Source: Thiocystis minor | GTDB lineage: Bacteria > Pseudomonadota > Gammaproteobacteria > Chromatiales > Chromatiaceae | NCBI RefSeq assembly: GCF_016653465.1 | Contig: NZ_NHSQ01000081.1 | Span: 1-64,000, forward strand | Direction: 5' to 3' | Length of the DNA: 64,000 bases | Part shown: in pieces, positions 1-64,000 of the stretch | Numbering within the stretch: the stretch's first letter is position 1 | Layout of the letters: the number at the start of each line of letters is the position of its first letter | Translations under genes and position numbers: made by a program | Notes under the pieces: model-generated | What the model was told of the DNA's origin: nothing | What the model saw: the letters and a program-made list of their open reading frames with translations, nothing else | The model's database searches: none

Positions 1-245
1 TCTACGACACCCGGCACCGGTTTTACTCTTCCACTATTGAATAACTTGGCACTACATTGCGATTTTCGGCCGGCGTGTACATAAAGATCAGATGGTTAGA
101 TGCCATCTGGGGGTGTTTATCAATGGGTTATGTTAAAGATGGGTTAGGATGACAGCCACGTTCAGGGATACGCCGTTGTCCCGGGATCGGCTGACCTGTT
201 AGCCTTGCCGACCGCCTTCGCTGACGCGGTCTATTCTTGGAGAGT

Positions 246-1313
246 ATGAACGATCGATCGTCCCTGCCGCAAAATCCTCGCCTCCCGCGACGCCCCTTCG
301 CCATCGGCCCTTACCAGTTCGCCAACAATCTGATTCTGGCGCCCATGGCGGGGATTACCGACCGCCCCTTTCGCACCCTCTGCCGGCGACTTGGCGCGGG
401 GCTGGCGGTCGCCGAGATGGTCGCCGCCAACACCGCGCTCTGGGGCAGCCGCAAATCGCTCCGTCGACTCGATTATCGCGGCGAGCAAGGACCGATCGCG
501 GCGCAGATCGTCGGTTCCAACCCAGCCGAGATGGCCGAGGCTGCGAAGGTCAACCTGGGACTGGGTGCGCACATCATCGACATCAACATGGGCTGCCCAG
601 CGAAAAAGGTCTGCAAGGTCGCCGCCGGCTCCGCCCTGCTACGCGACGAGATCCTGGTGGGACGGATTCTGGACGCAGTGGTCGCCGCCGTCGACGCGCC
701 GGTGACGCTCAAGATCCGCACCGGTTGGTCGCCCGAGAACCGCAACGCGCTCCAGATCGCCCGCATCGCCCGCGAGGCCGGGATCGCCGCGTTGACCGTG
801 CATGGCCGTACGCGCGCCTGTCACTATGGCGTCCCCGCCGAATACGACACCATCCGCGCCATCCGGGAGTCGGTCGCTCTGCCGCTGATCGCCAATGGCG
901 ACATCGCCACCGCCGAACAGGCCAGACGAATTCTGGACTACACCGGCGCCGATGCTATTATGATCGGACGCGCGGCCCAGGGACGCCCATGGATCTTCCG
1001 CGACATCGCCGCCGGCCTCGCGCCCGACGCGCCCGACGCGCCCGCAAGTGACGGGATCCATGCACCATCCGGGATCCCACCAAAAGACTGGATCAAGGAC
1101 ATTCTGAGCGCGCACCTCGAAGAGCTGTACATGTTTTATGGTTCCCACGGGGTCCGCATCGCTCGCAAGCATATCGCCTGGTATTGCCGGCACCTGCCCG
1201 GCGCGGCGGGCTTTAGAGAAGACATCAATCGAACGGAGACCCCGACGGACCAGTTGTCCAGGGTGCTCGCGTTTTTCGACCAATGCCCCGACACGGAGAA
1301 CGAAGCAGCATGA
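246..1313 (+). CDS. dusB: tRNA-dihydrouridine synthase B
   Basis: FMN-dependent enzyme that reduces specific uridines in the D-loop of tRNA. The 355-residue protein has the Dus TIM-barrel: an N-terminal LAPMAGITDRPFR flavin-binding strand (about 31-43), the NMGCP motif with the presumed catalytic Cys at about 117, the LKIRTGW strand, HGRTR and the IANGDI and MIGRAAQGRPW phosphate-binding segments. The C-terminal helical tRNA-binding domain carries about 25 extra Ala/Pro-rich residues (repeated PDA) before KDWIKDILS. I chose ATG 246 over the upstream in-frame TTG at 237; a GGAG lies just before it. The gene overlaps fis by 4 nt (ATGA), the dusB-fis operon typical of Gammaproteobacteria. Confidence 0.95.
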   Translation: MNDRSSLPQNPRLPRRPFAIGPYQFANNLILAPMAGITDRPFRTLCRRLGAGLAVAEMVAANTALWGSRKSLRRLDYRGEQGPIAAQIVGSNPAEMAEAAKVNLGLGAHIIDINMGCPAKKVCKVAAGSALLRDEILVGRILDAVVAAVDAPVTLKIRTGWSPENRNALQIARIAREAGIAALTVHGRTRACHYGVPAEYDTIRAIRESVALPLIANGDIATAEQARRILDYTGADAIMIGRAAQGRPWIFRDIAAGLAPDAPDAPASDGIHAPSGIPPKDWIKDILSAHLEELYMFYGSHGVRIARKHIAWYCRHLPGAAGFREDINRTETPTDQLSRVLAFFDQCPDTENEAA

Positions 1314-1615
1314 AGACAGCGGCTGCGCAACACGCATCGGAACCACCGCAGTCGGCGGGGCTGCGGGTGGTGGAGACGGATCGCACGGACCCCCTGAGCC
1401 TGTGCGTTCGGAGCGCCCTGCGGTTTTACCTCGACAACATGGCGGATCACGAGATCACCGGACTTTATGGTCTGGTCATGGAAGAGGTCGAACGGCCGCT
1501 CTTCGAGACCGTCCTGAACCATACCGACGGCAATCTGAGCCACGCCTCCAGAATGCTCGGCATGACGCGCAGCACGCTGCGCAAGCGACTCAGCGACTAC
1601 GGCATCGAACGCTGA
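1310..1615 (+). CDS. fis: DNA-binding protein Fis
   Basis: Nucleoid-associated factor that bends DNA and modulates rRNA and many other promoters. At 101 residues it is close to the usual length of about 98. The C-terminal helix-turn-helix (NLSHASRMLGMTRSTLRKRL, about 74-93) is strongly conserved; the N-terminal 20 residues are variable, as in the family. Its ATG overlaps the dusB stop codon, so translation is probably coupled, and transcription should start upstream of dusB as in enteric bacteria (inference). purH follows after about 40 nt. Confidence 0.95.
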   Translation: MKTAAAQHASEPPQSAGLRVVETDRTDPLSLCVRSALRFYLDNMADHEITGLYGLVMEEVERPLFETVLNHTDGNLSHASRMLGMTRSTLRKRLSDYGIER

Positions 1616-1654
1616 ATGGAACTTTAAAAGTAACCCCAAACCCGGACCTCCCAA

Positions 1655-3214
1655 ATGCAACCCATTCATCGTGCCCTGATCAGCGTTTCCGACAAGACCG
1701 GCCTGGTCGACTTTGCCCGGGCATTGGCCGCTCGTGGCGTGGAAATCCTTTCCACCGGCGGAACCTCGCGACTGCTCATCGAGCAGGCCATCCCCGTCAT
1801 CGAGGTCTCGGACTACACCGGCTTTCCGGAAATGATGGACGGGCGCGTGAAGACGCTGCATCCGCGCATCCATGGCGGGATTCTGGGGCGGCGCGGCATC
1901 GACGAGCGGGTGATGCGCGAGAACGAGATCAAGCCCATCGATCTGGTCGTGGTCAACCTCTATCCCTTCGAGCGGACGGTCGCGAATCCGGACTGCGATC
2001 TGGCGACTGCCATCGAGAACATCGACATCGGCGGTCCGACCCTGTTGCGCGCCGCCGCGAAGAATCATGCCAGCGTGACCGTGGTCGTGGATGCCGCCGA
2101 TTATGCGCGGGTACTGGCCGAGATCGCGGAGACCGGCGGGGTGAGCGACGCGACCCGCTTCGATCTGGCGGTCAAGGTCTTCGAGCATACCGCCCGCTAC
2201 GATGGCGCCATCGCCAATTATCTCGGCACGCTGACCGCGACCGACGCGGACGCCACTTTCCCGCGCACCCTGAGCCTGCAATTCAAGCGCCAGCAGTCGA
2301 TGCGCTATGGCGAGAACCCGCATCAGAACGCGGCCTTCTATGTCGAGCACGAGGTGGTCGAGGCGGGGATCGCCACCGCCCGACAGATCCAGGGCAAGGA
2401 ACTTTCCTATAACAACATCGGCGATACGGATGCCGCGCTGGAGTGCGTCAAGCAGTTCGACGAGGCGCCCGCCTGCGTGATCGTCAAGCATGCCAATCCC
2501 TGCGGCGTGGCCTTCGGGGCAAACCTGCTGGAAGCTTACAACCGCGCCTATCGGACCGACCCCGAATCCGCTTTCGGCGGCATCATCGCCTTCAATGGCG
2601 AACTCGACGGCGAGACCGCGCGCGCCATCGTCGAGCGTCAGTTCGTCGAGGTCATCGTCGCCCCGCGCCTCTCGGCGGACGCCCGCACGGCGGTTGCGGC
2701 CAAGCAGAATGTAAGGCTGCTCGAATGCGGCGACTGGAACGCGGAGTCTTTACATCGGCTGGATTTCAAGCGCGTCAATGGCGGACTGCTGGTGCAGGAT
2801 GCGGATCTGCGCCTGACCGAAAACGTGCGGACCGTCTCCAGCCGCGCGCCCACGGACCAGGAACTGGGTGACCTGCTCTTTACCTGGCGCGTGGCCAAGT
2901 TCGTCAAGTCCAACGCCATCGTCTATGGACGCGAACGGATGACCGTCGGCGTGGGTGCCGGGCAGATGAGCCGGGTCAATTCGGCGCGGATCGCCCGCAT
3001 CAAGGCCGAGCAGGCCGGGCTCGCGGTGGCCGGCGCGGTCATGGCATCCGACGCCTTCTTCCCCTTCCGCGATGGCATCGACCAAGCCGCCGAGGCGGGC
3101 ATCACCGCCGTCATCCAGCCCGGCGGCTCGATGCGCGACGAGGAGGTCATCGCCGCGGCCAACGAGCACGGCATGGCCATGGTCTTCACCGGGATGCGGC
3201 ATTTCAGGCATTGA
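1655..3214 (+). CDS. purH: Bifunctional AICAR formyltransferase / IMP cyclohydrolase
   Basis: Catalyses the last two steps of de novo IMP synthesis. The 519-residue length is normal. The N-terminal MGS-like cyclohydrolase domain shows STGGTSRLL and [15 protein letters not shown]. The C-terminal formyltransferase domain shows [25 protein letters not shown] (the Lys-His catalytic motif) and [20 protein letters not shown]. The gene usually stands next to purD; here purD follows only after an lpxA-like gene and a broken reading frame, so the pur pair has been split by an insertion. Confidence 0.97.
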
Positions 3215-3303
3215 AACCGCGTCCGGTCTGGCATGCGCGGCTTTGCGCATGCATTCCAGCTTCATCCACACCAATACAGGTCGTCACTGACGCGGTTTGA
3301 ATG
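3209..3303. repeat. Inverted-repeat element with arms AAACCGCGTC / GACGCGGTTT
   Basis: The arms 3209-3223 and 3289-3303 are reverse complements over 15 nt with one mismatch, and a perfect 8-bp hairpin (GCATGCGC, loop GGCTTT, GCGCATGC; 3231-3252) sits between them. The left arm overlaps the purH stop. The arm core AAACCGCGTC recurs elsewhere in the window (11954-11963, 12232-12241, 34128-34137), so this looks like a small non-autonomous dispersed repeat, not a purH-specific terminator; no T-run follows the hairpin. Confidence 0.6.
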
Positions 3304-3407
3304 ATTGATCAACTTCATTTTTTGAACCGCGCCAGCGCGGACCTTCATTGGCGGGCGCAAGACCGCTCCAGCGCTCGGGGCCAGCGGGTCACGGAGGGTG
3401 TGGTTCA

Positions 3408-4184
3408 ATGAGAATCCATCCGACGGCCATCATCGAGGATGGCGCCCGCCTGCATGAATCCGTGACGGTCGGTCCCTATTCGATCGTCGAGTCCGGGGCT
3501 GTGATCGGCGAGGGTTGCCGTCTCGAAAGCTGCGTGCGCATCTATGCCAACACCCGCATGGGCGCGGAGAACCGCGTCTGTCATGGCGCGACACTCGGAT
3601 CCGAACCGCAGGATCTCAGTTACACGCCCGACAAGGCCCGTCCGCTCGTCATCGGCGACCGCAATCACTTCAAGGAAGGGGTCAACATCAGTTGCGGCAT
3701 CAAGTCTGAGGAAGGGACGCGCATCGGCGATGACAATTATTGGATGACTTTTTCGCACGCGGGCCATGACTGCGTCGTTGGGAACCGCAACATCTTCGCC
3801 AACACGGCCACGCTGGCCGGACACGTCGAGGTCGGCGATCGCGTCTTTCTGTCCGGTCAGGTCGCCGTGCATCAATTCTGCCGCATCGGCTCCTATGCCA
3901 TGGTGGCCGGTGTCACCGGAGTGGCTCAGGACGTTCCGCCCTTCGCCCTGGCCGACGGTCATCGCGCCAGAATCCTTGGACTCAATGTCGTTGGGCTCAG
4001 ACGCAACGGTTTCAGCCAGGAACAGCGCAAACGAATCAAGGAGGTCTATCGTCTGGTCTTTCGCTCCGGTCTGCGGTTGGCCGAGGCGCTGGTCCGCGCC
4101 GAACACGAGTTCCCCGGACCGGAAACCGAACAGATCGTGCAATTCATCCAGTCCAGCCGGCGCGGTCTGATTTCGTTTGCTTAA
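3408..4184 (+). CDS. LpxA-like UDP-N-acetylglucosamine acyltransferase
   Basis: Left-handed beta-helix acyltransferase of the LpxA family, whose classical member puts the first 3-hydroxyacyl chain on UDP-GlcNAc in lipid A synthesis. At 258 residues it is close to the normal 262. It keeps [10 protein letters not shown] at the start, both histidines of the HAGHDC catalytic segment, AVHQFC and the C-terminal RRGLI. It departs from typical LpxA at [11 protein letters not shown], where an HRGT-type motif is expected. It lies outside an lpxD-fabZ-lpxA-lpxB cluster, between purH and purD, so it may be a divergent paralogue and not the housekeeping enzyme; the gene symbol is left blank for that reason. 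ATG 3408 was chosen because homology starts there; an in-frame start at 3348 would add 20 non-homologous residues. Confidence 0.8.
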
Positions 4185-4404
4185 ATTCGAGCATTACCGG
4201 GGCATTCCGGAGCTACGTTACTATTTTCTGCTCGATCAGGAGCGCCCCCACGCCGAGCTGTTCACGCGCGCTTCCGAACCGGATCGCTGGGTGTTGAGCG
4301 AGGCGAACGGGATGGATGGAGGCATCGATCTCCCTGACTGGAACCTCCGCCTGCCGCTGGCCGATCTCTACCGGGATGTCGAGCTAACCCCTGAAATCGC
4401 ATGA
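4177..4404 (+). pseudogene. 3' remnant of a Uma2-family (DUF820) nuclease-like gene
   Basis: The 75 codons (starting [19 protein letters not shown]) match the C-terminal third of Uma2 proteins: the YRxIPxL helix, the D/Q-x-P-x-(A/V)ELF strand, W.LSEA and LADLY. Intact members are about 180-200 residues and have a PD-(D/E)XK core upstream; that core is absent, and a stop codon lies in frame just before. The fragment begins at the last codons of the lpxA-like gene and its end overlaps the region before purD. I read it as a dead relic, although TTG 4177 could still give a short peptide. Confidence 0.7.
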
Positions 4405-4412
4405 GAGCAACC

Positions 4413-5723
4413 ATGAACATTCTGATCGTCGGCAACGGCGGACGCGAACACGCGCTGGCCTGGAAAGTCGCGCAGTCAACCCTGGCGGACCGGATCTTCG
4501 TCGCGCCCGGCAACGGCGGAACCGCCCGCGAACCCGGCGTGGAGAACGTGTCGATCACTGCTGACGACATCCCAGCCCTGCTGCGTTTCGCCACCGAGCA
4601 GGCGATTGGACTGACCATCGTCGGCCCCGAGGCACCGCTGGTCGCCGGCATTGTCGACGCCTTCGAGGCCGCCGGCCTGCCCTGCTTCGGACCGAGCAGG
4701 GAGGCCGCTCGGCTCGAAGGCTCGAAGACCTTCGCCAAGGATTTTCTCGCCCGCCACGCCATCCCCACGGCGGCCTATGGCGCCTTTACCGAGCTGGAAC
4801 CCGCGCTGGCCTATCTGCGCCAGGTCGGCGCGCCGATCGTGGTCAAGGCCGACGGACTGGCAGCAGGCAAGGGCGTCATCATCGCCGCCGATCTAGCGAC
4901 CGCCGAGAGCGCGGTGCGCGACATGCTCGATGCCGGCCGTTTCGGGCAGGCCGGCGCGCAAGTGGTGATCGAGGAATTCCTGACCGGCGAGGAGGCCAGT
5001 TTCATCGCGATGGTCGATGGCGGGGATATCCTACCGCTGGCGACATCCCAGGACCACAAGGCGCGCGATGACGGTGATCGCGGACCCAATACCGGTGGCA
5101 TGGGTGCCTATTCGCCGGCGCCGATCGTCACCCCCGAGATCCACGAGCGTATCCTGCGCGAGGTCATGCAACCGACCGCCGACGGACTGGCCGCCGAGGG
5201 GATCCGCTATCGGGGCTTCCTCTATGCCGGTCTTATGATCGGCGCCGACGGCACGCCCAGGGTGCTGGAGTTCAATTGCCGACTGGGCGATCCCGAGACC
5301 CAGCCGTTACTGATGCGTCTGCAATCGGATCTGGTCGAACTCTGTCTGAGCGCGCTCGCGGGCCGGCTCGACGAGACGGCGGCCGTATGGGATCCGCGCC
5401 CCGCCGTGGGCGTGGTGTTGGCGGCTGGCGGCTATCCGGACCGCTATGAGGTTGGACGCATAATTTCCGGACTGGATGAGGTGTCGCCTGCCGAGGCCAA
5501 AGTCTTTCACGCCGGCACCCGCCTGGAGGGCGACGCCGTGCTGACCAACGGCGGGCGCGTACTCTGCGTGACGGCGCTTGGCGACAGCGTGTCGGCGGCG
5601 CAGCGGCTGGCCTATCGGGGGGTCGATCGCCTGCGCTGGGATGGCGGCTATTGCCGGCGCGACATTGGCTACCGCGCCATTGCGCGCGAGACAAACCAGC
5701 CGCCAGCGCGCGATGTTTCTTGA
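4413..5723 (+). CDS. purD: Phosphoribosylamine-glycine ligase
   Basis: GAR synthetase of de novo purine synthesis: ATP plus glycine plus phosphoribosylamine give GAR. The 436-residue ATP-grasp protein has the N-terminal NGGREHALAWK, IVKADGLAAGKGV, PNTGGMGAYSPAP and EFNCRLGDPETQ motifs. ATG 4413 matches the family N-terminus (MNILIVGNGG); an upstream in-frame ATG at 4401 adds only MRAT. The last 35 residues after RLAYRGVDRLRWDGGYCRRDIG are the usual family end plus a short variable tail. Confidence 0.96.
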   Translation: MNILIVGNGGREHALAWKVAQSTLADRIFVAPGNGGTAREPGVENVSITADDIPALLRFATEQAIGLTIVGPEAPLVAGIVDAFEAAGLPCFGPSREAARLEGSKTFAKDFLARHAIPTAAYGAFTELEPALAYLRQVGAPIVVKADGLAAGKGVIIAADLATAESAVRDMLDAGRFGQAGAQVVIEEFLTGEEASFIAMVDGGDILPLATSQDHKARDDGDRGPNTGGMGAYSPAPIVTPEIHERILREVMQPTADGLAAEGIRYRGFLYAGLMIGADGTPRVLEFNCRLGDPETQPLLMRLQSDLVELCLSALAGRLDETAAVWDPRPAVGVVLAAGGYPDRYEVGRIISGLDEVSPAEAKVFHAGTRLEGDAVLTNGGRVLCVTALGDSVSAAQRLAYRGVDRLRWDGGYCRRDIGYRAIARETNQPPARDVS

Positions 5724-5804
5724 TGGCGACCGACAGGGAGGGGTAGCATCCAGGCAATCGGTGGTCGGGACAGGCGGATTGACGAGCGCGCGGAACGCAG
5801 CAAG

Positions 5805-7418
5805 ATGGCAGATGTATTTTCCCAGAAGCATTACCTGGTCATCGACGACTTCAGCGATATGCGCGCGGCGATCAGAAGTATCCTGCGCTCGCTCGGCGTC
5901 AATCAGATCGATCAGGCCCGAGATGGGAATGACGCCATCGCGCAGATGGCGAAAAAGCGGTTTGATGTCGTGTTATGCGACTACAACCTGGGGCCCGGCA
6001 AGGATGGCCAACAGGTACTCGAAGAAGCGCGGCATCGTCAACTGATCGGAGTCGACTGCATCTTTATCATGGTCACGGCCGAAAACACGCGCGAGATGGT
6101 CATGAGCGCGGCGGAATACGCGCCCGACAGTTATCTGGCCAAGCCGTTCACCAAGGAACTGCTGAAAAACCGTCTCGACAAGCTCTTCGAACGCAAGGCC
6201 CACCTCGCCAAGGTCAATAAGGCGCTGATGTCCAAGGATTATGGCGCCGCCATCGGCGAACTGGATCAATTGATCGCCTCCTCGCCCAAAAACCTCGCGG
6301 ATCTCCTCAAGCTGAAGACGGAAATCTGTCTCACGGCAAACCGTTATGACGAGGCCAGGGCAGTCTATGAACAGGTGCTGGCCGCGCGGGAAATCGTCTG
6401 GGCCCGCCTCGGGATGGGCAAGGTTCTCTACTGGGGAAAAGAATATGCCCAGGCCCAGGAAACCTTCAGGCAGTTGATCGCACTCGATCCCAACTTGATC
6501 GCGGCCTATGACTGGCTGGCGAAAACGCAGACCGCCCAGCAACAGTTCGCCGCCGCCGAACAGACTATCCAGAATGCCATCCAGCTCTCGCCGCGCGGAC
6601 TCAAACGCCAACAGCTACTCGGCGATCTGGCACTGAGCAATGGGCACATCCAGGAGGCGGAAACCGCATTCGGTCACGCCGTGGCGCTGGCCAAACACTC
6701 GATTTTGAACCACCCGTCGCTCTTCGCGAGTTGGGCGAGATCCAAGTCATCGAACAAGAAACATGTCGAAGCACTGAAAATTATCGGCGAGATCGATAAG
6801 AAGTTCCCGGACATGCCCGAGGCGACCTTTTACAAAGCCACCGCAACGGCTTCGGTGAAACAGCATCTGGGCGACTCCACGGGCGCGCAGGAGGCGCTGC
6901 GCACTGCCGAGCAGGTCATGGCCCAATTCAGCGAAATATCGAACTCCAGACTCGCTCTCGACATGGTGAAGACCTATGCCCAACTGGGCGAACAGGAAAA
7001 GGCCATATCTCTGTTGCAAGCCTCCATCGCTAACAATCACGACGACGACGAGTTCCTCACGGAAGTCGTGCGGGTTTGCCACGAAGCCAATGTGGAGTAT
7101 GACGCCGAGAAAGCCATTCGCGACATCCAGCGCAACGTCGTCAAGACCAACAACGCGGGAGTCCGACTGATCAAACAAGGTGAATTCGATGCGGCCATAA
7201 AGCTTTTGCGCGAAGCGGCCGAAGAGATGCCTGGCAATAAGACCATCAACCTGAACGCAGCCAAGGCCATCATTATGAAGATGGAAAAAATGGGCTCAGC
7301 CAACGAGGATATCCAAACCATCCTCCGCTATGTCGGGAGGGTGCAATCAGTCGCTCCGAACGACTGGCGGCTGAACGACATCCTCTCCCGCCTGCGCAAG
7401 CTCGCTCCAAAAGTTTAG
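5805..7418 (+). CDS. Response regulator with C-terminal TPR array
   Basis: Residues 1-125 are a CheY-type receiver: acidic pair D14/D15, phospho-acceptor D59 in VVLCDYNLG, T91 in MVTAE, K113 in LAKPF. The rest of the 537 residues is alpha-helical tetratricopeptide repeat (for example YDEARAVYEQVL, YAQAQETFRQLIALDPN, FAAAEQTIQNAIQLSP, HIQEAETAFGHAV, FDAAIKLLREAAEEMP). There is no DNA-binding, GGDEF or methylesterase output, so the output is presumably protein-protein interaction. A small histidine kinase follows 14 nt downstream and is the likely partner. The two genes after that (VWA protein, coiled-coil membrane protein) may belong to the same unit. Confidence 0.88.
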   Translation: MADVFSQKHYLVIDDFSDMRAAIRSILRSLGVNQIDQARDGNDAIAQMAKKRFDVVLCDYNLGPGKDGQQVLEEARHRQLIGVDCIFIMVTAENTREMVMSAAEYAPDSYLAKPFTKELLKNRLDKLFERKAHLAKVNKALMSKDYGAAIGELDQLIASSPKNLADLLKLKTEICLTANRYDEARAVYEQVLAAREIVWARLGMGKVLYWGKEYAQAQETFRQLIALDPNLIAAYDWLAKTQTAQQQFAAAEQTIQNAIQLSPRGLKRQQLLGDLALSNGHIQEAETAFGHAVALAKHSILNHPSLFASWARSKSSNKKHVEALKIIGEIDKKFPDMPEATFYKATATASVKQHLGDSTGAQEALRTAEQVMAQFSEISNSRLALDMVKTYAQLGEQEKAISLLQASIANNHDDDEFLTEVVRVCHEANVEYDAEKAIRDIQRNVVKTNNAGVRLIKQGEFDAAIKLLREAAEEMPGNKTINLNAAKAIIMKMEKMGSANEDIQTILRYVGRVQSVAPNDWRLNDILSRLRKLAPKV

Positions 7419-7432
7419 CTCCGGTCGACACC

Positions 7433-8119
7433 ATGGACTTTTCCGACATTCTTGCCTCTTCCATTCACGACATCAAAAACTCGCTCGGATTGATCCTCAA
7501 CAATCTCGACGAGCTGATTGCCGATCCTGACAATCACCTCGCCAATCCACGGCAGGCCAGCCTGTTGCAACATGAGGCGCAACGGGCCAACAGCAACCTG
7601 ATTCAACTGTTGAACCTATACAAGCTCGGGAATGGACAGCTTGCGGTGCACATCGCCGAACACAACCTCGACGATTTCCTCGAAGAGGTCATCGCCGACA
7701 GTCAGGCCGTCTGCAATGCCCTCGGCCTCGACCTGAGTTACACCTGCGATCCGGGGCTGACCGGCTATTTCGACGCAGAGCTGATTCGGAGCGTACTGGA
7801 TAGCACGATCGGCAACGCGCGACGCTATGCTCGCCAAACCATTCTGCTCAGTGCCGATTCGCAAGACGGCTATCTGGTGATTCGCGTGGAAGACGACGGT
7901 GCAGGCTTCCCAGGCCAACTCCCGCAATGGCTATCCGATGAAAACGAGCAGACGCTGAATTCGACCGACCCATCGAGCGACCCATCCAGGACGCGTCTGG
8001 GGATCTATTTTGCCGCCCGCATCGCCCAGCAGCACAAGACTCCTGAACGAATGGGGAAAATATGCCTTAAAAACGGCCACACCCTGAAGGGCGGTTGTTT
8101 CGAATTGTGGCTGCCTTGA
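7433..8119 (+). CDS. Small histidine kinase without sensor domain
   Basis: The 228-residue protein starts directly with a HisKA-like segment (SSIHDIKNSLG, presumed phospho-His at 12), followed by an HATPase domain with an N-box (TIGNARRYA), G1 box (EDDGAGFPG) and G2 box (TRLGIYFAARI). It has no membrane segment or sensory domain, so it should be soluble and take its input from a partner protein. It lies 14 nt after the TPR response regulator and about 50 nt before the VWA gene. The short insert between the G1 and G2 boxes is Ser/Asp-rich. Confidence 0.83.
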   Translation: MDFSDILASSIHDIKNSLGLILNNLDELIADPDNHLANPRQASLLQHEAQRANSNLIQLLNLYKLGNGQLAVHIAEHNLDDFLEEVIADSQAVCNALGLDLSYTCDPGLTGYFDAELIRSVLDSTIGNARRYARQTILLSADSQDGYLVIRVEDDGAGFPGQLPQWLSDENEQTLNSTDPSSDPSRTRLGIYFAARIAQQHKTPERMGKICLKNGHTLKGGCFELWLP

Positions 8120-8172
8120 CCTAAAGCTGGGCCAGCAGCACTCAAGGTTTGCTGCGGTCGGCCGCTAATCTC

Positions 8173-9996
8173 ATGATGCGCGACATTCCTGTTCACCTCC
8201 CCCTCCGGCCATTTCTCATGGCCTGTTTGCTAGCGCTGCTGGCGACCGCCGGCACCGTGTTCGCCGCGCCGCCGGAGGTGCGGATTCTGGTCGATGTCTC
8301 AGGCAGCATGCGACGCAATGACCCCCAAAATCTACGGATTCCGGCGCTACGACTGGTGAACGAATTGCTGCCGGACGGAGCCAGCGCGGGCATTTGGCTG
8401 TTTGCCGAGAAACCCGAAATCCTGGCGCCTCCCGGAAAGGTCGATCAGAAATGGAAGACCCGGACAGGCGCGCGTCTCGAACGCGTGCATTCGCGCGGCC
8501 TGTTCACCGACATCGAACAGGCGATCGCCGCCGCCATCGCCGGCTGGGATGCAGCGACCGAGGCCAGCGATCGCCATCTCGTCCTCTTGACCGATGGTCT
8601 GGTCGATGTCTCCAGGGAGGCGGACAAAAGCGCGGCGTCCCGCGAACGCATCGTCTCCACCCAGCTCGAACGCCTGAAGGCATTGCATGTCAAGGTACAC
8701 GCCATTGCCCTGTCGGATGAGGTCGATGCCGAACTCATGCGCCTGCTCACCAGTCAGACCGACGGCTGGCTGGAATCCGCCAAGGACGCGGATACACTGC
8801 AACGTGTCTTTCTGCACATGATGGAGCAGGCCGCGGCGTCAACGACGGTCCCCCTGGAAGGCAACCGTTTCGAGATCGACGATCAGGTCTCCGAATTCAC
8901 CCTGCTTGCCTTCCGCGGCGCCGAAGGAGCGACAACCCTGGTCTCTCCCGATGGCGTAACGATCTCCGCCACGCAGCAGCCCGCGGGAACCATCTGGCGT
9001 ACCGAGGCCGGCTATGATCTGGTGACTCTGACCAAACCCCAACCCGGACAATGGCAACTCCAGGGCGTGGAGGATCCGGATAACCGAGTGGTGGTCGTGA
9101 CCGATCTCGGGATCGCACTGACTCCCCTGCCGAGCGCCCTGCGTCACGGCGAAATCCTCCGCATCGAAGCCTGGCTGACCGATCACCAGGAACCGGTCAC
9201 GCACAGCGATCTCCTGCGGTTGCTGACCGCCAAGGCGATGCTGACGCCCATCGCGGAAACGATCCCGCCACAGAAGGAAGGGGCGGAACAGACGCCGCTC
9301 CAAGAGGCAGGAGAGAATCGGCAACCGCTCGAACTCGCCCTTGAACTCGATCCGGAAAGCGGACGTTATCGAGGCGGCCTGGAAACGCCTTCGTTGGCCC
9401 CAGGCGTCTATCAATTGCAAGTCACGCTCGATGGGGGCACCTTCAAGCGCCAAGCGGCGAAGCGGATCAAACTCGTCGGTTCGCCCGTGACCATTCGGTA
9501 TGCTCAACAGCTCCCATCGGAAGCGACACCAGCCGCGGCGCTCATCCCGACCTTGGACGCCGAACCCGACCTGATCGATCCGAGCAGTCTGTCCGGCTAC
9601 CTGCTGATGCGCGGCCCCAAGGGCAACGATTCGGTCATCGATATCCCCAAAACGAAGACCTTGCCCCTGGTGCTGACGATTCCGGTCAAAATGCCAGGCG
9701 ACTATCAGATCCAGGGACGCCTGCTGGCGCGCACCCTGACCGGTGAAACCATCGATATCGAGCCAGAACCCAAACACCTTGTCTTCGAGTTCGACGCGTC
9801 ATCTCTGCTTGCACACGACGACAGCGAGCAGGATGTCGCCGGCCAGTCGATCTCGTGGATCGAGCTTAGTGTGTACGTACTCGTCGGCAACGCCATCCTG
9901 AGCTTGCTACTGGGACTCACCTGGTGGTGGCTGCATCGATCGAGAAACAGCATCGTTGCCGTCAAGGCGAAGCAAACATCAGGGCAACCGGCATGA
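8173..9996 (+). CDS. Secreted/membrane VWA-domain protein
   Basis: 607 residues from ATG 8173. Residues 1-32 form a signal peptide (hydrophobic core LMACLLALLATAGTVFA). A von Willebrand A domain follows with a complete MIDAS: DVSGS at 41-45, T112 and LLTDG with D141. The middle 350 residues look like periplasmic beta-domains, and a C-terminal membrane helix (about 564-588, VLVGNAILSLLLGLTWWWL) is followed by a short basic tail. The layout resembles metal-dependent adhesion or complex-organising VWA proteins of the Bat type, but no specific family is clear. It overlaps the next gene by 4 nt (ATGA). An in-frame TTG at 8149 is a less likely start. Confidence 0.8.
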   Translation: MMRDIPVHLPLRPFLMACLLALLATAGTVFAAPPEVRILVDVSGSMRRNDPQNLRIPALRLVNELLPDGASAGIWLFAEKPEILAPPGKVDQKWKTRTGARLERVHSRGLFTDIEQAIAAAIAGWDAATEASDRHLVLLTDGLVDVSREADKSAASRERIVSTQLERLKALHVKVHAIALSDEVDAELMRLLTSQTDGWLESAKDADTLQRVFLHMMEQAAASTTVPLEGNRFEIDDQVSEFTLLAFRGAEGATTLVSPDGVTISATQQPAGTIWRTEAGYDLVTLTKPQPGQWQLQGVEDPDNRVVVVTDLGIALTPLPSALRHGEILRIEAWLTDHQEPVTHSDLLRLLTAKAMLTPIAETIPPQKEGAEQTPLQEAGENRQPLELALELDPESGRYRGGLETPSLAPGVYQLQVTLDGGTFKRQAAKRIKLVGSPVTIRYAQQLPSEATPAAALIPTLDAEPDLIDPSSLSGYLLMRGPKGNDSVIDIPKTKTLPLVLTIPVKMPGDYQIQGRLLARTLTGETIDIEPEPKHLVFEFDASSLLAHDDSEQDVAGQSISWIELSVYVLVGNAILSLLLGLTWWWLHRSRNSIVAVKAKQTSGQPA

Positions 9997-10853
9997 TGAG
10001 CGCACTCGAACTTGGTAGCCTCATCCTGGCGGTGGAATTCGCTCTGGTTGCCTGGGCGATTCTGTTTTTCCTGCTGCGTCGACAACGCCAGCAGCTCCAC
10101 TCCGATCAGACCCATGCCGGCGCGGCGATCGAAAAACTTGCAAAGACCGAGACATCGCGACGCGATGACTTGACAGCCCTGTTCCAATCGAACTATCAGT
10201 TGGAAGGCGAGGAATTGGCGGCCCGGGTCGACGAGTATGTCGCGCGCGAGAAAGCCTTTTACAATGCGATGCTAAGCCTCTATCTGGAGCGCGATGGCGC
10301 AAAACTGAAGGACATTCCAGCGGAGTTGACCAAGGTACTGAGCCCCTGGACAAATTTGACGCCCAGCGGACTGGTGCCGGCGGGCGAACTCGATCATCTT
10401 GAAAGCGAAAAGTCCGAACTCGCCGCGGAACTGGAAAGCACGCAACGGACCTTGGATGAATTGATGCAGGAATATTCGGCCGCCTTCAGCCGATCCCACC
10501 AACCGCCCGAGTCAGCACCGCCTCAAGCGGCTCCGCCAGACAAATCCATCGCGGATATCGTGATCGAGGAAGAAGCCATGGACATGGACCAGGACGGTTT
10601 CGACGTCCGGGCGGAAGAAGAGGCTGACCAGCACGAGTTCGAGATCGCAGACACCCTCGCGGAGACGCCATTCGCAGCACCCGAGCCGGAGAAGACTGCC
10701 CCGGAATCAGTTGTCGACAGTGCGCAAACACCAGCCCATCCATCCGGCGACAGCGACCCTAACGACGACGCCGATGAGGCGCTTGCGTGGGAAGAGCTGG
10801 AAGGACTCGCCGATCTTTTCGAGCCCCCGTCGTCATCGAAGAACGGCGCGTGA
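9993..10853 (+). CDS. Membrane-anchored acidic coiled-coil protein, function unknown
   Basis: 286 residues. A single N-terminal transmembrane helix (about 10-26, LAVEFALVAWAILFFLL) is followed by a basic RRQRQQ stop-transfer, then predicted helices (LDHLESEKSELAAELEST is heptad-like), then a very acidic low-complexity C-terminal half rich in Glu, Asp, Ala and Pro. I do not recognise the family. The start codon overlaps the stop of the VWA gene, so the two are almost certainly translated together and may form a membrane complex. It is the last gene of the 5.8-10.9 kb block and converges on the kinase gene next door. Confidence 0.7.
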   Translation: MMSALELGSLILAVEFALVAWAILFFLLRRQRQQLHSDQTHAGAAIEKLAKTETSRRDDLTALFQSNYQLEGEELAARVDEYVAREKAFYNAMLSLYLERDGAKLKDIPAELTKVLSPWTNLTPSGLVPAGELDHLESEKSELAAELESTQRTLDELMQEYSAAFSRSHQPPESAPPQAAPPDKSIADIVIEEEAMDMDQDGFDVRAEEEADQHEFEIADTLAETPFAAPEPEKTAPESVVDSAQTPAHPSGDSDPNDDADEALAWEELEGLADLFEPPSSSKNGA

Positions 10854-10862
10854 AGTTGACCG

Positions 10863-11864
10863 CTAGCGACTGACCGAGTTTTCCAGGGTCAGAGGCAAGA
10901 CCCGCTCCGACAGAAATCGGCAAAACTCGTCTAGTTCTCCGTATTTACCCGTAACCTCGATCACATATTCAAGGGTTCGGGGAATATCGCCCAGATAGTG
11001 CGGTTTGCCGTCGCGGAGATTCAAGCGCGCAAAGATCCCGCACGCCTTCAGGTGCCGTTGAATCCCCATGAGGTCGAACCAGCGCGGGAAGCGTTCGGCA
11101 TCACTCTGGCGCAGGATTCCCGACTGAATGGCAAGCTGACAATAGCCCAGCGCCCAGTCAGCAACTCGCTCCGCGGGCCAGGCGATGTAACAATCCCGAA
11201 GCAACGAGACCGGATCGTAGGTGACCGGACCGATCACCGCGTCCTGAAAATCCAGAACCCCGGGGTTTGCCGTGTCGCTCAACATCAGGTTACGGGAGTG
11301 GAAATCACGGTGCACGCAGACCCGCGGCTGCTCCAGTGCGCTCGCGACCAGAAGCGCATTGGCCCGAGCAAGCGTCGACAACTCCTCTGCGCCGAGACTC
11401 AGGCCAAGCTGTTTCCGCACAAACCATTCATGAAACAGATCCAGTTCGCGGTGCAAAAACGGGGCATCGTAAAGCGGCAGGCCATCGAGCGGTCCGCAAG
11501 CCTGAATGACCGCCAGCGCGCCCAGGGCATCGCCATACAGGCGGTCGGCATTGTTGGCGTCAAGCTGATTCAGATAAACGCGGTCTCCAAGATCGGCGAT
11601 CAGCAGAAAACCCTGGTCACGATCTTCCGCGTGGATCTCAGGGGTATTAATGCCGATGGCGCGAAAGCGCCCGGAGAGATCGGCGAAGCGACCGCAATCC
11701 TCGAACGCCGGTGGCGCATCCATGGCGATCAGGGTTCCGCCGGCATGACTCACTCGCCAATAGCGCCGAAAGCTCGCATCCGACGAGGCGGGCGCGAGTT
11801 CGAATGACTCACCATCGAGCTGAGTCGCCAGCCAGTTTCGCAACCTCTCATTCCGATCTGACAT
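10863..11864 (-). CDS. amgK: AmgK-type N-acetylmuramate/N-acetylglucosamine kinase
   Basis: Aminoglycoside-phosphotransferase fold. Members of this family next to lptD phosphorylate anomeric MurNAc/GlcNAc in the cell-wall recycling route that bypasses MurNAc-6-P (known in Pseudomonas). The 333 residues show the N-lobe SSDASFRRYWRV, the Brenner motif VHRDFHSRNLML and the metal-binding GVLDFQDA. The usual partner murU (uridylyltransferase) is not adjacent and not in the window. It is divergent from lptD, the normal gammaproteobacterial arrangement. ATG 11864 is used; GTG 11873 is in frame three codons upstream. Confidence 0.82.
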   Translation of the reverse strand: MSDRNERLRNWLATQLDGESFELAPASSDASFRRYWRVSHAGGTLIAMDAPPAFEDCGRFADLSGRFRAIGINTPEIHAEDRDQGFLLIADLGDRVYLNQLDANNADRLYGDALGALAVIQACGPLDGLPLYDAPFLHRELDLFHEWFVRKQLGLSLGAEELSTLARANALLVASALEQPRVCVHRDFHSRNLMLSDTANPGVLDFQDAVIGPVTYDPVSLLRDCYIAWPAERVADWALGYCQLAIQSGILRQSDAERFPRWFDLMGIQRHLKACGIFARLNLRDGKPHYLGDIPRTLEYVIEVTGKYGELDEFCRFLSERVLPLTLENSVSR

Positions 11865-12247
11865 ATCCACCACTCACGACACCTAAACCACGTCCGCCGT
11901 CATGCGCTCCGCGACACGCCGACTCAGACGCGGGCGAACCGCTCGCCATGCGAGACGCGGTTTCAATGATCACCAATAAAAAACCTGACCTGCGTCAACC
12001 GCGACGCCGGTTCGGTTCGTTGAGTCCAGGCCGGTGCGCTAGCCATCCATGCCACGCCGAACGCGATTTGGCGCATGTCAAGATTGCTGGCAGAGCCTGG
12101 ATATGACATGGTTACAGGTTGAAACCAACTCGTCCACTCATTCAGCCTCGTGTTCATTCAGCCGCGTCAGTGACGAAGCCTGTCGATTCAGGCGGGACCG
12201 AGCCGTTGCAGAAACTACGTATGCCATGCTGGACGCGGTTTAGACGG
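11865..12247. repeat. amgK-lptD divergent intergenic region with AAACCGCGTC-type repeats
   Basis: This 383-nt gap has no convincing gene. It holds two copies of GACGCGGTTT (11954-11963 and 12232-12241) and a near-copy in the opposite sense, TAAACCACGTCC at 11884-11895. The latter pairs with GGACGCGGTTTA at 12231-12242 over 11 of 12 nt, so an inverted repeat brackets most of the gap. The copy at 11954 extends into CAATGATCA, similar to the copy at 3289. Promoters for both amgK and lptD must lie here, but I cannot place them with confidence. Confidence 0.55.
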
Positions 12248-14932
12248 ATGCCAACCATGGCCGATCTTACGTGCGGCGTGCGCGCGGCCGCGCTGCCGAT
12301 TCTCATCGCGCTGTCGACGTCAACCTTCGCGGATGTTCCGAGCGCCGCCAGCGCGGCTCCCTGCCCCGATCGACCCAGTCGTCGCGCGGGCGATGACTGC
12401 CAACCGCCATCAGGCCCGCACGAAGCCGTAGCGCCGGTCTCCGCTCAGCCTCCAACCCCACAGAATCAAACCGCCGCGGCGGATGACGCGTCACGGCGGT
12501 CGGTGTCGGAGACGCACGCCGACCTTTTCGTTCCGTCGACCATCGAGCCGGATCGCCCATCTCCACCAGAACTGCTGCCGAACAGACCAAGCTCCAATGA
12601 ATCCTTCACGGAGTTACGTCGGCATGGACCGGCTGGAGAAGACGCCCAGCTGCCGCCGCCCCGAGACACAGGAGAACACGAGGGTACGATCTCCCGCGAC
12701 ATCGATCCGAACAAACCCATCGGCGCCGGAGATGTGGAGCGCCAGGAACGGCGCCTGCATGCCAATCTGACCTGGGACTATTGCGGACCTCGGCCCGGCT
12801 CAAGCGGGATCGACAGCGCGGCCCCATTGGACAGTGCCAACGCCATGCCGATCGATATGACGGCGGATCGCGTCGACGGCGACCAGCACACCACGCTCAT
12901 CCAGCTACAGGGGAATGTCGAAATACTCCAGAACGATCGACGTTTGGAGGCGGATCGCTCCACTTATCATCACGGCAGCGGCGAGATCAAGGCATTCGGC
13001 GACCTCTATCTCGACTTTCCAGGACTCCGCCTGACCGGGAACAGGGCCGAATACAATCTGGAGACCAAGCAGGGAACCATCGAACAGGTCCGCTATCGCG
13101 TGTCGGGCAATGCCAATCTGCGCGGCGAGGCAACGCGCGCCTGGATGCTCTCGGAACAGTTGAGCCGCTACCAGGACATCATTTACACCACCTGCCAGCC
13201 CGGCCATGCGGACTGGTCCATCAAGGCCAGCGAACTCGAACTCGACCAGGCGAGCGGCATGGGCACGGCCCGTCATGCGCGCATCCGCATCGCCGACATC
13301 CCGGTGCTCTACAGCCCCTATCTGTCTTTTCCCATCGATGGCCGGCGCCGCAGCGGCTTGCTGATCCCGACCTTCGGCTCATCGGACGAGACCGGGACGG
13401 ATATCACCCTGCCCTATTACTGGAACATCGCCCCCAACCTGGACGCCACCCTGATCCCCCGCTACATGAGCACGCGGGGACTGATGCTCGGAGCCCAATT
13501 ACGCCATCTCGCCAGTTTTCAGGAACTGGAAGTCAACGCCGAGGTTCTGCCAAGCGACCAAAAGGCGCCCGATCAGGGCGCGAGGGGCGCGCTGCGGGTC
13601 GAACAGCAGGGTCATTTCGGCACGCGCTGGTTCTCCGCCGTGGACTATGCCGCCGTTTCCGACGACCAGTATCTTCAGGATTTCGGCAATCGGCTGGATG
13701 TCACCAGCCTCCGCAATCTGAGCCGACGCGGCGATCTCGCCTATGCCGGAGACGGCTGGCGCCTGCTCGGACGGGTCCAGGAATTCCAGACCGTCGACAC
13801 CAGCGTCGCGCCCGCGGATCGACCTTACGGCCAGTTACCGCACATCGAGCTGAACCTGGACCCGAAACACTGGAAACAGCTTCTCGAATACCGCTTCGAG
13901 AGTCAATACGACTACTTCGATCATCGCTCGGCGGTGCATGGCAGCCGTCTGGTCGCCATCCCCTCCGTGCGTATTCCGTTGCGGCGCAGCTTCGGCTATC
14001 TCATCCCGCGCGCGCGTCTGTTCTACACCGACTATGATCTCATCGGCCAGACCGAGGGATTGGCGGACCGGCCGTCGCATCTGATCCCGAGTCTCGACCT
14101 CGACGGCAAGCTCATTTTCGAGCGCACGACCAACTGGCTCGGCACCCAGGCGCTACAGACCCTGGAGCCGCGTCTGTATTATGTCCTGACGCCTTTCGAG
14201 GACCAGTCGGAGACGCCGCTCTTCGACACCACCGCGCTCAATTTCAGCTTCGCGAGCCTCTTCCGACCGAACCGCTTCACCGGCTATGACCGCATTGGCG
14301 ACGAAAACCGCCTCACCCTCGGTCTCACCTCGCGTACCATCGCCAATCGCACCGGCGACGAATTGTTCCGCGCGAGCATCGGTCAGGTGTATTACTTCGA
14401 CAACCGGCGGGTGCAACTGACCGGAGACAGCGTCGAAACCGACCTCAGTTCCTCGGTCGCTGGCGAACTCGCGGCACGCCTGCATCCCGACTGGGCCGCC
14501 CTCGCCAGCGTCCAGTGGAATCCGAACCAAACCGAGCAAGTCTGGGAGAAACAGATTCTGCAACTTCGCTATGTCCCCGATGAAAACCGCCTGCTCAACC
14601 TGGCCTATCGGTACAATCTTGGCACGCAGGCCGCCGAGCAATACGAAGACACCGATCTCTCTTTTCAGGTACCGATCGGTTCGCAGGTTAAACTCGTCGG
14701 ACGCTGGCTCTATTCGCTACTCAACCACGAAACCGTCGAGGCCTTTGCCGGCCTCGAATTTGGCCGCTGCTGCTGGCGTCTGCGCGTGCTGGGACAGCAC
14801 CTGAAACGGAGTTCCGACAACACGGGCAGCACCAGCGTCATGCTACAACTTGAGTTGGCCGGTCTCGGTTCATTCGGCAACCGGATCGACAAACTCCTGG
14901 AACGAGGAATCTATGGTTATCAAACGGACTAG
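12248..14932 (+). CDS. lptD: LPS-assembly outer-membrane protein LptD
   Basis: Outer-membrane beta-barrel that, with LptE, inserts LPS in the outer leaflet. From ATG 12248 (or 12257) the protein has about 894 residues. A hydrophobic signal (about 12-28) is followed by a Pro/Ser-rich stretch of about 170 residues unlike most LptDs. The OstA/LptA-like jellyroll then begins (MTADRVDGDQHTTLIQLQGN), and the LptD barrel ends near QLELAGLGSFGNRIDKLLE. The disulfide cysteines are recognisable: YTTCQPG in the N-domain and the CysCys pair in FGRCCWRL near the C-terminus. It overlaps surA by 20 nt; lptD-surA-pdxA is conserved. Confidence 0.93.
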   Translation: MPTMADLTCGVRAAALPILIALSTSTFADVPSAASAAPCPDRPSRRAGDDCQPPSGPHEAVAPVSAQPPTPQNQTAAADDASRRSVSETHADLFVPSTIEPDRPSPPELLPNRPSSNESFTELRRHGPAGEDAQLPPPRDTGEHEGTISRDIDPNKPIGAGDVERQERRLHANLTWDYCGPRPGSSGIDSAAPLDSANAMPIDMTADRVDGDQHTTLIQLQGNVEILQNDRRLEADRSTYHHGSGEIKAFGDLYLDFPGLRLTGNRAEYNLETKQGTIEQVRYRVSGNANLRGEATRAWMLSEQLSRYQDIIYTTCQPGHADWSIKASELELDQASGMGTARHARIRIADIPVLYSPYLSFPIDGRRRSGLLIPTFGSSDETGTDITLPYYWNIAPNLDATLIPRYMSTRGLMLGAQLRHLASFQELEVNAEVLPSDQKAPDQGARGALRVEQQGHFGTRWFSAVDYAAVSDDQYLQDFGNRLDVTSLRNLSRRGDLAYAGDGWRLLGRVQEFQTVDTSVAPADRPYGQLPHIELNLDPKHWKQLLEYRFESQYDYFDHRSAVHGSRLVAIPSVRIPLRRSFGYLIPRARLFYTDYDLIGQTEGLADRPSHLIPSLDLDGKLIFERTTNWLGTQALQTLEPRLYYVLTPFEDQSETPLFDTTALNFSFASLFRPNRFTGYDRIGDENRLTLGLTSRTIANRTGDELFRASIGQVYYFDNRRVQLTGDSVETDLSSSVAGELAARLHPDWAALASVQWNPNQTEQVWEKQILQLRYVPDENRLLNLAYRYNLGTQAAEQYEDTDLSFQVPIGSQVKLVGRWLYSLLNHETVEAFAGLEFGRCCWRLRVLGQHLKRSSDNTGSTSVMLQLELAGLGSFGNRIDKLLERGIYGYQTD

Positions 14933-16244
14933 CCGCCGAGCGCCGCGGCCTGCAACTCTTGGCCGCCTGGGGGCCATCCTGATCCTGTCGATGAGCGCCG
15001 TCCTCGCCCAGCCGGGCGCCGAGGAGTTGGACGCCATTGTCGCGGTCGTGAACGACGATGTGGTCGTGCGCAGCGAACTCAGCCGGGAGGTCAGCCTGGT
15101 CCTCCCGCAGTTGCGACAACAGGGCACCGCCGAGCCCCCGCGCGCGCAGTTGGAAAAACAGGTGCTCGACCGGCTCATCCTGAAGCGCTTGCAGCGGCAA
15201 CGGGCCAAGGAGTTGGGGATCGAGGTGGATGAAGCCACCCTCAACGAGGCGCTGACCAACATTGCCGGCCGCAACAATCTGTCGCTGGAGGAATTGCAAA
15301 CCACCCTGGAGGCCGGCGGCATCCGCTTCGCGGATTTCCGCGAGGATACCCGTACCCAGATTCTCACCAGCCGTTTGCAGAGTCAGGAGGTCGTCAACAA
15401 AATCACGATCACCGACCAGGAAATCGACCGCTTTCTGGCGAAGGAGTCGAGTCGCCTGATCGAGCGCGAACAGGTCAGATTGCAACACATCCTGGTCGCG
15501 CTGCCGGAAAATCCTACGCCCGAGCAGGTCAAAACCGCCGAGGCCAAGGCCAATCGCCTGGTCGCACAACTGCGCCAGGGTGCCGACTTCGGCGAGATGG
15601 CGGTGCGCGAATCGGACGGCCGCAACGCGCTCGAAGGCGGCGATCTCGGCTGGTTCGAGATGGGCGCGGTGCCGGTCCTGATCGGCGATCTGGCCATTTC
15701 GATGGCCGAGGGCGAGATCAGCAATCCGCTCAGTAACTCCAGCGGTTTCCACATCATCAAGATGCGCGAAATCAAGGGCGCCGCCGCCCAAAATGTCACC
15801 CAGACCAAGGCGCGTCACATCCTGATCCGCACCAATGAAATTGTCTCCGACGACGATGCCAAGCGGCGTCTCGCGCAATTGCGCGAGCGCATTCTGGGCG
15901 GCGAGGATTTCGCCACCCTGGCGCGCGCGCATTCCGACGATACCGGATCGGCGCTCAAGGGCGGCGATCTTGGCTGGGTCAACCCCGGAGACACGGTCCC
16001 CGAATTCGAGGAGGCGATGACGGCGCTCGCGATCGGCACCACGAGCGAGCCCTTCAAGAGTTCGTTCGGCTGGCATCTCGTGCAGGTTCAGGAGCGGCGC
16101 AGCCAGGATGCCAGCATCGACATCCTGCGGGTCAAGGCACGCGAGGCCCTGCAGCGACGCAAGGCGGAAGAGGCCACGGAAGAATGGCTGCGCCGACTGC
16201 GCGACGAGGCCTATGTCGAGATCCGGCTCGATCAGGCGTCATGA
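14913..16244 (+). CDS. surA: Periplasmic chaperone/peptidyl-prolyl isomerase SurA
   Basis: Folds and escorts outer-membrane beta-barrels such as LptD. The 443-residue protein has a signal peptide ([15 protein letters not shown]), the SurA N-terminal helical domain ([16 protein letters not shown] onwards), and two parvulin domains, starting near [14 protein letters not shown] and [17 protein letters not shown], each with a GGDLGW motif. ATG 14913 has a GAGGAA ribosome-binding site 6 nt upstream and lies inside the end of lptD. It overlaps pdxA by 4 nt. Confidence 0.96.
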
Positions 16245-17254
16245 CGCGGCGTCTTGCCATCACGCCGGGCGAGCCGGCGGGGATCGGTCCCGATCTGGTC
16301 GCACGGCTCGCGCAACGCCCGCAAGCGGCCCAACTCGTTGCCGTGGCGGACCCGGACCTGCTGGCGGCGCGTGCCCGCAACCTTGGCATCGACCTCCGGC
16401 TCCAGACCTTCGATCCGCGCGCCACGCCCGTCGCCTCGCCGCCCGGCCATTTGACCGTTCTGCCGGTGACGCTGCACCAGCCGGCCATCGCTGGCCAGCT
16501 CAACGCAGCCAACGCGACCTATGTGCTGGAAACGCTGGCAAGCGCCTGCGATGGCTGTCTTGACGGCACCTTCGACGGACTGGTCACGGGGCCGGTTCAC
16601 AAGGGCGTGATCAACGACGCGGGACTGCCCTTCACCGGACACACCGAGTTTCTGGCCGAGCGCTGCGGCGCGGTTCCGGTGATGCTGCTGGCCACTCCTG
16701 GTCTGCGCGTCGCGCTGGTCACCACCCACCTGCCGCTCTCGCGGGTCAGCGGCGCGATCACGCGCGAACGTCTGACGGAGGTCATCGGCATCCTGCATCG
16801 GGATCTGTCGCGACGTTTCGGCATCGAGCGGCCACGCATTTTGGTCTGCGGTCTCAATCCGCACGCCGGCGAGGGCGGACATCTGGGGCGCGAGGAAATC
16901 GAGGTCATCGCCCCGGTTTTGGACGAACTTAGAAAGCAAGGGATGCGGTTGACCGGCCCCCTGCCGGCCGACACCGCCTTCGTGCCGGAACGGCTCGCAA
17001 GTGCCGACGCCGTGCTCGCCATGTATCACGATCAGGGGCTGCCGGTCCTCAAGCATCTGGGGTTTGGACGCGCCGTCAACGTCACGCTCGGCCTGCCCAT
17101 CGTGCGTACCTCGGTCGACCACGGCACCGCCCTGGATCTGGCGGGAACCGACCGCGCCGATCCCGGGAGCCTGCTCGCGGCGGTCGACATGGCCCTCGCG
17201 ATGATACGAAACGCACGGAAAGTGCATTCAACCTCATCACAGGATGTGGTTTAA
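16241..17254 (+). CDS. pdxA: 4-hydroxythreonine-4-phosphate dehydrogenase
   Basis: NAD-dependent step of DXP-dependent pyridoxal phosphate synthesis. The 337 residues carry [13 protein letters not shown] at the N-terminus, [10 protein letters not shown], the metal-binding [18 protein letters not shown] and the [24 protein letters not shown] region. The ATG overlaps the surA stop (ATGA). The downstream partner expected in Gammaproteobacteria (rsmA) is missing; instead the stop overlaps that of the convergent pssA. Confidence 0.96.
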
Positions 17255-18003
17255 GGCGTTTCGCGCCGCCGTCTGGCGCGGCTCTGCCGGAGCCGCAGCA
17301 GGGTCCAGACCGGTCCGGAAAGGGCATAGGTCAACGCGAGCAGAAACAGCACCAGCGGCGGATAGATAAAGACCACGGCGAATCCCAGCATGACGCCCAC
17401 CGCCAGCAGAAAGGGCACCCGCCCCTGCAGATTCAGTTGCTTGAAACTCAGATAACGGAAGTTGCTCACCATCAGCAGACCCGCGCCGGCGGTCAGAAAG
17501 GCGGCAAGCCAGGAAACATCGGCCCCATCGATTCCCAAATCGCTGGCGGTCCAAATACCGCTGGCGACGATCGCCGCCGCGGAGGGGCTGGCGAGACCCT
17601 GGAAATAGCGCTTGTCGGCAATCCCGATCTGCGTATTGAAGCGGGCCAGCCGCAGCGCGGCGGCGGCGGTGAAGACAAAGGCCGCGAGCCAGCCGACCTT
17701 GCCGAGTTCGCCCAGCGCCCAGTGATAGGCGACCAGCGCGGGCGCCACGCCGAAGGCAACCATGTCGGAGAGACTGTCGTACTCGGCGCCGAAATCGCTC
17801 TGGGTGTGCGTCATGCGGGCAATCCGCCCATCGAAACCGTCCAGGACCATGGCCGCGAAGATCGCCAGGGAGGCGGCCTCGAAACGGTTCTGGGTGGCCG
17901 CGAGCACGGCATAGAAACCTGCGAACAAGGCCGCGGTCGTGAAAAGATTCGGCAGCAGATAAATGCCGCGCGGGCGTTTACGGGGAGGTTGTGTTTCGTC
18001 CAT
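17251..18003 (-). CDS. pssA: CDP-diacylglycerol-serine O-phosphatidyltransferase
   Basis: Integral-membrane CDP-alcohol phosphatidyltransferase that makes phosphatidylserine, the precursor of phosphatidylethanolamine. The 250 residues contain the full signature DG-x2-AR-x8-G-x3-D-x3-D (DGRIAR...GAEYDSLSD) and about eight hydrophobic segments; the C-terminus is Arg-rich. ATG 18003 is preferred to the in-frame TTG at 18018. It is transcribed towards pdxA, with the two stop codons overlapping, and divergently from hoxE across about 210 nt. Confidence 0.93.
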
Positions 18004-18214
18004 AGTCTTTCCAAACAATGATGATGGCCGGCGGCAGTCATGAGTATATCGCCGCCACGAATCTGTTATACACTCGGGTCAAGATATCCGCTGTCCGAAC
18101 TGACCGATTCTCCGAACATTCGCCAAACAGGCTGTCAGACGCCAGCAACCGGGCCATCAACCTGGTAGCTCGCGGATCTTTCGCGCCCAAAGACCGTCCG
18201 CCAAAGGAGGCGAC

Positions 18215-18709
18215 ATGACCCAGCAGCAAGCCAAGCCGCCGTTGCCGAGCGATGACAAACGCTGGAAGCTCGTCAACGCCACCATGCGCCGCAACGGCTA
18301 CGCGGATCACGCGCTCATCGAGACCCTGCACAGCGTCCAGGACGCCTTCGGGTTTCTCGACGAAACCTCGCTGCGCTTCGTTGCCGCCTCGCTCGATCTG
18401 CCCTTGAGTAAGGTCTATGGCGTCGCGACCTTCTACCATATATTCATGCTCAAGCCGAAGGGCCGGCATGCCTGTGTGGTCTGCACCGGCACCGCTTGCT
18501 ACATCAAGGGAGCTGGAGCACTTCTGGAAGGCATCCAGGGGCGCTATGGCGTCAACCCCGGCGATACCACCGAGGACGACCGGCTGTCCGTACTCACCGC
18601 GCGCTGCGTCGGCGCCTGCGGTCTGGCCCCGGCGGTGGTCCTGGATGGCGATGTGCTGGGCAAGCTGGCCACCGATACCCTGATCGCCAAGCTGGAGGAG
18701 CTGAACTGA
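18215..18709 (+). CDS. hoxE: NAD-linked bidirectional hydrogenase, HoxE diaphorase subunit
   Basis: NuoE-like [2Fe-2S] subunit linking the HoxFU diaphorase to electron transfer. The 164 residues contain the four cluster cysteines C90 and C95 (CTGTAC), C131 and C135 (CVGAC), plus the helical N-domain with [19 protein letters not shown] very strong AAAGGAGG ribosome-binding site precedes ATG 18215. It is the first gene of the hox operon; hoxE is diagnostic of the cyanobacterial and purple-sulfur type of enzyme, being absent from the Ralstonia hoxFUYH type. Confidence 0.94.
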
Positions 18710-18710
18710 C

Positions 18711-20321
18711 ATGCACCTGGAAGATCTTGCCGAGAAGGCTGCGGAATACCGCGCCGAAGAGGCCGCTGTCCGGCGCGAGGTTCGCGTCTGCGTGGCGGCC
18801 AGTTGCCAGTCCTCCGGCTCCCTGCCCGTTCTGGAGGCGCTCACCCAGGCGTGCGGGGACGGCGGCGGCACCTGCCGGGTCAAAGGGGTCGGCTGCATGG
18901 GGCTCTGCTCCGCCGGCCCGCTGGTCGCGGTGGCGGACAAGGACTGCGGTCTGGCCGATTCCGTCCTGTATCGCGACGTGACTCCCGCCGACGCTTCCGA
19001 CATCATTGGGAGCGTGTGCGGCGCTCCTGTGGAACGTCTGCGCTGCCCGACCGACCAACCCTTCTTCGCCCGTCAGCAGAAAGTCGTGCTGGAAAACTCC
19101 GGGGTCATCGACCCCGACAGTTTCAAGGGCTATGTCGCCGTGGGCGGCTACGCGGCTCTGGTCCAGGCGCTGAGCGAGATGACGCCCGCCGATGTGCTGC
19201 GCGAGGTCACCGCCAGCGGTCTGCGCGGACGCGGCGGCGGCGGCTATCCGACCGGACTCAAATGGTCGACCGTCGCCAAGATGCCGGCCGCTCAGAAATA
19301 TGTCATCTGCAACGCCGACGAGGGCGATCCGGGCGCCTTCATGGATCGCGCGGTGCTGGAGTCCGACCCCCATCGGGTGCTCGAAGGCATGGCGATCGCC
19401 GCCTATGCCATCGGCGCCAACAAGGCATATGTCTATGTCCGCGCCGAATATCCGCTCGCGGTGGAAAGGCTTCAGACCGCGATTCGCAAGGCCAAACGGG
19501 CGGGTTTCCTGGGAACCAAGGTCGCCGACACACAGTTCGCCTTCGATGTCGAAATCCGGCTCGGCGCCGGCGCCTTCGTCTGCGGCGAGGAAACCGCCCT
19601 GATGGCCTCCATCGAGGGTCTGCGCGGCCAGCCGCGGCCACGCCCGCCCTACCCCGCCGAATCCGGCCTCTGGGGCTGTCCGACCCTGATCAACAATGTC
19701 GAGAGCTTCGCCAATATCGCCCCCATCATCCGCAACGGGGGCGACTGGTTCGCCGGCATCGGCACCGAGAAATCCAAGGGCACCAAGGTCTTCGCGCTGG
19801 CGGGCAAGATCCAGAACACCGGCCTGATCGAAGTCCCCATGGGCACCAGCCTGCGCGACATCATCGAGACCATCGGCGGCGGCATTCCCGATGGCAAGGC
19901 GTTCAAAGCGGTCCAAACCGGCGGCCCGTCCGGCGGCTGCATCCCGGAACAACATCTGGATATTGCGGTCGATTACGACAGTCTCAAAACGCTGGGCACC
20001 ATGATGGGCTCCGGCGGCATGATCGTCATGGACGAGACCTCCTGCATGGTCGATGTCGCGCGCTATTTCATGGAATTCTGCATGACCGAGTCGTGCGGCA
20101 AGTGCATCCCCTGCCGCGCCGGAACCCAACAGATGCACGGTCTGCTGGACAAGATCGCCAAGGGACAGGGCGCCCACGCGGATCTCGCCCTGTTGGAAGA
20201 ACTCTGCGAGGTGGTCCAGGCGACCAGTCTCTGCGGACTGGGTCAGACGGCGCCCAATCCGGTGCTGAGCACCCTGCGGTATTTTCGCGATGAGTATGAG
20301 GAGAAACTGGCGGGCGGTTGA
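18711..20321 (+). CDS. hoxF: NAD-linked bidirectional hydrogenase, HoxF NADH-binding subunit
   Basis: NuoF-like flavoprotein that binds FMN and NAD(H) and carries [2Fe-2S] and [4Fe-4S] clusters. The 536 residues begin with a thioredoxin-like domain (cysteines in RVCVAASC and GVGCMGLC). The glycine-rich NADH/FMN loop [27 protein letters not shown], the [11 protein letters not shown]-like segment ([12 protein letters not shown]) and the [4Fe-4S] motif [10 protein letters not shown] with a later SLCGLG cysteine follow. It starts one base after hoxE ends. Two genes that are not hydrogenase genes separate it from hoxU. Confidence 0.95.
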
Positions 20322-20439
20322 CGGCGAGGCAGGGATGTGACGGCTCCTGGCCTGACAAAAGATCTGATTGCCCGCTCCAGGGTCATCGCCAAGGGACAAC
20401 GCATTCGCGATACGAGGTCAAGCTGAAAAGGTTGCCCCA

Positions 20440-20766
20440 ATGATTGTAAAACTGAAGCAAGCCAATCCCGACTACCCCGATCTAACCGCCGGGCAGACGT
20501 ACTGCGTGATCGGAATCGAGGCCGATGACTATCGTGTGCTGAACGACCGGGGCTTGCCCTATCTGTTTCCAGCGTCGCTGTTCATGCTGATCGATGCCAA
20601 CGAACCCACGGATTGGGTGAGCGATGTCGGCACGGACGGCGAGCGCTATGCTTACCCACCGCTGCTGAACGAACCGGGTTTTTTCGAGGACTTTTTCGAT
20701 GGGGTCCAGTCATCGGTCGCCACCTTCTGGCAGGTCGTCAATCAGCGATTGTCGCGTGCGGCTTGA
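20440..20766 (+). CDS. Conserved protein of unknown function inserted in the hox operon
   Basis: 108 residues, soluble, acidic, rich in aromatic residues (LFPASLFMLI, GERYAYPPLLNEPGFFEDFFDG). I do not recognise a named domain. Small proteins of this kind (a beta-rich N-terminus with a Y-RVL-D-G-PYL-P-LF pattern) occur in accessory loci. It sits 118 nt after hoxF and 22 nt before a DUF29 gene, in the sense of the operon. The gap before it contains a short open stretch in the same strand (about 20355-20426, reading LTKDLIARSRVIAKGQR) that may be a relic of a larger gene. Confidence 0.65.
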   Translation: MIVKLKQANPDYPDLTAGQTYCVIGIEADDYRVLNDRGLPYLFPASLFMLIDANEPTDWVSDVGTDGERYAYPPLLNEPGFFEDFFDGVQSSVATFWQVVNQRLSRAA

Positions 20767-20788
20767 GCGCGACCCAGAGAAACTGACG

Positions 20789-21235
20789 ATGGCGACTCAA
20801 ACCAATATTCCAGCCAGCCACGACCGGGACTTCTACGCCTGGGCGCTGGAGAGCGCCAACCGATTGCGCGCGGGAAATCTGGCGGGCCTGGATCTGCAAC
20901 GCATTGCCGAGGAAATCGAAGACATGGGTCGCGCCGAAAAGCATGCGCTCGCCAGTCATCTCAAGATCCTGATCCTACACCTGCTGAAATGGCGTTATCA
21001 ACCGACCTTGCGAAGCCTGAGTTGGCAACTTTCGATCACTAATGCCCGCGACGAGATCGCGGAATTGCTGGAGGACAGTCCCAGCCTGACAGGGAAACTG
21101 CCCGAGATTCTGGCGAGACGCTATCCGGCCGCGCGACAAGGCGCCATCCTCGAAACCGGATTGCCCGCGGCGACCTTCCCAACCGAATGCCCGTTGACCA
21201 TCGAGCAACTGCTCGATCCTGAATACTGGACCTGA
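20789..21235 (+). CDS. DUF29 family protein
   Basis: 148-residue all-helical protein typical of DUF29: DRDFYAWALESANRLRAG near the N-terminus, LDLQRIAEEIEDMGRAEKHA, LKILILHLLKW, and the C-terminal acidic EQLLDPEYW. The family's biochemical role is not known; it is common in cyanobacteria and phototrophic proteobacteria, often scattered in accessory regions. ATG 20789 has an AGAGAA ribosome-binding site. It ends 47 nt before hoxU, which has its own GGAGG, so co-transcription with hox is expected. Confidence 0.85.
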   Translation: MATQTNIPASHDRDFYAWALESANRLRAGNLAGLDLQRIAEEIEDMGRAEKHALASHLKILILHLLKWRYQPTLRSLSWQLSITNARDEIAELLEDSPSLTGKLPEILARRYPAARQGAILETGLPAATFPTECPLTIEQLLDPEYWT

Positions 21236-21282
21236 CGACAGAGGCCGTCTAACGGTATCCCGACGACCACCCTGGAGGCACA

Positions 21283-22014
21283 ATGGCTCAACCCGCCACC
21301 ATACCCAACGTTCGCGTCGTCACGCTCCGGATCGACGACCGGGATCTGTCCGCCCGCGAGGACGAGACCATCATCGAGGTCTGTCGCGAAAACCGCATCC
21401 CGATCCCGAGTCTCTGTCACCTCGACGGGCTCTCGGTGTGGGGCGGCTGTCGCCTTTGCATGGTCGAGCTGGAGGGACAGAGCCGACTCTACGCGGCCTG
21501 CTCGACCCGCGTCGCCGAGGGCATGCGGATCCAGACCAATACCGAGCGGCTCCAGCGCTATCGGCGCACCATCATCGAACTGCTGTTCGCCGAGCGCAAT
21601 CATGTCTGCTCGGTCTGCGTCTCCAACGGTCACTGCGAACTGCAATGGCTCGCCCAGAAATGCGGCGTCGACCATGTACGCATCCCCTACCGACAGGTCG
21701 CCTATCCGGTCGACAGCTCGCACGAGATGTTCCGACTCGATCACAACCGTTGCATCCTCTGCACCCGCTGCGTGCGGGTCTGCGACGAAATCGAGGGCGC
21801 CCACACCTGGGATGTCATGAGCCGCGGCAGCGACTGCCGGATCATCAGCGACATGGCGCAACCCTGGGGCGACAGCGACACCTGCACGAGTTGCGGCAAA
21901 TGTGTGCAGGTCTGTCCCACTGGCGCCCTGGTCAAACAGGGCACCTCGGTGGGCGAAATGGTCAAGGATCAGCACTTTCTGCCAATTCTCGCGCGCCGGA
22001 GACATCTCCAATGA
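21283..22014 (+). CDS. hoxU: NAD-linked bidirectional hydrogenase, HoxU iron-sulfur subunit
   Basis: NuoG N-terminal-like electron-transfer subunit of the diaphorase. The 243 residues carry a plant-ferredoxin [2Fe-2S] motif ([16 protein letters not shown]...C), the [13 protein letters not shown] cluster region, and two ferredoxin-type [4Fe-4S] motifs ([11 protein letters not shown] and [14 protein letters not shown]). A strong GGAGG lies about 8 nt before ATG 21283. Its stop overlaps the hoxY start (ATGA). Confidence 0.95.
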
Positions 22015-22553
22015 CCGCACCAACCAAGATCACGGTCGCCACCACCTGGCTGGACGGCTGCTCGGGCTGCCATATGTCCTTTCTGGATCTGGACGAGCGG
22101 CTGATCGAACTCGCCCAGAAGGTCGACATCGTCTACAGCCCGCTGGTCGACACCAAGAAACTGCCGGATCGAGTCGATGTCGGCATTCTGGAAGGCTCCA
22201 TCAGCTCCGAGGACGATTTGGAAAAAGCGAAGCTGTTCCGCGCGCATTGCAATCTGCTGATCAGTCTCGGCGACTGCGCGGTCACCGGCAACGTCCCGGC
22301 CATGCGTAATCATTTCAAACTCGCCGATGTGATGGATCGCGCCTATCGCGAAAACGTCACCCTGCAACCTCAGATCCCAACGCGCGGCGTCCCGGCCCTG
22401 CTCACGCCGGTCAAGCCGATCCATGGCGAGGTCAAGGTCGATGTCTTCGTGCCGGGCTGTCCGCCGAGCGCGGATGCCATCTGGTATGTCCTGAACGAAC
22501 TGATCGAAGGACGCACCCCGGACCCGAGTTCGGTGACGCGCTTTGGGGCCTGA
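22011..22553 (+). CDS. hoxY: NAD-linked bidirectional hydrogenase small subunit HoxY
   Basis: [NiFe]-hydrogenase small subunit holding the proximal [4Fe-4S] cluster. At 180 residues it is the short cytoplasmic type, without Tat signal or medial and distal clusters. The cluster ligands are in [22 protein letters not shown] and VPGCPPSAD. Translation is coupled to hoxU. In most hox operons hoxH follows directly; here 909 nt with three extra genes intervene. Confidence 0.95.
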
Positions 22554-22563
22554 ACGGCGACTT

Positions 22564-22605
22564 AGGTGATTTCCTGAAAACAACAAACTTTCCCGGAAAT
22601 CGCCT
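22564..22605 (+). other. Stem-loop downstream of hoxY
   Basis: AGGTGATTTCC (22564-22574) can pair with GGAAATCGCCT (22595-22605) over 11 bp including one G-U pair, with a 20-nt A-rich loop. No T-run follows, so it is not a standard terminator. It lies between hoxY and the first extra gene and could stabilise or partly attenuate the hox transcript. Confidence 0.45.
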
Positions 22606-22633
22606 TACACATCAAGAGGCAGAGGCTGCTCGC

Positions 22634-22921
22634 ATGAACGACACAAACGACGACGCTGGCATTATCGTGGCTCTGCTGGACCGGATGCGCACTCAGCGCC
22701 TGCCGCGCGCCCTGGACATCAAGTCAAAAGTCGACCGCGGCGAGCGGCTCGACAGCTTCGACATCCAGTTTCTCCAGGAAGTCTTTGAGGATTCCAAAGC
22801 CCTACAGCCTAAATGGGAGCAACACCCCGAGATGAATACGATCATCGGCACCATCATTCATCTCTATCACGAGATCACCGCCAAGGCGTTGGAGAACGAG
22901 GAGCGGGCCGCTCCTGCGTGA
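22634..22921 (+). CDS. Small conserved protein of unknown function between hoxY and hoxH
   Basis: 95 residues, soluble, probably all helical, with charged N-terminus (LLDRMRTQRLPRALDIKSKV) and a Glu-rich end. No cysteine is present, so it is not a hydrogenase cluster protein. I do not recognise it. A GAGGCAGAGG ribosome-binding region precedes ATG 22634. It is in the sense of the operon and may be specific to Chromatiaceae hox loci, or it may have come in with the toxin-antitoxin pair that follows. Confidence 0.65.
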   Translation: MNDTNDDAGIIVALLDRMRTQRLPRALDIKSKVDRGERLDSFDIQFLQEVFEDSKALQPKWEQHPEMNTIIGTIIHLYHEITAKALENEERAAPA

Positions 22922-22986
22922 AGTCGTCGCTTTCCGCGCGAGAACGGGCAGTCATCCTTGAGCACCATAAACGAAGGAACACAAGC

Positions 22987-23193
22987 ATGGAACTTTCCGC
23001 GATCCTGACGCCCGCACTGGAAGGTGGATATGTCGCCTTCAATCCTGAAACAGGAACGACAACGCAAGGCGAAACAGTCGAGGATGCTCTAGCGAACTTG
23101 CGCGAGGCTACCTCGCTTTATCTCGAAGAATTTCCGCTAACCAATCTGCGGCGATCGCTGTTGACGACCTTCGAGGTTGCGGAATATGCCTAA
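22987..23193 (+). CDS. hicB: HicB-type antitoxin
   Basis: 68-residue HicB-like protein: the partial RNase-H fold signature appears as LEGGYVAFNPETGTTTQG, ETVEDALANLREAT and LYLEEF. It lacks the C-terminal DNA-binding domain of long HicB proteins. It overlaps the hicA gene by 8 nt, giving the coupled order hicB-hicA. It should bind and neutralise the HicA RNase. AAGGAA precedes ATG 22987. Confidence 0.88.
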   Translation: MELSAILTPALEGGYVAFNPETGTTTQGETVEDALANLREATSLYLEEFPLTNLRRSLLTTFEVAEYA

Positions 23194-23407
23194 ACTGCCC
23201 CTCGTTTCAGGGGCGGAGGCGATACGAGCGTTGGAGCGGTTGGGGTTCGTCACGTTACGGCAACGAGGAAGTCATATTGTGCTCCGCCGGGAATCGTCCG
23301 GTTGTGTTGTACCAAACCACCGAGAGATCAAGCCTGGTACCCTCCTCGGAATTCTCAAACAAGCCGGCGTATCGGTCGAGGATTTCGTCACGGCATTGCG
23401 TACGTAA
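23186..23407 (+). CDS. hicA: HicA-type mRNA interferase toxin
   Basis: 73-residue double-stranded-RNA-binding-fold toxin: RALERLGFVTLRQRGSHIVL includes the catalytic His in GSH, and VPNHREIKPGTLLGILKQAG is the usual C-terminal segment. All key family features are intact, so it is likely active. ATG 23186 lies inside the end of hicB; an in-frame TTG at 23177 is an alternative. The module sits between hoxY and hoxH. Confidence 0.9.
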   Translation: MPKLPLVSGAEAIRALERLGFVTLRQRGSHIVLRRESSGCVVPNHREIKPGTLLGILKQAGVSVEDFVTALRT

Positions 23408-23462
23408 CCGACGGTCGACCGGGAGACTCCGGCCAATCGCAACCCACAGGGGACTTTCCACC

Positions 23463-24893
23463 ATGAGCCGCACCATCGCCATCGAACCCGTCACCCGCAT
23501 CGAAGGCCACGCCCGCATCACCCTGCAACTCGGCGATGATGGCGCGGTCGAGGACGCGCGCTTCCACCTCACCCAATTCCGCGGCTTCGAGAAATTCTGC
23601 GAGGGCCGCCCCTACCGCGAAATGCCCGCGCTCACCGCGCGCACCTGCGGCATCTGTCCGGTCAGTCACCTGCTCGCCTCCAACAAGGCGTGCGACCACC
23701 TGCTGTCGGTCCGCATCCCGCCGACCGGCGAGCATCTGCGCCGGATCATGAATCTCGCGCAGCTCACCCAATCGCATGCGCTATCTTTTTTCCATCTGTC
23801 CTCGCCCGACCTGCTGCTCGGCTGGGACGCGGATCCGGCCACGCGCAACATCTTCGGCGTGATGCGTCAGGATCCCGCGCTCGCTCGGGATGGCATCCGG
23901 CTACGCCAGATCGGCCAGAGCATCATCGAAACGCTTGGCGGCAAGAAGATTCATCCCACCTGGGTGGTGCCCGGCGGCGTCAACGAGCCGCTGACCCTGG
24001 AGAAGCGTGACGCCATGCTCAAGCTGCTCCCGGAGGGGTTGGAGATCGCCAAGCGCACCTATGACTTCTTCAAGACCCTGGTGCCTAAGTTCAAGGACGA
24101 GGCGACGCACTTCGGCAGTCTGCCGACGATGTTCCTGAGCCTGGTCACGCCCCAGGGCAACTTCGAGCACTATGACGGACTGCTGCGCATCAAGGACGCC
24201 AAGGGCCGCATCGTCGAGGACATGGTGCCGCCCGAGGACTATGAACGGGTGATCGGCGAGGCGGTCGAGGACTTCAGCTACATGAAGTTCCCCTACTACA
24301 AGCCCCAAGGCTATCCCAAGGGGATCTATCGGGTCGGACCCCTGGCACGGCTCAATAACGCTCAGGCGTGCGGTACGCCCTATGCGGATGTCGCTCTCGC
24401 CGAGTTCCACATGCTCCAGGAGGAATCCGGCCCCATTGCCAGCAGTTTCCACTATCACTATGCCCGGCTGGTCGAGATCATCCACGCACTGGAAATGATG
24501 GAACGCCTGCTCAAGGATCCGACGATCCTCGATCATCGGGTGCGGGCGCGAGCCCGCAGCAACCGCGACGAGGGGATCGGTGTCTCCGAGGCACCGCGCG
24601 GCACGCTCATCCATCATTATCGGATCGACGACGATGGACTCATCACCTGGGTCAACCTGATCATCGCCACCGGTCATAACAATCTCGCCATGAACCAGTC
24701 CATCCGGCAGGTCGCGGATGCCTATGTCGACGGCAACAACCTTCAGGAAGGCATGCTCAACCGGGTCGAGGCGGTCATTCGCTGCTTCGATCCCTGCCTC
24801 TCCTGCGCCTCGCACGCCTTCGGTCAGATGCCGTTGCGGATCGAACTCAAGGACGCCGCCGGACGGGTCGTCGACACCCTGAGCCGGTCCTGA
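23463..24893 (+). CDS. hoxH: NAD-linked bidirectional hydrogenase large subunit HoxH
   Basis: Catalytic [NiFe] subunit. The 476-residue precursor has the N-terminal nickel motif RTCGIC (C62, C65) and the C-terminal DPCLSC (C445, C448), ending SCASH followed by a 25-residue extension (AFGQMPLRIE onwards) that is expected to be cut after His451 by the HoxW endopeptidase once nickel is inserted. GGGGA lies about 10 nt before ATG 23463. The upstream in-frame extension to 23277 overlaps hicA and is not homologous. Confidence 0.96.
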   Translation: MSRTIAIEPVTRIEGHARITLQLGDDGAVEDARFHLTQFRGFEKFCEGRPYREMPALTARTCGICPVSHLLASNKACDHLLSVRIPPTGEHLRRIMNLAQLTQSHALSFFHLSSPDLLLGWDADPATRNIFGVMRQDPALARDGIRLRQIGQSIIETLGGKKIHPTWVVPGGVNEPLTLEKRDAMLKLLPEGLEIAKRTYDFFKTLVPKFKDEATHFGSLPTMFLSLVTPQGNFEHYDGLLRIKDAKGRIVEDMVPPEDYERVIGEAVEDFSYMKFPYYKPQGYPKGIYRVGPLARLNNAQACGTPYADVALAEFHMLQEESGPIASSFHYHYARLVEIIHALEMMERLLKDPTILDHRVRARARSNRDEGIGVSEAPRGTLIHHYRIDDDGLITWVNLIIATGHNNLAMNQSIRQVADAYVDGNNLQEGMLNRVEAVIRCFDPCLSCASHAFGQMPLRIELKDAAGRVVDTLSRS

Positions 24894-24902
24894 GCGCCGC
24901 CC

Positions 24903-25370
24903 GTGAAGATTCTGATCATCGGCTACGGCAGCCCCATCCGGGGCGACGACGCACTCGGCCCGCTGGTCGCGGACCGACTGGAAAACACCGGGGTGCCGGC
25001 GGGCGTGGAGGTGATGTCACGCCACATCCTCACCGCTGAGCTGGTCGCCGACATTGCGGAGCAGGATCGGGTGATCTTTCTGGATGCCGCCGTGGATGCC
25101 GAACCAGGCGAGGTCCGCTGCCAGCGACTCGCGCCCGACGCCCACGCCCTCTCGACCATGGCCCATTTTCTCGACCCGCGTGAACTCCTGGCCTGGTGCG
25201 AGACCCTCTACGGGCGCGTACCCGAGAGTTTTCTGGTTTCCGCCGGCGGCGACTCCTTCGACTACTCCAATTATTGCCTGACCCCCATCGGCGAGATGGC
25301 GATGGAAAAAATGCTCGATTGGGTCGACCGGCTGATGTGCGGCGAGACTTCAAAACTTGCACTCTCGTAA
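24903..25370 (+). CDS. hoxW: HoxH maturation endopeptidase
   Basis: Peptidase family M52 (HyaD/HoxW type), which removes the C-terminal tail of HoxH. The 155 residues begin MKILIIGYGSPIRGDDALG, the hallmark N-terminus; IFLDAAVD and AHFLDPRELL are the later metal-region motifs. It starts with GTG at 24903, 9 nt after hoxH, so the two are coupled. No hyp accessory genes are in the window. The operon ends here, facing the convergent scpB. Confidence 0.92.
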   Translation: MKILIIGYGSPIRGDDALGPLVADRLENTGVPAGVEVMSRHILTAELVADIAEQDRVIFLDAAVDAEPGEVRCQRLAPDAHALSTMAHFLDPRELLAWCETLYGRVPESFLVSAGGDSFDYSNYCLTPIGEMAMEKMLDWVDRLMCGETSKLALS

Positions 25371-25415
25371 TCCCCACCGAACCCGCGCAAAACGTCGGTG
25401 AAGCGCGAACCCGAT

Positions 25416-26003
25416 CTACCGATCCGCCACCTCGACCTTTGGATCGCTCAACGTCAGTTCCTCGCCCAGGAATGAATCGGGGTCGCGGATCGCGGCCAGC
25501 GGCGGCAGGTCGTTCAGCGAGCGCAGGCCGAAATAGTCCAGGAATTTGCGGGTGGTGGCATAAAGCGCGGGCCGTCCGGGCACGTCGCGATGTCCGACCA
25601 CTCGCACCCACTCGCGTTCGGTGAGCGTCTTGATGATGTTGGTGCTGACGGCGACCCCGCGGATGTCCTCGATCTCGCCGCGGGTGATGGGTTGGCGGTA
25701 GGCAATCAGGGACAGCGTCTCCAGCAACGCGCGCGAATAGCGCGGCGCCTTTTCGTCCCACAGACGCGCGACCCAAGGCGCCAGGCTCGCGCGCACCTGG
25801 ATGCGAAAACCACCGGCAATCTCCACAAGTTCGATCCCGCGTGTCCGATAGTCGGTCTCCAGTTCCCGAATCGCGTCCAGGAGTTGGGTCCGCTCCGGGC
25901 GCTCCTCTTCGGGGAACAACTCCAGAATGCGATCCAGGGTCAGTGGGCCGCCGAAGGCGATCAGCGCGGCCTCGGCGATCTGTTTAAGCGAGGGCGAGGT
26001 CAT
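25416..26003 (-). CDS. scpB: Segregation and condensation protein B
   Basis: Kleisin-interacting winged-helix subunit of the Smc-ScpAB condensin. The 195 residues contain the two winged-helix domains: KQIAEAALIAFGGPLTLDRI and the second around LIAYRQPITRGEIEDIRG, then FLDYFGLRSLNDLP. ATG 26003 is the best start; it overlaps the end of scpA by about 20 nt. Confidence 0.93.
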   Translation of the reverse strand: MTSPSLKQIAEAALIAFGGPLTLDRILELFPEEERPERTQLLDAIRELETDYRTRGIELVEIAGGFRIQVRASLAPWVARLWDEKAPRYSRALLETLSLIAYRQPITRGEIEDIRGVAVSTNIIKTLTEREWVRVVGHRDVPGRPALYATTRKFLDYFGLRSLNDLPPLAAIRDPDSFLGEELTLSDPKVEVADR

Positions 26004-26916
26004 CGGGCTCCGGGTGTGTCGACTCGCGCAGCCGGACATGGATGGGGGCGTATGGCTCGGTCTGGACCAGTTCCAAGATGCTGGATTTGATCAGTTCCAG
26101 CAGGGCCAGAAAGGTGACGACCACGCCCGGACGACCTTCGTCCAGCTCGAAAAGTTCGGTGAAACAAAGAAAGCCGCCGCCGTGCAGTCGCTCCATGACC
26201 CTGGACATGCGCTCGCGCAGCGAAAGCGATTCCTTTTCGACCCGGTGGCTGGTGAAGAGGTCGGCGCGCGAGAGCACGCCACGCAGCGCCAGCAGCAGTT
26301 CACGCAAATCGACCTCGGGCGGCACCCGTTGCGAATGGCCAGGCGGGATTTCGGCATGGACGGTGAAGACATCCCGCTCCAGTCGCGGCAGGGCGTCGAG
26401 ATCCTGGGCGGCCTGCTTGAAGCGTTCGTATTCCTGAAGGCGGCGGATCAGCTCGGCGCGCGGGTCGCCCTCCTCGTCTTCTCCAGCGTCGGCGGAGCGC
26501 GGCAGCAGCATGCGCGATTTGATTTCGGCCAGCATGGCGGCCATGACCAGATACTCGGCCGCCAGCTCCAGCCGCAGTTCGGTCATGAGGTCGACGTATT
26601 CCATGTATTGCGCGGTGATGTCGGCGATCGAGATGTCCAGGATATCGAGATTCTGGCGCTTGATCAGATAGAGCAGCAGGTCGAGCGGTCCCTCGAAGGC
26701 GTCGAGAAAGACCTCCAGCGCGTCCGGCGGGATGTAGAGATCCAGCGGAAGCTTCAGGAGCGGCGCGCCCTGCACCATGGCGAAGGGAAGTTCCTGCTGG
26801 ACGCCGATGGGCGGGGCATCCGGCGGACTGTCCCCATCATCCGCCGGCGGCGGCGACTCCGCCCCGGAACGGCTGCCGCGCAGCCGGGATTTGGATGGGA
26901 TCTCGACCTGAATCAA
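25984..26916 (-). CDS. scpA: Segregation and condensation protein A
   Basis: Kleisin subunit of the Smc-ScpAB complex. The 310 residues show the N-terminal FEGPLDLLLYLIKRQNLDI helix, AAEYLVMAAMLAEIKSRMLLP and a C-terminal winged helix (VVTFLALLELIKSS). The start is uncertain: no ATG exists before the domain except at an internal position; TTG 26916 overlaps the trpS stop as TTGA and is the likely coupled start. The first 45 residues are a low-complexity Pro/Asp-rich leader. Confidence 0.9.
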   Translation of the reverse strand: MIQVEIPSKSRLRGSRSGAESPPPADDGDSPPDAPPIGVQQELPFAMVQGAPLLKLPLDLYIPPDALEVFLDAFEGPLDLLLYLIKRQNLDILDISIADITAQYMEYVDLMTELRLELAAEYLVMAAMLAEIKSRMLLPRSADAGEDEEGDPRAELIRRLQEYERFKQAAQDLDALPRLERDVFTVHAEIPPGHSQRVPPEVDLRELLLALRGVLSRADLFTSHRVEKESLSLRERMSRVMERLHGGGFLCFTELFELDEGRPGVVVTFLALLELIKSSILELVQTEPYAPIHVRLRESTHPEPDDLALA

Positions 26917-28130
26917 GCCATGACCAGCGACATGGCGTGCCGTACCTCTTCGAGCGTCTCGCGCGCGACGTCGCGCGCCTTCTCGCAACCCTCATTGAGG
27001 ACGCTACGCACCAGTTCGGGCTGGGCCTCGTACTCCAACGCGCGGGCCTGAATCGGCATCAGCTCGGCGAGCACGCCGTCAACGATGGGCTGTTTGCATT
27101 CGAGACAGCCAATCCCCGCCGAACGGCAACCCTGCTGGACCCAGTCGCGCACCTGCTCGTTGGAATAGACCTGATGGAACTGCCACACCGGACACTTTTC
27201 CGGCTCGCCGGGATCGGTGCGGCGCACGCGGGCGGGGTCGGTCGGCATGGTCCGCAGCGCCTTTTCCACCTCGGCGGGCGTGTCCCGCAATGAGATGGTG
27301 TTGCGGTAGGACTTGGACATCTTCTGCCCGTCCAGCCCCGGCATTTTGGATGCCTTGGTGAGCAGCGGCTGCGGCTCGGGCAGGATGACGCGCCCGCCGC
27401 CCTCCAGATAGCCGAACAGACGCTCGCGGTCGGACAGGGTGATATTGCCCTGTCCCTCGATCAGCGCGCGGGCGACCTCCAGCGCCTCCTGATCGCCTTG
27501 TTCCTGATAGCGGCGCTTGAGGCTGTCGAAGAGCTTAGCGTTCTTCTTGCCCATCTTGCGCTTGGCCTCCTCGGCCTTGTCCTCAAAGCCCGGCTCGCGC
27601 CCATAGAGATGATTGAAGCGGCGCGCGACCTCACGGGTCAATTCGACATGGGCGACCTGATCCTCGCCCACCGGCACCTGTCCGGCCTTGTAGACGAGGA
27701 TGTCGGCGCTCTGGAGCAGCGGATATCCGAGAAAACCATAGGTCGCCAAATCTCGTTCCTTGAGCCGCTCCTGCTGATCCTTGTAGGTCGGCACCCGTTC
27801 CAGCCAGCCCAGCGGGGTGATCATGGAGAGCAGGAGGTGCAGTTCGGCATGCTCGGGAACCCGCGATTGGACGAAGATGGTCGCCGATCCCGGATTGATC
27901 CCGGCGGCCAGCCAGTCGATCACCAGCTCATGGGTGCTCTCCGGGATGATCGAGGGATCCTCATAATGGGTGGTGAGCGCGTGCCAGTCGGCAACGAAGA
28001 AAAAGCACTCGTATTCGTGCTGTAACTCCAGCCAGTTTTTCAGGACGCCATGATAGTGGCCGAGATGCAGCCGGCCCGTGGGACGCATGCCCGAAAGCAC
28101 GCGCGCGTGTTGTGCGGAGGCAGAAGCCAA
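26913..28130 (-). CDS. trpS: Tryptophanyl-tRNA synthetase
   Basis: Class I aminoacyl-tRNA synthetase; 405 residues, longer than the E. coli enzyme (334) because of inserts, including a Lys/Glu-rich segment near KAEEAKRKMGKKNAK. HIGH-type motif LHLGHYHG at about 22-29, GYPLLQSADILVYKA, PVGEDQVAHVELTREVARRFN, and KMSKS (GQKMSKSYRN). The start is TTG 28130, with GCGAGG about 10 nt upstream; no ATG is available before the conserved GMRPTG. Confidence 0.94.
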   Translation of the reverse strand: MASASAQHARVLSGMRPTGRLHLGHYHGVLKNWLELQHEYECFFFVADWHALTTHYEDPSIIPESTHELVIDWLAAGINPGSATIFVQSRVPEHAELHLLLSMITPLGWLERVPTYKDQQERLKERDLATYGFLGYPLLQSADILVYKAGQVPVGEDQVAHVELTREVARRFNHLYGREPGFEDKAEEAKRKMGKKNAKLFDSLKRRYQEQGDQEALEVARALIEGQGNITLSDRERLFGYLEGGGRVILPEPQPLLTKASKMPGLDGQKMSKSYRNTISLRDTPAEVEKALRTMPTDPARVRRTDPGEPEKCPVWQFHQVYSNEQVRDWVQQGCRSAGIGCLECKQPIVDGVLAELMPIQARALEYEAQPELVRSVLNEGCEKARDVARETLEEVRHAMSLVMA

Positions 28131-28146
28131 AGGTGTGGACCTCGCG

Positions 28147-28818
28147 TCAGAAATGAAAGAGCGTTTTCACAGCGCCGGCGCCAGGCAGGAGATCGACGAC
28201 GCCGATCACGAGCGGCAACAAAATGGAACCGAGCAATCCAGTCACCAGCAGCGCCAGCAGGATGAGCAGCCCAAAGGGCTCCAGCCGGGAAAAATAGACG
28301 GCAAGGCGTGGCGGCAGGAGCGCATTCAGCACCCGTCCGCCATCCAGGGGCAGCAGCGGCACCAGATTCAGGACCATCAGGAAGACGTTGATCAGAATGC
28401 CTGCGGCGCCCATGTAGATCAGCGGCAACGCGACCCATTGACTGGTCGGCATGAGCAGCAGACCCAGTTGGATCATCAGCCCCCAGAGCAGCGCCATGAA
28501 GAGGTTGGCGCCCGGTCCGGCCACCGCCACCAGCGCCATATCGCGCCGGGGATGACGCAGATTGCGCCAGTTGACCGGCACCGGCTTGGCCCAGCCGAAC
28601 AGCATTCCGGTGAACAGAAAGGTCAGCGAGGGCACCAGGATGGTCCCGACCGGATCGATATGCCGGATGGGATTGAAGGTCACGCGCCCGAGCATGGAGG
28701 CGGTCTTGTCGCCGAGTCGATTGGCGACCCAGCCGTGGGCGGCCTCGTGCACGGTGATCGCGAAGATGACCGGGATGGCCAACACGGCCAGAAGTTGCAT
28801 CTGATTAAGCGTTTCCAT
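28147..28818 (-). CDS. Site-2-protease-family zinc metalloprotease (M50)
   Basis: Integral-membrane protease of the small YwhC/Rv-like M50 subfamily. The 223 residues have about six hydrophobic segments; the first holds the zinc motif HEAAH (H24, E25, H28), and the third metal ligand is the Asp of LPLDGGRV. There is no PDZ or CBS domain. It overlaps the start of trpS's upstream gap by 16 nt spacing only and shares one base with the end of yciO, a conserved gene order in Gammaproteobacteria. Confidence 0.88.
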   Translation of the reverse strand: METLNQMQLLAVLAIPVIFAITVHEAAHGWVANRLGDKTASMLGRVTFNPIRHIDPVGTILVPSLTFLFTGMLFGWAKPVPVNWRNLRHPRRDMALVAVAGPGANLFMALLWGLMIQLGLLLMPTSQWVALPLIYMGAAGILINVFLMVLNLVPLLPLDGGRVLNALLPPRLAVYFSRLEPFGLLILLALLVTGLLGSILLPLVIGVVDLLPGAGAVKTLFHF

Positions 28819-29441
28819 TATTCCTCGAAGAGGGTCGCGTCGCCCTTGCCAAGTCGCACCAGCGCCGGGGGGTCGGCGGTCATGTCGACCACAGTGGTCG
28901 GCTCCAGGCCGCAGAAACCGCCGTCGATCACTAGATCCACATGCTTATCGAGCAGCTCGCGCATTTCATAGGGATCCGTCAGCGGCTGGTCGTCATCCGG
29001 CAGGATCAACGTGGTGCTCAGGATGGGTTGATTGAGTTCGGTCAGCAGCGCGCGGCAGATTTCATGATCGGGCACGCGGATACCGATCGCCTTGCGTTTG
29101 GGGTGCAACAGGCGTCGCGGTACCTGCTTGGTGGCCTCGTGAATGAAGGTGTAAGGGCCGGGCGTCAAGGTTTTCAGCAGCCGGAACGCCTGATTGTCGA
29201 TGCGGGCATAGGTGGTGATCTCCGAAAGATCGCGGCAAACCAGGGTGAAATTGTGCTTGTCGTCCAGGCGACGGAGACGGCGAATCCGCTCCATGGCCGA
29301 TTTCTCGCCGATCTGACAGCCTAGGGCATAGGACGAATCGGTCGGATAGACGACCACGCCGCCTTCCAGCAGAATCTCGACCGCCCGGCGCACTAGCCGC
29401 GGCTGCGGATTTTCCGAGTGGATTTGAAAAAATTGCGCCAT
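28818..29441 (-). CDS. yciO: YciO family (Sua5/YrdC-like) protein
   Basis: YrdC-fold protein related to the threonylcarbamoyl-AMP synthase of tRNA t6A synthesis; the role of YciO itself is less clear. 207 residues with VVYPTDSSYALGCQIG, RRLDDKHNFTLVCRDLSE, TPGPYTFIHEAT and the C-terminal VDLVIDGG...PTTVVDMT. The spacing and the short length (no Sua5 domain) fit YciO. It lies between the PHP phosphatase gene and the M50 protease gene, as in many relatives. Confidence 0.9.
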   Translation of the reverse strand: MAQFFQIHSENPQPRLVRRAVEILLEGGVVVYPTDSSYALGCQIGEKSAMERIRRLRRLDDKHNFTLVCRDLSEITTYARIDNQAFRLLKTLTPGPYTFIHEATKQVPRRLLHPKRKAIGIRVPDHEICRALLTELNQPILSTTLILPDDDQPLTDPYEMRELLDKHVDLVIDGGFCGLEPTTVVDMTADPPALVRLGKGDATLFEE

Positions 29442-29452
29442 ATTTTAGTTAT

Positions 29453-30352
29453 TTATCCTCCCAGCGCTGTTCGGGACGCGCCGGGGTTGGCCAGTGCCGG
29501 GTCGGAGTCGCTCGCCAGATGGCGCCAATCATGCCAGATTGGCGTACAACCCTCCGGCAGCGTGGGAAGACGCCCGAGTTCGAGCCAGGGATTCTCCGGC
29601 CCGTGAAAATCCGATCCCGCCGAGGCGAGCAGACGTTGCTCACGGGCATGGCGCGCGAAGGTAAAGGCATCATCGCGACTGTGACTTCCCGTCACCACCT
29701 CGAGCGCCACCCCGCCGTGCTCGCGAAATTCGCCCAGCAGCGCCTGCACCCGCGTGCGGGTCAGCCCGTAGCGGGCCGGATGGGCAACCACCGCCTGACC
29801 GCCAGCCGCGCGGATCCAACCGACCGCCGCATCCAGGGTTGCCCATTGGCCAGCGACATAGCCCGGTTTACCATTGGTGAGAAAACGCTTGAAGACATCG
29901 CCAGTGTCGGCGGCCAGCCGCCGATGGACCAGAAAACGGGCAAAGTGGGTACGCCCAATCAGGATGCCGTTGGAAAGCGCCTTCGCCCCTTCGTAGGCTT
30001 GCGCAATCCCATGCTTTGCAAGTCGGCGCCCGATTTCCTCGGCCCGCCAGGCACGAAAGTTCATCAAACCCGCGAGACCGGTCCGAAGCACCGGATTGCC
30101 GATATCCAGATTCAAACCCACGATATGCACGGTGCGCGCACCCCAGGTGACCGAAATCTCGACGCCTGGAACCAGCGCGATACCCAGTTCGCGCGCCACC
30201 GCGCCGGCTTCCGCCAGCCCCTCGGTCGTGTCGTGATCGGTGAGCGCCAAAACGGTTACGCCAGCCGCCGCGGCTCGCCGCACCAACAGGCCAGGTGTCA
30301 GAGTACCGTCGGATGCCGTCGAGTGCGTATGTAAATCATAGATTGGGTTCAT
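29453..30352 (-). CDS. rnm: PHP-domain 3',5'-nucleotide phosphatase / RNase AM
   Basis: PHP-domain metal-dependent phosphoesterase of the YciV/TrpH family, in E. coli a 5'-3' exonuclease that trims 5S and 23S rRNA and hydrolyses pAp-type nucleotides. The 299 residues hold the metal motifs DLHTHSTASDG (near the N-terminus), ALTDHDT, VPGVEIS, VAHPARYG and SAGSDFHG. ATG 30352 fits the family N-terminus; the open frame extends upstream without homology. First gene of the rnm-yciO-protease-trpS-scpAB series. Confidence 0.9.
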   Translation of the reverse strand: MNPIYDLHTHSTASDGTLTPGLLVRRAAAAGVTVLALTDHDTTEGLAEAGAVARELGIALVPGVEISVTWGARTVHIVGLNLDIGNPVLRTGLAGLMNFRAWRAEEIGRRLAKHGIAQAYEGAKALSNGILIGRTHFARFLVHRRLAADTGDVFKRFLTNGKPGYVAGQWATLDAAVGWIRAAGGQAVVAHPARYGLTRTRVQALLGEFREHGGVALEVVTGSHSRDDAFTFARHAREQRLLASAGSDFHGPENPWLELGRLPTLPEGCTPIWHDWRHLASDSDPALANPGASRTALGG

Positions 30353-30560
30353 CGGTCTAGTGTACCCGAAGGCGGGAGACCGCGTGAGCGCGGAACCCAG
30401 ACGGAGACACATCGAGTTGCTATGCTTTTGCACCAAGTCCCAACCAAACGTCGTGATTAACGCAAGGTTGCGGCCACTCACAACCCTGCAATTCACTCTG
30501 GATCCGGCATAAGCTCAGGCGCAATTGTGCCGTCTTTTTGTTAAGAGATGCTCGACCATC

Positions 30561-31307
30561 ATGCTGCCACCTATCGATATGTCCTACATCGCGGATCAGC
30601 TCGTCGAACCGGGCGACGAGATTCAACGTGCCTTCGATGAGTCGAAGACGCCCATCGAGCCAAACCCCCGGGTGCTTTTGATTGGACTCGAACGTTTATT
30701 AGACATCCTCCGCGCTGCCGAAAAGGAGAGCCTGGCGGACTCCGCCGAAGCGCTCCGCTCTGCAACCGGATCGGAACCCTCGGCTCTCCTCGATCACGGG
30801 ATCGATCTGCTCCTCCAACTCGCGGAGCTTGGCAAGCGGCTCGATCTACCGCTTCAGGCGCGCACGCTTGAGCAACTCACACTCCCGCTCTGCTGTTGGA
30901 TACTCCGCCGGGGCGGCGAGTTGCCGCATCCGGAACCCGTGATCAACGCTGCCGCTCAGTTGGCCAACAGCCTGCGCGAACCCGATCAGTTAGTGGAACT
31001 CTTCGGACTCATGAACGAGATCATCGACGGCATTGGCCTCGAACGCGCGATGGAGTCGGAGACGACAAATCCCGCGCGGCCCTGGCGCGTCTTACTCCTG
31101 AACCGCGGCATCGTTGCCACCCGCAGCCATCAGCCATCCCTGATGGAGAACGCCTTCGATGCCATCGTCGAGCATCTACCGGAAGACGCTCCGGATTTTT
31201 TCCGGGAAGGTATCGGACAGATGGAAGCGCTGAACTACCCGGCACAGGTGCGCGAGGTCATGCAGCGCTACTTCGATCGCTGGAGTACGAGGCAGCGGCT
31301 GCACTGA
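30561..31307 (+). CDS. Hypothetical protein, all-helical
   Basis: 248 residues from ATG 30561, no signal peptide or membrane segment. It is rich in Leu, Glu and Ala with predicted helices throughout (ERLLDILRAAEKESLADSAE, HGIDLLLQLAELGKRL, QLVELFGLMNEIIDGI, VREVMQRYFDRW). I do not recognise a family. It is flanked by the divergent rnm operon and by a convergent methyl-accepting chemotaxis gene. The codon use looks ordinary for the window. The start could also be GTG 30525, but this adds 12 residues with an unlikely composition. Confidence 0.65.
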   Translation: MLPPIDMSYIADQLVEPGDEIQRAFDESKTPIEPNPRVLLIGLERLLDILRAAEKESLADSAEALRSATGSEPSALLDHGIDLLLQLAELGKRLDLPLQARTLEQLTLPLCCWILRRGGELPHPEPVINAAAQLANSLREPDQLVELFGLMNEIIDGIGLERAMESETTNPARPWRVLLLNRGIVATRSHQPSLMENAFDAIVEHLPEDAPDFFREGIGQMEALNYPAQVREVMQRYFDRWSTRQRLH

Positions 31308-31377
31308 CTCAAATCGTGTCCGAGCGGTTGCAACCCGCCGGCGCTGGGCGGCAAGGAGTTGGGCTGCAAGGCGCGGT

Positions 31378-33012
31378 TCAGGTCCGGAATCTCCCGGCCT
31401 GATCCCGCAACTCGCCGGCAAGCCGGGTCAGTTGCCGACCGGCCGCCTCCAGTTGAGTCATCCCTGCGCTGCCTTCATGGGTTGCATCGCTAATCGCGAC
31501 GATCCCCTGGTTGATTTCATTGGCCACCGCCGTCTGTTCCTCGGCGGCGCTCGCAAGTTGGATCATAGTCGCGGAAATCCCGTCGACGGCCGTCGTGATC
31601 GCCTCAAGCGCCCGACCGGCCTGACCGGCCGTTTCCATGGACGCTTGGGCGCTCTGGCGACTGCTGCCCATCTCCCCGCCCGCCTGTCGCGAACGCTGCT
31701 GCAAGCGCGCCACCATCGCCTCGATCTCGCGGGCCAAATCCTGGGTGCGCTGCGCGAGTGCGCGCACTTCATCGGCGACGACCGCGAAGCCGCGTCCCTG
31801 TTCGCCCGCCCGCGCGGCCTCGATGGCCGCATTGAGCGCCAACAGGTTCGTCTGCCGGGCCACGCCCTGGATCACCTCCAGAACCTGGCCAATGCCGAGC
31901 GCGTCCTGTTCCAGCGAGTGAATCGTCTCCGCTGCGGCGGCGATTTCCCCGGCCAACGCGGACATGGCGCCGCTCGTCTCGAGAACCGCTCCCCGACCTT
32001 GAGCGGCCAGCGTCTTGGCCTGCCGCGCGGAGTCGGCCGCGGACGCGGTGTTGCGGGCTACCTCCTCGGCCGATGCGGTCATTTCCTGCATGGCCGTGGC
32101 GACCTGCTCGGTTTCCATGGATTGCCGTTGAGCCACGTCGCGGGCCGCCACCAGATTCTCCGACATCTGCCCGGTCGCCACGGAGAGCGTGATGGCCGAC
32201 CCGCCGAGGCGTTCGACCACTTCCCGCAGCCGCTCAACCATTCGGTCGAACTCGCGCGCGATGTCGCCGATCTCATTGGGCGTATCCAGAATCGCGCCGG
32301 TGGAGAGATCCGATTGTTCGAGAATATGGGTCATGGCGCGTCGGAGACTGCTGAGCTGCCGTGTGATCGAGCGGTAGTAAAGCCATCCCAGGATGCCCAC
32401 GAATAGCACGGCGGTGAGAGACAGACCGGCAAAGGCACGCCGGGAGGCTGTATAGAGGCCATGGGCGTCTTCCCGCTCCTGGCGGGCGACATCCAACTGC
32501 AAGTCCACCAGCGCGGCGATCGTTTGACTGATGGGGTCGATTTGATCGTATAAAGGACCGTCGAAATCCGCCAAACGGTTGGCGACCCCGCCCCGCATCC
32601 CTCGCAGTCGCTTCACCAACCTGTCGATCACGGCATCGGCCTGGACAAAACGCTGCCGCGCTTCGTCGACCAGACGCTGTTCTTCCGCCGTGAGTTGCGT
32701 CTGGAGATAGGCATTCCACCGCTCGCGAATCCGCCCTTGCGCCTGATCAATGCTGTGCAGCGCCTGCTCGGCGGTAAAGCGGCCGGCGTTGGCCTTGTTG
32801 ACCGCATCGATGACGAAGACCGCATAATCGTCGGCGATGGTCTTCAGATCCTGCAACGGCACCACCCGATCCAGATAGATACGGTCGACCCCTTCATTGA
32901 CCTGTCGTAAAAGATCCGCTGCCAATACCCCGATCAGGAGCATGACAACACTGGGAACCAGTGCCAGCATCGCGAGTTTCGTGCTAATTTTTGCGTGATC
33001 GATCAACTTCAT
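31378..33012 (-). CDS. Methyl-accepting chemotaxis protein
   Basis: 544-residue transmembrane chemoreceptor. N-terminal membrane helix (about 14-36, [19 protein letters not shown]), a helical periplasmic sensor of about 160 residues (four-helix-bundle type, [17 protein letters not shown]), a second membrane helix ([16 protein letters not shown]), a HAMP domain, and a cytoplasmic signalling domain with the conserved hairpin tip ([20 protein letters not shown], then [15 protein letters not shown]). It ends without a C-terminal CheR/B-binding pentapeptide. The ligand is unknown. ATG 33012 is chosen because the membrane helix follows directly. Confidence 0.93.
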
Positions 33013-33240
33013 GGGTAGTTCACCTAAAAAACATTTCGCAACGGCCGAAACCGCGCGTGACGCGCCCTGCATTGCCGTCAGGACGAAAGCGGTCGGGCCG
33101 CTCGCCTCTGACGAGGTGGCGCGATATCGTAAACCTTCCGCACCGCGCGGATCACACACAAATCCGTTACAGGTTGATTTGCAAGGAATCGATCACGATC
33201 TGCGATTCCTGCCGATCAAGCAAGCCCGGGACGGACCGCT

Positions 33241-34148
33241 GCGCCGGAGGCGCAGCGCGTCGGCATGGTGCTCCAGGATTTCGCGCTCTTTCCGCATCTG
33301 TCGGTGGAACGCAACATCGGCTTCGGGCTGCGGCACCTCCCGCGCCGCCAACGCGCCGCCCGCGTCGGCGAACTGCTGGAACTGGTTGGTCTGCAACCGG
33401 CCGCCCGCCAGTATCCGCATCAACTCTCGGGCGGCATGCAGCAACGGGTGGCGCTGGCGCGGGCCATGGCGCCGCGTCCGGCGATCCTGCTTCTGGATGA
33501 GCCGTTCTCCAGCATGGACGCGGAGCTGCGCGAGCAACTGGCGCGCGAGGTGCGCGAGGTTCTGCAACGCGAGGGGGTGACCGCCATCCTGGTCACGCAC
33601 GATCAACTGGAAGCCTTCGCCATGGCCGACCAGATCGGCGTGCTGGGGCAGGGCGAGATCCATCAATGGGACACGGGTTCGAGCTGTATCACGAACCGGC
33701 CGACCGCTTCGTCGCCGATTTCATCGGACAGGGGGTCATCCTGCCCGCCACGGTGGTGGACGGGACGCGGGTCAAGACCGAGCTGGGACGGGTGGCCGGG
33801 GAGCATGGGCATGGTCTGACCACCGGCACGGACGCCGAGGTGCTGATCCGCCCGGACGATCTGCTGTATGACGAATCCAGTCCACGCCGCGCCACCGTGA
33901 CCGAGCGCGCCTTCCGCGGCGCCGAATATCTCTACACCTTGCGGCTCGCGAGCGGCACCCAGGTTCCGTGCCTGGTTCCGAGTCATCATCAACATGCCAT
34001 CGGCGATGAAATCGGCATCCGGCTGGAGGCCAGGCATCTGGTGGTTTTCCCACGGATGGCAACGGATCTCCAGAGAGATAAATTGCCCGAAAGACTCACC
34101 ACACAAATATTTTCCGACCCTGGATATAAACCGCGTCAATTCACTTAA
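33241..34148 (+). pseudogene. Decayed ABC transporter ATPase (FbpC/AfuC-like)
   Basis: From about 33241 the + strand encodes the middle of an ATP-binding subunit of the Fe3+/putrescine type: APEAQRVGMVLQDFALFPHL (Q-loop), signature LSGGMQQRVALARAMA, Walker B ILLLDEPFSS and TILVTHDQ-like AILVTHDQLEAF. The whole N-terminal part with Walker A is missing. At 33675-33677 the frame shifts by one base (a G-run apparently short by one G), after which the other frame continues with ELYHEPADRFVADFIGQG and the TOBE-like C-terminus to the stop at 34148. No permease or binding-protein genes are nearby. The 5' loss plus the frameshift make it a pseudogene. Confidence 0.85.
34128..34137. repeat. Single copy of the AAACCGCGTC repeat core
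   Basis: Matches the arm core of the repeat seen at 3214-3223 exactly; it lies in the last codons of the ABC pseudogene and about 50 nt before pap. Confidence 0.45.
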
Positions 34149-34184
34149 ACTGCATCCCGAGTCCCGATTGCGAGGTATTGATCC

Positions 34185-35765
34185 ATGTTCGAGGCAACCA
34201 AGGTCGGCCGCTCGGTCAGCAAGGAAGATTACAAGGAGCAGCAGGAAGAACTGCGCACCCAACTGCTAGGCGTGCAGAGGGATCTGAAAGCATCCAACAT
34301 CCCGGTGATCGTGCTGGTCTCCGGTGTCGAGGCGGCAGGCAAGGGCGAGGTGGTCAACCGCCTCAACGAGTGGCTCGATGCGCGCGGCGTGCAGACCTTC
34401 GCCTTCTGGGACGAGTCCGACGAAGAACGCGAGCGTCCTCGCTACTGGCGTTTCTGGCGTTCGATGCCGCCGCGCGGCGAAATTTCGATCCTGTTCGGCG
34501 GCTGGTATCAGACCCCCATCGAACATCGTTTCAAAGGCCACTGCACCGATGCGGAACTGGACGGCGAACTGAATCGCATCGTGGACTTTGAGCGCATGCT
34601 GATCCAGGACGGCGCCTTGATCGTCAAGTTCTGGTTCCATATGTCCGAGCCGGATCAGAAGGCCCGCCTGAAGGAACTCTCCCGCGATGACAAGAGCCGC
34701 TGGAAGATGGTGCCGGACAAGAGCAAATTCTCCGAGCATTACGCCGCCTTCGAGCAAGTCGCCGAGCGAGTCATCCTGCACACTGACCGGGGCGTCTCGC
34801 CCTGGTACCTGATCGAGGCCGGCGACCGGCGCTATCGTGATCTCACCGTGGGCAAAACACTGTTGCACGCCATCCGCTCGCGGCTTGGCGAACCCACCGC
34901 CGAGGATCAAAACAACACGCTGACGGGGCCGGATCTGCCAAGCAGCGCGAGTGCCCAGATCACCCTGCTCGACCAACTGGATCTGTCGCTGGCCATCTCT
35001 CGCGACGATTATAAGACCGAGCTGAAACGTCTGCAGACCGAGATCAACGAACTCGCCTGGACCGCCTACAACAAAAAGCGTTCGACGGTCCTCATGTTCG
35101 AAGGGGTGGACGCAGGTGGTAAGGGCGGCGCGATCCGGCGGATCACCAACGCCATTGATGCCCGTCTCTACCGAGCGATCCCGGTCGCGGCGCCCACCGA
35201 CGAGGAAAAGGCCCATCATTATCTGTGGCGTTTCTGGCGGCACATCCCGCGCGCCGGCTATATCACGCTCTATGATCGTTCCTGGTATGGCCGGGTACTG
35301 GTCGAGCGGGTCGAGGGCTTTGCCGGCGATGCCGAATGGCGGCGCGCGTACTCGGAGATCAATCGATTCGAGGAGCAACTGGTCGACAGTGGTGTGATCC
35401 TGCTCAAATTCTGGCTGCACATCAGCCAGGAGGAACAACTCAAGCGTTTCAAGGACCGGGAAAATGTCCCCTATAAACGCTACAAGATCACCGAGGACGA
35501 CTGGCGCAACCGCGAAAAGTGGCCGTATTACAAAGAAGCCGTCAACGAGATGGTGGTCCGTACCAGCACCAAGCACGCGACCTGGACCCTGGTCGAGGGC
35601 AATGACAAACCCTATGCGCGCGTCAAGGTGATGCGCACCATCTGCGACAATCTGAGAGATGCGCTCCAGCGGGAACCTGTTCCCACCGTTGGTTACGTCC
35701 CTTGCGGGGACAAGCGGATCGTGGAGACGAGAAAATCAAACGGGGACTCCAACGGGGGGAAGTAA
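34185..35765 (+). CDS. pap: Polyphosphate:AMP phosphotransferase (two-domain PPK2)
   Basis: Class II PPK2 enzyme that uses polyphosphate to phosphorylate AMP to ADP. The 526 residues contain two fused PPK2 domains; the Walker A loops are GVEAAGKG (47-54) and GVDAGGKG (about residues 305-312), and the second has YDRSWYGRVLVERVEGF, the catalytic lid. The first domain is less conserved, as in other two-domain members. GAGG lies about 12 nt before ATG 34185. The last 29 or so residues (PTVGYVPCGDKRIVETRKSN onwards) look foreign to the family and run into a series of stem-loops, so the 3' end may have been replaced. Confidence 0.92.
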   Translation: MFEATKVGRSVSKEDYKEQQEELRTQLLGVQRDLKASNIPVIVLVSGVEAAGKGEVVNRLNEWLDARGVQTFAFWDESDEERERPRYWRFWRSMPPRGEISILFGGWYQTPIEHRFKGHCTDAELDGELNRIVDFERMLIQDGALIVKFWFHMSEPDQKARLKELSRDDKSRWKMVPDKSKFSEHYAAFEQVAERVILHTDRGVSPWYLIEAGDRRYRDLTVGKTLLHAIRSRLGEPTAEDQNNTLTGPDLPSSASAQITLLDQLDLSLAISRDDYKTELKRLQTEINELAWTAYNKKRSTVLMFEGVDAGGKGGAIRRITNAIDARLYRAIPVAAPTDEEKAHHYLWRFWRHIPRAGYITLYDRSWYGRVLVERVEGFAGDAEWRRAYSEINRFEEQLVDSGVILLKFWLHISQEEQLKRFKDRENVPYKRYKITEDDWRNREKWPYYKEAVNEMVVRTSTKHATWTLVEGNDKPYARVKVMRTICDNLRDALQREPVPTVGYVPCGDKRIVETRKSNGDSNGGK

Positions 35766-35866
35766 CCATCCCCCGTCAGAGCGGGGGCTTTGAATTCGTG
35801 AGCCGCTCGCAGCGGCAAGGGGTCGCTAACGCGGCCCCACGGTTCTTGGGCCGCCTAAAGGCGGCA
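35758..35866 (+). other. Four consecutive stem-loops at the pap 3' end; possible IS200/IS605-type or structured-RNA relic
   Basis: Four hairpins in about 100 nt: CCCCCG-CGGGGG (35770-35787, loop TCAGAG); GCCGCT-AGCGGC (35802-35816, loop CGC); GGGGTCGC-GCGGCCCC (35819-35838, loop TAAC, one G-U type mismatch); GCCGCC-GGCGGC (35850-35865, loop TAAA). The first is followed by CTTTGAATTC. Right ends of IS200/IS605 elements, and the guide-RNA scaffolds that overlap the 3' end of tnpB, have dense hairpins of this sort, and the odd C-terminal codons of pap could derive from such an end. No transposase is present. Confidence 0.45.
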
Positions 35867-35973
35867 GATCAGCGCCACAGATTCAACTGTTCTAATCGCT
35901 GATCCTCGGCCTCTTGGCGCTGGATGTAGGTATCGAGGCTGCCATCAGCCTGACCGCGCCAGAGTTGAAGACG

Positions 35974-36540
35974 TCATTGGCTGACTGGCACGTAAGGCAC
36001 ATAGTAGAGCCAGGCATCCTGATCGACCTTGAGGTCGATGAGGCTGGTGTTGCGGACATCGAGGTGGACATAGATGGGTGTACCGGCCGGGATGACGATT
36101 CCATAACCGGTCGGAAAGGTGATGCTGGTGTTGGTGATATTGGAGCCCAGATAGGTGCTTCCGGAGGTCGCGCCATAGTCGAGCAACCCAGGTCCGGCGT
36201 ATTTCATCCGAAAGATGCAGCCTTGAGCTTCGCCGCCGTTGCATTGGTACATTTCGGGACGGGTGCTGACTTCCAGATCCGTGTAAAGGGCGATGTCCGC
36301 CTGCTCGGCGACCGACACGCCCAGGATGGCGACCGCGGTGCTGGGGGTCCAGACGCCCGCGCGGTCAACGTGACAGGTTTCGCCGCGGTGGCACAGACCC
36401 GTGGTCGCTTTAATGACCGCGGTCTTCAGGGGTTGGATGTCTCCTGCACTGGCGATGGTCGCCAGACTGAGAAGCATCAGGGCCGCGGGAGAGACCCAGC
36501 GCGTCGCTTGAGTGGTCGTTCTGTTCTGCATCAATCTCAT
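35974..36540 (-). CDS. Secreted protein of unknown function
   Basis: 188 residues from ATG 36540. Signal peptide at the N-terminus (WVSPAALMLLSLATIASA, cleavage near residue 34). The mature part is small, beta-rich (GSTYLGSNITNTSITF, GYGIVIPAGTPIYVHLDV), with four cysteines (TGLCHRGETC and QCNGG...GC) that could form two disulfides. No family is recognised. It is monocistronic, between pap and the convergently placed but divergent ABC gene; its promoter should lie in the 36541-36700 gap shared with that gene. Confidence 0.7.
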   Translation of the reverse strand: MRLMQNRTTTQATRWVSPAALMLLSLATIASAGDIQPLKTAVIKATTGLCHRGETCHVDRAGVWTPSTAVAILGVSVAEQADIALYTDLEVSTRPEMYQCNGGEAQGCIFRMKYAGPGLLDYGATSGSTYLGSNITNTSITFPTGYGIVIPAGTPIYVHLDVRNTSLIDLKVDQDAWLYYVPYVPVSQ

Positions 36541-36703
36541 GTTCAGGTCCGAATGGTTTGCGGAATCAAGAGTCTGGAAGTTGCCGCACGGCAAGTCGTG
36601 TGTCTACGCTATACTGCGCCGGCAGCATAGCCACTCGCACTCAACCAGCCCGGCACCCTAACCCGAGGCGGCCCTCTCTCCTAACACTTTCTAGACTCCC
36701 GCA

Positions 36704-38500
36704 ATGCGTACCGTCTGGTCCACTTTGAATAAACTCGGGGTACCCATCACCCCCGTCATCTGGCAACGCTTCTTCCAGATGATGCTGGATCTCGGTCGCT
36801 CCGAAGTTGGCGGAAAGGCCCGCCTTCTGTTCGCGCTTCTGATCATTTTTCTCTTTGCGATCAATGGATTGAACGTTCTGAATAGTTACGTCAATCGAGA
36901 CTTCATGACCTCGATCGAAAACCAGAACATGGACGGGTTCGTCTTTTACGCCGTGATGTATCTTCTCGTCATCGGAATCGCCACGGTCGTTGCCGTACTC
37001 TATCGCTACGCGGAAGAGAGTCTGGGCCTTCTGTGGCGAAAATGGCTGACGCGCCATGCCATTGACCGATATCTGGATGACCGGATCTACTTTCGGCTGC
37101 ACACCACTGGCGAGTTGACGAATCCGGATCAGCGGATCTCCGAGGACATCCGGGCGCTCACCGCCACCACGCTCTCCTTCACCCTGATGTTCCTGAACGC
37201 CACCTTTACGGTCGTGGCCTTCTCCGGGGTGCTGTGGAGCATCAGCCCACTCCTGTTCGTGGTGGCCGTCGCCTACTCCATCCTGGGTTCACTGCTCGCC
37301 ATCTATCTGGGCAAACCCCTGGTCAAGCTCAATTACAATCAGCTCGACCGGGAGGCCAATTTTCGCTCGCGCCTGGTCCATGTGCGGGAGAATGCGGAGT
37401 CCATCGCCCTGTTGCGCCGTGAGGGACGGCTCAAGGCCCGTCTGCGCGATCGCCTGGATGACCTGACCGCGAATTTCCAGCGCATCATCCTGATCAATCG
37501 CAATCTGGGCTTTTTTACCACCAGCTATAATTATTTGATTCAGATCATCCCTGCACTGATCGTGGCCCCACTTTTCATCAAGGGCCATGCGGACTTTGGC
37601 GTGATCACCCAATCCGCGGTGGCATTTACGCATCTGCTCGGTGCCTTTTCGCTGATCATCACCCAGTTTCAGTCCATTTCAGCCTATACGGCGGTGGTGG
37701 CAAGGCTCAATGCACTGCGCGATGCCATGATCCAGGAGCGCCCTGCTCGCTCGCCAACCGTTGAATTCAGCGAGGACTGCGGTAGCGTGGCCTTCGAGCA
37801 ACTGACCCTTTACGAGCCTCGTGACGGGCGGATCCTGGTCAAGGATCTGAGTCTGTCCATCCCCGCGGGGATCTGTCTTCTAGTCCGCTCGACGAGCGAA
37901 TCCGCGGAGAAGGCACTCTTCCGGGCGACCGCCGATCTCTGGCACCAGGGCGAGGGACGTATCCTGCACCCTGGCCATGACGCGATTTTCTTCTTGCCGG
38001 AACGCCCCTATCTACCGCCGGGCACTCTGCGGGAGGTGCTGTTGCGCACCGGACAGGAAAATGGCATCCCGGACTGGAAGATCCGCGCCAGCCTGAAAAG
38101 CCTGACTCTTGAGCACGCTCTGTTAAAAGCTGGCGGGCTCGACACGGAGCAGAACTGGTCGGATCTTCTGTCGCTCAGCGAGCAGCAGCGACTAGCCTTC
38201 GCGCGCGTGCTGCTCGCCGCGCCGCGCTTCGTCTTCCTGGACCACCCCAGTCGTTCACTCAGCGAATGCGCGGTCGGCGAACTGCTGAATCTTTTGCGCT
38301 ATCAGGACATCACCTATCTGACCCTGGGCGACGCGGCGGATGACCCACGTTTCTATGACCGATTGCTGGAGATCGCGGAGGACGGCTCCTGGCGGCTGAG
38401 TCCGCCCGGCGGATCGAAGACGATCGGGAATAACTCCGGCGCGGCGGCGAACGTCACGATTCCAAAGGCCTCGCCAAAACCCGATGGAGGCCCGCCATGA
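36704..38500 (+). CDS. SbmA/YddA-like ABC transporter with degenerate ATPase domain
   Basis: 598 residues: six-helix membrane domain of the SbmA/BacA-YddA family (about 20-340; GLLWRKWLTRHAIDRYLDDR, NPDQRISEDIR, REANFRSRLVHVRENAESIA), then an ABC ATPase-like domain. In the latter, Walker A is lost (CLLVRSTSESAEKALFRA at 391-408 in place of GxxGxGKS), the Walker B catalytic Glu is His (FLDH, 511-514) and the H-loop His is replaced (LGDA, 541-544). The signature LSLSEQQRLAFAR (489-501) is kept. It can hardly hydrolyse ATP as a homodimer. The stop overlaps the bglA-type gene start (ATGA). Confidence 0.85.
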   Translation: MRTVWSTLNKLGVPITPVIWQRFFQMMLDLGRSEVGGKARLLFALLIIFLFAINGLNVLNSYVNRDFMTSIENQNMDGFVFYAVMYLLVIGIATVVAVLYRYAEESLGLLWRKWLTRHAIDRYLDDRIYFRLHTTGELTNPDQRISEDIRALTATTLSFTLMFLNATFTVVAFSGVLWSISPLLFVVAVAYSILGSLLAIYLGKPLVKLNYNQLDREANFRSRLVHVRENAESIALLRREGRLKARLRDRLDDLTANFQRIILINRNLGFFTTSYNYLIQIIPALIVAPLFIKGHADFGVITQSAVAFTHLLGAFSLIITQFQSISAYTAVVARLNALRDAMIQERPARSPTVEFSEDCGSVAFEQLTLYEPRDGRILVKDLSLSIPAGICLLVRSTSESAEKALFRATADLWHQGEGRILHPGHDAIFFLPERPYLPPGTLREVLLRTGQENGIPDWKIRASLKSLTLEHALLKAGGLDTEQNWSDLLSLSEQQRLAFARVLLAAPRFVFLDHPSRSLSECAVGELLNLLRYQDITYLTLGDAADDPRFYDRLLEIAEDGSWRLSPPGGSKTIGNNSGAAANVTIPKASPKPDGGPP

Positions 38501-39882
38501 CGTCTGAAGTCAGCTTCCCGAACGGCTTTCTGTGGGGTGCGGCCACCTCCGCCTATCAAATCGAAGGCCAACCGCTCGCGGATGGCGCCGGCCCCAGTAT
38601 CTGGCACCGTTTTACCCACAATCCTGGACAGGTTGCCAATGGCGAGACCGGCGACCTGGCCTGCGATCATTATCGGCGCAGCGAGGAAGACATTGCGCTC
38701 ATGGCGGACCTGGGCCTGGGTGCCTATCGCTTCAGCATCGCCTGGGGCCGTGTGCTGCCGGAAGGTCGTGGGCGCGTCAATGCCAAGGGGCTCGATTTCT
38801 ACCGGCGTCTGGTAGATGCCCTGCTGGAGCGCGGTATCCAGCCCATGGTCACGCTCTATCACTGGGATCTGCCGGCCGCCCTGCACGATCGCGGCGGCTG
38901 GCTCAATCCCGACAGCCCCGCCTGGTTCGCGGACTACGCCCAAGTGCTGTTCCGCGCCCTGGACGATCGGGTGTCGCGCTGGGTGACGCTCAACGAACCC
39001 TGGGTCGTGACCGTGCCAGGCTATCTCGAAGGCGCGCTGGCGCCAGGACATCGGGATCTGTTCGAGGCACCGCGGGTCGCCCATCATCTGTTGCTGGCGC
39101 ATGCCGAAGCGGTCGGGGTCTATCGATCCATGGGGCGCCACCAGATCGGTCTGGCGGTGAATCTGGAGCCTCAGCACTCCGCCTCGCCAAGCCCGGAGGA
39201 TCAGGCCGCCGCCCAGCGACGCGACGCCTTTATCAACCGCTGGTTCCTCGACCCGCTCTTCCTGGGCACCTACCCGACTGAACTTGCCTCCCTGTTCGGA
39301 CTCGCCTGGCCCGACTTCGCCGACTCCGATCTTGCACGGATCCGCGCCGCGATGGCGCACGGAACTGGCGCTCGCTCGGACTTCATCGGCGTCAACTACT
39401 ATTCGCGAGGATTGGTTCGGGCAAATCCCAACAGCGTGCCGCTCGGAGCGGAGAGGGTCAGTCCAGCGGATGCCCTCTGTACCACCATGGGGTGGGAGGT
39501 CTATCCGCGAGGACTCACCGAAATCCTGCTGTGGCTCCGCGATCGCTACAGCAATCCACCGCTCTACATCACGGAGAACGGAGCCGCATTCAATGACCCG
39601 CCAGCGATGGACGGCATGGTTCCAGACCCGGATCGGGTGAACTATCTGCGCTCGCATCTGCACGCCGCCCACGAGGCTCTCAAACAAGGCGTGGATCTTA
39701 GAGGCTATTTCGTCTGGTCACTTCTCGATAACTTTGAATGGGCACACGGCTACTCCCAGCGCTTCGGCCTGATTCAAATCGATCCCCTAAACCAGACGCG
39801 AACCCTCAAGGCGAGCGCCCATGCTTACCGAGAAATCATCCGCGGCAATCGGATCCACTCGTCTGAAGGTTCGACTATTTGA
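38497..39882 (+). CDS. GH1 family beta-glucosidase
   Basis: 461-residue glycoside hydrolase family 1 enzyme, cytoplasmic (no signal peptide). FLWGAATSAYQIEG at the N-terminus, acid/base Glu167 in TLNEPW, nucleophile Glu360 in YITENGAAF, and the sugar-binding WSLLDNFEWAHGYSQRFG near the end. Likely cleaves beta-glucosides or beta-galactosides; the exact substrate cannot be read. It is translationally coupled to the degenerate ABC protein upstream, with a 4-nt overlap; this pairing suggests a shared substrate or simply a shared messenger. It converges on amtB. Confidence 0.93.
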   Translation: MTSEVSFPNGFLWGAATSAYQIEGQPLADGAGPSIWHRFTHNPGQVANGETGDLACDHYRRSEEDIALMADLGLGAYRFSIAWGRVLPEGRGRVNAKGLDFYRRLVDALLERGIQPMVTLYHWDLPAALHDRGGWLNPDSPAWFADYAQVLFRALDDRVSRWVTLNEPWVVTVPGYLEGALAPGHRDLFEAPRVAHHLLLAHAEAVGVYRSMGRHQIGLAVNLEPQHSASPSPEDQAAAQRRDAFINRWFLDPLFLGTYPTELASLFGLAWPDFADSDLARIRAAMAHGTGARSDFIGVNYYSRGLVRANPNSVPLGAERVSPADALCTTMGWEVYPRGLTEILLWLRDRYSNPPLYITENGAAFNDPPAMDGMVPDPDRVNYLRSHLHAAHEALKQGVDLRGYFVWSLLDNFEWAHGYSQRFGLIQIDPLNQTRTLKASAHAYREIIRGNRIHSSEGSTI

Positions 39883-39915
39883 GAGAATCCAGCCATCCAA
39901 AGGGCAAAATTACAC

Positions 39916-41121
39916 TCAAACCTCGCCGCGATTGTAGTCGGGTTGCGCGGTGATTTTGTGGATGCTGAGATCCGCGCCGAGATATTCCTGCTCCTCGGTC
40001 AGACGCACTCCGACCGCCAGCTTGATCAGACCATAAATCGCGAAACCGCCGGCAAAGGCCACCAGCACGCCGATCGATGTGCCCGCCAACTGCGCGGTCA
40101 GGGTGACGCCACCCACCCCGCCCAGCGCCTGAAGACCGAAGATCCCGGCGGCAATCCCACCCCAAAGCCCACAAAGTCCGTGCAGCGGCCAGACCCCGAG
40201 CACGTCGTCGATCTTCCATTTGTTCTGGGTCAGGGTAAAGGCATAGACAAAGAGCGCGCCAGCGACCCCGCCCGTCACCAACGCCCCTAATGGGTGCATA
40301 AGATCGGAGCCGGCGCACACCGCGACCAGTCCGGCCAGCGGTCCGTTATGCAGAAATCCAGGGTCGTTCCTGCCCACGACCAGGGCCGCCAGGATACCGC
40401 CGACCATCGCCATCAATGAGTTGACCGCGACCAGACCGCTCACCGCCTCCACCGTCTGCGCCGACATGACATTGAAACCGAACCAGCCGACCGTCAGGGT
40501 CCAGGCACCCAGCGACAGGAAGGGAATCGACGAGGGCGGATGGGCGGTCATGCCGCCATCGTGACGATAACGCCCCGTGCGCGGACCGAGCAGCAAGACC
40601 GCCGCGAGCGCGATCCAGCCGCCAACCGCATGCACCACCACGGAACCGGCGAAGTCATGAAAGGGCGCGCCAAAGGTAGTCTCAATGAAGGCTTGCACTC
40701 CCAGGTTGCCATTCCAGATCATGCCCTCGAACAAGGGATAGAGCAGCCCGACGATCAGGAAGGAGGCGAATAACTGCGGATAAAAGCGCGCGCGCTCGGC
40801 GATGCCGCCCGAGACGATGGCCGGGATCGCCGCGGCGAACGTGAGCAGGAAAAAGAACTTGACAAGTGCGTAGCCATTCTTTTCCTGTAACGCCTCGGCG
40901 CCGGTGAAGAAGTCGACCCCATAGGCCAAACTGTAGCCGATGAAGAAATAGGCGATGGTGGAGATCGCAAAGTCGCTCATGATTTTCGACAGGGCGTTCA
41001 CCTGATTCTTGGCTCGGACCGTGCCAAGCTCCAGGAACGCAAACCCCGCGTGCATGGCCAACACCATCACGGCCCCGCTCAAAATAAAGAGAACGTCGGT
41101 ACCTGCCTGCAATGATTCCAT
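39916..41121 (-). CDS. amtB: Ammonium transporter
   Basis: Amt/Rh-type channel for NH4+/NH3 uptake. The 401 residues form about eleven membrane helices; the twin-His pore residues are in VVVHAVGG and PLHGLCGLWGG, and the conserved Asp in FHDFAGS. No glnK lies next to it. It has no signal peptide, unlike E. coli AmtB. The upstream region holds a sigma-54 promoter and an NtrC-like site, as expected for nitrogen control. Confidence 0.95.
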   Translation of the reverse strand: MESLQAGTDVLFILSGAVMVLAMHAGFAFLELGTVRAKNQVNALSKIMSDFAISTIAYFFIGYSLAYGVDFFTGAEALQEKNGYALVKFFFLLTFAAAIPAIVSGGIAERARFYPQLFASFLIVGLLYPLFEGMIWNGNLGVQAFIETTFGAPFHDFAGSVVVHAVGGWIALAAVLLLGPRTGRYRHDGGMTAHPPSSIPFLSLGAWTLTVGWFGFNVMSAQTVEAVSGLVAVNSLMAMVGGILAALVVGRNDPGFLHNGPLAGLVAVCAGSDLMHPLGALVTGGVAGALFVYAFTLTQNKWKIDDVLGVWPLHGLCGLWGGIAAGIFGLQALGGVGGVTLTAQLAGTSIGVLVAFAGGFAIYGLIKLAVGVRLTEEQEYLGADLSIHKITAQPDYNRGEV

Positions 41122-41158
41122 CTGTCATCTCGTATTAGGATTTTGAACGAGAGCTTTA

Positions 41159-41174
41159 AGCAGGGATCAGGCCA
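41159..41174 (-). promoter_or_regulatory. Sigma-54 (-24/-12) promoter of amtB
   Basis: On the minus strand TGGCCTGATCCCTGCT fits the consensus TGGCACG-N4-TTGCA, with the GG and GC doublets at exactly the right spacing. The -12 element is about 40 nt before the amtB ATG, so transcription would start near 41148 with a leader of about 27 nt. Confidence 0.65.
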
Positions 41175-41269
41175 AATACGAAACCGTCGGTTCGGTCAAT
41201 GGAAATGGGCAGTGCTGGAACAGGGACGCTGGAAACGTGCGCGGAATCCGCGTGACAAGGGCATTTCAA

Positions 41270-41284
41270 GCACCAGGCTGGTTC
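41270..41284 (-). promoter_or_regulatory. NtrC-type enhancer upstream of amtB
   Basis: GCACCAGGCTGGTTC reads as GCACC-N5-GGTTC, one base from the palindrome GCACC-N5-GGTGC bound by NtrC. It is about 100 nt upstream of the -24/-12 promoter. A weaker half-site (GCACC-N5-GCAGC) lies at 41290-41304, about two helical turns away. Both are in the otherwise empty 41122-41424 gap. Confidence 0.55.
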
Positions 41285-41424
41285 ATCGCGCACCAGAATG
41301 CAGCAGACGAAACCGAGGTCGACCGTGATCCTGGCCACTCCATAACCACCGTCGATCACGTCCATGAGTCGCCGTGCCGCCCCCCCCGAATCAACCCATC
41401 GAAGGCTCGCCGATTCCAGTCGAC

Positions 41425-42054
41425 TTATTGCGCTTGGTCCGACTCTGGCGCACTCTTGGGCAGTGTCTGCACCAGCGTCGCCACCTCCTGGCTGAAATCG
41501 GCCAGCGTCGCGCTCAGGGCGCCAATCAATGCGTTTTCGTCACCCGGCGCGGCCAACGGACGCTGGTAGCGGCTCTCGCGCACGGCCAGCACCTGATCGA
41601 GATTGGGGTCGAGGACGACCCAGCGCACCTTGAGCAAAGCCCCAGCGTCGACGGTCCCCTGGAAGGCCAGAACCTCGGCGGCAATCCTGACATCGAGCGG
41701 ATAGCGCACCTCGCTCGGCAAGATCAGAATGCGACTGGTACCGAGCAACCGTGCCAGGTTTTCGCTCCAGACCCGCATGAAATCATCCTGCAGCGTCCCG
41801 CCCCAACGATGGAACTCGTCGACCGCGAGACGATTTCCAGCCGTCTGGGTCACGATCTGCGGCCGATCCAGAAAGACCGGAAAGGACACCGGACCCAATC
41901 CGATCGCCAGTTCGCTGTCCGCGCGGATCGGCGGTCCGTCCGTGGCCGACAAGGCGGACAGGAGATAGAAACTGGACGGCGGCGTAGTCGCGCACCCGCC
42001 GAGATTCAGCACCGCCAGAACGACCAGGGTTCGCCACGGCAACCTCGGACTCAT
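41425..42054 (-). CDS. pqiC: PqiC-type outer-membrane lipoprotein
   Basis: Lipoprotein component of the Pqi lipid-transport (MCE) system, thought to work at the outer membrane. The 209 residues have a lipoprotein signal ending LGGC (Cys21), then a DUF330/ABC-auxiliary domain (FYLLSAL, LAIGLGPVSFPVFLDRPQIV, NRLAVDEFHRWGGTL). Its start overlaps the pqiB stop by 4 nt (ATGA). The C-terminal tail is acidic. Confidence 0.88.
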   Translation of the reverse strand: MSPRLPWRTLVVLAVLNLGGCATTPPSSFYLLSALSATDGPPIRADSELAIGLGPVSFPVFLDRPQIVTQTAGNRLAVDEFHRWGGTLQDDFMRVWSENLARLLGTSRILILPSEVRYPLDVRIAAEVLAFQGTVDAGALLKVRWVVLDPNLDQVLAVRESRYQRPLAAPGDENALIGALSATLADFSQEVATLVQTLPKSAPESDQAQ

Positions 42055-43760
42055 CGGCCCTTCCCCTTGAGCAGCGCCTCGGGATGACGTTCAAGATAAT
42101 CGGCCATCAGCCGAACCGAGCGCGCCGCCGTGGAGACCTCCTGAAACATGCGCCGCATTTCGATCGAGAGTGCCGAATTCTCCGACATCGTCGCGCTCGT
42201 CGCCTTGAGCGTGGCCGCGGTCTGCTGGAGCGTCAGAGCCAGTTCCGGCGCGATCCGGTCGTTGAGTTGCTCGGCGGTCGCGCGCGCGCCGGCCAGCGCG
42301 CCTTCCAGCTCGACGAGCGTCCGCTTGAGTTGCGGCGAGTTGAGCAGGGCATTGGCGCCCGCCGCCGTCTGACTCAGATCCTCGCCGATCTGGTCGAACG
42401 GGAGGCGTTCGAGTTTGTCCAGAATGTTGGTGATCTGGGTCGTCAGCGCCTCCAACTGTGCTGGGAGCGTCGGGATGACCTCATAGTCGCCATGGCGCGC
42501 GACCAGCGCGGGCTTGACCTCGGGATAGACATCGAGATCGACATAGAGATCTCCGGTCAGCAGGCTGCTGGATTTGAGCTGCCCCCGCAACCCGGTCTCG
42601 ACCAACCGCTCCACCATCCGCTGCCCCTCCAGTTTGCCGGAATCGCCCAGGATCGCGATGCGGTCGGGTTCGATCTCGATCAGCACCGGAAGACGGAATT
42701 GCGCATCCTCGACGCTGAACTGAAGCTGGACATCCAGCACCCTACCCAGATCGATGCCCTTCAGCAGCACCGGCGCGCCGATGGCGAGCCCGCGCACCGA
42801 GCCATCGAAAAAGAGCAGATACCGCTCCTTGCGCGCATAGGTCTTGGCGTAGGCGTCCGCGCGACTCGAATACAGCGGGAAATGCCACGCCTCTTCGCCT
42901 GGTGCCTGAGCCGGATCGCCTGAGCCGAGCGGAGTCGCGGCGATGGTTTCGGGGGTATCGAAGGAGACCCCGCCAATCAGCACCGACAGGAGCGAGAGCG
43001 TATCGACCTTGACCCCGGCGGAACTCAGCGAGAAATCGATCCCGCTCGCATTCCAGAACCGAGTCTGCTGGGACACCAGCGCATCGTGCGGCGAGGAGAC
43101 GAACACTTCGATGCTAACCGCCTGGCCATCCGGGTCAAGCGCATAGCCGGCCACCTGCCCCACCTGGATCTGACGGTAATAGACCGGCGAGCCGATGTTG
43201 AGCGATCCCAGGGTCGGCGCGCGCAGAACGAAACGCCGGCCCGGTTCCGAAGTCGTGAACAGCGGCGGTTCTTCGAGTCCTTTAAAATCCCGTCTCGGCC
43301 GTCCTTCGGTGACCGGATCCAGGGCAATAAAGGCGCCGGACAACAAGGTCTCCAGCCCCGAAATCCCGCTTGCCGAGACGCGCGGACGCTCGACCCAGAA
43401 ACGGGTGTTCTCGGTCAGAAAATCCGCGAAGACATGCTTGAGTTCGGCGGTGACGATCACGGTCTTGAGGTCCGCGCTGACATCGACGGCGGTGACCTGC
43501 CCCACGTCGACGTCCTTGAATTTGACCTTGGTCTGGCCCGCGGCGAGCCCCGAGGCGGTCTTGAATTCGATCTGGATGGTCGGCCCCTGTTCCGCGATGG
43601 TCTTGACAGCCAGCCAGACGCCGATCGCCACCGCCAGCAGCGGAATCAGCCAGACCAACGAAACGCCGCCGCGCCGGACCGTCGCCTCGGGGAGCGGCTC
43701 GGACGGCGCGTCAGGGGACACCGGTGGCGAGGCGGTGCGATCGCTCGGGGTTTCTGACAT
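42051..43760 (-). CDS. pqiB: PqiB MCE-domain intermembrane lipid transport protein
   Basis: 569 residues. One N-terminal membrane helix (VSLVWLIPLLAVAIGVWLA), three MCE/MlaD domains (IQIEFKTASGLAAGQTKVKF; GSLNIGSPVYYRQIQVGQV; DGSVRGLAIGAPVLLKGIDL), then a long helical C-terminus (QLEALTTQITNILDKLERL onwards) that in E. coli PqiB assembles into a periplasm-spanning needle. Start ATG 43760; it lies 50 nt inside the end of pqiA. Genes pqiA-pqiB-pqiC form a tight operon. Confidence 0.93.
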   Translation of the reverse strand: MSETPSDRTASPPVSPDAPSEPLPEATVRRGGVSLVWLIPLLAVAIGVWLAVKTIAEQGPTIQIEFKTASGLAAGQTKVKFKDVDVGQVTAVDVSADLKTVIVTAELKHVFADFLTENTRFWVERPRVSASGISGLETLLSGAFIALDPVTEGRPRRDFKGLEEPPLFTTSEPGRRFVLRAPTLGSLNIGSPVYYRQIQVGQVAGYALDPDGQAVSIEVFVSSPHDALVSQQTRFWNASGIDFSLSSAGVKVDTLSLLSVLIGGVSFDTPETIAATPLGSGDPAQAPGEEAWHFPLYSSRADAYAKTYARKERYLLFFDGSVRGLAIGAPVLLKGIDLGRVLDVQLQFSVEDAQFRLPVLIEIEPDRIAILGDSGKLEGQRMVERLVETGLRGQLKSSSLLTGDLYVDLDVYPEVKPALVARHGDYEVIPTLPAQLEALTTQITNILDKLERLPFDQIGEDLSQTAAGANALLNSPQLKRTLVELEGALAGARATAEQLNDRIAPELALTLQQTAATLKATSATMSENSALSIEMRRMFQEVSTAARSVRLMADYLERHPEALLKGKGR

Positions 43761-45024
43761 GCGGTTCCGGCTCCAGGACATCCCAGATCAGTCTGGGATC
43801 GAATGACATGGACGCGAGCATGGTCACGACCACGACCGCGCAAAAGAAGATGGCGCCCGCCTCCGCCTGAACGCTCGCCAGATGTCCCAGCCGCACCAGC
43901 GCCACCAGGATGGTGACCACGAAGATATCCACCATGGACCAGCGCCCAATCAACTCCAGGACACGATAAAGCCGGGTTCGCTCGCGCGGACGCCAGCGCG
44001 AGCGCCAGTGCACCGACAGCAGCAGAAAGACCAGGATCAACAGCTTCAGGAGCGGCACGACCACGCTGGCGATAAAGACGACGAGCGCCAGTAGCCACAG
44101 GCCATAGTCCAGCAGAAAGAGCACACCGCTGAAAATGGTATCCGATTGAACGTAACCGAGCGAGGTCATCGTCATGATCGGCAGCAGATTCGCCGGGAGA
44201 TAGAACGCGATCGCCGCCGCCACCAGCGCCCAGGTACGCTGAAGACTGTGCGGCTTGCGCCGGTGCAGCACGTCCGCGCAGCGCGGACACCGCAGGGAGC
44301 GATTCAGCGCGAGACCAAAGGCGCGATGATCCCGAACGGCATCCGAACGGTGCATCACCAGTTCGCAGACATCGCAGGCGAGATGATCGTCGCCAGGTCG
44401 CACCGGTCGCGAAGGGTCGCGGTCCAGCGGCACCCGCGACCACACCAGATCCGGATCCAGGGCCGCCTGAGCCGCCGCCAGAACCAGAATCAGCGCCCCG
44501 AAGGCAAAGAGCGAGGCGCCCGGAACGATGGTCGCCATCTCCGACAGCTTCACCACCGAGACCAGAATCCCGAGCATGAAGACATCCATCATGCCCCAGG
44601 GCGCCAGGGTTCGTACCCAGCGATAGAGACGCGGCAGCCAGGGCGGCATGTGTCCCAGCGCAAGCGGAATCAGCACCGCCAGCAGCAGCACCAACTGCAA
44701 CCCTGGCGCCAGGGCGCTGGTAAAGAGCACCACGGCGGCAATGAACCAGTTACCGCCCTGGTAGAGATCCATCACGCCGGTCAAGAGGGTCGTATTGGTC
44801 GACTGTCCCTGCATCTCGAAAGACAGGAACGGGAACGCATTGGCGACGATGAACAGCACGAACCCGGCGATCGTCAGCGCCAGGGTGCGGTTCAGGCTAT
44901 CCGGTCGGTCACGATGCAGGACGCAGCCGCAGCGGGCGCACTCCGAGACGCCGCCGGGCGGCAAGGCCGGATTGCGCTGCAGCAGACCGCATTCGAGACA
45001 TTCGGTCAGGGTGTCCTGGGTCAT
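43711..45024 (-). CDS. pqiA: PqiA integral-membrane protein of the Pqi system
   Basis: 437 residues forming two tandem PqiA domains, each with a zinc-ribbon-like CxxC pair (CLECGLLQ and CARCGCVL; CDVCELVM and CPRCADVL) followed by four membrane helices. It is the inner-membrane partner of the MCE protein PqiB. The ATG 45024 starts MTQDTLTECLECG, in line with family members. The overlap with pqiB suggests translational coupling. Confidence 0.92.
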   Translation of the reverse strand: MTQDTLTECLECGLLQRNPALPPGGVSECARCGCVLHRDRPDSLNRTLALTIAGFVLFIVANAFPFLSFEMQGQSTNTTLLTGVMDLYQGGNWFIAAVVLFTSALAPGLQLVLLLAVLIPLALGHMPPWLPRLYRWVRTLAPWGMMDVFMLGILVSVVKLSEMATIVPGASLFAFGALILVLAAAQAALDPDLVWSRVPLDRDPSRPVRPGDDHLACDVCELVMHRSDAVRDHRAFGLALNRSLRCPRCADVLHRRKPHSLQRTWALVAAAIAFYLPANLLPIMTMTSLGYVQSDTIFSGVLFLLDYGLWLLALVVFIASVVVPLLKLLILVFLLLSVHWRSRWRPRERTRLYRVLELIGRWSMVDIFVVTILVALVRLGHLASVQAEAGAIFFCAVVVVTMLASMSFDPRLIWDVLEPEPHVRNPERSHRLATGVP

Positions 45025-45065
45025 CCGATGTCATCTCATGCTCGCAAGCGCGAGCAATGAACGTG

Positions 45066-45842
45066 TCATTCGAGATTGAACAGACGTCGGTAATTGTCGC
45101 CTGTGATGGCCGCGATCTCCAGCGGATCCATGCCGCGAATCCCGGCGAGACAGTCCGCGACATGGCCCACATACCGCGGTTCATTGGGTTTGCCGCGATA
45201 GGGCACGGGCGCCAGATAGGGCGAATCGGTTTCGATCAGCAGCCGATCCAGCGGCACCTGACGCGCGACCTCGCGCAACTTGACCGCCGTTTTGAAGGTC
45301 AGGATGCCCGAGAAGGAGATGTAAAAGCCGAGATCCAGCCCCTGTCTCGCCATCTCCCAGTTCTCGGTGAAACAGTGCAAAACCCCGCCCACCTCGCTCG
45401 CCCGCTCTTCCGTCAGGATGCGGATGGTGTCCGCACGCGCCTCGCGGGTATGGACGATCAGCGGTTTGCCGCAGGCGCGCGCGGCAGCGATATGGGTGCG
45501 AAAACGCGCCTGCTGCCAGGTCAGATCGCCCTCGCTGCGATAGGCATCGAGACCCGTCTCCCCAATGGCGACATTGCGGGGATCGGCGGCCAGCTCGACC
45601 AATTGCTCGACGCTCGCCTCGGTCCTGGTCTCCTGATTGGGATGCACGCCCACCGAAACCGCGACCTGAGGGAAGGGATCGACCAGTTGGCGCATCGCGG
45701 GATACTGCTCAAGGTCGATGGAAACGCACAGCAATTGGGTCACGCCGGCATCGGCGCAGGCGCCCATCAGGCGTGCGAAGTCGCCGTCATAGGGCTTGAG
45801 ATCCACCCGATCGAGGTGGCAGTGAGAGTCGACGAGCATCAC
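45066..45842 (-). CDS. TatD-family metal-dependent hydrolase
   Basis: TIM-barrel metal-dependent DNase/deoxyribonuclease-like protein of the YcfH branch, as expected next to holB. 258 residues with VDSHCHLDRV, IGETGLDAYRS, PLIVHTREA, GVLHCFTEN and IETDSPYLAP, which supply the metal ligands. The start is ATG 45842 or the next codon ATG 45839. It follows pilZ by 27 nt on the minus strand. Confidence 0.93.
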   Translation of the reverse strand: MMLVDSHCHLDRVDLKPYDGDFARLMGACADAGVTQLLCVSIDLEQYPAMRQLVDPFPQVAVSVGVHPNQETRTEASVEQLVELAADPRNVAIGETGLDAYRSEGDLTWQQARFRTHIAAARACGKPLIVHTREARADTIRILTEERASEVGGVLHCFTENWEMARQGLDLGFYISFSGILTFKTAVKLREVARQVPLDRLLIETDSPYLAPVPYRGKPNEPRYVGHVADCLAGIRGMDPLEIAAITGDNYRRLFNLE

Positions 45843-45869
45843 GGTTCCTGACTGTGCGCGGTTGCGCGG

Positions 45870-46241
45870 TTACATGGTATGCGTGGGCCGGTCGGACGTG
45901 AGCGCACCGGCCAGATAGGCCTCGATCTTGCGCCGCGCGCCACCCTTGTCCTGCTCGCTGAACTGGACACCGACGCCGATGGAGCGGTTCCCCTCGGCGC
46001 CCGCCGGCGTCACCCAGACCACCTTGCCGGCGACCGGGATGCGGTCGGTCTCTTCCATCAATTGCAGCAGCAGAAAGATCTCGTCGCCGAGTTGATAGTT
46101 CTTGGTGGTCGGAATAAACAGACCGCCATTCTTGATGTACGGCATGAAGGACATATAGAGCGCGCTCTTGTCCTTGATGGCAAAACTGAGAATCCGCTGT
46201 TGCCCGCCCAGCGATCCCGCGGACGTCGTGGACGCAGTCAT
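45870..46241 (-). CDS. pilZ: PilZ-domain protein
   Basis: 123 residues, the short PilZ-type protein found between holB and tatD in Gammaproteobacteria; in Pseudomonas and Xanthomonas it is needed for type IV pilus assembly and does not itself bind c-di-GMP. LSFAIKDKSALYMSFMPYI, GGLFIPTTKNYQLGDEIFLLL, KVVWVTPAG and GVGVQF match. The canonical c-di-GMP motif RxxxR is not present before the barrel, which fits the non-binding type. Confidence 0.92.
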   Translation of the reverse strand: MTASTTSAGSLGGQQRILSFAIKDKSALYMSFMPYIKNGGLFIPTTKNYQLGDEIFLLLQLMEETDRIPVAGKVVWVTPAGAEGNRSIGVGVQFSEQDKGGARRKIEAYLAGALTSDRPTHTM

Positions 46242-46244
46242 ACT

Positions 46245-48070
<1,826 letters not shown>

Positions 48071-48230
48071 CTAGTTTCGCTGTCCGAGCTTTGTCAGCAT
48101 CGAAGTTGGTCCGCGCGTGGCGATCGATGCCTTTCAAAGCTTTGCGGTTTCGTCAGCCCAAGCCACGGACTGGATCTAAACCCGGTCAACATCGCATTGC
48201 TCATGGCCAAATTGCATTGACTCCTCGACT

Positions 48231-48281
<51 letters not shown>

Positions 48282-48348
48282 AATTATGAGGGATGAAGAT
48301 GCCCTTATCTCCGTGCCAATCCCACACAAGTAAAATTGATGACACGCT

Positions 48349-49356
48349 TTAGGGTTTACCCAGAATATACCGCCGGACGGCTCGATTATGCGCATCGAGC
48401 GTCCCCGAGAATTCGTGACTGCCATCCCCCCTGGCGACGAAATAAAGACTGTCTCCGTCCTGCGGCTGAAGCGCGGCGCGGATCGCCTCGCGCCCCGGCA
48501 GGGCGATCGGAGTCGGCGGCAGGCCATTGATCATGTAAGTATTATAAGGATTCGACTCGCGCAGATCGGCACGCCGAATGTTGCCGTCGTAGCGCTCGCC
48601 CAGGCCATAGATGACCGTCGGATCGGTCTGAAGCCGCATGCCCTGCTGGAGCCTGCGCACGAAGACCCCGCCGATTTGCGGACGCTCGGCGGCGACGGCG
48701 GTTTCCTTTTCGATGATCGAGGCCAGGATCAGGGCTTCGTAGGGCGTGCCGATGGGCAGACCTGGACGGCGCGTCTCCCACTCCTCCGCCAGAACCCGAT
48801 CCATGCGTTCCAGCGCGCGACGCAGCACATCCAATCCACCGGTCTTGCCTGGAAACCGATAGGTATCTGGAAAGAAACGGCCCTCGGGATGCTCTCCGGC
48901 CCGCCCGAGTTTGGACATCAAGACCTCATCGGTCAGATTCGCGAGCGCATCGCCGCCGAACCGCGGATGGGCGTCGATGGTCGCGAGTGCCTGACGGAAG
49001 GTCCAGCCCTCGACCAGCACGATGGAATATTCGATCACCTGGCCCGAGGTGATGCGCTCCAGCACCCGCGGCGGGGTCATGGTGGCCGTCAGCTCGAATT
49101 CGCCGGCCTTGATGCGCGCCTGATCGCCTTGAAGGTAGGCTAGCGCGATGAAATACCAAGGATGTCTCAGGATGCCCTGGTCGGTCATGCGGCGCGCGAG
49201 CGCGCGGAGCGAGGTGCCCTTGGGGATGTCGAGGGTCGTGCTCGGCGCCGTCAGCGTGACCGGCGTGGTCACGAAGCGGCGATAATCGATCGCCAGAACG
49301 GCCAGCAGAGATCCCACGGCAATCAAGAAAACGAAGAGGCTGGTACGCCAGATCAT
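48349..49356 (-). CDS. mltG: Endolytic murein transglycosylase MltG
   Basis: Inner-membrane lytic transglycosylase thought to end glycan-chain elongation. 335 residues: N-terminal membrane helix (SLFVFLIAVGSLLAVLAI), LysM-like region (LDIPKGTSLRALARRM), then the YceG catalytic fold with LVEGWTFRQAL, GRFFPDTYRF, catalytic Glu in ASIIEKETA, and SNPYNTYMINGLPPTPI. It starts 9 nt after pabC stops. Confidence 0.94.
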   Translation of the reverse strand: MIWRTSLFVFLIAVGSLLAVLAIDYRRFVTTPVTLTAPSTTLDIPKGTSLRALARRMTDQGILRHPWYFIALAYLQGDQARIKAGEFELTATMTPPRVLERITSGQVIEYSIVLVEGWTFRQALATIDAHPRFGGDALANLTDEVLMSKLGRAGEHPEGRFFPDTYRFPGKTGGLDVLRRALERMDRVLAEEWETRRPGLPIGTPYEALILASIIEKETAVAAERPQIGGVFVRRLQQGMRLQTDPTVIYGLGERYDGNIRRADLRESNPYNTYMINGLPPTPIALPGREAIRAALQPQDGDSLYFVARGDGSHEFSGTLDAHNRAVRRYILGKP

Positions 49357-49365
49357 CGAACAAAA

Positions 49366-50232
49366 TCATCCCGGTGTTTGAGCGGCCTGCCGGACAGCGT
49401 CCAACAGAGACCAGGGCAAACAGGTTAGGTCGAAAGAATGCCCCGCGAGTTCCCGCACGGGCCAGATGCCCACGATGGCGTTGGTGAGAAACAGTCCCCG
49501 CGCGCGGCTGAGATCGTCGGGTTCGAGCCGTGACTCGAAGCAGTCAAGACCCGATCGAGCCGCCAGATCCATGGTCAAGGCCCGCCGGGTTCCGGCAATC
49601 CCGCCGCGATCGAGCGGCGGTGTCAGAAGCCGCGTCCCATCCCACAGAAAGAGATTGGTCCGGGTGCCGCCGACGACACCGCCGGACGGATCCAGCATCA
49701 GTCCCTCGGCAATCGCCGGATCGCTCCATTCGCGACTGGCCAGGACGGAATCCAGCCGGTTCAGGTGCTTGATTCCGGCCAGCACGGGATTGATGGAGGC
49801 GGGAGTGCGGCAGTAACGGACCGAAACGCCCTCCTTCCAGGATCCGAACGGATCTGGAGGCAACGGATAGGTTAGCAGGATGCGTCGCGGTTGCGGCGAG
49901 TCTGGCGGACGATAGCCTCTGCCTCCGCGGCCTCGGGTCAGGATCAGCTTCAGGACGCCGTCATCCAGTCCACGCGCCGCGTCGGCGATCTCCGCGCCCA
50001 GGCTTTCCGGGTCGGGCGATGGAATCCCCAGCCGACCAGCCCCAAACGCAAGTCGGTCGAGATGTCGGAGCCATTGACAGGGACGCTCGTCCCGAATCCG
50101 GATGGTCTCGAACAGGCCATCCCCGTACTGCAAACCCCGATCGACGACCTCGATCAGATCCTGACTCCGGCCATCGACCAACACCCGCAAGGGCCGACCG
50201 CTCTCAGCGGAAAATCCCCGCGTCGACACCAT
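49366..50232 (-). CDS. pabC: Aminodeoxychorismate lyase
   Basis: PLP enzyme of fold type IV that makes p-aminobenzoate for folate. 288 residues; VVDRGLQYGDGLFETIRI at the N-terminus, the PLP Lys in AGIKHLNRLDSV, and GTRTNLFLWDG with GIAGTRRALTMDLA. Its place between fabF and mltG is the conserved one. The first 14 residues before RVLVDG are less conserved. Confidence 0.93.
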   Translation of the reverse strand: MVSTRGFSAESGRPLRVLVDGRSQDLIEVVDRGLQYGDGLFETIRIRDERPCQWLRHLDRLAFGAGRLGIPSPDPESLGAEIADAARGLDDGVLKLILTRGRGGRGYRPPDSPQPRRILLTYPLPPDPFGSWKEGVSVRYCRTPASINPVLAGIKHLNRLDSVLASREWSDPAIAEGLMLDPSGGVVGGTRTNLFLWDGTRLLTPPLDRGGIAGTRRALTMDLAARSGLDCFESRLEPDDLSRARGLFLTNAIVGIWPVRELAGHSFDLTCLPWSLLDAVRQAAQTPG

Positions 50233-50268
50233 TGGCTTGGCGTTTCAATGGGTCCGCTGAAATCCGAA

Positions 50269-51507
50269 TCAGACGCGCCGGAAGGCCAGCGTCCCGTTCG
50301 TGCCGCCAAAACCGAAGGAATTGGAGATCGCGACCTCGATCTTCATCTCGCGCGCCGTGTTGGGCACGCAGTCGAGATCGCAATCCGGGTCCGGCGTCGA
50401 GTAATTGATGGTCGGCGGCGCGACCTGATCGCGTAGCGCCAGGATGGTGAAGATCGCCTCGGCGCCACCGGCCGCGCCCAGCATGTGCCCGGTCATGGAC
50501 TTGGTCGAGCTGACCGCCAGCTTGTAGGCATACTCGCCAAAGGCGCGCTTGATCGCCTTGGTCTCGGCGATATCGCCCGCCGGGGTGGCGGTGCCGTGAG
50601 CGTTGATGTAGTCCACCTGCTCCAGATTCAGACCCGCGTCGTTCAGGGCCAGCAACATACAATCGCAGGCGCCCTCGCCGGTCTCCGACGGAGCGGTCAT
50701 GTGATAGGCGTCGGAGTTCATGCCGACGCCGACCAACTCGGCATAGATGTGCGCGCCACGCGCCTTGGCCCGCTCGTACTCTTCCAGCACCACGACCCCG
50801 GCGCCATCGCTGAGAACAAAACCGTCGCGTTCCTTGTCGAAGGGCCGGCTGGCACCCTCGGGATCGTCGTTGCGGGTCGAGAGAGCGCGCGCGGCGGCGA
50901 AACCGCCCAGCCCGACCGGCGAGGTCGCCATCTCGGCGCCGCCCGCGATCATGACATCCACATAGCCGTGGCGGATCATGATGGCCGCCTCGCCGATGTT
51001 GTGCGAGCCGGTGCTGCAGGCCGAGACGATGGAATAATTCGGCCCTTTGAGCCCGAATTTGATGGACAGATTGCCGGCCACCATGTTGATGATATTGGCC
51101 GGAACAAAGAAGGGCGAGATGCGCCGCGGCCCTTTATCCCGATACGCCTGGTAGTTGTTCTCGATGCCGGTGATGCCGCCGATACCCGAACCGATGGCGA
51201 CGCCGATACGCCGGCGGTTGGAATCGTCGATCGTCAACCCGGAATCCGCGATGGCCTGACAGCCCGCCACCATGCCGTAATGGATGAATTTATCCATCTT
51301 CTTGGCTTCTTTTTCCGAGATATACTCGCTCGGATCGAAGCCGTAGATTGGCCCGCCGAAGCGGGTGCTGAACGGTTCGATATCGAAGTGGGTAATCGGT
51401 TTAATCCCACTCCTGCCGGCCAGGATGCTCTCCCATGAGGATTTGACATCCAGACCAACCGGAGCCACAAGACCCAACCCAGTGACGACTACCCTTCTGC
51501 CTGCCAT
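50269..51507 (-). CDS. fabF: 3-oxoacyl-ACP synthase II
   Basis: Elongating ketosynthase of fatty-acid synthesis. 412 residues with [13 protein letters not shown], the active-site Cys in [14 protein letters not shown], the two His motifs ([11 protein letters not shown] and [15 protein letters not shown]) and [12 protein letters not shown]. It lies 91 nt downstream of acpP on the same strand. Confidence 0.97.
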
Positions 51508-51598
51508 TACGTACCTCTATCGTTCAGAACGCCACAGTCGACGCGCCCGAGCCGCGCACCGTGCATCGCACAGCCCCGCGCGGTCCGAAATCTCGAAA

Positions 51599-51835
51599 TC
51601 AAGCCTGATGCGCGTTGATGTAGTTGATGGCCTGCTGGACCGTCGTGATCTTTTCCGCGTCTTCGTCTGGAATCTCGGTTTCGAACTCTTCCTCGAGCGC
51701 CATGACCAATTCCACGGTATCGAGAGAGTCCGCACCCAGGTCGTCCACGAAAGACGCTTCGGCGGTCACTTCCTCTTCCTTGACACCCAATTGTTCGATC
51801 ACGATTTTGCGAACTCGATCTTCAACGCTGCTCAT
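51599..51835 (-). CDS. acpP: Acyl carrier protein
   Basis: 78-residue acidic ACP; the 4'-phosphopantetheine is attached to Ser37 in [17 protein letters not shown] ribosome-binding site is 8 nt before the ATG. The 145-nt gap upstream probably carries an acpP-specific promoter, as in other bacteria where acpP is made at high level; a TAGAAT box near 51890 on the minus strand is a candidate -10. Confidence 0.97.
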
Positions 51836-51980
51836 AGGAAAGATTCCTCACGGATGAATAAAAATGGCCCCTGCTGGACCACGCGGTATTCTAGTGACAA
51901 ACGATGGCCGATGAAAGCTGCGCGACGAACGGCAGCCATTCCCGGTCTTTATTTCAAGTAACTGATTGAATGGCGCCAAC

Positions 51981-52721
51981 TCACGCCATGTGCATACCGC
52001 CATTCACATGGAGCGTTTCCCCGGTGATATAGGCGCCCGCCGCGGAGGCCAGAAAGACCACCGCGCCGGCGATCTCCTCGGGTTTTCCCAAGCGTCCGAG
52101 CGGGATGGCGCCAAGCAACGTTTCGCGCTGCGCATCCGGCAGGGCACGGGTCATGTCGGTATCGATAAAGCCCGGCGCGATACAGTTGACCGTGATCGCG
52201 CGGGAGCCAACCTCGCGGGCCAGCGCCTTAGTGAAGCCCATCATCCCGGCCTTGGCCGCGGCATAATTGGTCTGACCGGCATTGCCCATGGCACCGACCA
52301 CCGACGCGATATTCACGATACGTCCCTTGCGGGCCTTGGTCATGGCACGCAGGCAGCCCTTCGAGAGCCGATAGACCGAACTCAGATTGGTGTCGATCAC
52401 CGCGTCCCATTCGTCGTCCTTCATGCGCATCAGCAGATTGTCGCGGGTGATGCCGGCATTGTTGACCAGGATGGTCGGCGCGCCGAGCTGCTCGGTGACC
52501 TGACTCAGCGCGGCATCCACCGAGGCCTGATCCGAGACATTCAGCACCAGACCGATGCCCGGATAGCCGGCATCGCTCAGCGCCTGCGCAATACCCGCCG
52601 CGCCGGCCTCGGTGGTGGCCGTGCCGGCGACCCTGGCGCCCTGCTCGGCCAGCGCCATCAGAATGGCGCGGCCGATGCCGCGCGAGGCGCCGGTGACGAG
52701 TGCGATTTCATCGTTAAGCAT
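51981..52721 (-). CDS. fabG: 3-oxoacyl-ACP reductase
   Basis: NADPH-dependent short-chain reductase. 246 residues with TGASRGIGRAI, NNAGITRDNLL, the catalytic Ser-Tyr-Lys (NIASVVG and NYAAAKAGMMG) and PGFIDTDMTRAL. Overlaps fabD by 8 nt. Confidence 0.97.
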   Translation of the reverse strand: MLNDEIALVTGASRGIGRAILMALAEQGARVAGTATTEAGAAGIAQALSDAGYPGIGLVLNVSDQASVDAALSQVTEQLGAPTILVNNAGITRDNLLMRMKDDEWDAVIDTNLSSVYRLSKGCLRAMTKARKGRIVNIASVVGAMGNAGQTNYAAAKAGMMGFTKALAREVGSRAITVNCIAPGFIDTDMTRALPDAQRETLLGAIPLGRLGKPEEIAGAVVFLASAAGAYITGETLHVNGGMHMA

Positions 52722-53658
52722 GAGCTGTCATCTCCAGTGCCGCGTCCAGTGTCTTGGGGTCGAAGACCGGCAGCGTCGTCAGGTTGTCATCGATTCGTTT
52801 GCAGAGCCCGGTCAGCACCTTGCCTGGGCCGCACTCAATAGCCGTTGTCACCCCTTGCGCCGTGACCGAACGAACCGTTTCGACCCAGCGCACGGGGCTG
52901 TAAAGCTGTCTGACCAGGAGATCGCGCAGCGCCTCGACACTGTCGGCGGGCGCGACATTCACGTTATGAATGACCGGGACGGTCGGCAGGCACAGCGGAA
53001 CATCGGCCAGTCGTTGCGCCAGACGCTCGGCGGCAGGACGCATCAGGTCGCAATGCGAGGGGACGCTGACCGGCAGCGGTAGCGCTCGCTTGGCGCCCGC
53101 CAGCTTGGCGGCGGCGATGGCGCGCGTGACCGCGGCGGTTGCGCCGGCGATCACCACCTGTCCTGTCGAATTGAAATTGACCGCGGCCAGAACCGCGCCT
53201 TGCGCCTGTTCCGCGCAGAGCGCGACGACCTGCTCGTCATCGAGTCCGAGTACCGCCGCCATGGCGCCTTCCCCCGCCGGAACGGCTTCCTGCATGAACC
53301 GGGCGCGATCGGCGGCCAGACGCACGCCGTCGGCGAAGGGGATGGCCTCGGCCGCGACCAGCGCCGCATATTCGCCCAGGCTGTGCCCTGCCATCAGGGT
53401 TGCCGGACGACCGCCCGCCTGCGTCCAGACCCGCCAGACGGCGACCCCGGCAACCAACATGGCCGGCTGGGTGTTTTCGGTGCGATCGAGGTCGTCTTTC
53501 GGTCCCTGGCTGACCAGTTGCCAGAGATTATGGCCAAGCGCCTCGGACGCTTCCTCGAAGGTCTGCAGAACGCATGGATAAGTGGCGGCGAGCGCATCAA
53601 GCATCCCGACGGATTGCGCGCCCTGACCCGGAAAAAAAACCGCGAGCTTCTGTGTCAT
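52714..53658 (-). CDS. fabD: Malonyl-CoA:ACP transacylase
   Basis: Loads malonyl units on ACP. 314 residues: FPGQGAQSVGML at the N-terminus, catalytic Ser in GHSLGEYAALV, the arginine-containing RARFMQEAV, and the His in VPSHCDLM. Lies 129 nt after fabH, a longer gap than the rest of the operon. Confidence 0.97.
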   Translation of the reverse strand: MTQKLAVFFPGQGAQSVGMLDALAATYPCVLQTFEEASEALGHNLWQLVSQGPKDDLDRTENTQPAMLVAGVAVWRVWTQAGGRPATLMAGHSLGEYAALVAAEAIPFADGVRLAADRARFMQEAVPAGEGAMAAVLGLDDEQVVALCAEQAQGAVLAAVNFNSTGQVVIAGATAAVTRAIAAAKLAGAKRALPLPVSVPSHCDLMRPAAERLAQRLADVPLCLPTVPVIHNVNVAPADSVEALRDLLVRQLYSPVRWVETVRSVTAQGVTTAIECGPGKVLTGLCKRIDDNLTTLPVFDPKTLDAALEMTAHA

Positions 53659-53787
53659 GTTTCAATCCGCGCCCGGCTTAGCCGGACGACAACTGCACGG
53701 GAAAGATCGCCCTTCCACCGCACGCATTATCCCCCTGAAGGGAGAGGTTTCAGCCGAAGGATTGCGATGAAAAACGAACCGCAAAAA

Positions 53788-54744
53788 TCAATAACGAATC
53801 AGTACCGAGCCCCAAGTAAAACCGCCCCCGAAGGCTTCCATCAAGAGCATCTCGCCGCGCTGGATGCGTCCATCGCGCACCGCCTGATCGAAGGCGAGCG
53901 GGATGGAGGCGGACGAGGTGTTGCCATGTTCGGCCACGGTCACTACCACGCGCTCCATCGGAATATCCAGCTTGCGGGCGGTGGCCTGGATGATGCGGAT
54001 ATTGGCCTGATGCGGAATCAGCCAATCGATGTCGGATTTATTCAGACCGTTGGCTTCGAGCGTCTCGTCGACGATCCGACCCAGGGTGGTGACGGCGATG
54101 CGGAAGACCTCGTTGCCCTTCATTTCCATGAAGGCGGCATCCGGACGCCCGTTTCCATGCCCGCCCGGAACCTGAAGCAGATCCTTATAGGCGCCATCCG
54201 CGTGCAGATGGGTTGAAATGATCCCAGGTTCGTCGGCCGCGCCGAGCACGACAGCGCCCGCGCCATCCCCGAACAGCACGCAAGTGCCGCGATCCGTCCA
54301 GTCGAGGAGACGCGAGATGGTCTCCGCCCCCACCACAAGGGCATGCTTCGCGGCGCTGGTGCGGATGAATTTATCAGCAACGTCCATCGCGTAGACAAAG
54401 CCGGCGCAGACGGCCTGCAGGTCGAACGCCGCGCAGCCGTGGACATCGAGACGCTGCTGCAACAGACAGGCAGTGCTCGGAAAGAACTGATCCGGCGTGG
54501 TGGTCGCAACCAGGATGAGATCCAGATCCGACGCCCGAATCCCGGCCGCCTCCAGCGCCTTGCGAGCGGCGGCCTCGGCCAGATCGCAGCAGGTCTCGCC
54601 CTCGGAGACCAGATGGCGCTGCTCGATCCCGGTGCGTTCCTGGATCCAGGCGGCATTGGTATCGACGATCGCTTCCAGATCGGCGTTGGTGACGACGCGC
54701 GACGGCAGATGACTGCCCGTCCCGAGCACACGGGAATACTTCAT
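53788..54744 (-). CDS. fabH: 3-oxoacyl-ACP synthase III
   Basis: Initiating ketosynthase. 318 residues from ATG 54744; catalytic Cys113 in [11 protein letters not shown], His in [10 protein letters not shown] and Asn in EHGNTSSAS. The start shares one base with the plsX stop (TGATG), so the frame extending upstream into plsX is not part of the gene. Confidence 0.97.
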
Positions 54745-55838
54745 CAGGCCGTTTCCCTGTATTGTTCGCTGCCCAGGTGGAGACCGACCTGTTCGCTGAT
54801 GCGCTGTGGAATATTGGCGTGGACTTCTTTTTCGGCGATGTAGATCGCATTCTCGAAGGCGAGGACATCCGCGCCGCCATGACTCTTGATCACGATGCCG
54901 CGTAGCCCCAGCAGACTGGCGCCATTGTAACGACGCGGATCCATGGTGCGACGAAAGCTCTTGAGGATCGGCAGGGCGGCCAATCCAGCGAGACGGGTGA
55001 ACCAAGTCCGCTTGAACTGGCTGCTCAGCGAATGGCGCACGAACTTGGCGACGCCCTCGCTACTTTTGAGTGCGACGTTGCCGACAAAACCGTCCGACAC
55101 CACCAGATCCAGATCGCCCAGGAAAATCCCGTCGCCTTCCACGTAGCCGATATAGTTCAGACCGCTGCGCGACAGCAGTTCGTGAGCCTGCTTGACCTGT
55201 TCGTTACCCTTGATCTCTTCCTGACCGATATTGAGCAGCGCGACCCGAGGCCGGGCGATGCCATCGACCGCGGAGACCAGTTCGCTGCCCATCACCGCGA
55301 ATTGAAAGAGATGCTCGGCCGTGCAATCCACGTTCGCCCCGAGGTCCAGCATATGCGTGTGACCATGGACGGACGGCACGGCGGTAATGATCGCCGGGCG
55401 ATCCACGTTTGGGAGCATCTTCAGCACGAAACGAGCGGTTGCCATCAGCGCCCCGGTATTGCCGGCGCTGACACAGGCATCAGCCACGCCATCCTTGACC
55501 AGATCGATGGCGACCCGCATGGAGGAATCTTTTTTGCCGCGCAGCGCCTTGGACGGCGATTCGTCCATGGCCACTTCCTGCGTCGCCGGATGGATACGGA
55601 TCCGCTCGCGGGAGGCGCCGCCCAGATGCTCGTTGATCCGGTCTTCGTTGCCGACCAGAATCAATGCGACCTGCGGATTATCCGCCTGAAACCGCAGCGC
55701 CGCCGCAACCACGACCTCCGGCCCATGATCGCCGCCCATGGCATCCAGCGCAATGGTGCAGGCCGGTGTCTGCCGAACCTGTTTATCGCGATGCGAACTC
55801 ACAAGACGAACGATGCCAAAGCGACTTGGTCCGGTCAC
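54744..55838 (-). CDS. plsX: Phosphate acyltransferase PlsX
   Basis: Converts acyl-ACP to acyl-phosphate for phospholipid synthesis. The domain starts at [17 protein letters not shown]; later [33 protein letters not shown], and [13 protein letters not shown]. The start is GTG 55838, overlapping the rpmF stop as GTGA (364 residues), or GTG 55802; no ATG is available before the domain. It overlaps fabH by one base. Confidence 0.94.
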
Positions 55839-56011
55839 TCCGACTTGTCCACAACCTTGCGGCCACGGTAAAAACCGTCGGGGGAAACATGGTGGCGGAG
55901 GTGCGTCTCGCCGCTGGTGGGGTCGACCGACAGCGTCGGCTTGCTGAGCGCATCGTGCGAGCGACGCATGCCGCGCTTCGAAGGAGTCTTGCGATTTTGC
56001 TGGACAGCCAT
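55835..56011 (-). CDS. rpmF: 50S ribosomal protein L32
   Basis: 58 residues starting [20 protein letters not shown], the typical L32 N-terminus, and ending [12 protein letters not shown]. The zinc-cysteine pairs of some L32 proteins are absent, as in most Gammaproteobacteria. It lies between yceD and plsX, its conserved position. Confidence 0.96.
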
Positions 56012-56129
56012 CTCTAAATCTCCGGGCAGGACACGGAAAGAAAAACCGCGGCCGTGCCTGCTAAACGTTCATGAAATACGGAATGGTTCTTGTGGACGGA
56101 TACCGACAGCGTCTCGTCACCAGCGAACC

Positions 56130-56720
56130 CTACTTCGAATCGCCTTGGTTACACCTGATCCCTGCCAGTACAGCGAATGGGTGAGGTTCTTCGCGCGACT
56201 TGTCATGACCGGATGCCAGCGTCGCTGCGTTCGTCGCCAGATCCGGGGGTTCGGGATTCACGTCAACTCCCAATATCTCCAGAGGTTGGCAGAGGCCATC
56301 GCCGTGCCTCGGAAACATCGGAATCGCAAGCAGCAGCTCATCCTCGATCAAAGCCATGAGATCCATCTGCTCATCAGCCACCAGAAGCGGATCGAGATCT
56401 TCTGGAAGCTCGCCCGCCATCTGATCGGTCCTGATCAGAGCCAGACGAAGCGGGACATCGACCTCGATCTCGACCCCCCCGAGACAGCGCTGACACGGCA
56501 CGCGCAGACACGCGAGGATCCTCCCGACCACAAGGTCACGGCCATCCCGTCCGCGCTCGAAGCGCAGTTGGTAAACTGCCCGAGCTTGCCGATCCTCCAC
56601 GCAGCCGAGAAGGGCCGTCGCCAGCCGCGGAAATTGGCTTAAGGCAACCTCACCGGCGAACGAAAGGCCATTTTTTACCGCGCGCCAAGGATCGAGATGT
56701 ACAGGTAGGTCTTCCGGCAT
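56130..56720 (-). CDS. yceD: YceD family (DUF177) protein
   Basis: 196 residues; the DUF177 motif with two close cysteines is RVPCQRCLGGVEIEVDVPL, followed by the acidic EDLDPLLVADEQMDLMALIEDELLL. The role is linked to ribosome or rRNA maturation (23S rRNA accumulation in plants and bacteria), based on family knowledge. It leads the rpmF-plsX-fab operon. The last 25 residues are variable. Confidence 0.9.
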   Translation of the reverse strand: MPEDLPVHLDPWRAVKNGLSFAGEVALSQFPRLATALLGCVEDRQARAVYQLRFERGRDGRDLVVGRILACLRVPCQRCLGGVEIEVDVPLRLALIRTDQMAGELPEDLDPLLVADEQMDLMALIEDELLLAIPMFPRHGDGLCQPLEILGVDVNPEPPDLATNAATLASGHDKSREEPHPFAVLAGIRCNQGDSK

Positions 56721-56755
56721 AAGCGCGCAAATTTAACCGATCGATAGCATCTTCG

Positions 56756-58222
56756 TCAATTCGCCTGAGTCCTTTGTGAACGGGCAATCGAAAGCTTCGC
56801 ATCGGATGCGCTCGCAAGCGGCCCCTGGGCATCCGAGCCGCCAGATGGGTCAGCCTCGGCAAGGGAGCCGACTTCATATTTTCGGATCAAACGATAGAGC
56901 GTTGCACGGGACACGTTCAGTCGCCGCGCGGCTTCGGAAACATTGCCGGCGGTCTGCCGCAGGATTCGGTTCAATAACTCATGCTCGGCGCGTGATCGAA
57001 CGAAATGCAGCGAACCATCGTCGCCATCGCTCAACAGACCGTCAAGCCCAAGGTCATCCGCGCCGATCAAAGAACGTTCACAGGTAATCACCGCGCGCCG
57101 CACGCGGTTGATGAGTTCACGGACATTCCCCGGCCAGGTATGCAGCCGCATCGCTCTCCATGCGTTCTGGCTAAAATCCTTGACGTTGTGGGTGCGCTCG
57201 TGGAAATGAATGTTGAAGGCATGGCGAGCGAGAATCTCGAGATCCTCGATCCGATCCCGCAATGGCGGCAGCGTCAAGAGCAGGACATTCAGCCGATAAT
57301 AGAGATCCTCGCGGAATAGACCTTCCTGAACGGCCCGCTCGAGATTGGCATTGGTGGAGGCAATGATTCTCAGATCGAACTCGATCTCGGCATGCCCCTC
57401 CACTCGTTGCCCCCGACGATCCTGCAGCACGCGCAGTAGGTTAACCTGAAGCTCAGATGGCAAATCCCCAATCTCATCGAGAAAGATGGTTCCTGTATTG
57501 GCCGCTTCGAGCTTCCCGATCACCCGTCGGTCGGCTCCGGTAACAGCACCCTTGTCATAGCCGAACAGTTCCGATTGGATCGGCGACGACGGGAACGCCC
57601 CACAGTTCACCGTGACGAAGGGGCCTTTCCTGCGTCTCGACAGGGCATGAATCGCAGAGGCCGTCAGTTCCTTACCGGTCCCTGTCTCGCCAAGGATGAG
57701 CACCGGCGCATCCGATGCCGCAAAGGTGACGATGGATCGTCTCACCGCGCTGATGTCGTGACTGAGGCCGACGAGGCCAAACTGCGATGACGAGTCATCC
57801 GTCAAGCCATTCGTCTTTTGACGAAGCGCGGTCATTCCGCAGGCGTGCCCAAGGGTCACGGTCAATCGATCAAAGGGTACCGGCAGCGTACTGAAATCGT
57901 AGCAGAATCGAGAAATGGCCTGGCGGATCCCCGGATGCTGCAAGCTATGCGGAGAAATCAGCGCGATCCAATTGAAATTACCGCCGGAAACATCGGTTAA
58001 TTGCGAAAGAAGGCGCACGTCCGCCTCCGGATCGCTGATCTCCACAAGCCCGACAGAGAGATCCCTGCCGCGGCAGATGTCGCATGCCTGGCTGACGCTA
58101 TCCGCAATGAAGGTGTTCCACCCTGATTCGCAAAGCCATTGCATCATCTCATTTTGTGGTTTTTTTGCCACACAAATAAGGTTGCGTTTACTCTCCGAAT
58201 CGGCATTTCCTAACATTTGCAT
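56756..58222 (-). CDS. VpsR-type AAA+ transcription regulator
   Basis: 488 residues: N-terminal VpsR-like receiver-shaped domain (1-135; NFNWIALISPHSL, YDFSTLPVPFDRLTVTLGHA), then an AAA+ sigma-54-interaction-type domain with Walker A GETGTGKE (178-185) and Walker B TIFLDEIGD, and a Fis-type HTH at the C-terminus (NVSEAARRLNVSRATLYRLI). The sigma-54-contacting loop reads GAVTGA (225-230) instead of GAFTGA. No phospho-acceptor Asp is evident in the N-terminal domain. VpsR of Vibrio binds c-di-GMP and activates matrix genes; here the targets are unknown. Divergent or nearby exopolysaccharide genes are not present. Confidence 0.88.
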   Translation of the reverse strand: MQMLGNADSESKRNLICVAKKPQNEMMQWLCESGWNTFIADSVSQACDICRGRDLSVGLVEISDPEADVRLLSQLTDVSGGNFNWIALISPHSLQHPGIRQAISRFCYDFSTLPVPFDRLTVTLGHACGMTALRQKTNGLTDDSSSQFGLVGLSHDISAVRRSIVTFAASDAPVLILGETGTGKELTASAIHALSRRRKGPFVTVNCGAFPSSPIQSELFGYDKGAVTGADRRVIGKLEAANTGTIFLDEIGDLPSELQVNLLRVLQDRRGQRVEGHAEIEFDLRIIASTNANLERAVQEGLFREDLYYRLNVLLLTLPPLRDRIEDLEILARHAFNIHFHERTHNVKDFSQNAWRAMRLHTWPGNVRELINRVRRAVITCERSLIGADDLGLDGLLSDGDDGSLHFVRSRAEHELLNRILRQTAGNVSEAARRLNVSRATLYRLIRKYEVGSLAEADPSGGSDAQGPLASASDAKLSIARSQRTQAN

Positions 58223-58554
58223 TCGTCGTCAGCCCCCTCTTTTATTGTGTGACTGAATGGATTTCAAGGATTTGACATGATGAAAATCCCAACCACAGTC
58301 AAGTTCGTAGCCACATTTCGATCCCGGTCAATCGCGAGAAAAACCAATAAAAATTAAAATCTTCGGCCAACGCTATTTGGCCGCTTATATGACAATATTT
58401 TGAGACAGGATAAACGAGGGGGGCTGCGTTCAAATATCCGTAGGATTACGCAATGCGAGGCTATCGATGCTTTTGGATCGCGCACGACAGAGAAGGCAAC
58501 GAGAACAACTCCGTCAAGCCCGCCCGCTTGCCGTAAAAGTTGAGCGCAACTGCT
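58223..58554. other. recD-regulator intergenic region
   Basis: 332 nt, more AT-rich than the surroundings, without an open frame that I can support. It must contain the promoter of the VpsR-type gene and the likely recD terminator (separate entry). Confidence 0.5.
58345..58383 (-). terminator. Possible rho-independent terminator after recD
   Basis: On the minus strand CGGCCAA pairs with TTGGCCG (58364-58383, loop of six), followed by a T-rich stretch (GATTTTAATTTTTATTGG). It is about 170 nt downstream of the recD stop. Confidence 0.45.
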
Positions 58555-60735
58555 TCAAGCATCATTGAAGTCATCGCGACTCTGTCCCCTGGAAAGACCG
58601 ATCCCACTGACGCGCCGCACTCGGCGTTCCAGCGCGTCGCCCAGCACGGACGGTTCGCGATAGAGCAGCGTGAAGGTGTGTCGCGAACGGGTGATGCCGG
58701 TATAGACCAACTCGCGGGTGAGGACCGGATTTGACGTGTCCGGCAGGATGAGCGCGGTGTGATCGAATTCCGAGCCCTGGGATTTGTGCACCGTCATGGC
58801 AAAGACCGTCTCCACCGCTTGCAGACGGCTAGGCAGAATCCAGCGGATGCCGCCGGAACCATCGCCGGCGGGAAAGGCCACGCGCAACGCGCGACGCCTT
58901 GCCCCGGCTTCCTGGCGCGCCCCTTCGACTCCGCTCAGGGCCAGCGGCAGCGCGAGCGTGATGCCGATGTCGCCGTTCATCAGGTGCAGGCCATAGTCGT
59001 TACGGGTGACCAGCACCGGGCGGCCGGCGAACCAGTGGCGATCCGTGCCCGCCGTCCCGAGGGCGTCGCCTCCACTCAGCAGTCCGGCGTCCTTGAGCAC
59101 CGCGACGATCCGTCGGTTCAGCCCTTCCACGCCCCAGGGCCCCTGACGCAGCGCGGTGAGCAACTGAAACCCTTCTTGTGCCTTGAGGATGTCGCGCGCC
59201 CACTGATCCAGCGCGTCTCGGGTGGCGTCATCGCCTGGATCCGCGTCGCGCATCCGGGTCAGAGAGGCGCGATAGCCGTCGCGGACCAGGGCAGCGAAGT
59301 CCGGGCTGTCCGTGTCGCGCAGTCGGATGGCGGCGATCCGACCAAGATTGCCGTCACCGAGGCTCGGCTGGCGCTCGAATAGCGCCAGAACGGCGGACAG
59401 ACGCGCGGTCGGCGGCGAGCGCGCCGGCGGATCGTCGTTGACCAGCGCGGCGAGCGCCCCGATGCCGCCTTCGGGCTTGAAGCGATAGCTCTTGCGCAGC
59501 ATGACGATAGCCTGATCCAGCGGCTCGCCGGCGTCGTCGAGGTGCGTGTCGGGAATGGTCGCTCCCGTCACCCGGTACAGCCAGTCGCGGGTGGCCGGGA
59601 GATAATGCGCGGCGCGCGCGCGCTGACAGAGATCGCCCAACACCGCGCCCGCCTCCACCGAGGCCAATTGGTCCTTGTCGCCCAGCAGGATCAGGCGCGC
59701 ATCGGGGCGCAGCGCCTCCAGCAGACGAGCCATCATCTCCACGTCAACCATTGATGCTTCGTCGACCACCACCAGATCGGCCGGGAGCGGATGGCCTGCA
59801 TGATGGCGGAAATGGCGACTGTCCGGGAGCGAGCCGAGCAGCCGGTGCAGGGTCGTCACCTCGGTGGGGATTTCGCGGCGCACCTGTTCGCCATTCGGAA
59901 CGGCGTCGAGCGGCAGGTCTGCCACCCGCGCGGCGATGGATTCGTTCAGACGCGCGGCGGCCTTGCCGGTGGGTGCGGCCAGACGGATCCGCAGCGGCGG
60001 CTGGCCGCGCCCGATGGCCAACCCTTGCAGCAGCGCCAGCAGACGCACCACGGTGGTGGTCTTGCCGGTGCCCGGACCGCCGGTGACGATGGCGAAGGCG
60101 TTGCGGGCCGCCAGCGCGCAGGCGATCTTCTGCCAGTTGCAGGGATCGGATGCCGCGCCCTGGTCGACGACGAACAGCGCATCGAGCAGTGCGCGCAGGT
60201 CCGTTTCCGGCAGTTCGAGCCGCCGGTCGAGACGCGCGCCGATCCCGGCGAGGATACGTGATTCGTAGCGCCAGTAACGCCGGAGATAGAGCAGCGGTCG
60301 CTCGGGCGTGCCTTCCAGGACAAAGGGCGATGCCTCGTCGTCGGTGGCGGCGCGGTCGAGCCGGTTGTGGACGGCCGGGCTGCGGCTCAGGCGTCTGACC
60401 CAATCCGCTAGCGTCAGTCCGCGCAGGAGAACACTCAAGTCGGCGCGCACCTCGGCGGCGGTATCCGCGTCATCGCGCAGCCGGGTGAGCAGGGCTTCCG
60501 GGTGCTGACGGGCGCCGGCAAGGTCGAGACAGACATGGCCGTGTCCATTGCGCTCGCTGGTCAGGGCCACGGCAAGCAGCACCGCCGCGTCGGTCTCCGG
60601 TCCGTGTCGATGGATGAAACGGGTCAGGGCCAGATCCAGCGCGCGCAGGGCGCCGGCATCCACCCAGACGCGCAGACGGGCGAGCAGATCCTCGGCCTCG
60701 GCAGGCGCAAACAGATCGAGCGTCAAGGTGTCCAT
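58555..60735 (-). CDS. recD: Exodeoxyribonuclease V subunit alpha
   Basis: 5'-3' helicase subunit of RecBCD. 726 residues, longer than the E. coli protein (608). Walker A TGGPGTGKTTTVVRLL, LAAPTGKAAARL, Walker B VVVDEASMVD, LLGDKDQLASVEAG, and the C-terminal TVHKSQGSEFDH and LVYTGITRSR motifs. A stretch around the C-terminal third (LALPLALSGVEGARQEAGARR) is encoded by a 20-nt palindromic repeat at 58921-58940 (CCCTTCGACTCCGCTCAGGG), apparently inserted in frame. The ATG shares one base with the recB stop. Confidence 0.95.
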   Translation of the reverse strand: MDTLTLDLFAPAEAEDLLARLRVWVDAGALRALDLALTRFIHRHGPETDAAVLLAVALTSERNGHGHVCLDLAGARQHPEALLTRLRDDADTAAEVRADLSVLLRGLTLADWVRRLSRSPAVHNRLDRAATDDEASPFVLEGTPERPLLYLRRYWRYESRILAGIGARLDRRLELPETDLRALLDALFVVDQGAASDPCNWQKIACALAARNAFAIVTGGPGTGKTTTVVRLLALLQGLAIGRGQPPLRIRLAAPTGKAAARLNESIAARVADLPLDAVPNGEQVRREIPTEVTTLHRLLGSLPDSRHFRHHAGHPLPADLVVVDEASMVDVEMMARLLEALRPDARLILLGDKDQLASVEAGAVLGDLCQRARAAHYLPATRDWLYRVTGATIPDTHLDDAGEPLDQAIVMLRKSYRFKPEGGIGALAALVNDDPPARSPPTARLSAVLALFERQPSLGDGNLGRIAAIRLRDTDSPDFAALVRDGYRASLTRMRDADPGDDATRDALDQWARDILKAQEGFQLLTALRQGPWGVEGLNRRIVAVLKDAGLLSGGDALGTAGTDRHWFAGRPVLVTRNDYGLHLMNGDIGITLALPLALSGVEGARQEAGARRRALRVAFPAGDGSGGIRWILPSRLQAVETVFAMTVHKSQGSEFDHTALILPDTSNPVLTRELVYTGITRSRHTFTLLYREPSVLGDALERRVRRVSGIGLSRGQSRDDFNDA
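58921..58940. repeat. Short palindrome-ended repeat inside recD
   Basis: CCCTTCGACTCCGCTCAGGG has inverted CCCT/AGGG ends and resembles the CCTTCGAC-N-GCTCAGG type of dispersed repeat found in many proteobacterial genomes. It is in frame in recD and does not break the gene. Confidence 0.5.
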
Positions 60736-63700
60736 CAGACCACCTCCCGGTCGGCCGTCGTCTCGCCAGCCGTTCTTTCTCCGGCGAACAGCCGGTCCAG
60801 CGTCTCGATCAGAATCAGCGGCGGTTTGTCCATGAAGAGCCCTTGACTGGCGCTGTAACCGCCGCGCAAAAAGACATAGACGGCCCCGCCGACATGTCGG
60901 TCATAGTCGTAATCGGGCAGACGCGCGCGAAGCTGGCGGTGCAACGCGAGCAGATAGAGCACGTACTGCAGATCGTAGCGGGCGTTCAGAATGGCCTCGC
61001 GCATGGCTTCCGGGGTATAGGCCGCGTCGTCCGGTCCCAGCCAGTTGGATTTCCAGTCCGCCACGTAGTAACGGCCCTGGTGCTCGAACACCAGATCGAT
61101 GAAGCCCTTGAGCATGCCGTTAAGTCGATTGGCGCCGATGCCCGGACGCGGGTGTCCGGCCAGACAGTGCGTCCAGACCAGCCGATCCAGCGTCTGGGTC
61201 TGGACGGCGCGGCTCTCCAGCCAGAATTCCATCTCGACCTGGATCCGTTCGGGCGCCAGATCGCACAGGGCCAGTGTGGGCGGTTGGCCGTCGGCATCCG
61301 GCAGTCCGTCGAGCACCCGGGGCCGGGCGAGGAAGTCCGCCAGCCATTCGTCCAGCGGCTCGATCCAGGCAGTGAGTCCGCGTAGATTGCAGCGCTGTCC
61401 CAGCATTTCCAGGCGCAGCGTTCGCGCTTGGGCCGTTGCCGCGTAGCCGCGCAGGATCTGCCCCCGGTCGTCGCGCGCGCGCTGGTTCGCGGCCCATTCC
61501 AGGATGCCATGCAGAAAGGTTCCCTGGCGGCTGCCGCGCGGGAAGGCGTGCAGATGGCGATCCTTCAGGGGCTTTGCCGAGCGCATCGAACCGAGGTCAT
61601 CCGCGTCAGCCGCTCGGATCGTCTGATTGAGTTCTTCCATAGCGGTCTCCTGCGTGGCCGTCTCCACCGACGGCCCCGGCTCGGATCCTTGCGTCTGATC
61701 GGAAAGAAGCGCCGACGCGGCCTCCTCCGACCCGATCTCTTCCCGCGCCACGATCCGCAGAGACGAATAACTGGCGATCCACCAGGACGGGGGACGGCTC
61801 TTCGGGGCCGGACGCGCCAGCTCCAGCGCGACCGCCGATGCCGGGGCCAGTCGCTTCACCGATGGGGACGGCGCCGGCTCGATCCGCATCGATGCACAAT
61901 CCCCCCGCAGTCGCGCCAACGCATCCAGGATGTTCTCCGGGGTCTCGAACGGCTTGCCGCCATTGAGCACATGACCGATGGCCGACTTCTCCAACTGGGG
62001 CTTTTTCGCCGTGCCGCTCTTGAGCGGCGCGATCCCGAGCCAGAGCGCATGCCGGGCGCGGGTCACGGCGACATAGAGCAGGCGCATGTCCTCGCTCAGA
62101 CGTGCATCGTCGGCGGCGGCCCAAGCCTCGTCAAAGCGGGCCTTTGGCGCCAGTTCGAGCAGGGTTCGCGGGCCGGCGCGATAGGGAACCTGCCGGGTAT
62201 GACCATCCACTGCCCGCCAGGAACAGATGAAGGGCAGCAGCACCAGCGGATACTCCAGCCCCTTGGCTTTATGGATGGTGACGATCCGCACCCGTTCGGC
62301 ATCGCTCTCCAGGCGCTGGATGAATTCGTCGCCCGACGCGCCGACATGCTCGGACAGGTGCCGGATCAACGCCTGTTCGCCGTCGAGCGCGGTCGCCGAC
62401 TGTTGCAGCCATTCGGCCAGATGCAGCAGATTGGTCAGAATGCGCTCGCCGTTGCCGCGTCCGAGCAGCCGCGCGGGCAACTCGACGTCCTGCATCAGGC
62501 GCCGCAGCATGGCGAGCACGCCTTGACGCCGCCAGACCTGCCGGTAGCCGCGAAAACGCTCGATCTGTGCTTCCCAGGCCAGTTCGTCGCATTGCAGCCG
62601 CGCGAGCTGTTCCAGCGGCACGGCCAGGGTGTTGGTGCCGAGCGCCGAGCGCACCAGAGTCTCGTCGGTGGGCGCGGCGCAGGCCCGCAGCCAATGCAGC
62701 AGATCGCCCGCCTCCTGGGTCTGAAAGACCGAATCCAGATCCGAGAGATAGACGCTGTGAATGCGACGAGCCGCCAACGCCTCGCGCATCGCGGCCGCTT
62801 CCGTGCCGGTGCGTACCAGGATGGCGACGTCCTGCGGGCACAGGGGGTGATGTTCGCCCTCATGCTCGAAACCGGCCTGCCCCGCCTCGGCCTGACGCAA
62901 CCAGTCGACGATCCGGGTCGCCGTCGACTCGGCCATCCGCCGGCGATAGTCGTCGGGCGAAACCGGATCGGGGCCGTTGTCCAGGGTCCAGAAGGTCAGC
63001 GCGGTCGCTGCCTCGCCATTCAGGATTAGACGCTCGGCGCGGCCGCTGGCCTCGACGATCTGATAGGGAATCGGATGCTCGGTGTCGGTCTTAAAGCGGA
63101 AGGCCCCGCGCGCCTGTGTCTCCGCCTGCTGAAACAGCCGGTTGCAGGCGTCCACCATGGGCTCGGTCGAACGGTAATTGACGCCCAGGGTGTAATGCCG
63201 CCCCGCAGTTGCCCGGCGGGCATCGAGATAGGTATGAATGTCGGCCCCGCGGAAGCCATAGATCGCCTGCTTGGGGTCGCCGATCATGATCAGCGCGGTG
63301 TCCTCGGGCGGCTCGGCCACTTGGTAGATGCGATCGAAGATGTGGTACTGAACCGGGTCCGTATCCTGGAATTCGTCGATCAGGGCCACCGGGAACTGGC
63401 GTCGGATGGTCTCGGCCAGGCGTTGCGCGTGACCGCCATCCCCTGCCCCGCCCCCGACCCCGCTGGGACTCAGCGCCGCATCGAGCTGACGCAGCAGGTC
63501 ATCGAATCCCATCTCGGCCTGGACGAGCAGACGGCGTTCCAGTTCGCGTCCGACCCAGCGCGCGGCATGGGCGATCAGACAGGCCTCGAAGGACGGTTCC
63601 GGCTCCTCCGGCAGAGGCGGTTTAGCGCCCGCCGCCTGCCAGTCGGCGATCGACTGGAAAGCTGGATGCGTCATTTCGGTCGTGACTTTCGCGGTCTTCT

Positions 63701-64000
63701 TGAACTTGAATGCGCCCTGGACAAAGCTCTTGAGCTTCGTCGGCGCCGCGCCGCCCTCGGACCAGGCGGCAATCTCGGCGAGCAAGTCGTCGAAGGGCTC
63801 CGCATGCGTGCTCCCGTGCGTGGTCCCATTGAGATGGGGACGCAACTCGCGCAGATGCGTTTCGAGCGTCTCGCGATCCGCGTGCCACAGATCCCGGGCC
63901 GCCTGCTCCAGGACCGCGCGTTCCGCGTCCAGACGCTGACATTCCGCTTCCACGCCCTCCTTCGCGTTCAACCACTGACACTGGCGGGCCAGTGGTGCGT
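60735..64000 (-). CDS. recB: Exodeoxyribonuclease V subunit beta (partial, 5' end beyond the window)
   Basis: 3'-5' helicase-nuclease subunit of RecBCD. About 1,087 C-terminal codons are in the window; the frame is still open at 64000, so the N-terminal Walker A part lies outside. Present are the Walker B LIDEFQDTDPVQY, GDPKQAIYGFRGAD, TIHKAKGLEYPLVLLPF, YVAVTRARHALWLG and the C-terminal RecB nuclease motif (VADWKSNWLG). recD follows with a one-base overlap. Confidence 0.95.
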   Translation of the reverse strand, partial: APLARQCQWLNAKEGVEAECQRLDAERAVLEQAARDLWHADRETLETHLRELRPHLNGTTHGSTHAEPFDDLLAEIAAWSEGGAAPTKLKSFVQGAFKFKKTAKVTTEMTHPAFQSIADWQAAGAKPPLPEEPEPSFEACLIAHAARWVGRELERRLLVQAEMGFDDLLRQLDAALSPSGVGGGAGDGGHAQRLAETIRRQFPVALIDEFQDTDPVQYHIFDRIYQVAEPPEDTALIMIGDPKQAIYGFRGADIHTYLDARRATAGRHYTLGVNYRSTEPMVDACNRLFQQAETQARGAFRFKTDTEHPIPYQIVEASGRAERLILNGEAATALTFWTLDNGPDPVSPDDYRRRMAESTATRIVDWLRQAEAGQAGFEHEGEHHPLCPQDVAILVRTGTEAAAMREALAARRIHSVYLSDLDSVFQTQEAGDLLHWLRACAAPTDETLVRSALGTNTLAVPLEQLARLQCDELAWEAQIERFRGYRQVWRRQGVLAMLRRLMQDVELPARLLGRGNGERILTNLLHLAEWLQQSATALDGEQALIRHLSEHVGASGDEFIQRLESDAERVRIVTIHKAKGLEYPLVLLPFICSWRAVDGHTRQVPYRAGPRTLLELAPKARFDEAWAAADDARLSEDMRLLYVAVTRARHALWLGIAPLKSGTAKKPQLEKSAIGHVLNGGKPFETPENILDALARLRGDCASMRIEPAPSPSVKRLAPASAVALELARPAPKSRPPSWWIASYSSLRIVAREEIGSEEAASALLSDQTQGSEPGPSVETATQETAMEELNQTIRAADADDLGSMRSAKPLKDRHLHAFPRGSRQGTFLHGILEWAANQRARDDRGQILRGYAATAQARTLRLEMLGQRCNLRGLTAWIEPLDEWLADFLARPRVLDGLPDADGQPPTLALCDLAPERIQVEMEFWLESRAVQTQTLDRLVWTHCLAGHPRPGIGANRLNGMLKGFIDLVFEHQGRYYVADWKSNWLGPDDAAYTPEAMREAILNARYDLQYVLYLLALHRQLRARLPDYDYDRHVGGAVYVFLRGGYSASQGLFMDKPPLILIETLDRLFAGERTAGETTADREVV

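Follow-up and report, generated by a model that had tools for sequence, protein, structure and literature searches.

The bacterial ABCD-like ABC transporters include YddA, BclA and Rv1819c, and relatives of the protein analysed here transport peptides, gentamicin, bleomycin and cobalamin (PMC12003926). SbmA and BacA share a related transmembrane domain (TMD), lack a nucleotide-binding domain (NBD) and, in SbmA, carry a proton ladder of six glutamates. Among carriers of beta-1,2-glucans, the cyclic beta-1,2-glucan exporter Cgt is of the NdvA/ChvA type and its transport is ATP-dependent. In the open-licence literature, as far as its texts were accessible, we found no paper linking a YddA/ABCD-type protein to the salvage of beta-1,2-glucan or osmoregulated periplasmic glucans (OPG). 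Here we analyse a gene for an ABC protein in the window, the 64,000-nucleotide stretch of Thiocystis minor DNA under study.

Results

The ABC protein of the window (Table 1) matched PF06472 (3.9e-44) and PF05992 SbmA_BacA (1.2e-15). The ABCD model TIGR00954 also matched (4.8e-51, far below its curated cut-off), with its best stretch over residues 354-565, and PF00005 gave no match at E<=1e-3. The first Foldseek match was Rv1819c (6tqe). In the AlphaFold model the NBD was fair (pLDDT 59-89 per 10-residue block) and the membrane domain poor (mean pLDDT 59). A PF06472 TMD followed by an ABC NBD fold marks a YddA/ABCD-type half-transporter, and the presence of NBD residues 354-565 separates the protein from SbmA and BacA.

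The initial annotation had read the NBD as having lost Walker A, the catalytic Walker B Glu (replaced by His) and the H-loop His within a full reading frame. The frame is open over its whole length and the residues are as claimed: the Walker A region reads LVRSTSESAEK, with Glu at the position of the Walker A Lys, Walker B reads FVFLDH and the H-loop reads TLGD. The pattern of a working ATPase (Walker A GxxGxGK[ST], Walker B DE, H-loop His) is thus missing from the protein, and it is missing from the 53-sequence clade to which the protein belongs. Position 514 is basic in all 53 aligned clade sequences; Ensifer canadensis (L191, outside the alignment) has Gln there. The signature motif, which had been reported as kept, survives only in part, as the Gly of LSxGE is Ser in the window protein. 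Across the clade this Gly is kept in 32 of 53 members and lost in 21, with Ser in 11, the window protein included.

Table 1. Coordinates of the ABC gene, its domains and motifs, and the adjoining GH1 gene
Feature	Position	Strand	Evidence
YddA/ABCD-type ABC half-transporter, ATPase-dead NBD, 598 aa	36704..38500	+	ORF, profile and phmmer matches, Foldseek
TMD, residues 1-345 as defined here	36704..37738	+	PF06472 = residues 37-291
Asp215, 53/53 in dead clade, absent from intact set	37346..37348	+	alignment
NBD, residues 362-565, fold kept, catalytic residues lost	37787..38398	+	TIGR00954 354-565, AlphaFold, dN/dS
Walker A remnant STSESAEK, residues 396-403; P-loop glycines and Lys lost	37889..37912	+	sequence, alignment
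Q-loop Gln to Glu, residue 433	38000..38002	+	alignment: Glu 46/53, Gln 7/53
Signature remnant LSLSEQQ, residues 489-495; Gly to Ser at 492	38168..38188	+	sequence, alignment
Walker B catalytic Glu to His514	38243..38245	+	sequence, alignment: His 38, Arg 9, Lys 6 of 53
H-loop His to Asp543	38330..38332	+	alignment: Asp 31, Glu 13, other 9, His 0 of 53
4-nt ATGA overlap, ABC stop/GH1 start	38497..38500	+	ORFs, sequence; same overlap in several relatives
GH1 beta-glucosidase, 461 aa	38497..39882	+	profile; TLNEPW and ITENGA present; no evident signal peptide by eye

A kept signature is the pattern expected of the degenerate half of an ABC heterodimer. The protein might then be an asymmetric half that lends its signature motif to the site of an ATP-competent ABC partner, and the signature is indeed largely kept, with Ser/Thr490 and Glu/Asp493 in 53/53. 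Against this stand the loss of the signature Gly itself in the 21 members mentioned above and the lack of a second PF06472 or PF05992 match in five genomes (G000, G002, G003, G006 and G032). In the window's own genome (G000) one match to each profile was found, both being the ABC protein, and an ABCD heterodimer was therefore rejected for want of a partner of the PF06472/PF05992 family there. We consider pairing of this kind very unlikely.

We then placed the protein among its relatives. Searches with the TMD as query supplied 60 regions (all rows >300 bits and a selection), and 40 further regions were chosen from genome searches; 172 loci had a match, and merging of sequences identical in the last 300 residues left 120 rows including the query. 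The dead set was first taken as the sequences without a Walker A pattern, nine further degenerate ones being set aside, and a tree of the TMD (residues 36-345, NBD left out) returned exactly these 53 as one clade. Two loci were excluded from the ladder and tree alignments: L113, a clade copy with a split reading frame, and L027, which is short and SbmA-like. The dead clade (SH-aLRT 100) was nested among intact ABC transporters, with the intact L114-L119 as its sister, and comprised purple sulfur bacteria, other Gammaproteobacteria and Rhizobium; it spans several families and two classes. Walker A, the catalytic Glu and the H-loop His were kept by none of its 53 members, so that the three losses go together throughout, which had been put forward as a check. 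Close homologues with intact motifs and no GH1 neighbour, named at the outset as a sign of a decaying copy, did not appear: no fetched homologue at a TMD identity of >=50% was intact, and intact ones were met from 47-48%.

Selection on the NBD was estimated from dN/dS, with the dS of this domain saturated in 4 of 14 comparisons. Against near relatives the ratio was 0.065-0.14, and purifying selection on the dead NBD equalled that on the membrane domain in strength. In three distant pairs the NBD evolved faster than the TMD (0.22-0.34 versus 0.16-0.21). Since no clade member (n=53) keeps the three elements and the NBD remains under such constraint, the losses are attributable neither to chance nor to decay. 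A pseudogene-like copy might be read from the absence of three catalytic motifs and from the split frame of a clade copy elsewhere, but the frame of the window gene is open, its NBD is constrained and the same losses recur across families and classes. We ruled decay out on the low dN/dS and the clade-wide conservation of the losses, and give this reading next to no credence.

It had also been suggested that the protein is an intermediate on the way to SbmA. Of the SbmA ladder positions, E193 is occupied in the clade by Glu/Asp and E276 by Glu, as in most intact ABC relatives; E203, E269, E287 and E378 are represented by L, N, R and A/S/N/T, respectively. Four of the six ladder glutamates are thus missing in an alignment that is remote and in which the E269 column is uncertain, since E. 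coli YddA also has Asn there although, according to the SbmA paper, YddA lacks just E203 and E287. In the TMD tree SbmA lay elsewhere, on a very long branch, and the dead clade lay beside intact ABC transporters. With the long branch, the remote alignment and the uncertain column as caveats, ladder and tree speak against the intermediate, and we abandoned it.

An importer of the secondary active type, coupled to protons or other ions through acidic residues different from SbmA's complete ladder, Asp215 being one candidate, deserves separate consideration. Asp215 is specific to the clade and lies near Glu217, the position of SbmA E276; Glu217 and Glu/Asp147 are each present in 53/53. SbmA shows that the fold can run on protons (PMC13316013), and LmrA and MsbA have been reported to couple to ions (PMC6155054 and PMC4979069). 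However, four ladder glutamates are absent, ATP-driven relatives often have Glu217 and Glu/Asp147 as well, and Asp215 may serve packing or NBD docking. Ion coupling is in our judgement unlikely, although it is the alternative that we take most seriously.

The downstream gene product exceeded the cut-off of TIGR03356 (575.6 bits, cut-off 478.5) and contains TLNEPW and ITENGA, which we take to be the catalytic Glu motifs of a GH1 beta-glucosidase. The overlap of 4 nt between the two genes, as initially annotated, is present. Conservation of the GH1 neighbour held among Chromatiaceae and not across the clade: of 37 Chromatiaceae genomes sampled that carry the ABC gene, 36 have this GH1 and 35 have it adjoining the ABC gene by coordinates, but it is absent from rhizobial and SOGP-linked members. 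We consequently rejected the idea of an obligatory GH1 partner throughout the clade. Outside the clade, among L120-L125, only L123 has GH1 (31% identity). These findings bear on the possibility that the NBD is regulatory or a scaffold and that the protein is a glucan sensor or GH1 anchor rather than mainly a transporter. Conservation of an NBD without catalysis, the gene overlap with GH1 in many relatives and OpgG/OpgH nearby in 4/39 loci would suit such a role. The membrane domain is also constrained, however, with PF06472 kept, and rhizobial clade members without GH1 nearby share the same NBD losses, which makes a sensor or anchor improbable.

Gene context, mostly in relatives, suggests a link of the ABC protein to beta-1,2-glucans. 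Among 39 dead-clade loci with flanks, SOGP, GH94, GH144 or OpgG occurred in 21, a number that rose to 27 with family c8 and to 34 with GH1 added; as genomes and loci are related, these counts are non-independent, and the Fisher values computed for co-occurrence take no account of this. Five loci (L109, L110, L112, L129 and L130) had none of the six. Each place contributes a single locus to the count (L003-L006 and L012 duplicate genome loci and were removed), which leaves out L002 and clade loci with only about 1.5 kb of flank. Of the intact controls, some with short flanks, 1/19 (L114) had SOGP and c8, indicating that ATP-driven transport can fill that slot.

The order ABC-c8-SOGP was found in L131-L133, Ensifer canadensis (L191) has GH94-GH144-ABC, all on the same strand, and four of the 39 loci (L005/L091, L092, L095 and L096) had ABC-GH1 near OpgH-OpgG. 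A rhizobial PF10091 protein matched endo-beta-1,2-glucanase (1.4e-35). At the window locus only GH1 is adjacent; OpgG, and SOGP together with c8, are located elsewhere in the genome, on other contigs. SOGP_N was detected in 7/194 genomes, all seven among the 37 with the ABC gene and the window's own included, and gave no match in the other 30 of these. The c8 family was present in 36 of the 37. OpgG was found in 9/9 genomes searched, all carrying the ABC gene, a set with no ABC-free genomes for contrast. The c8 profile matched CBM32-like domains in the PDB and, weakly, one polysaccharide hydrolase; the AlphaFold model of one c8 sequence had a pLDDT of 38.

The linked enzymes had no signal peptide by eye, and the suggestion of glucoside uptake followed by hydrolysis would fit this context. 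The opposite direction was considered as well, with the protein as an exporter or release channel that lets glucans made in the cytoplasm flow downhill and outward. OpgH/OpgG alongside in four loci would agree with it; many transporters of the type IV fold are exporters, and the reaction of phosphorylases is reversible. But GH1 and GH144 are degradative families, here apparently without signal peptides, and OpgH is considered to move its own product across the membrane. We regard export as very unlikely.

Discussion

The explanation that we favour, with roughly an even chance of being correct, is that the protein is an ATP-independent, gradient-driven carrier salvaging periplasmic beta-1,2-glucans for breakdown in the cytoplasm. 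We infer that it would be a homodimer of the YddA/ABCD (type IV) fold, with NBDs unable to bind or hydrolyse ATP, and that beta-1,2-linked glucans or their oligosaccharides would pass from periplasm to cytoplasm without ATP being spent and without ion coupling. The source would be osmoregulated periplasmic glucans in purple sulfur bacteria and cyclic beta-1,2-glucan in rhizobia. Import could run downhill because periplasmic glucan is abundant and cytoplasmic enzymes would keep the inside empty, presumably GH1, SOGP, a GH94 phosphorylase and perhaps c8 in Gammaproteobacteria, and GH144 in rhizobia. The NBD may be retained as a clamp that holds the dimer together and takes part in gating; in its dead site a basic residue stands in for the catalytic Glu, and in most cases an acidic residue replaces the switch His.

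More tentatively, and with chances somewhat short of even, the whole clade may consist of ATP-free glucan carriers that keep a re-optimised pseudo-ATPase. It would represent a second route from primary to gradient-driven transport, independent of SbmA, and the missing importer of a recycling pathway for OPG and cyclic beta-1,2-glucans. If so, the clade is a living stage at which an ABC transporter has given up ATP but not its "engine block"; intact near relatives are available for comparison, one of them (L114) in the same kind of operon. It would also supply the import step through which beta-1,2-glucans, known as periplasmic osmolytes and symbiosis factors, are salvaged, and entries such as the "SbmA/BacA-like family transporter" of Rhizobium binae would be better read as carriers of glucans than of peptides.

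With YddA, BclA and Rv1819c the protein shares TMD family and domain order (phmmer 3.6e-57), but BclA needs ATP hydrolysis (PMC12003926), and the ABC protein lacks the required residues. SbmA and BacA (SLiPT) resemble it in their related TMD and the absence of ATPase function and differ in having no NBD and, in SbmA, six ladder glutamates; the window protein has an NBD and acids at only two of these six positions. Cgt is likewise an ABC-type transporter of a beta-1,2-glucan; compared by description only, it differs in being called an exporter, in a reference title cited in PMC11842490. The loci lin1839-1841 of Listeria innocua and SGR_2422-2427 of Streptomyces griseus similarly have SOGP or GH1 beside genes for sophoro-oligosaccharide transporters (PMC12369401). 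A preference for sophorose marks GH1 enzymes of the SGR_2426 type, which cleave beta-1,2 bonds and whose specificity residues are named in PMC12369401. Those transporters are binding-protein-dependent ABC importers, whereas in the loci described here an ATPase-dead ABCD-type protein occupies the transporter's place.

Loss of the ATPase motifs in the ABC protein

The window genome belongs to a Thiocystis-like member of the Chromatiaceae, with an uncultured Thiocystis as the closest named relative (97% identity). The C-terminal region of the ABC protein (Table) matches the peroxisomal ABCD model TIGR00954. In its nucleotide-binding domain (NBD), the Walker A region is LVRSTSESAEK, the Q-loop FLPERPY, the signature LSLSEQQ, Walker B FVFLDH and the H-loop TLGD. 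The sequence thus confirms the loss of the catalytic motifs described in the initial annotation, but the signature, said there to be kept, has also lost its glycine in the window copy. In an AlphaFold model the NBD fold is kept and the membrane part is of low confidence; Foldseek ranked Rv1819c and human ABCD proteins at the top.

Coordinates of the features described (L, homologue loci; G, sampled genomes)
Feature	Location	Strand	Remarks
ABC protein, 598 aa	window 36704-38500	+	ABC_membrane_2 domain PF06472, 3.9e-44
GH1 beta-glucosidase	window 38497-39882	+	exceeds TIGR03356 cut-off
526-aa protein	window 34185-35765		two PPK2 stretches; upstream of the ABC-GH1 pair
206-aa ORF	window 35974-36594	-	divergent from ABC gene; no Pfam match; N-terminus secretion-like by eye
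c8	L005:2729-5809	-
c8	L194:9072-12161	+
Intact-motif ABC relative	L114:5876-13001 (G097)		beside SOGP and c8
Dead-clade member without usual neighbours	L130:8240-10945 (G329)		adjoins MGH1-like glycoside hydrolase (PF22422)
Separate degenerate ABCD-type protein	L123:5189-9547 (G080)		shortened Walker A; substituted Walker B Asp
SbmA proper	G001:C32:493-1431		PF05992, 478 bits
SbmA proper	G005:C1:462712-463593		PF05992, 424 bits

Homologues were drawn from named contigs, from family, class and phylum surveys and from fetched stretches, and NBD motifs were compared in an alignment of 120 sequences. No intact NBD was found in this alignment among homologues with transmembrane-domain (TMD) identity of at least 50%; intact motifs first appear at 47-48% (L114-L119, of which L119 stops before its H-loop). 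In a tree built on the TMD alone, and thus blind to the NBD, the 53 sequences lacking Walker A, the catalytic Glu and the H-loop His formed one clade (SH-aLRT 100; the dead clade), sister to the intact L114-L119 (99) and, one step further out, to the intact L139-L143. The catalytic motifs are therefore lost together across relatives.

Within the dead clade, the catalytic Glu is replaced by His (38), Arg (9) or Lys (6), the switch His is retained in none (31 have Asp and 13 have Glu), and 46/53 carry Glu in place of the Q-loop Gln. New residues are nearly fixed (Ala401 in 50/53, Ala404 in 53/53, Tyr551 in 51/53), a basic residue 514 is paired with an acidic residue 543 in 44 of the 53, and Asp215 of the membrane domain occurs in all 53 versus none of the intact set.

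Selection was estimated as dN/dS (NG86) of each relative against the window copy in 14 pairs, with NBD dS saturated in four of them. NBD values were 0.065 (L002), 0.066 (L107) and 0.076-0.14 (L104 and L089-L092), near those of the membrane domain in the same pairs (0.06-0.14). In the distant pairs L096, L099 and L101, where dS exceeded 1, the NBD (0.22-0.34) was above the membrane domain (0.16-0.21). A decaying copy, which the initial annotation would have read from close homologues with intact Walker motifs and no GH1 neighbour, is rejected: the losses are clade-wide and NBD dN/dS is low among near relatives. Taken together, the single clade, the shared substitutions and the low NBD dN/dS suggest that the ATPase was lost once and that the product appears to have been kept in purple sulfur bacteria, other Gammaproteobacteria and Rhizobium.

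One dead-clade copy, L113, has a split frame. Nine further degenerate sequences lie outside the clade; degenerate NBDs of the same superfamily at L182, L183, L184, L187, L120, L121, L023 and L165 are placed apart from it in the TMD tree. L123, with a distinct GH1 on one side and a GH5-like gene on the other, is possibly an independent NBD loss beside glycosidases.

Pseudo-ATPase halves are known in ABC heterodimers. Pairing with an intact ABCD half is unlikely in the window genome, where the one PF06472 and the one PF05992 match are both the dead ABC protein, and in G002, G003, G006 and G032, because each of these likewise has a single match to each model.

Linkage to GH1 and to beta-1,2-glucan genes

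The end of the ABC gene and the start of the GH1 gene share an ATGA at 38497, and the ORF coordinates agree with the overlap first described. The dead-clade protein (>350 bits in the survey) was present in 37 of 194 sampled Chromatiaceae genomes. The GH1 neighbour is conserved: the same enzyme (at least 60% identity) occurred in 36 of these 37, adjoining by coordinates in 35; three genomes carried it without a full ABC gene. GH1 starts 3 nt upstream of the last nucleotide of the ABC stop codon in L002, L004/L089, L005/L091, L090, L095, L096, L104 and L107, and in L097 as one option. The overlap is longer in L003/L108 and L105, and gaps of 21 to 545 nt occur in L006/L098 and L099-L103; no ATG or GTG start was found at the junction in L092 and L106. 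The pair is separable, since in G032 (L093 and L094) ABC with c8 and GH1 with OpgH/OpgG lie on separate contigs.

The neighbour family c8 occurred in 36/37 ABC-bearing genomes and, without a full ABC gene, in two others. SOGP (PF21958/PF21250) was represented by SOGP_N in 7/194 genomes, all among the 37 and including the window genome, where SOGP and c8 are paired on a contig other than that of ABC; no dead-clade ABC gene was found in the 18 kb examined around that pair. Among 39 dead-clade loci with flanks, we found GH1 (19), c8 (17), GH144 (9), GH94 (6), SOGP (5) and OpgG (4; PF04349), and none of these in five. In 19 intact controls (L114-L119, L136-L148), SOGP and c8 occurred in one, L114. 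Dead copies occupy a like slot in L111 and L113, which offers a natural comparison of intact versus dead ABC.

Gene order is ABC-c8-SOGP in L131-L133 and GH94-GH144-ABC in Ensifer canadensis (L191). In L005/L091 and L092, GH94-c8 is divergent from ABC-GH1, followed by OpgH (NF003958)/OpgG on the other strand. The rhizobial PF10091 proteins, here called GH144, match XCC2207 (2.5e-107) and an endo-beta-1,2-glucanase (1.4e-35). In R. binae, ABC, annotated as "SbmA/BacA-like family transporter", adjoins a glucoamylase-family gene and a phosphoketolase. OpgG was present in 9/9 genomes tested, all ABC-bearing, and so gives no contrast.

Breakdown appears to be cytoplasmic, as no signal peptide was seen by eye in GH1, c8, GH94, SOGP or rhizobial GH144. 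The uncharacterised c8 (~1030 aa, no evident signal peptide) contains a region resembling CBM32, weakly matches six-hairpin glycosidases and is co-distributed with the dead transporter; it is possibly a new beta-1,2-glucan enzyme.

Discussion

The most economical reading is that the ABC protein carries beta-1,2-glucans from periplasm to cytoplasm; its substrate and energetics are what we infer. Import may not need ATP, since glucans can reach high levels in the periplasm, while hydrolases and phosphorylases in the cytoplasm would keep their concentration there low. The NBD would be retained as a dimer clamp, its catalytic pocket often with a charge-swapped pair. The strongest rival reading is ion coupling via other residues.

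The first description of a GH1 enzyme with specificity for beta-1,2 bonds dates from 2025 (PMC12369401). Our literature search, which included parts of that paper and of PMC13316013, PMC12003926, PMC11842490 and PMC12102758, found no report in which salvage of beta-1,2-glucan or of osmoregulated periplasmic glucan is connected with a YddA/ABCD-type protein.

SbmA is a known ATP-free relative, and the initial annotation suggested that the ABC protein of the window may be an intermediate towards it. According to a 2026 study (PMC13316013), SbmA is derived from a YddA-like ancestor, its ladder comprises six glutamates, and only E203 and E287 are named as missing in YddA. In our alignment, which included E. 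coli SbmA and YddA, the dead clade has Glu/Asp at E193 and Glu at E276, like most intact relatives. E203 is replaced by Leu (Ile in one sequence), E287 by Arg (Lys in two, Ser in one) and E378 by Ala, Ser, Asn or Thr (Ile in one). At E269 the clade has Asn (one Asp), a column that is uncertain because YddA also shows Asn there, in conflict with that list of YddA losses. With these replacements, and with SbmA placed elsewhere in the TMD tree on a very long branch, we reject the intermediate. In two relatives (G001 and G005), SbmA proper and the dead ABC protein coexist.
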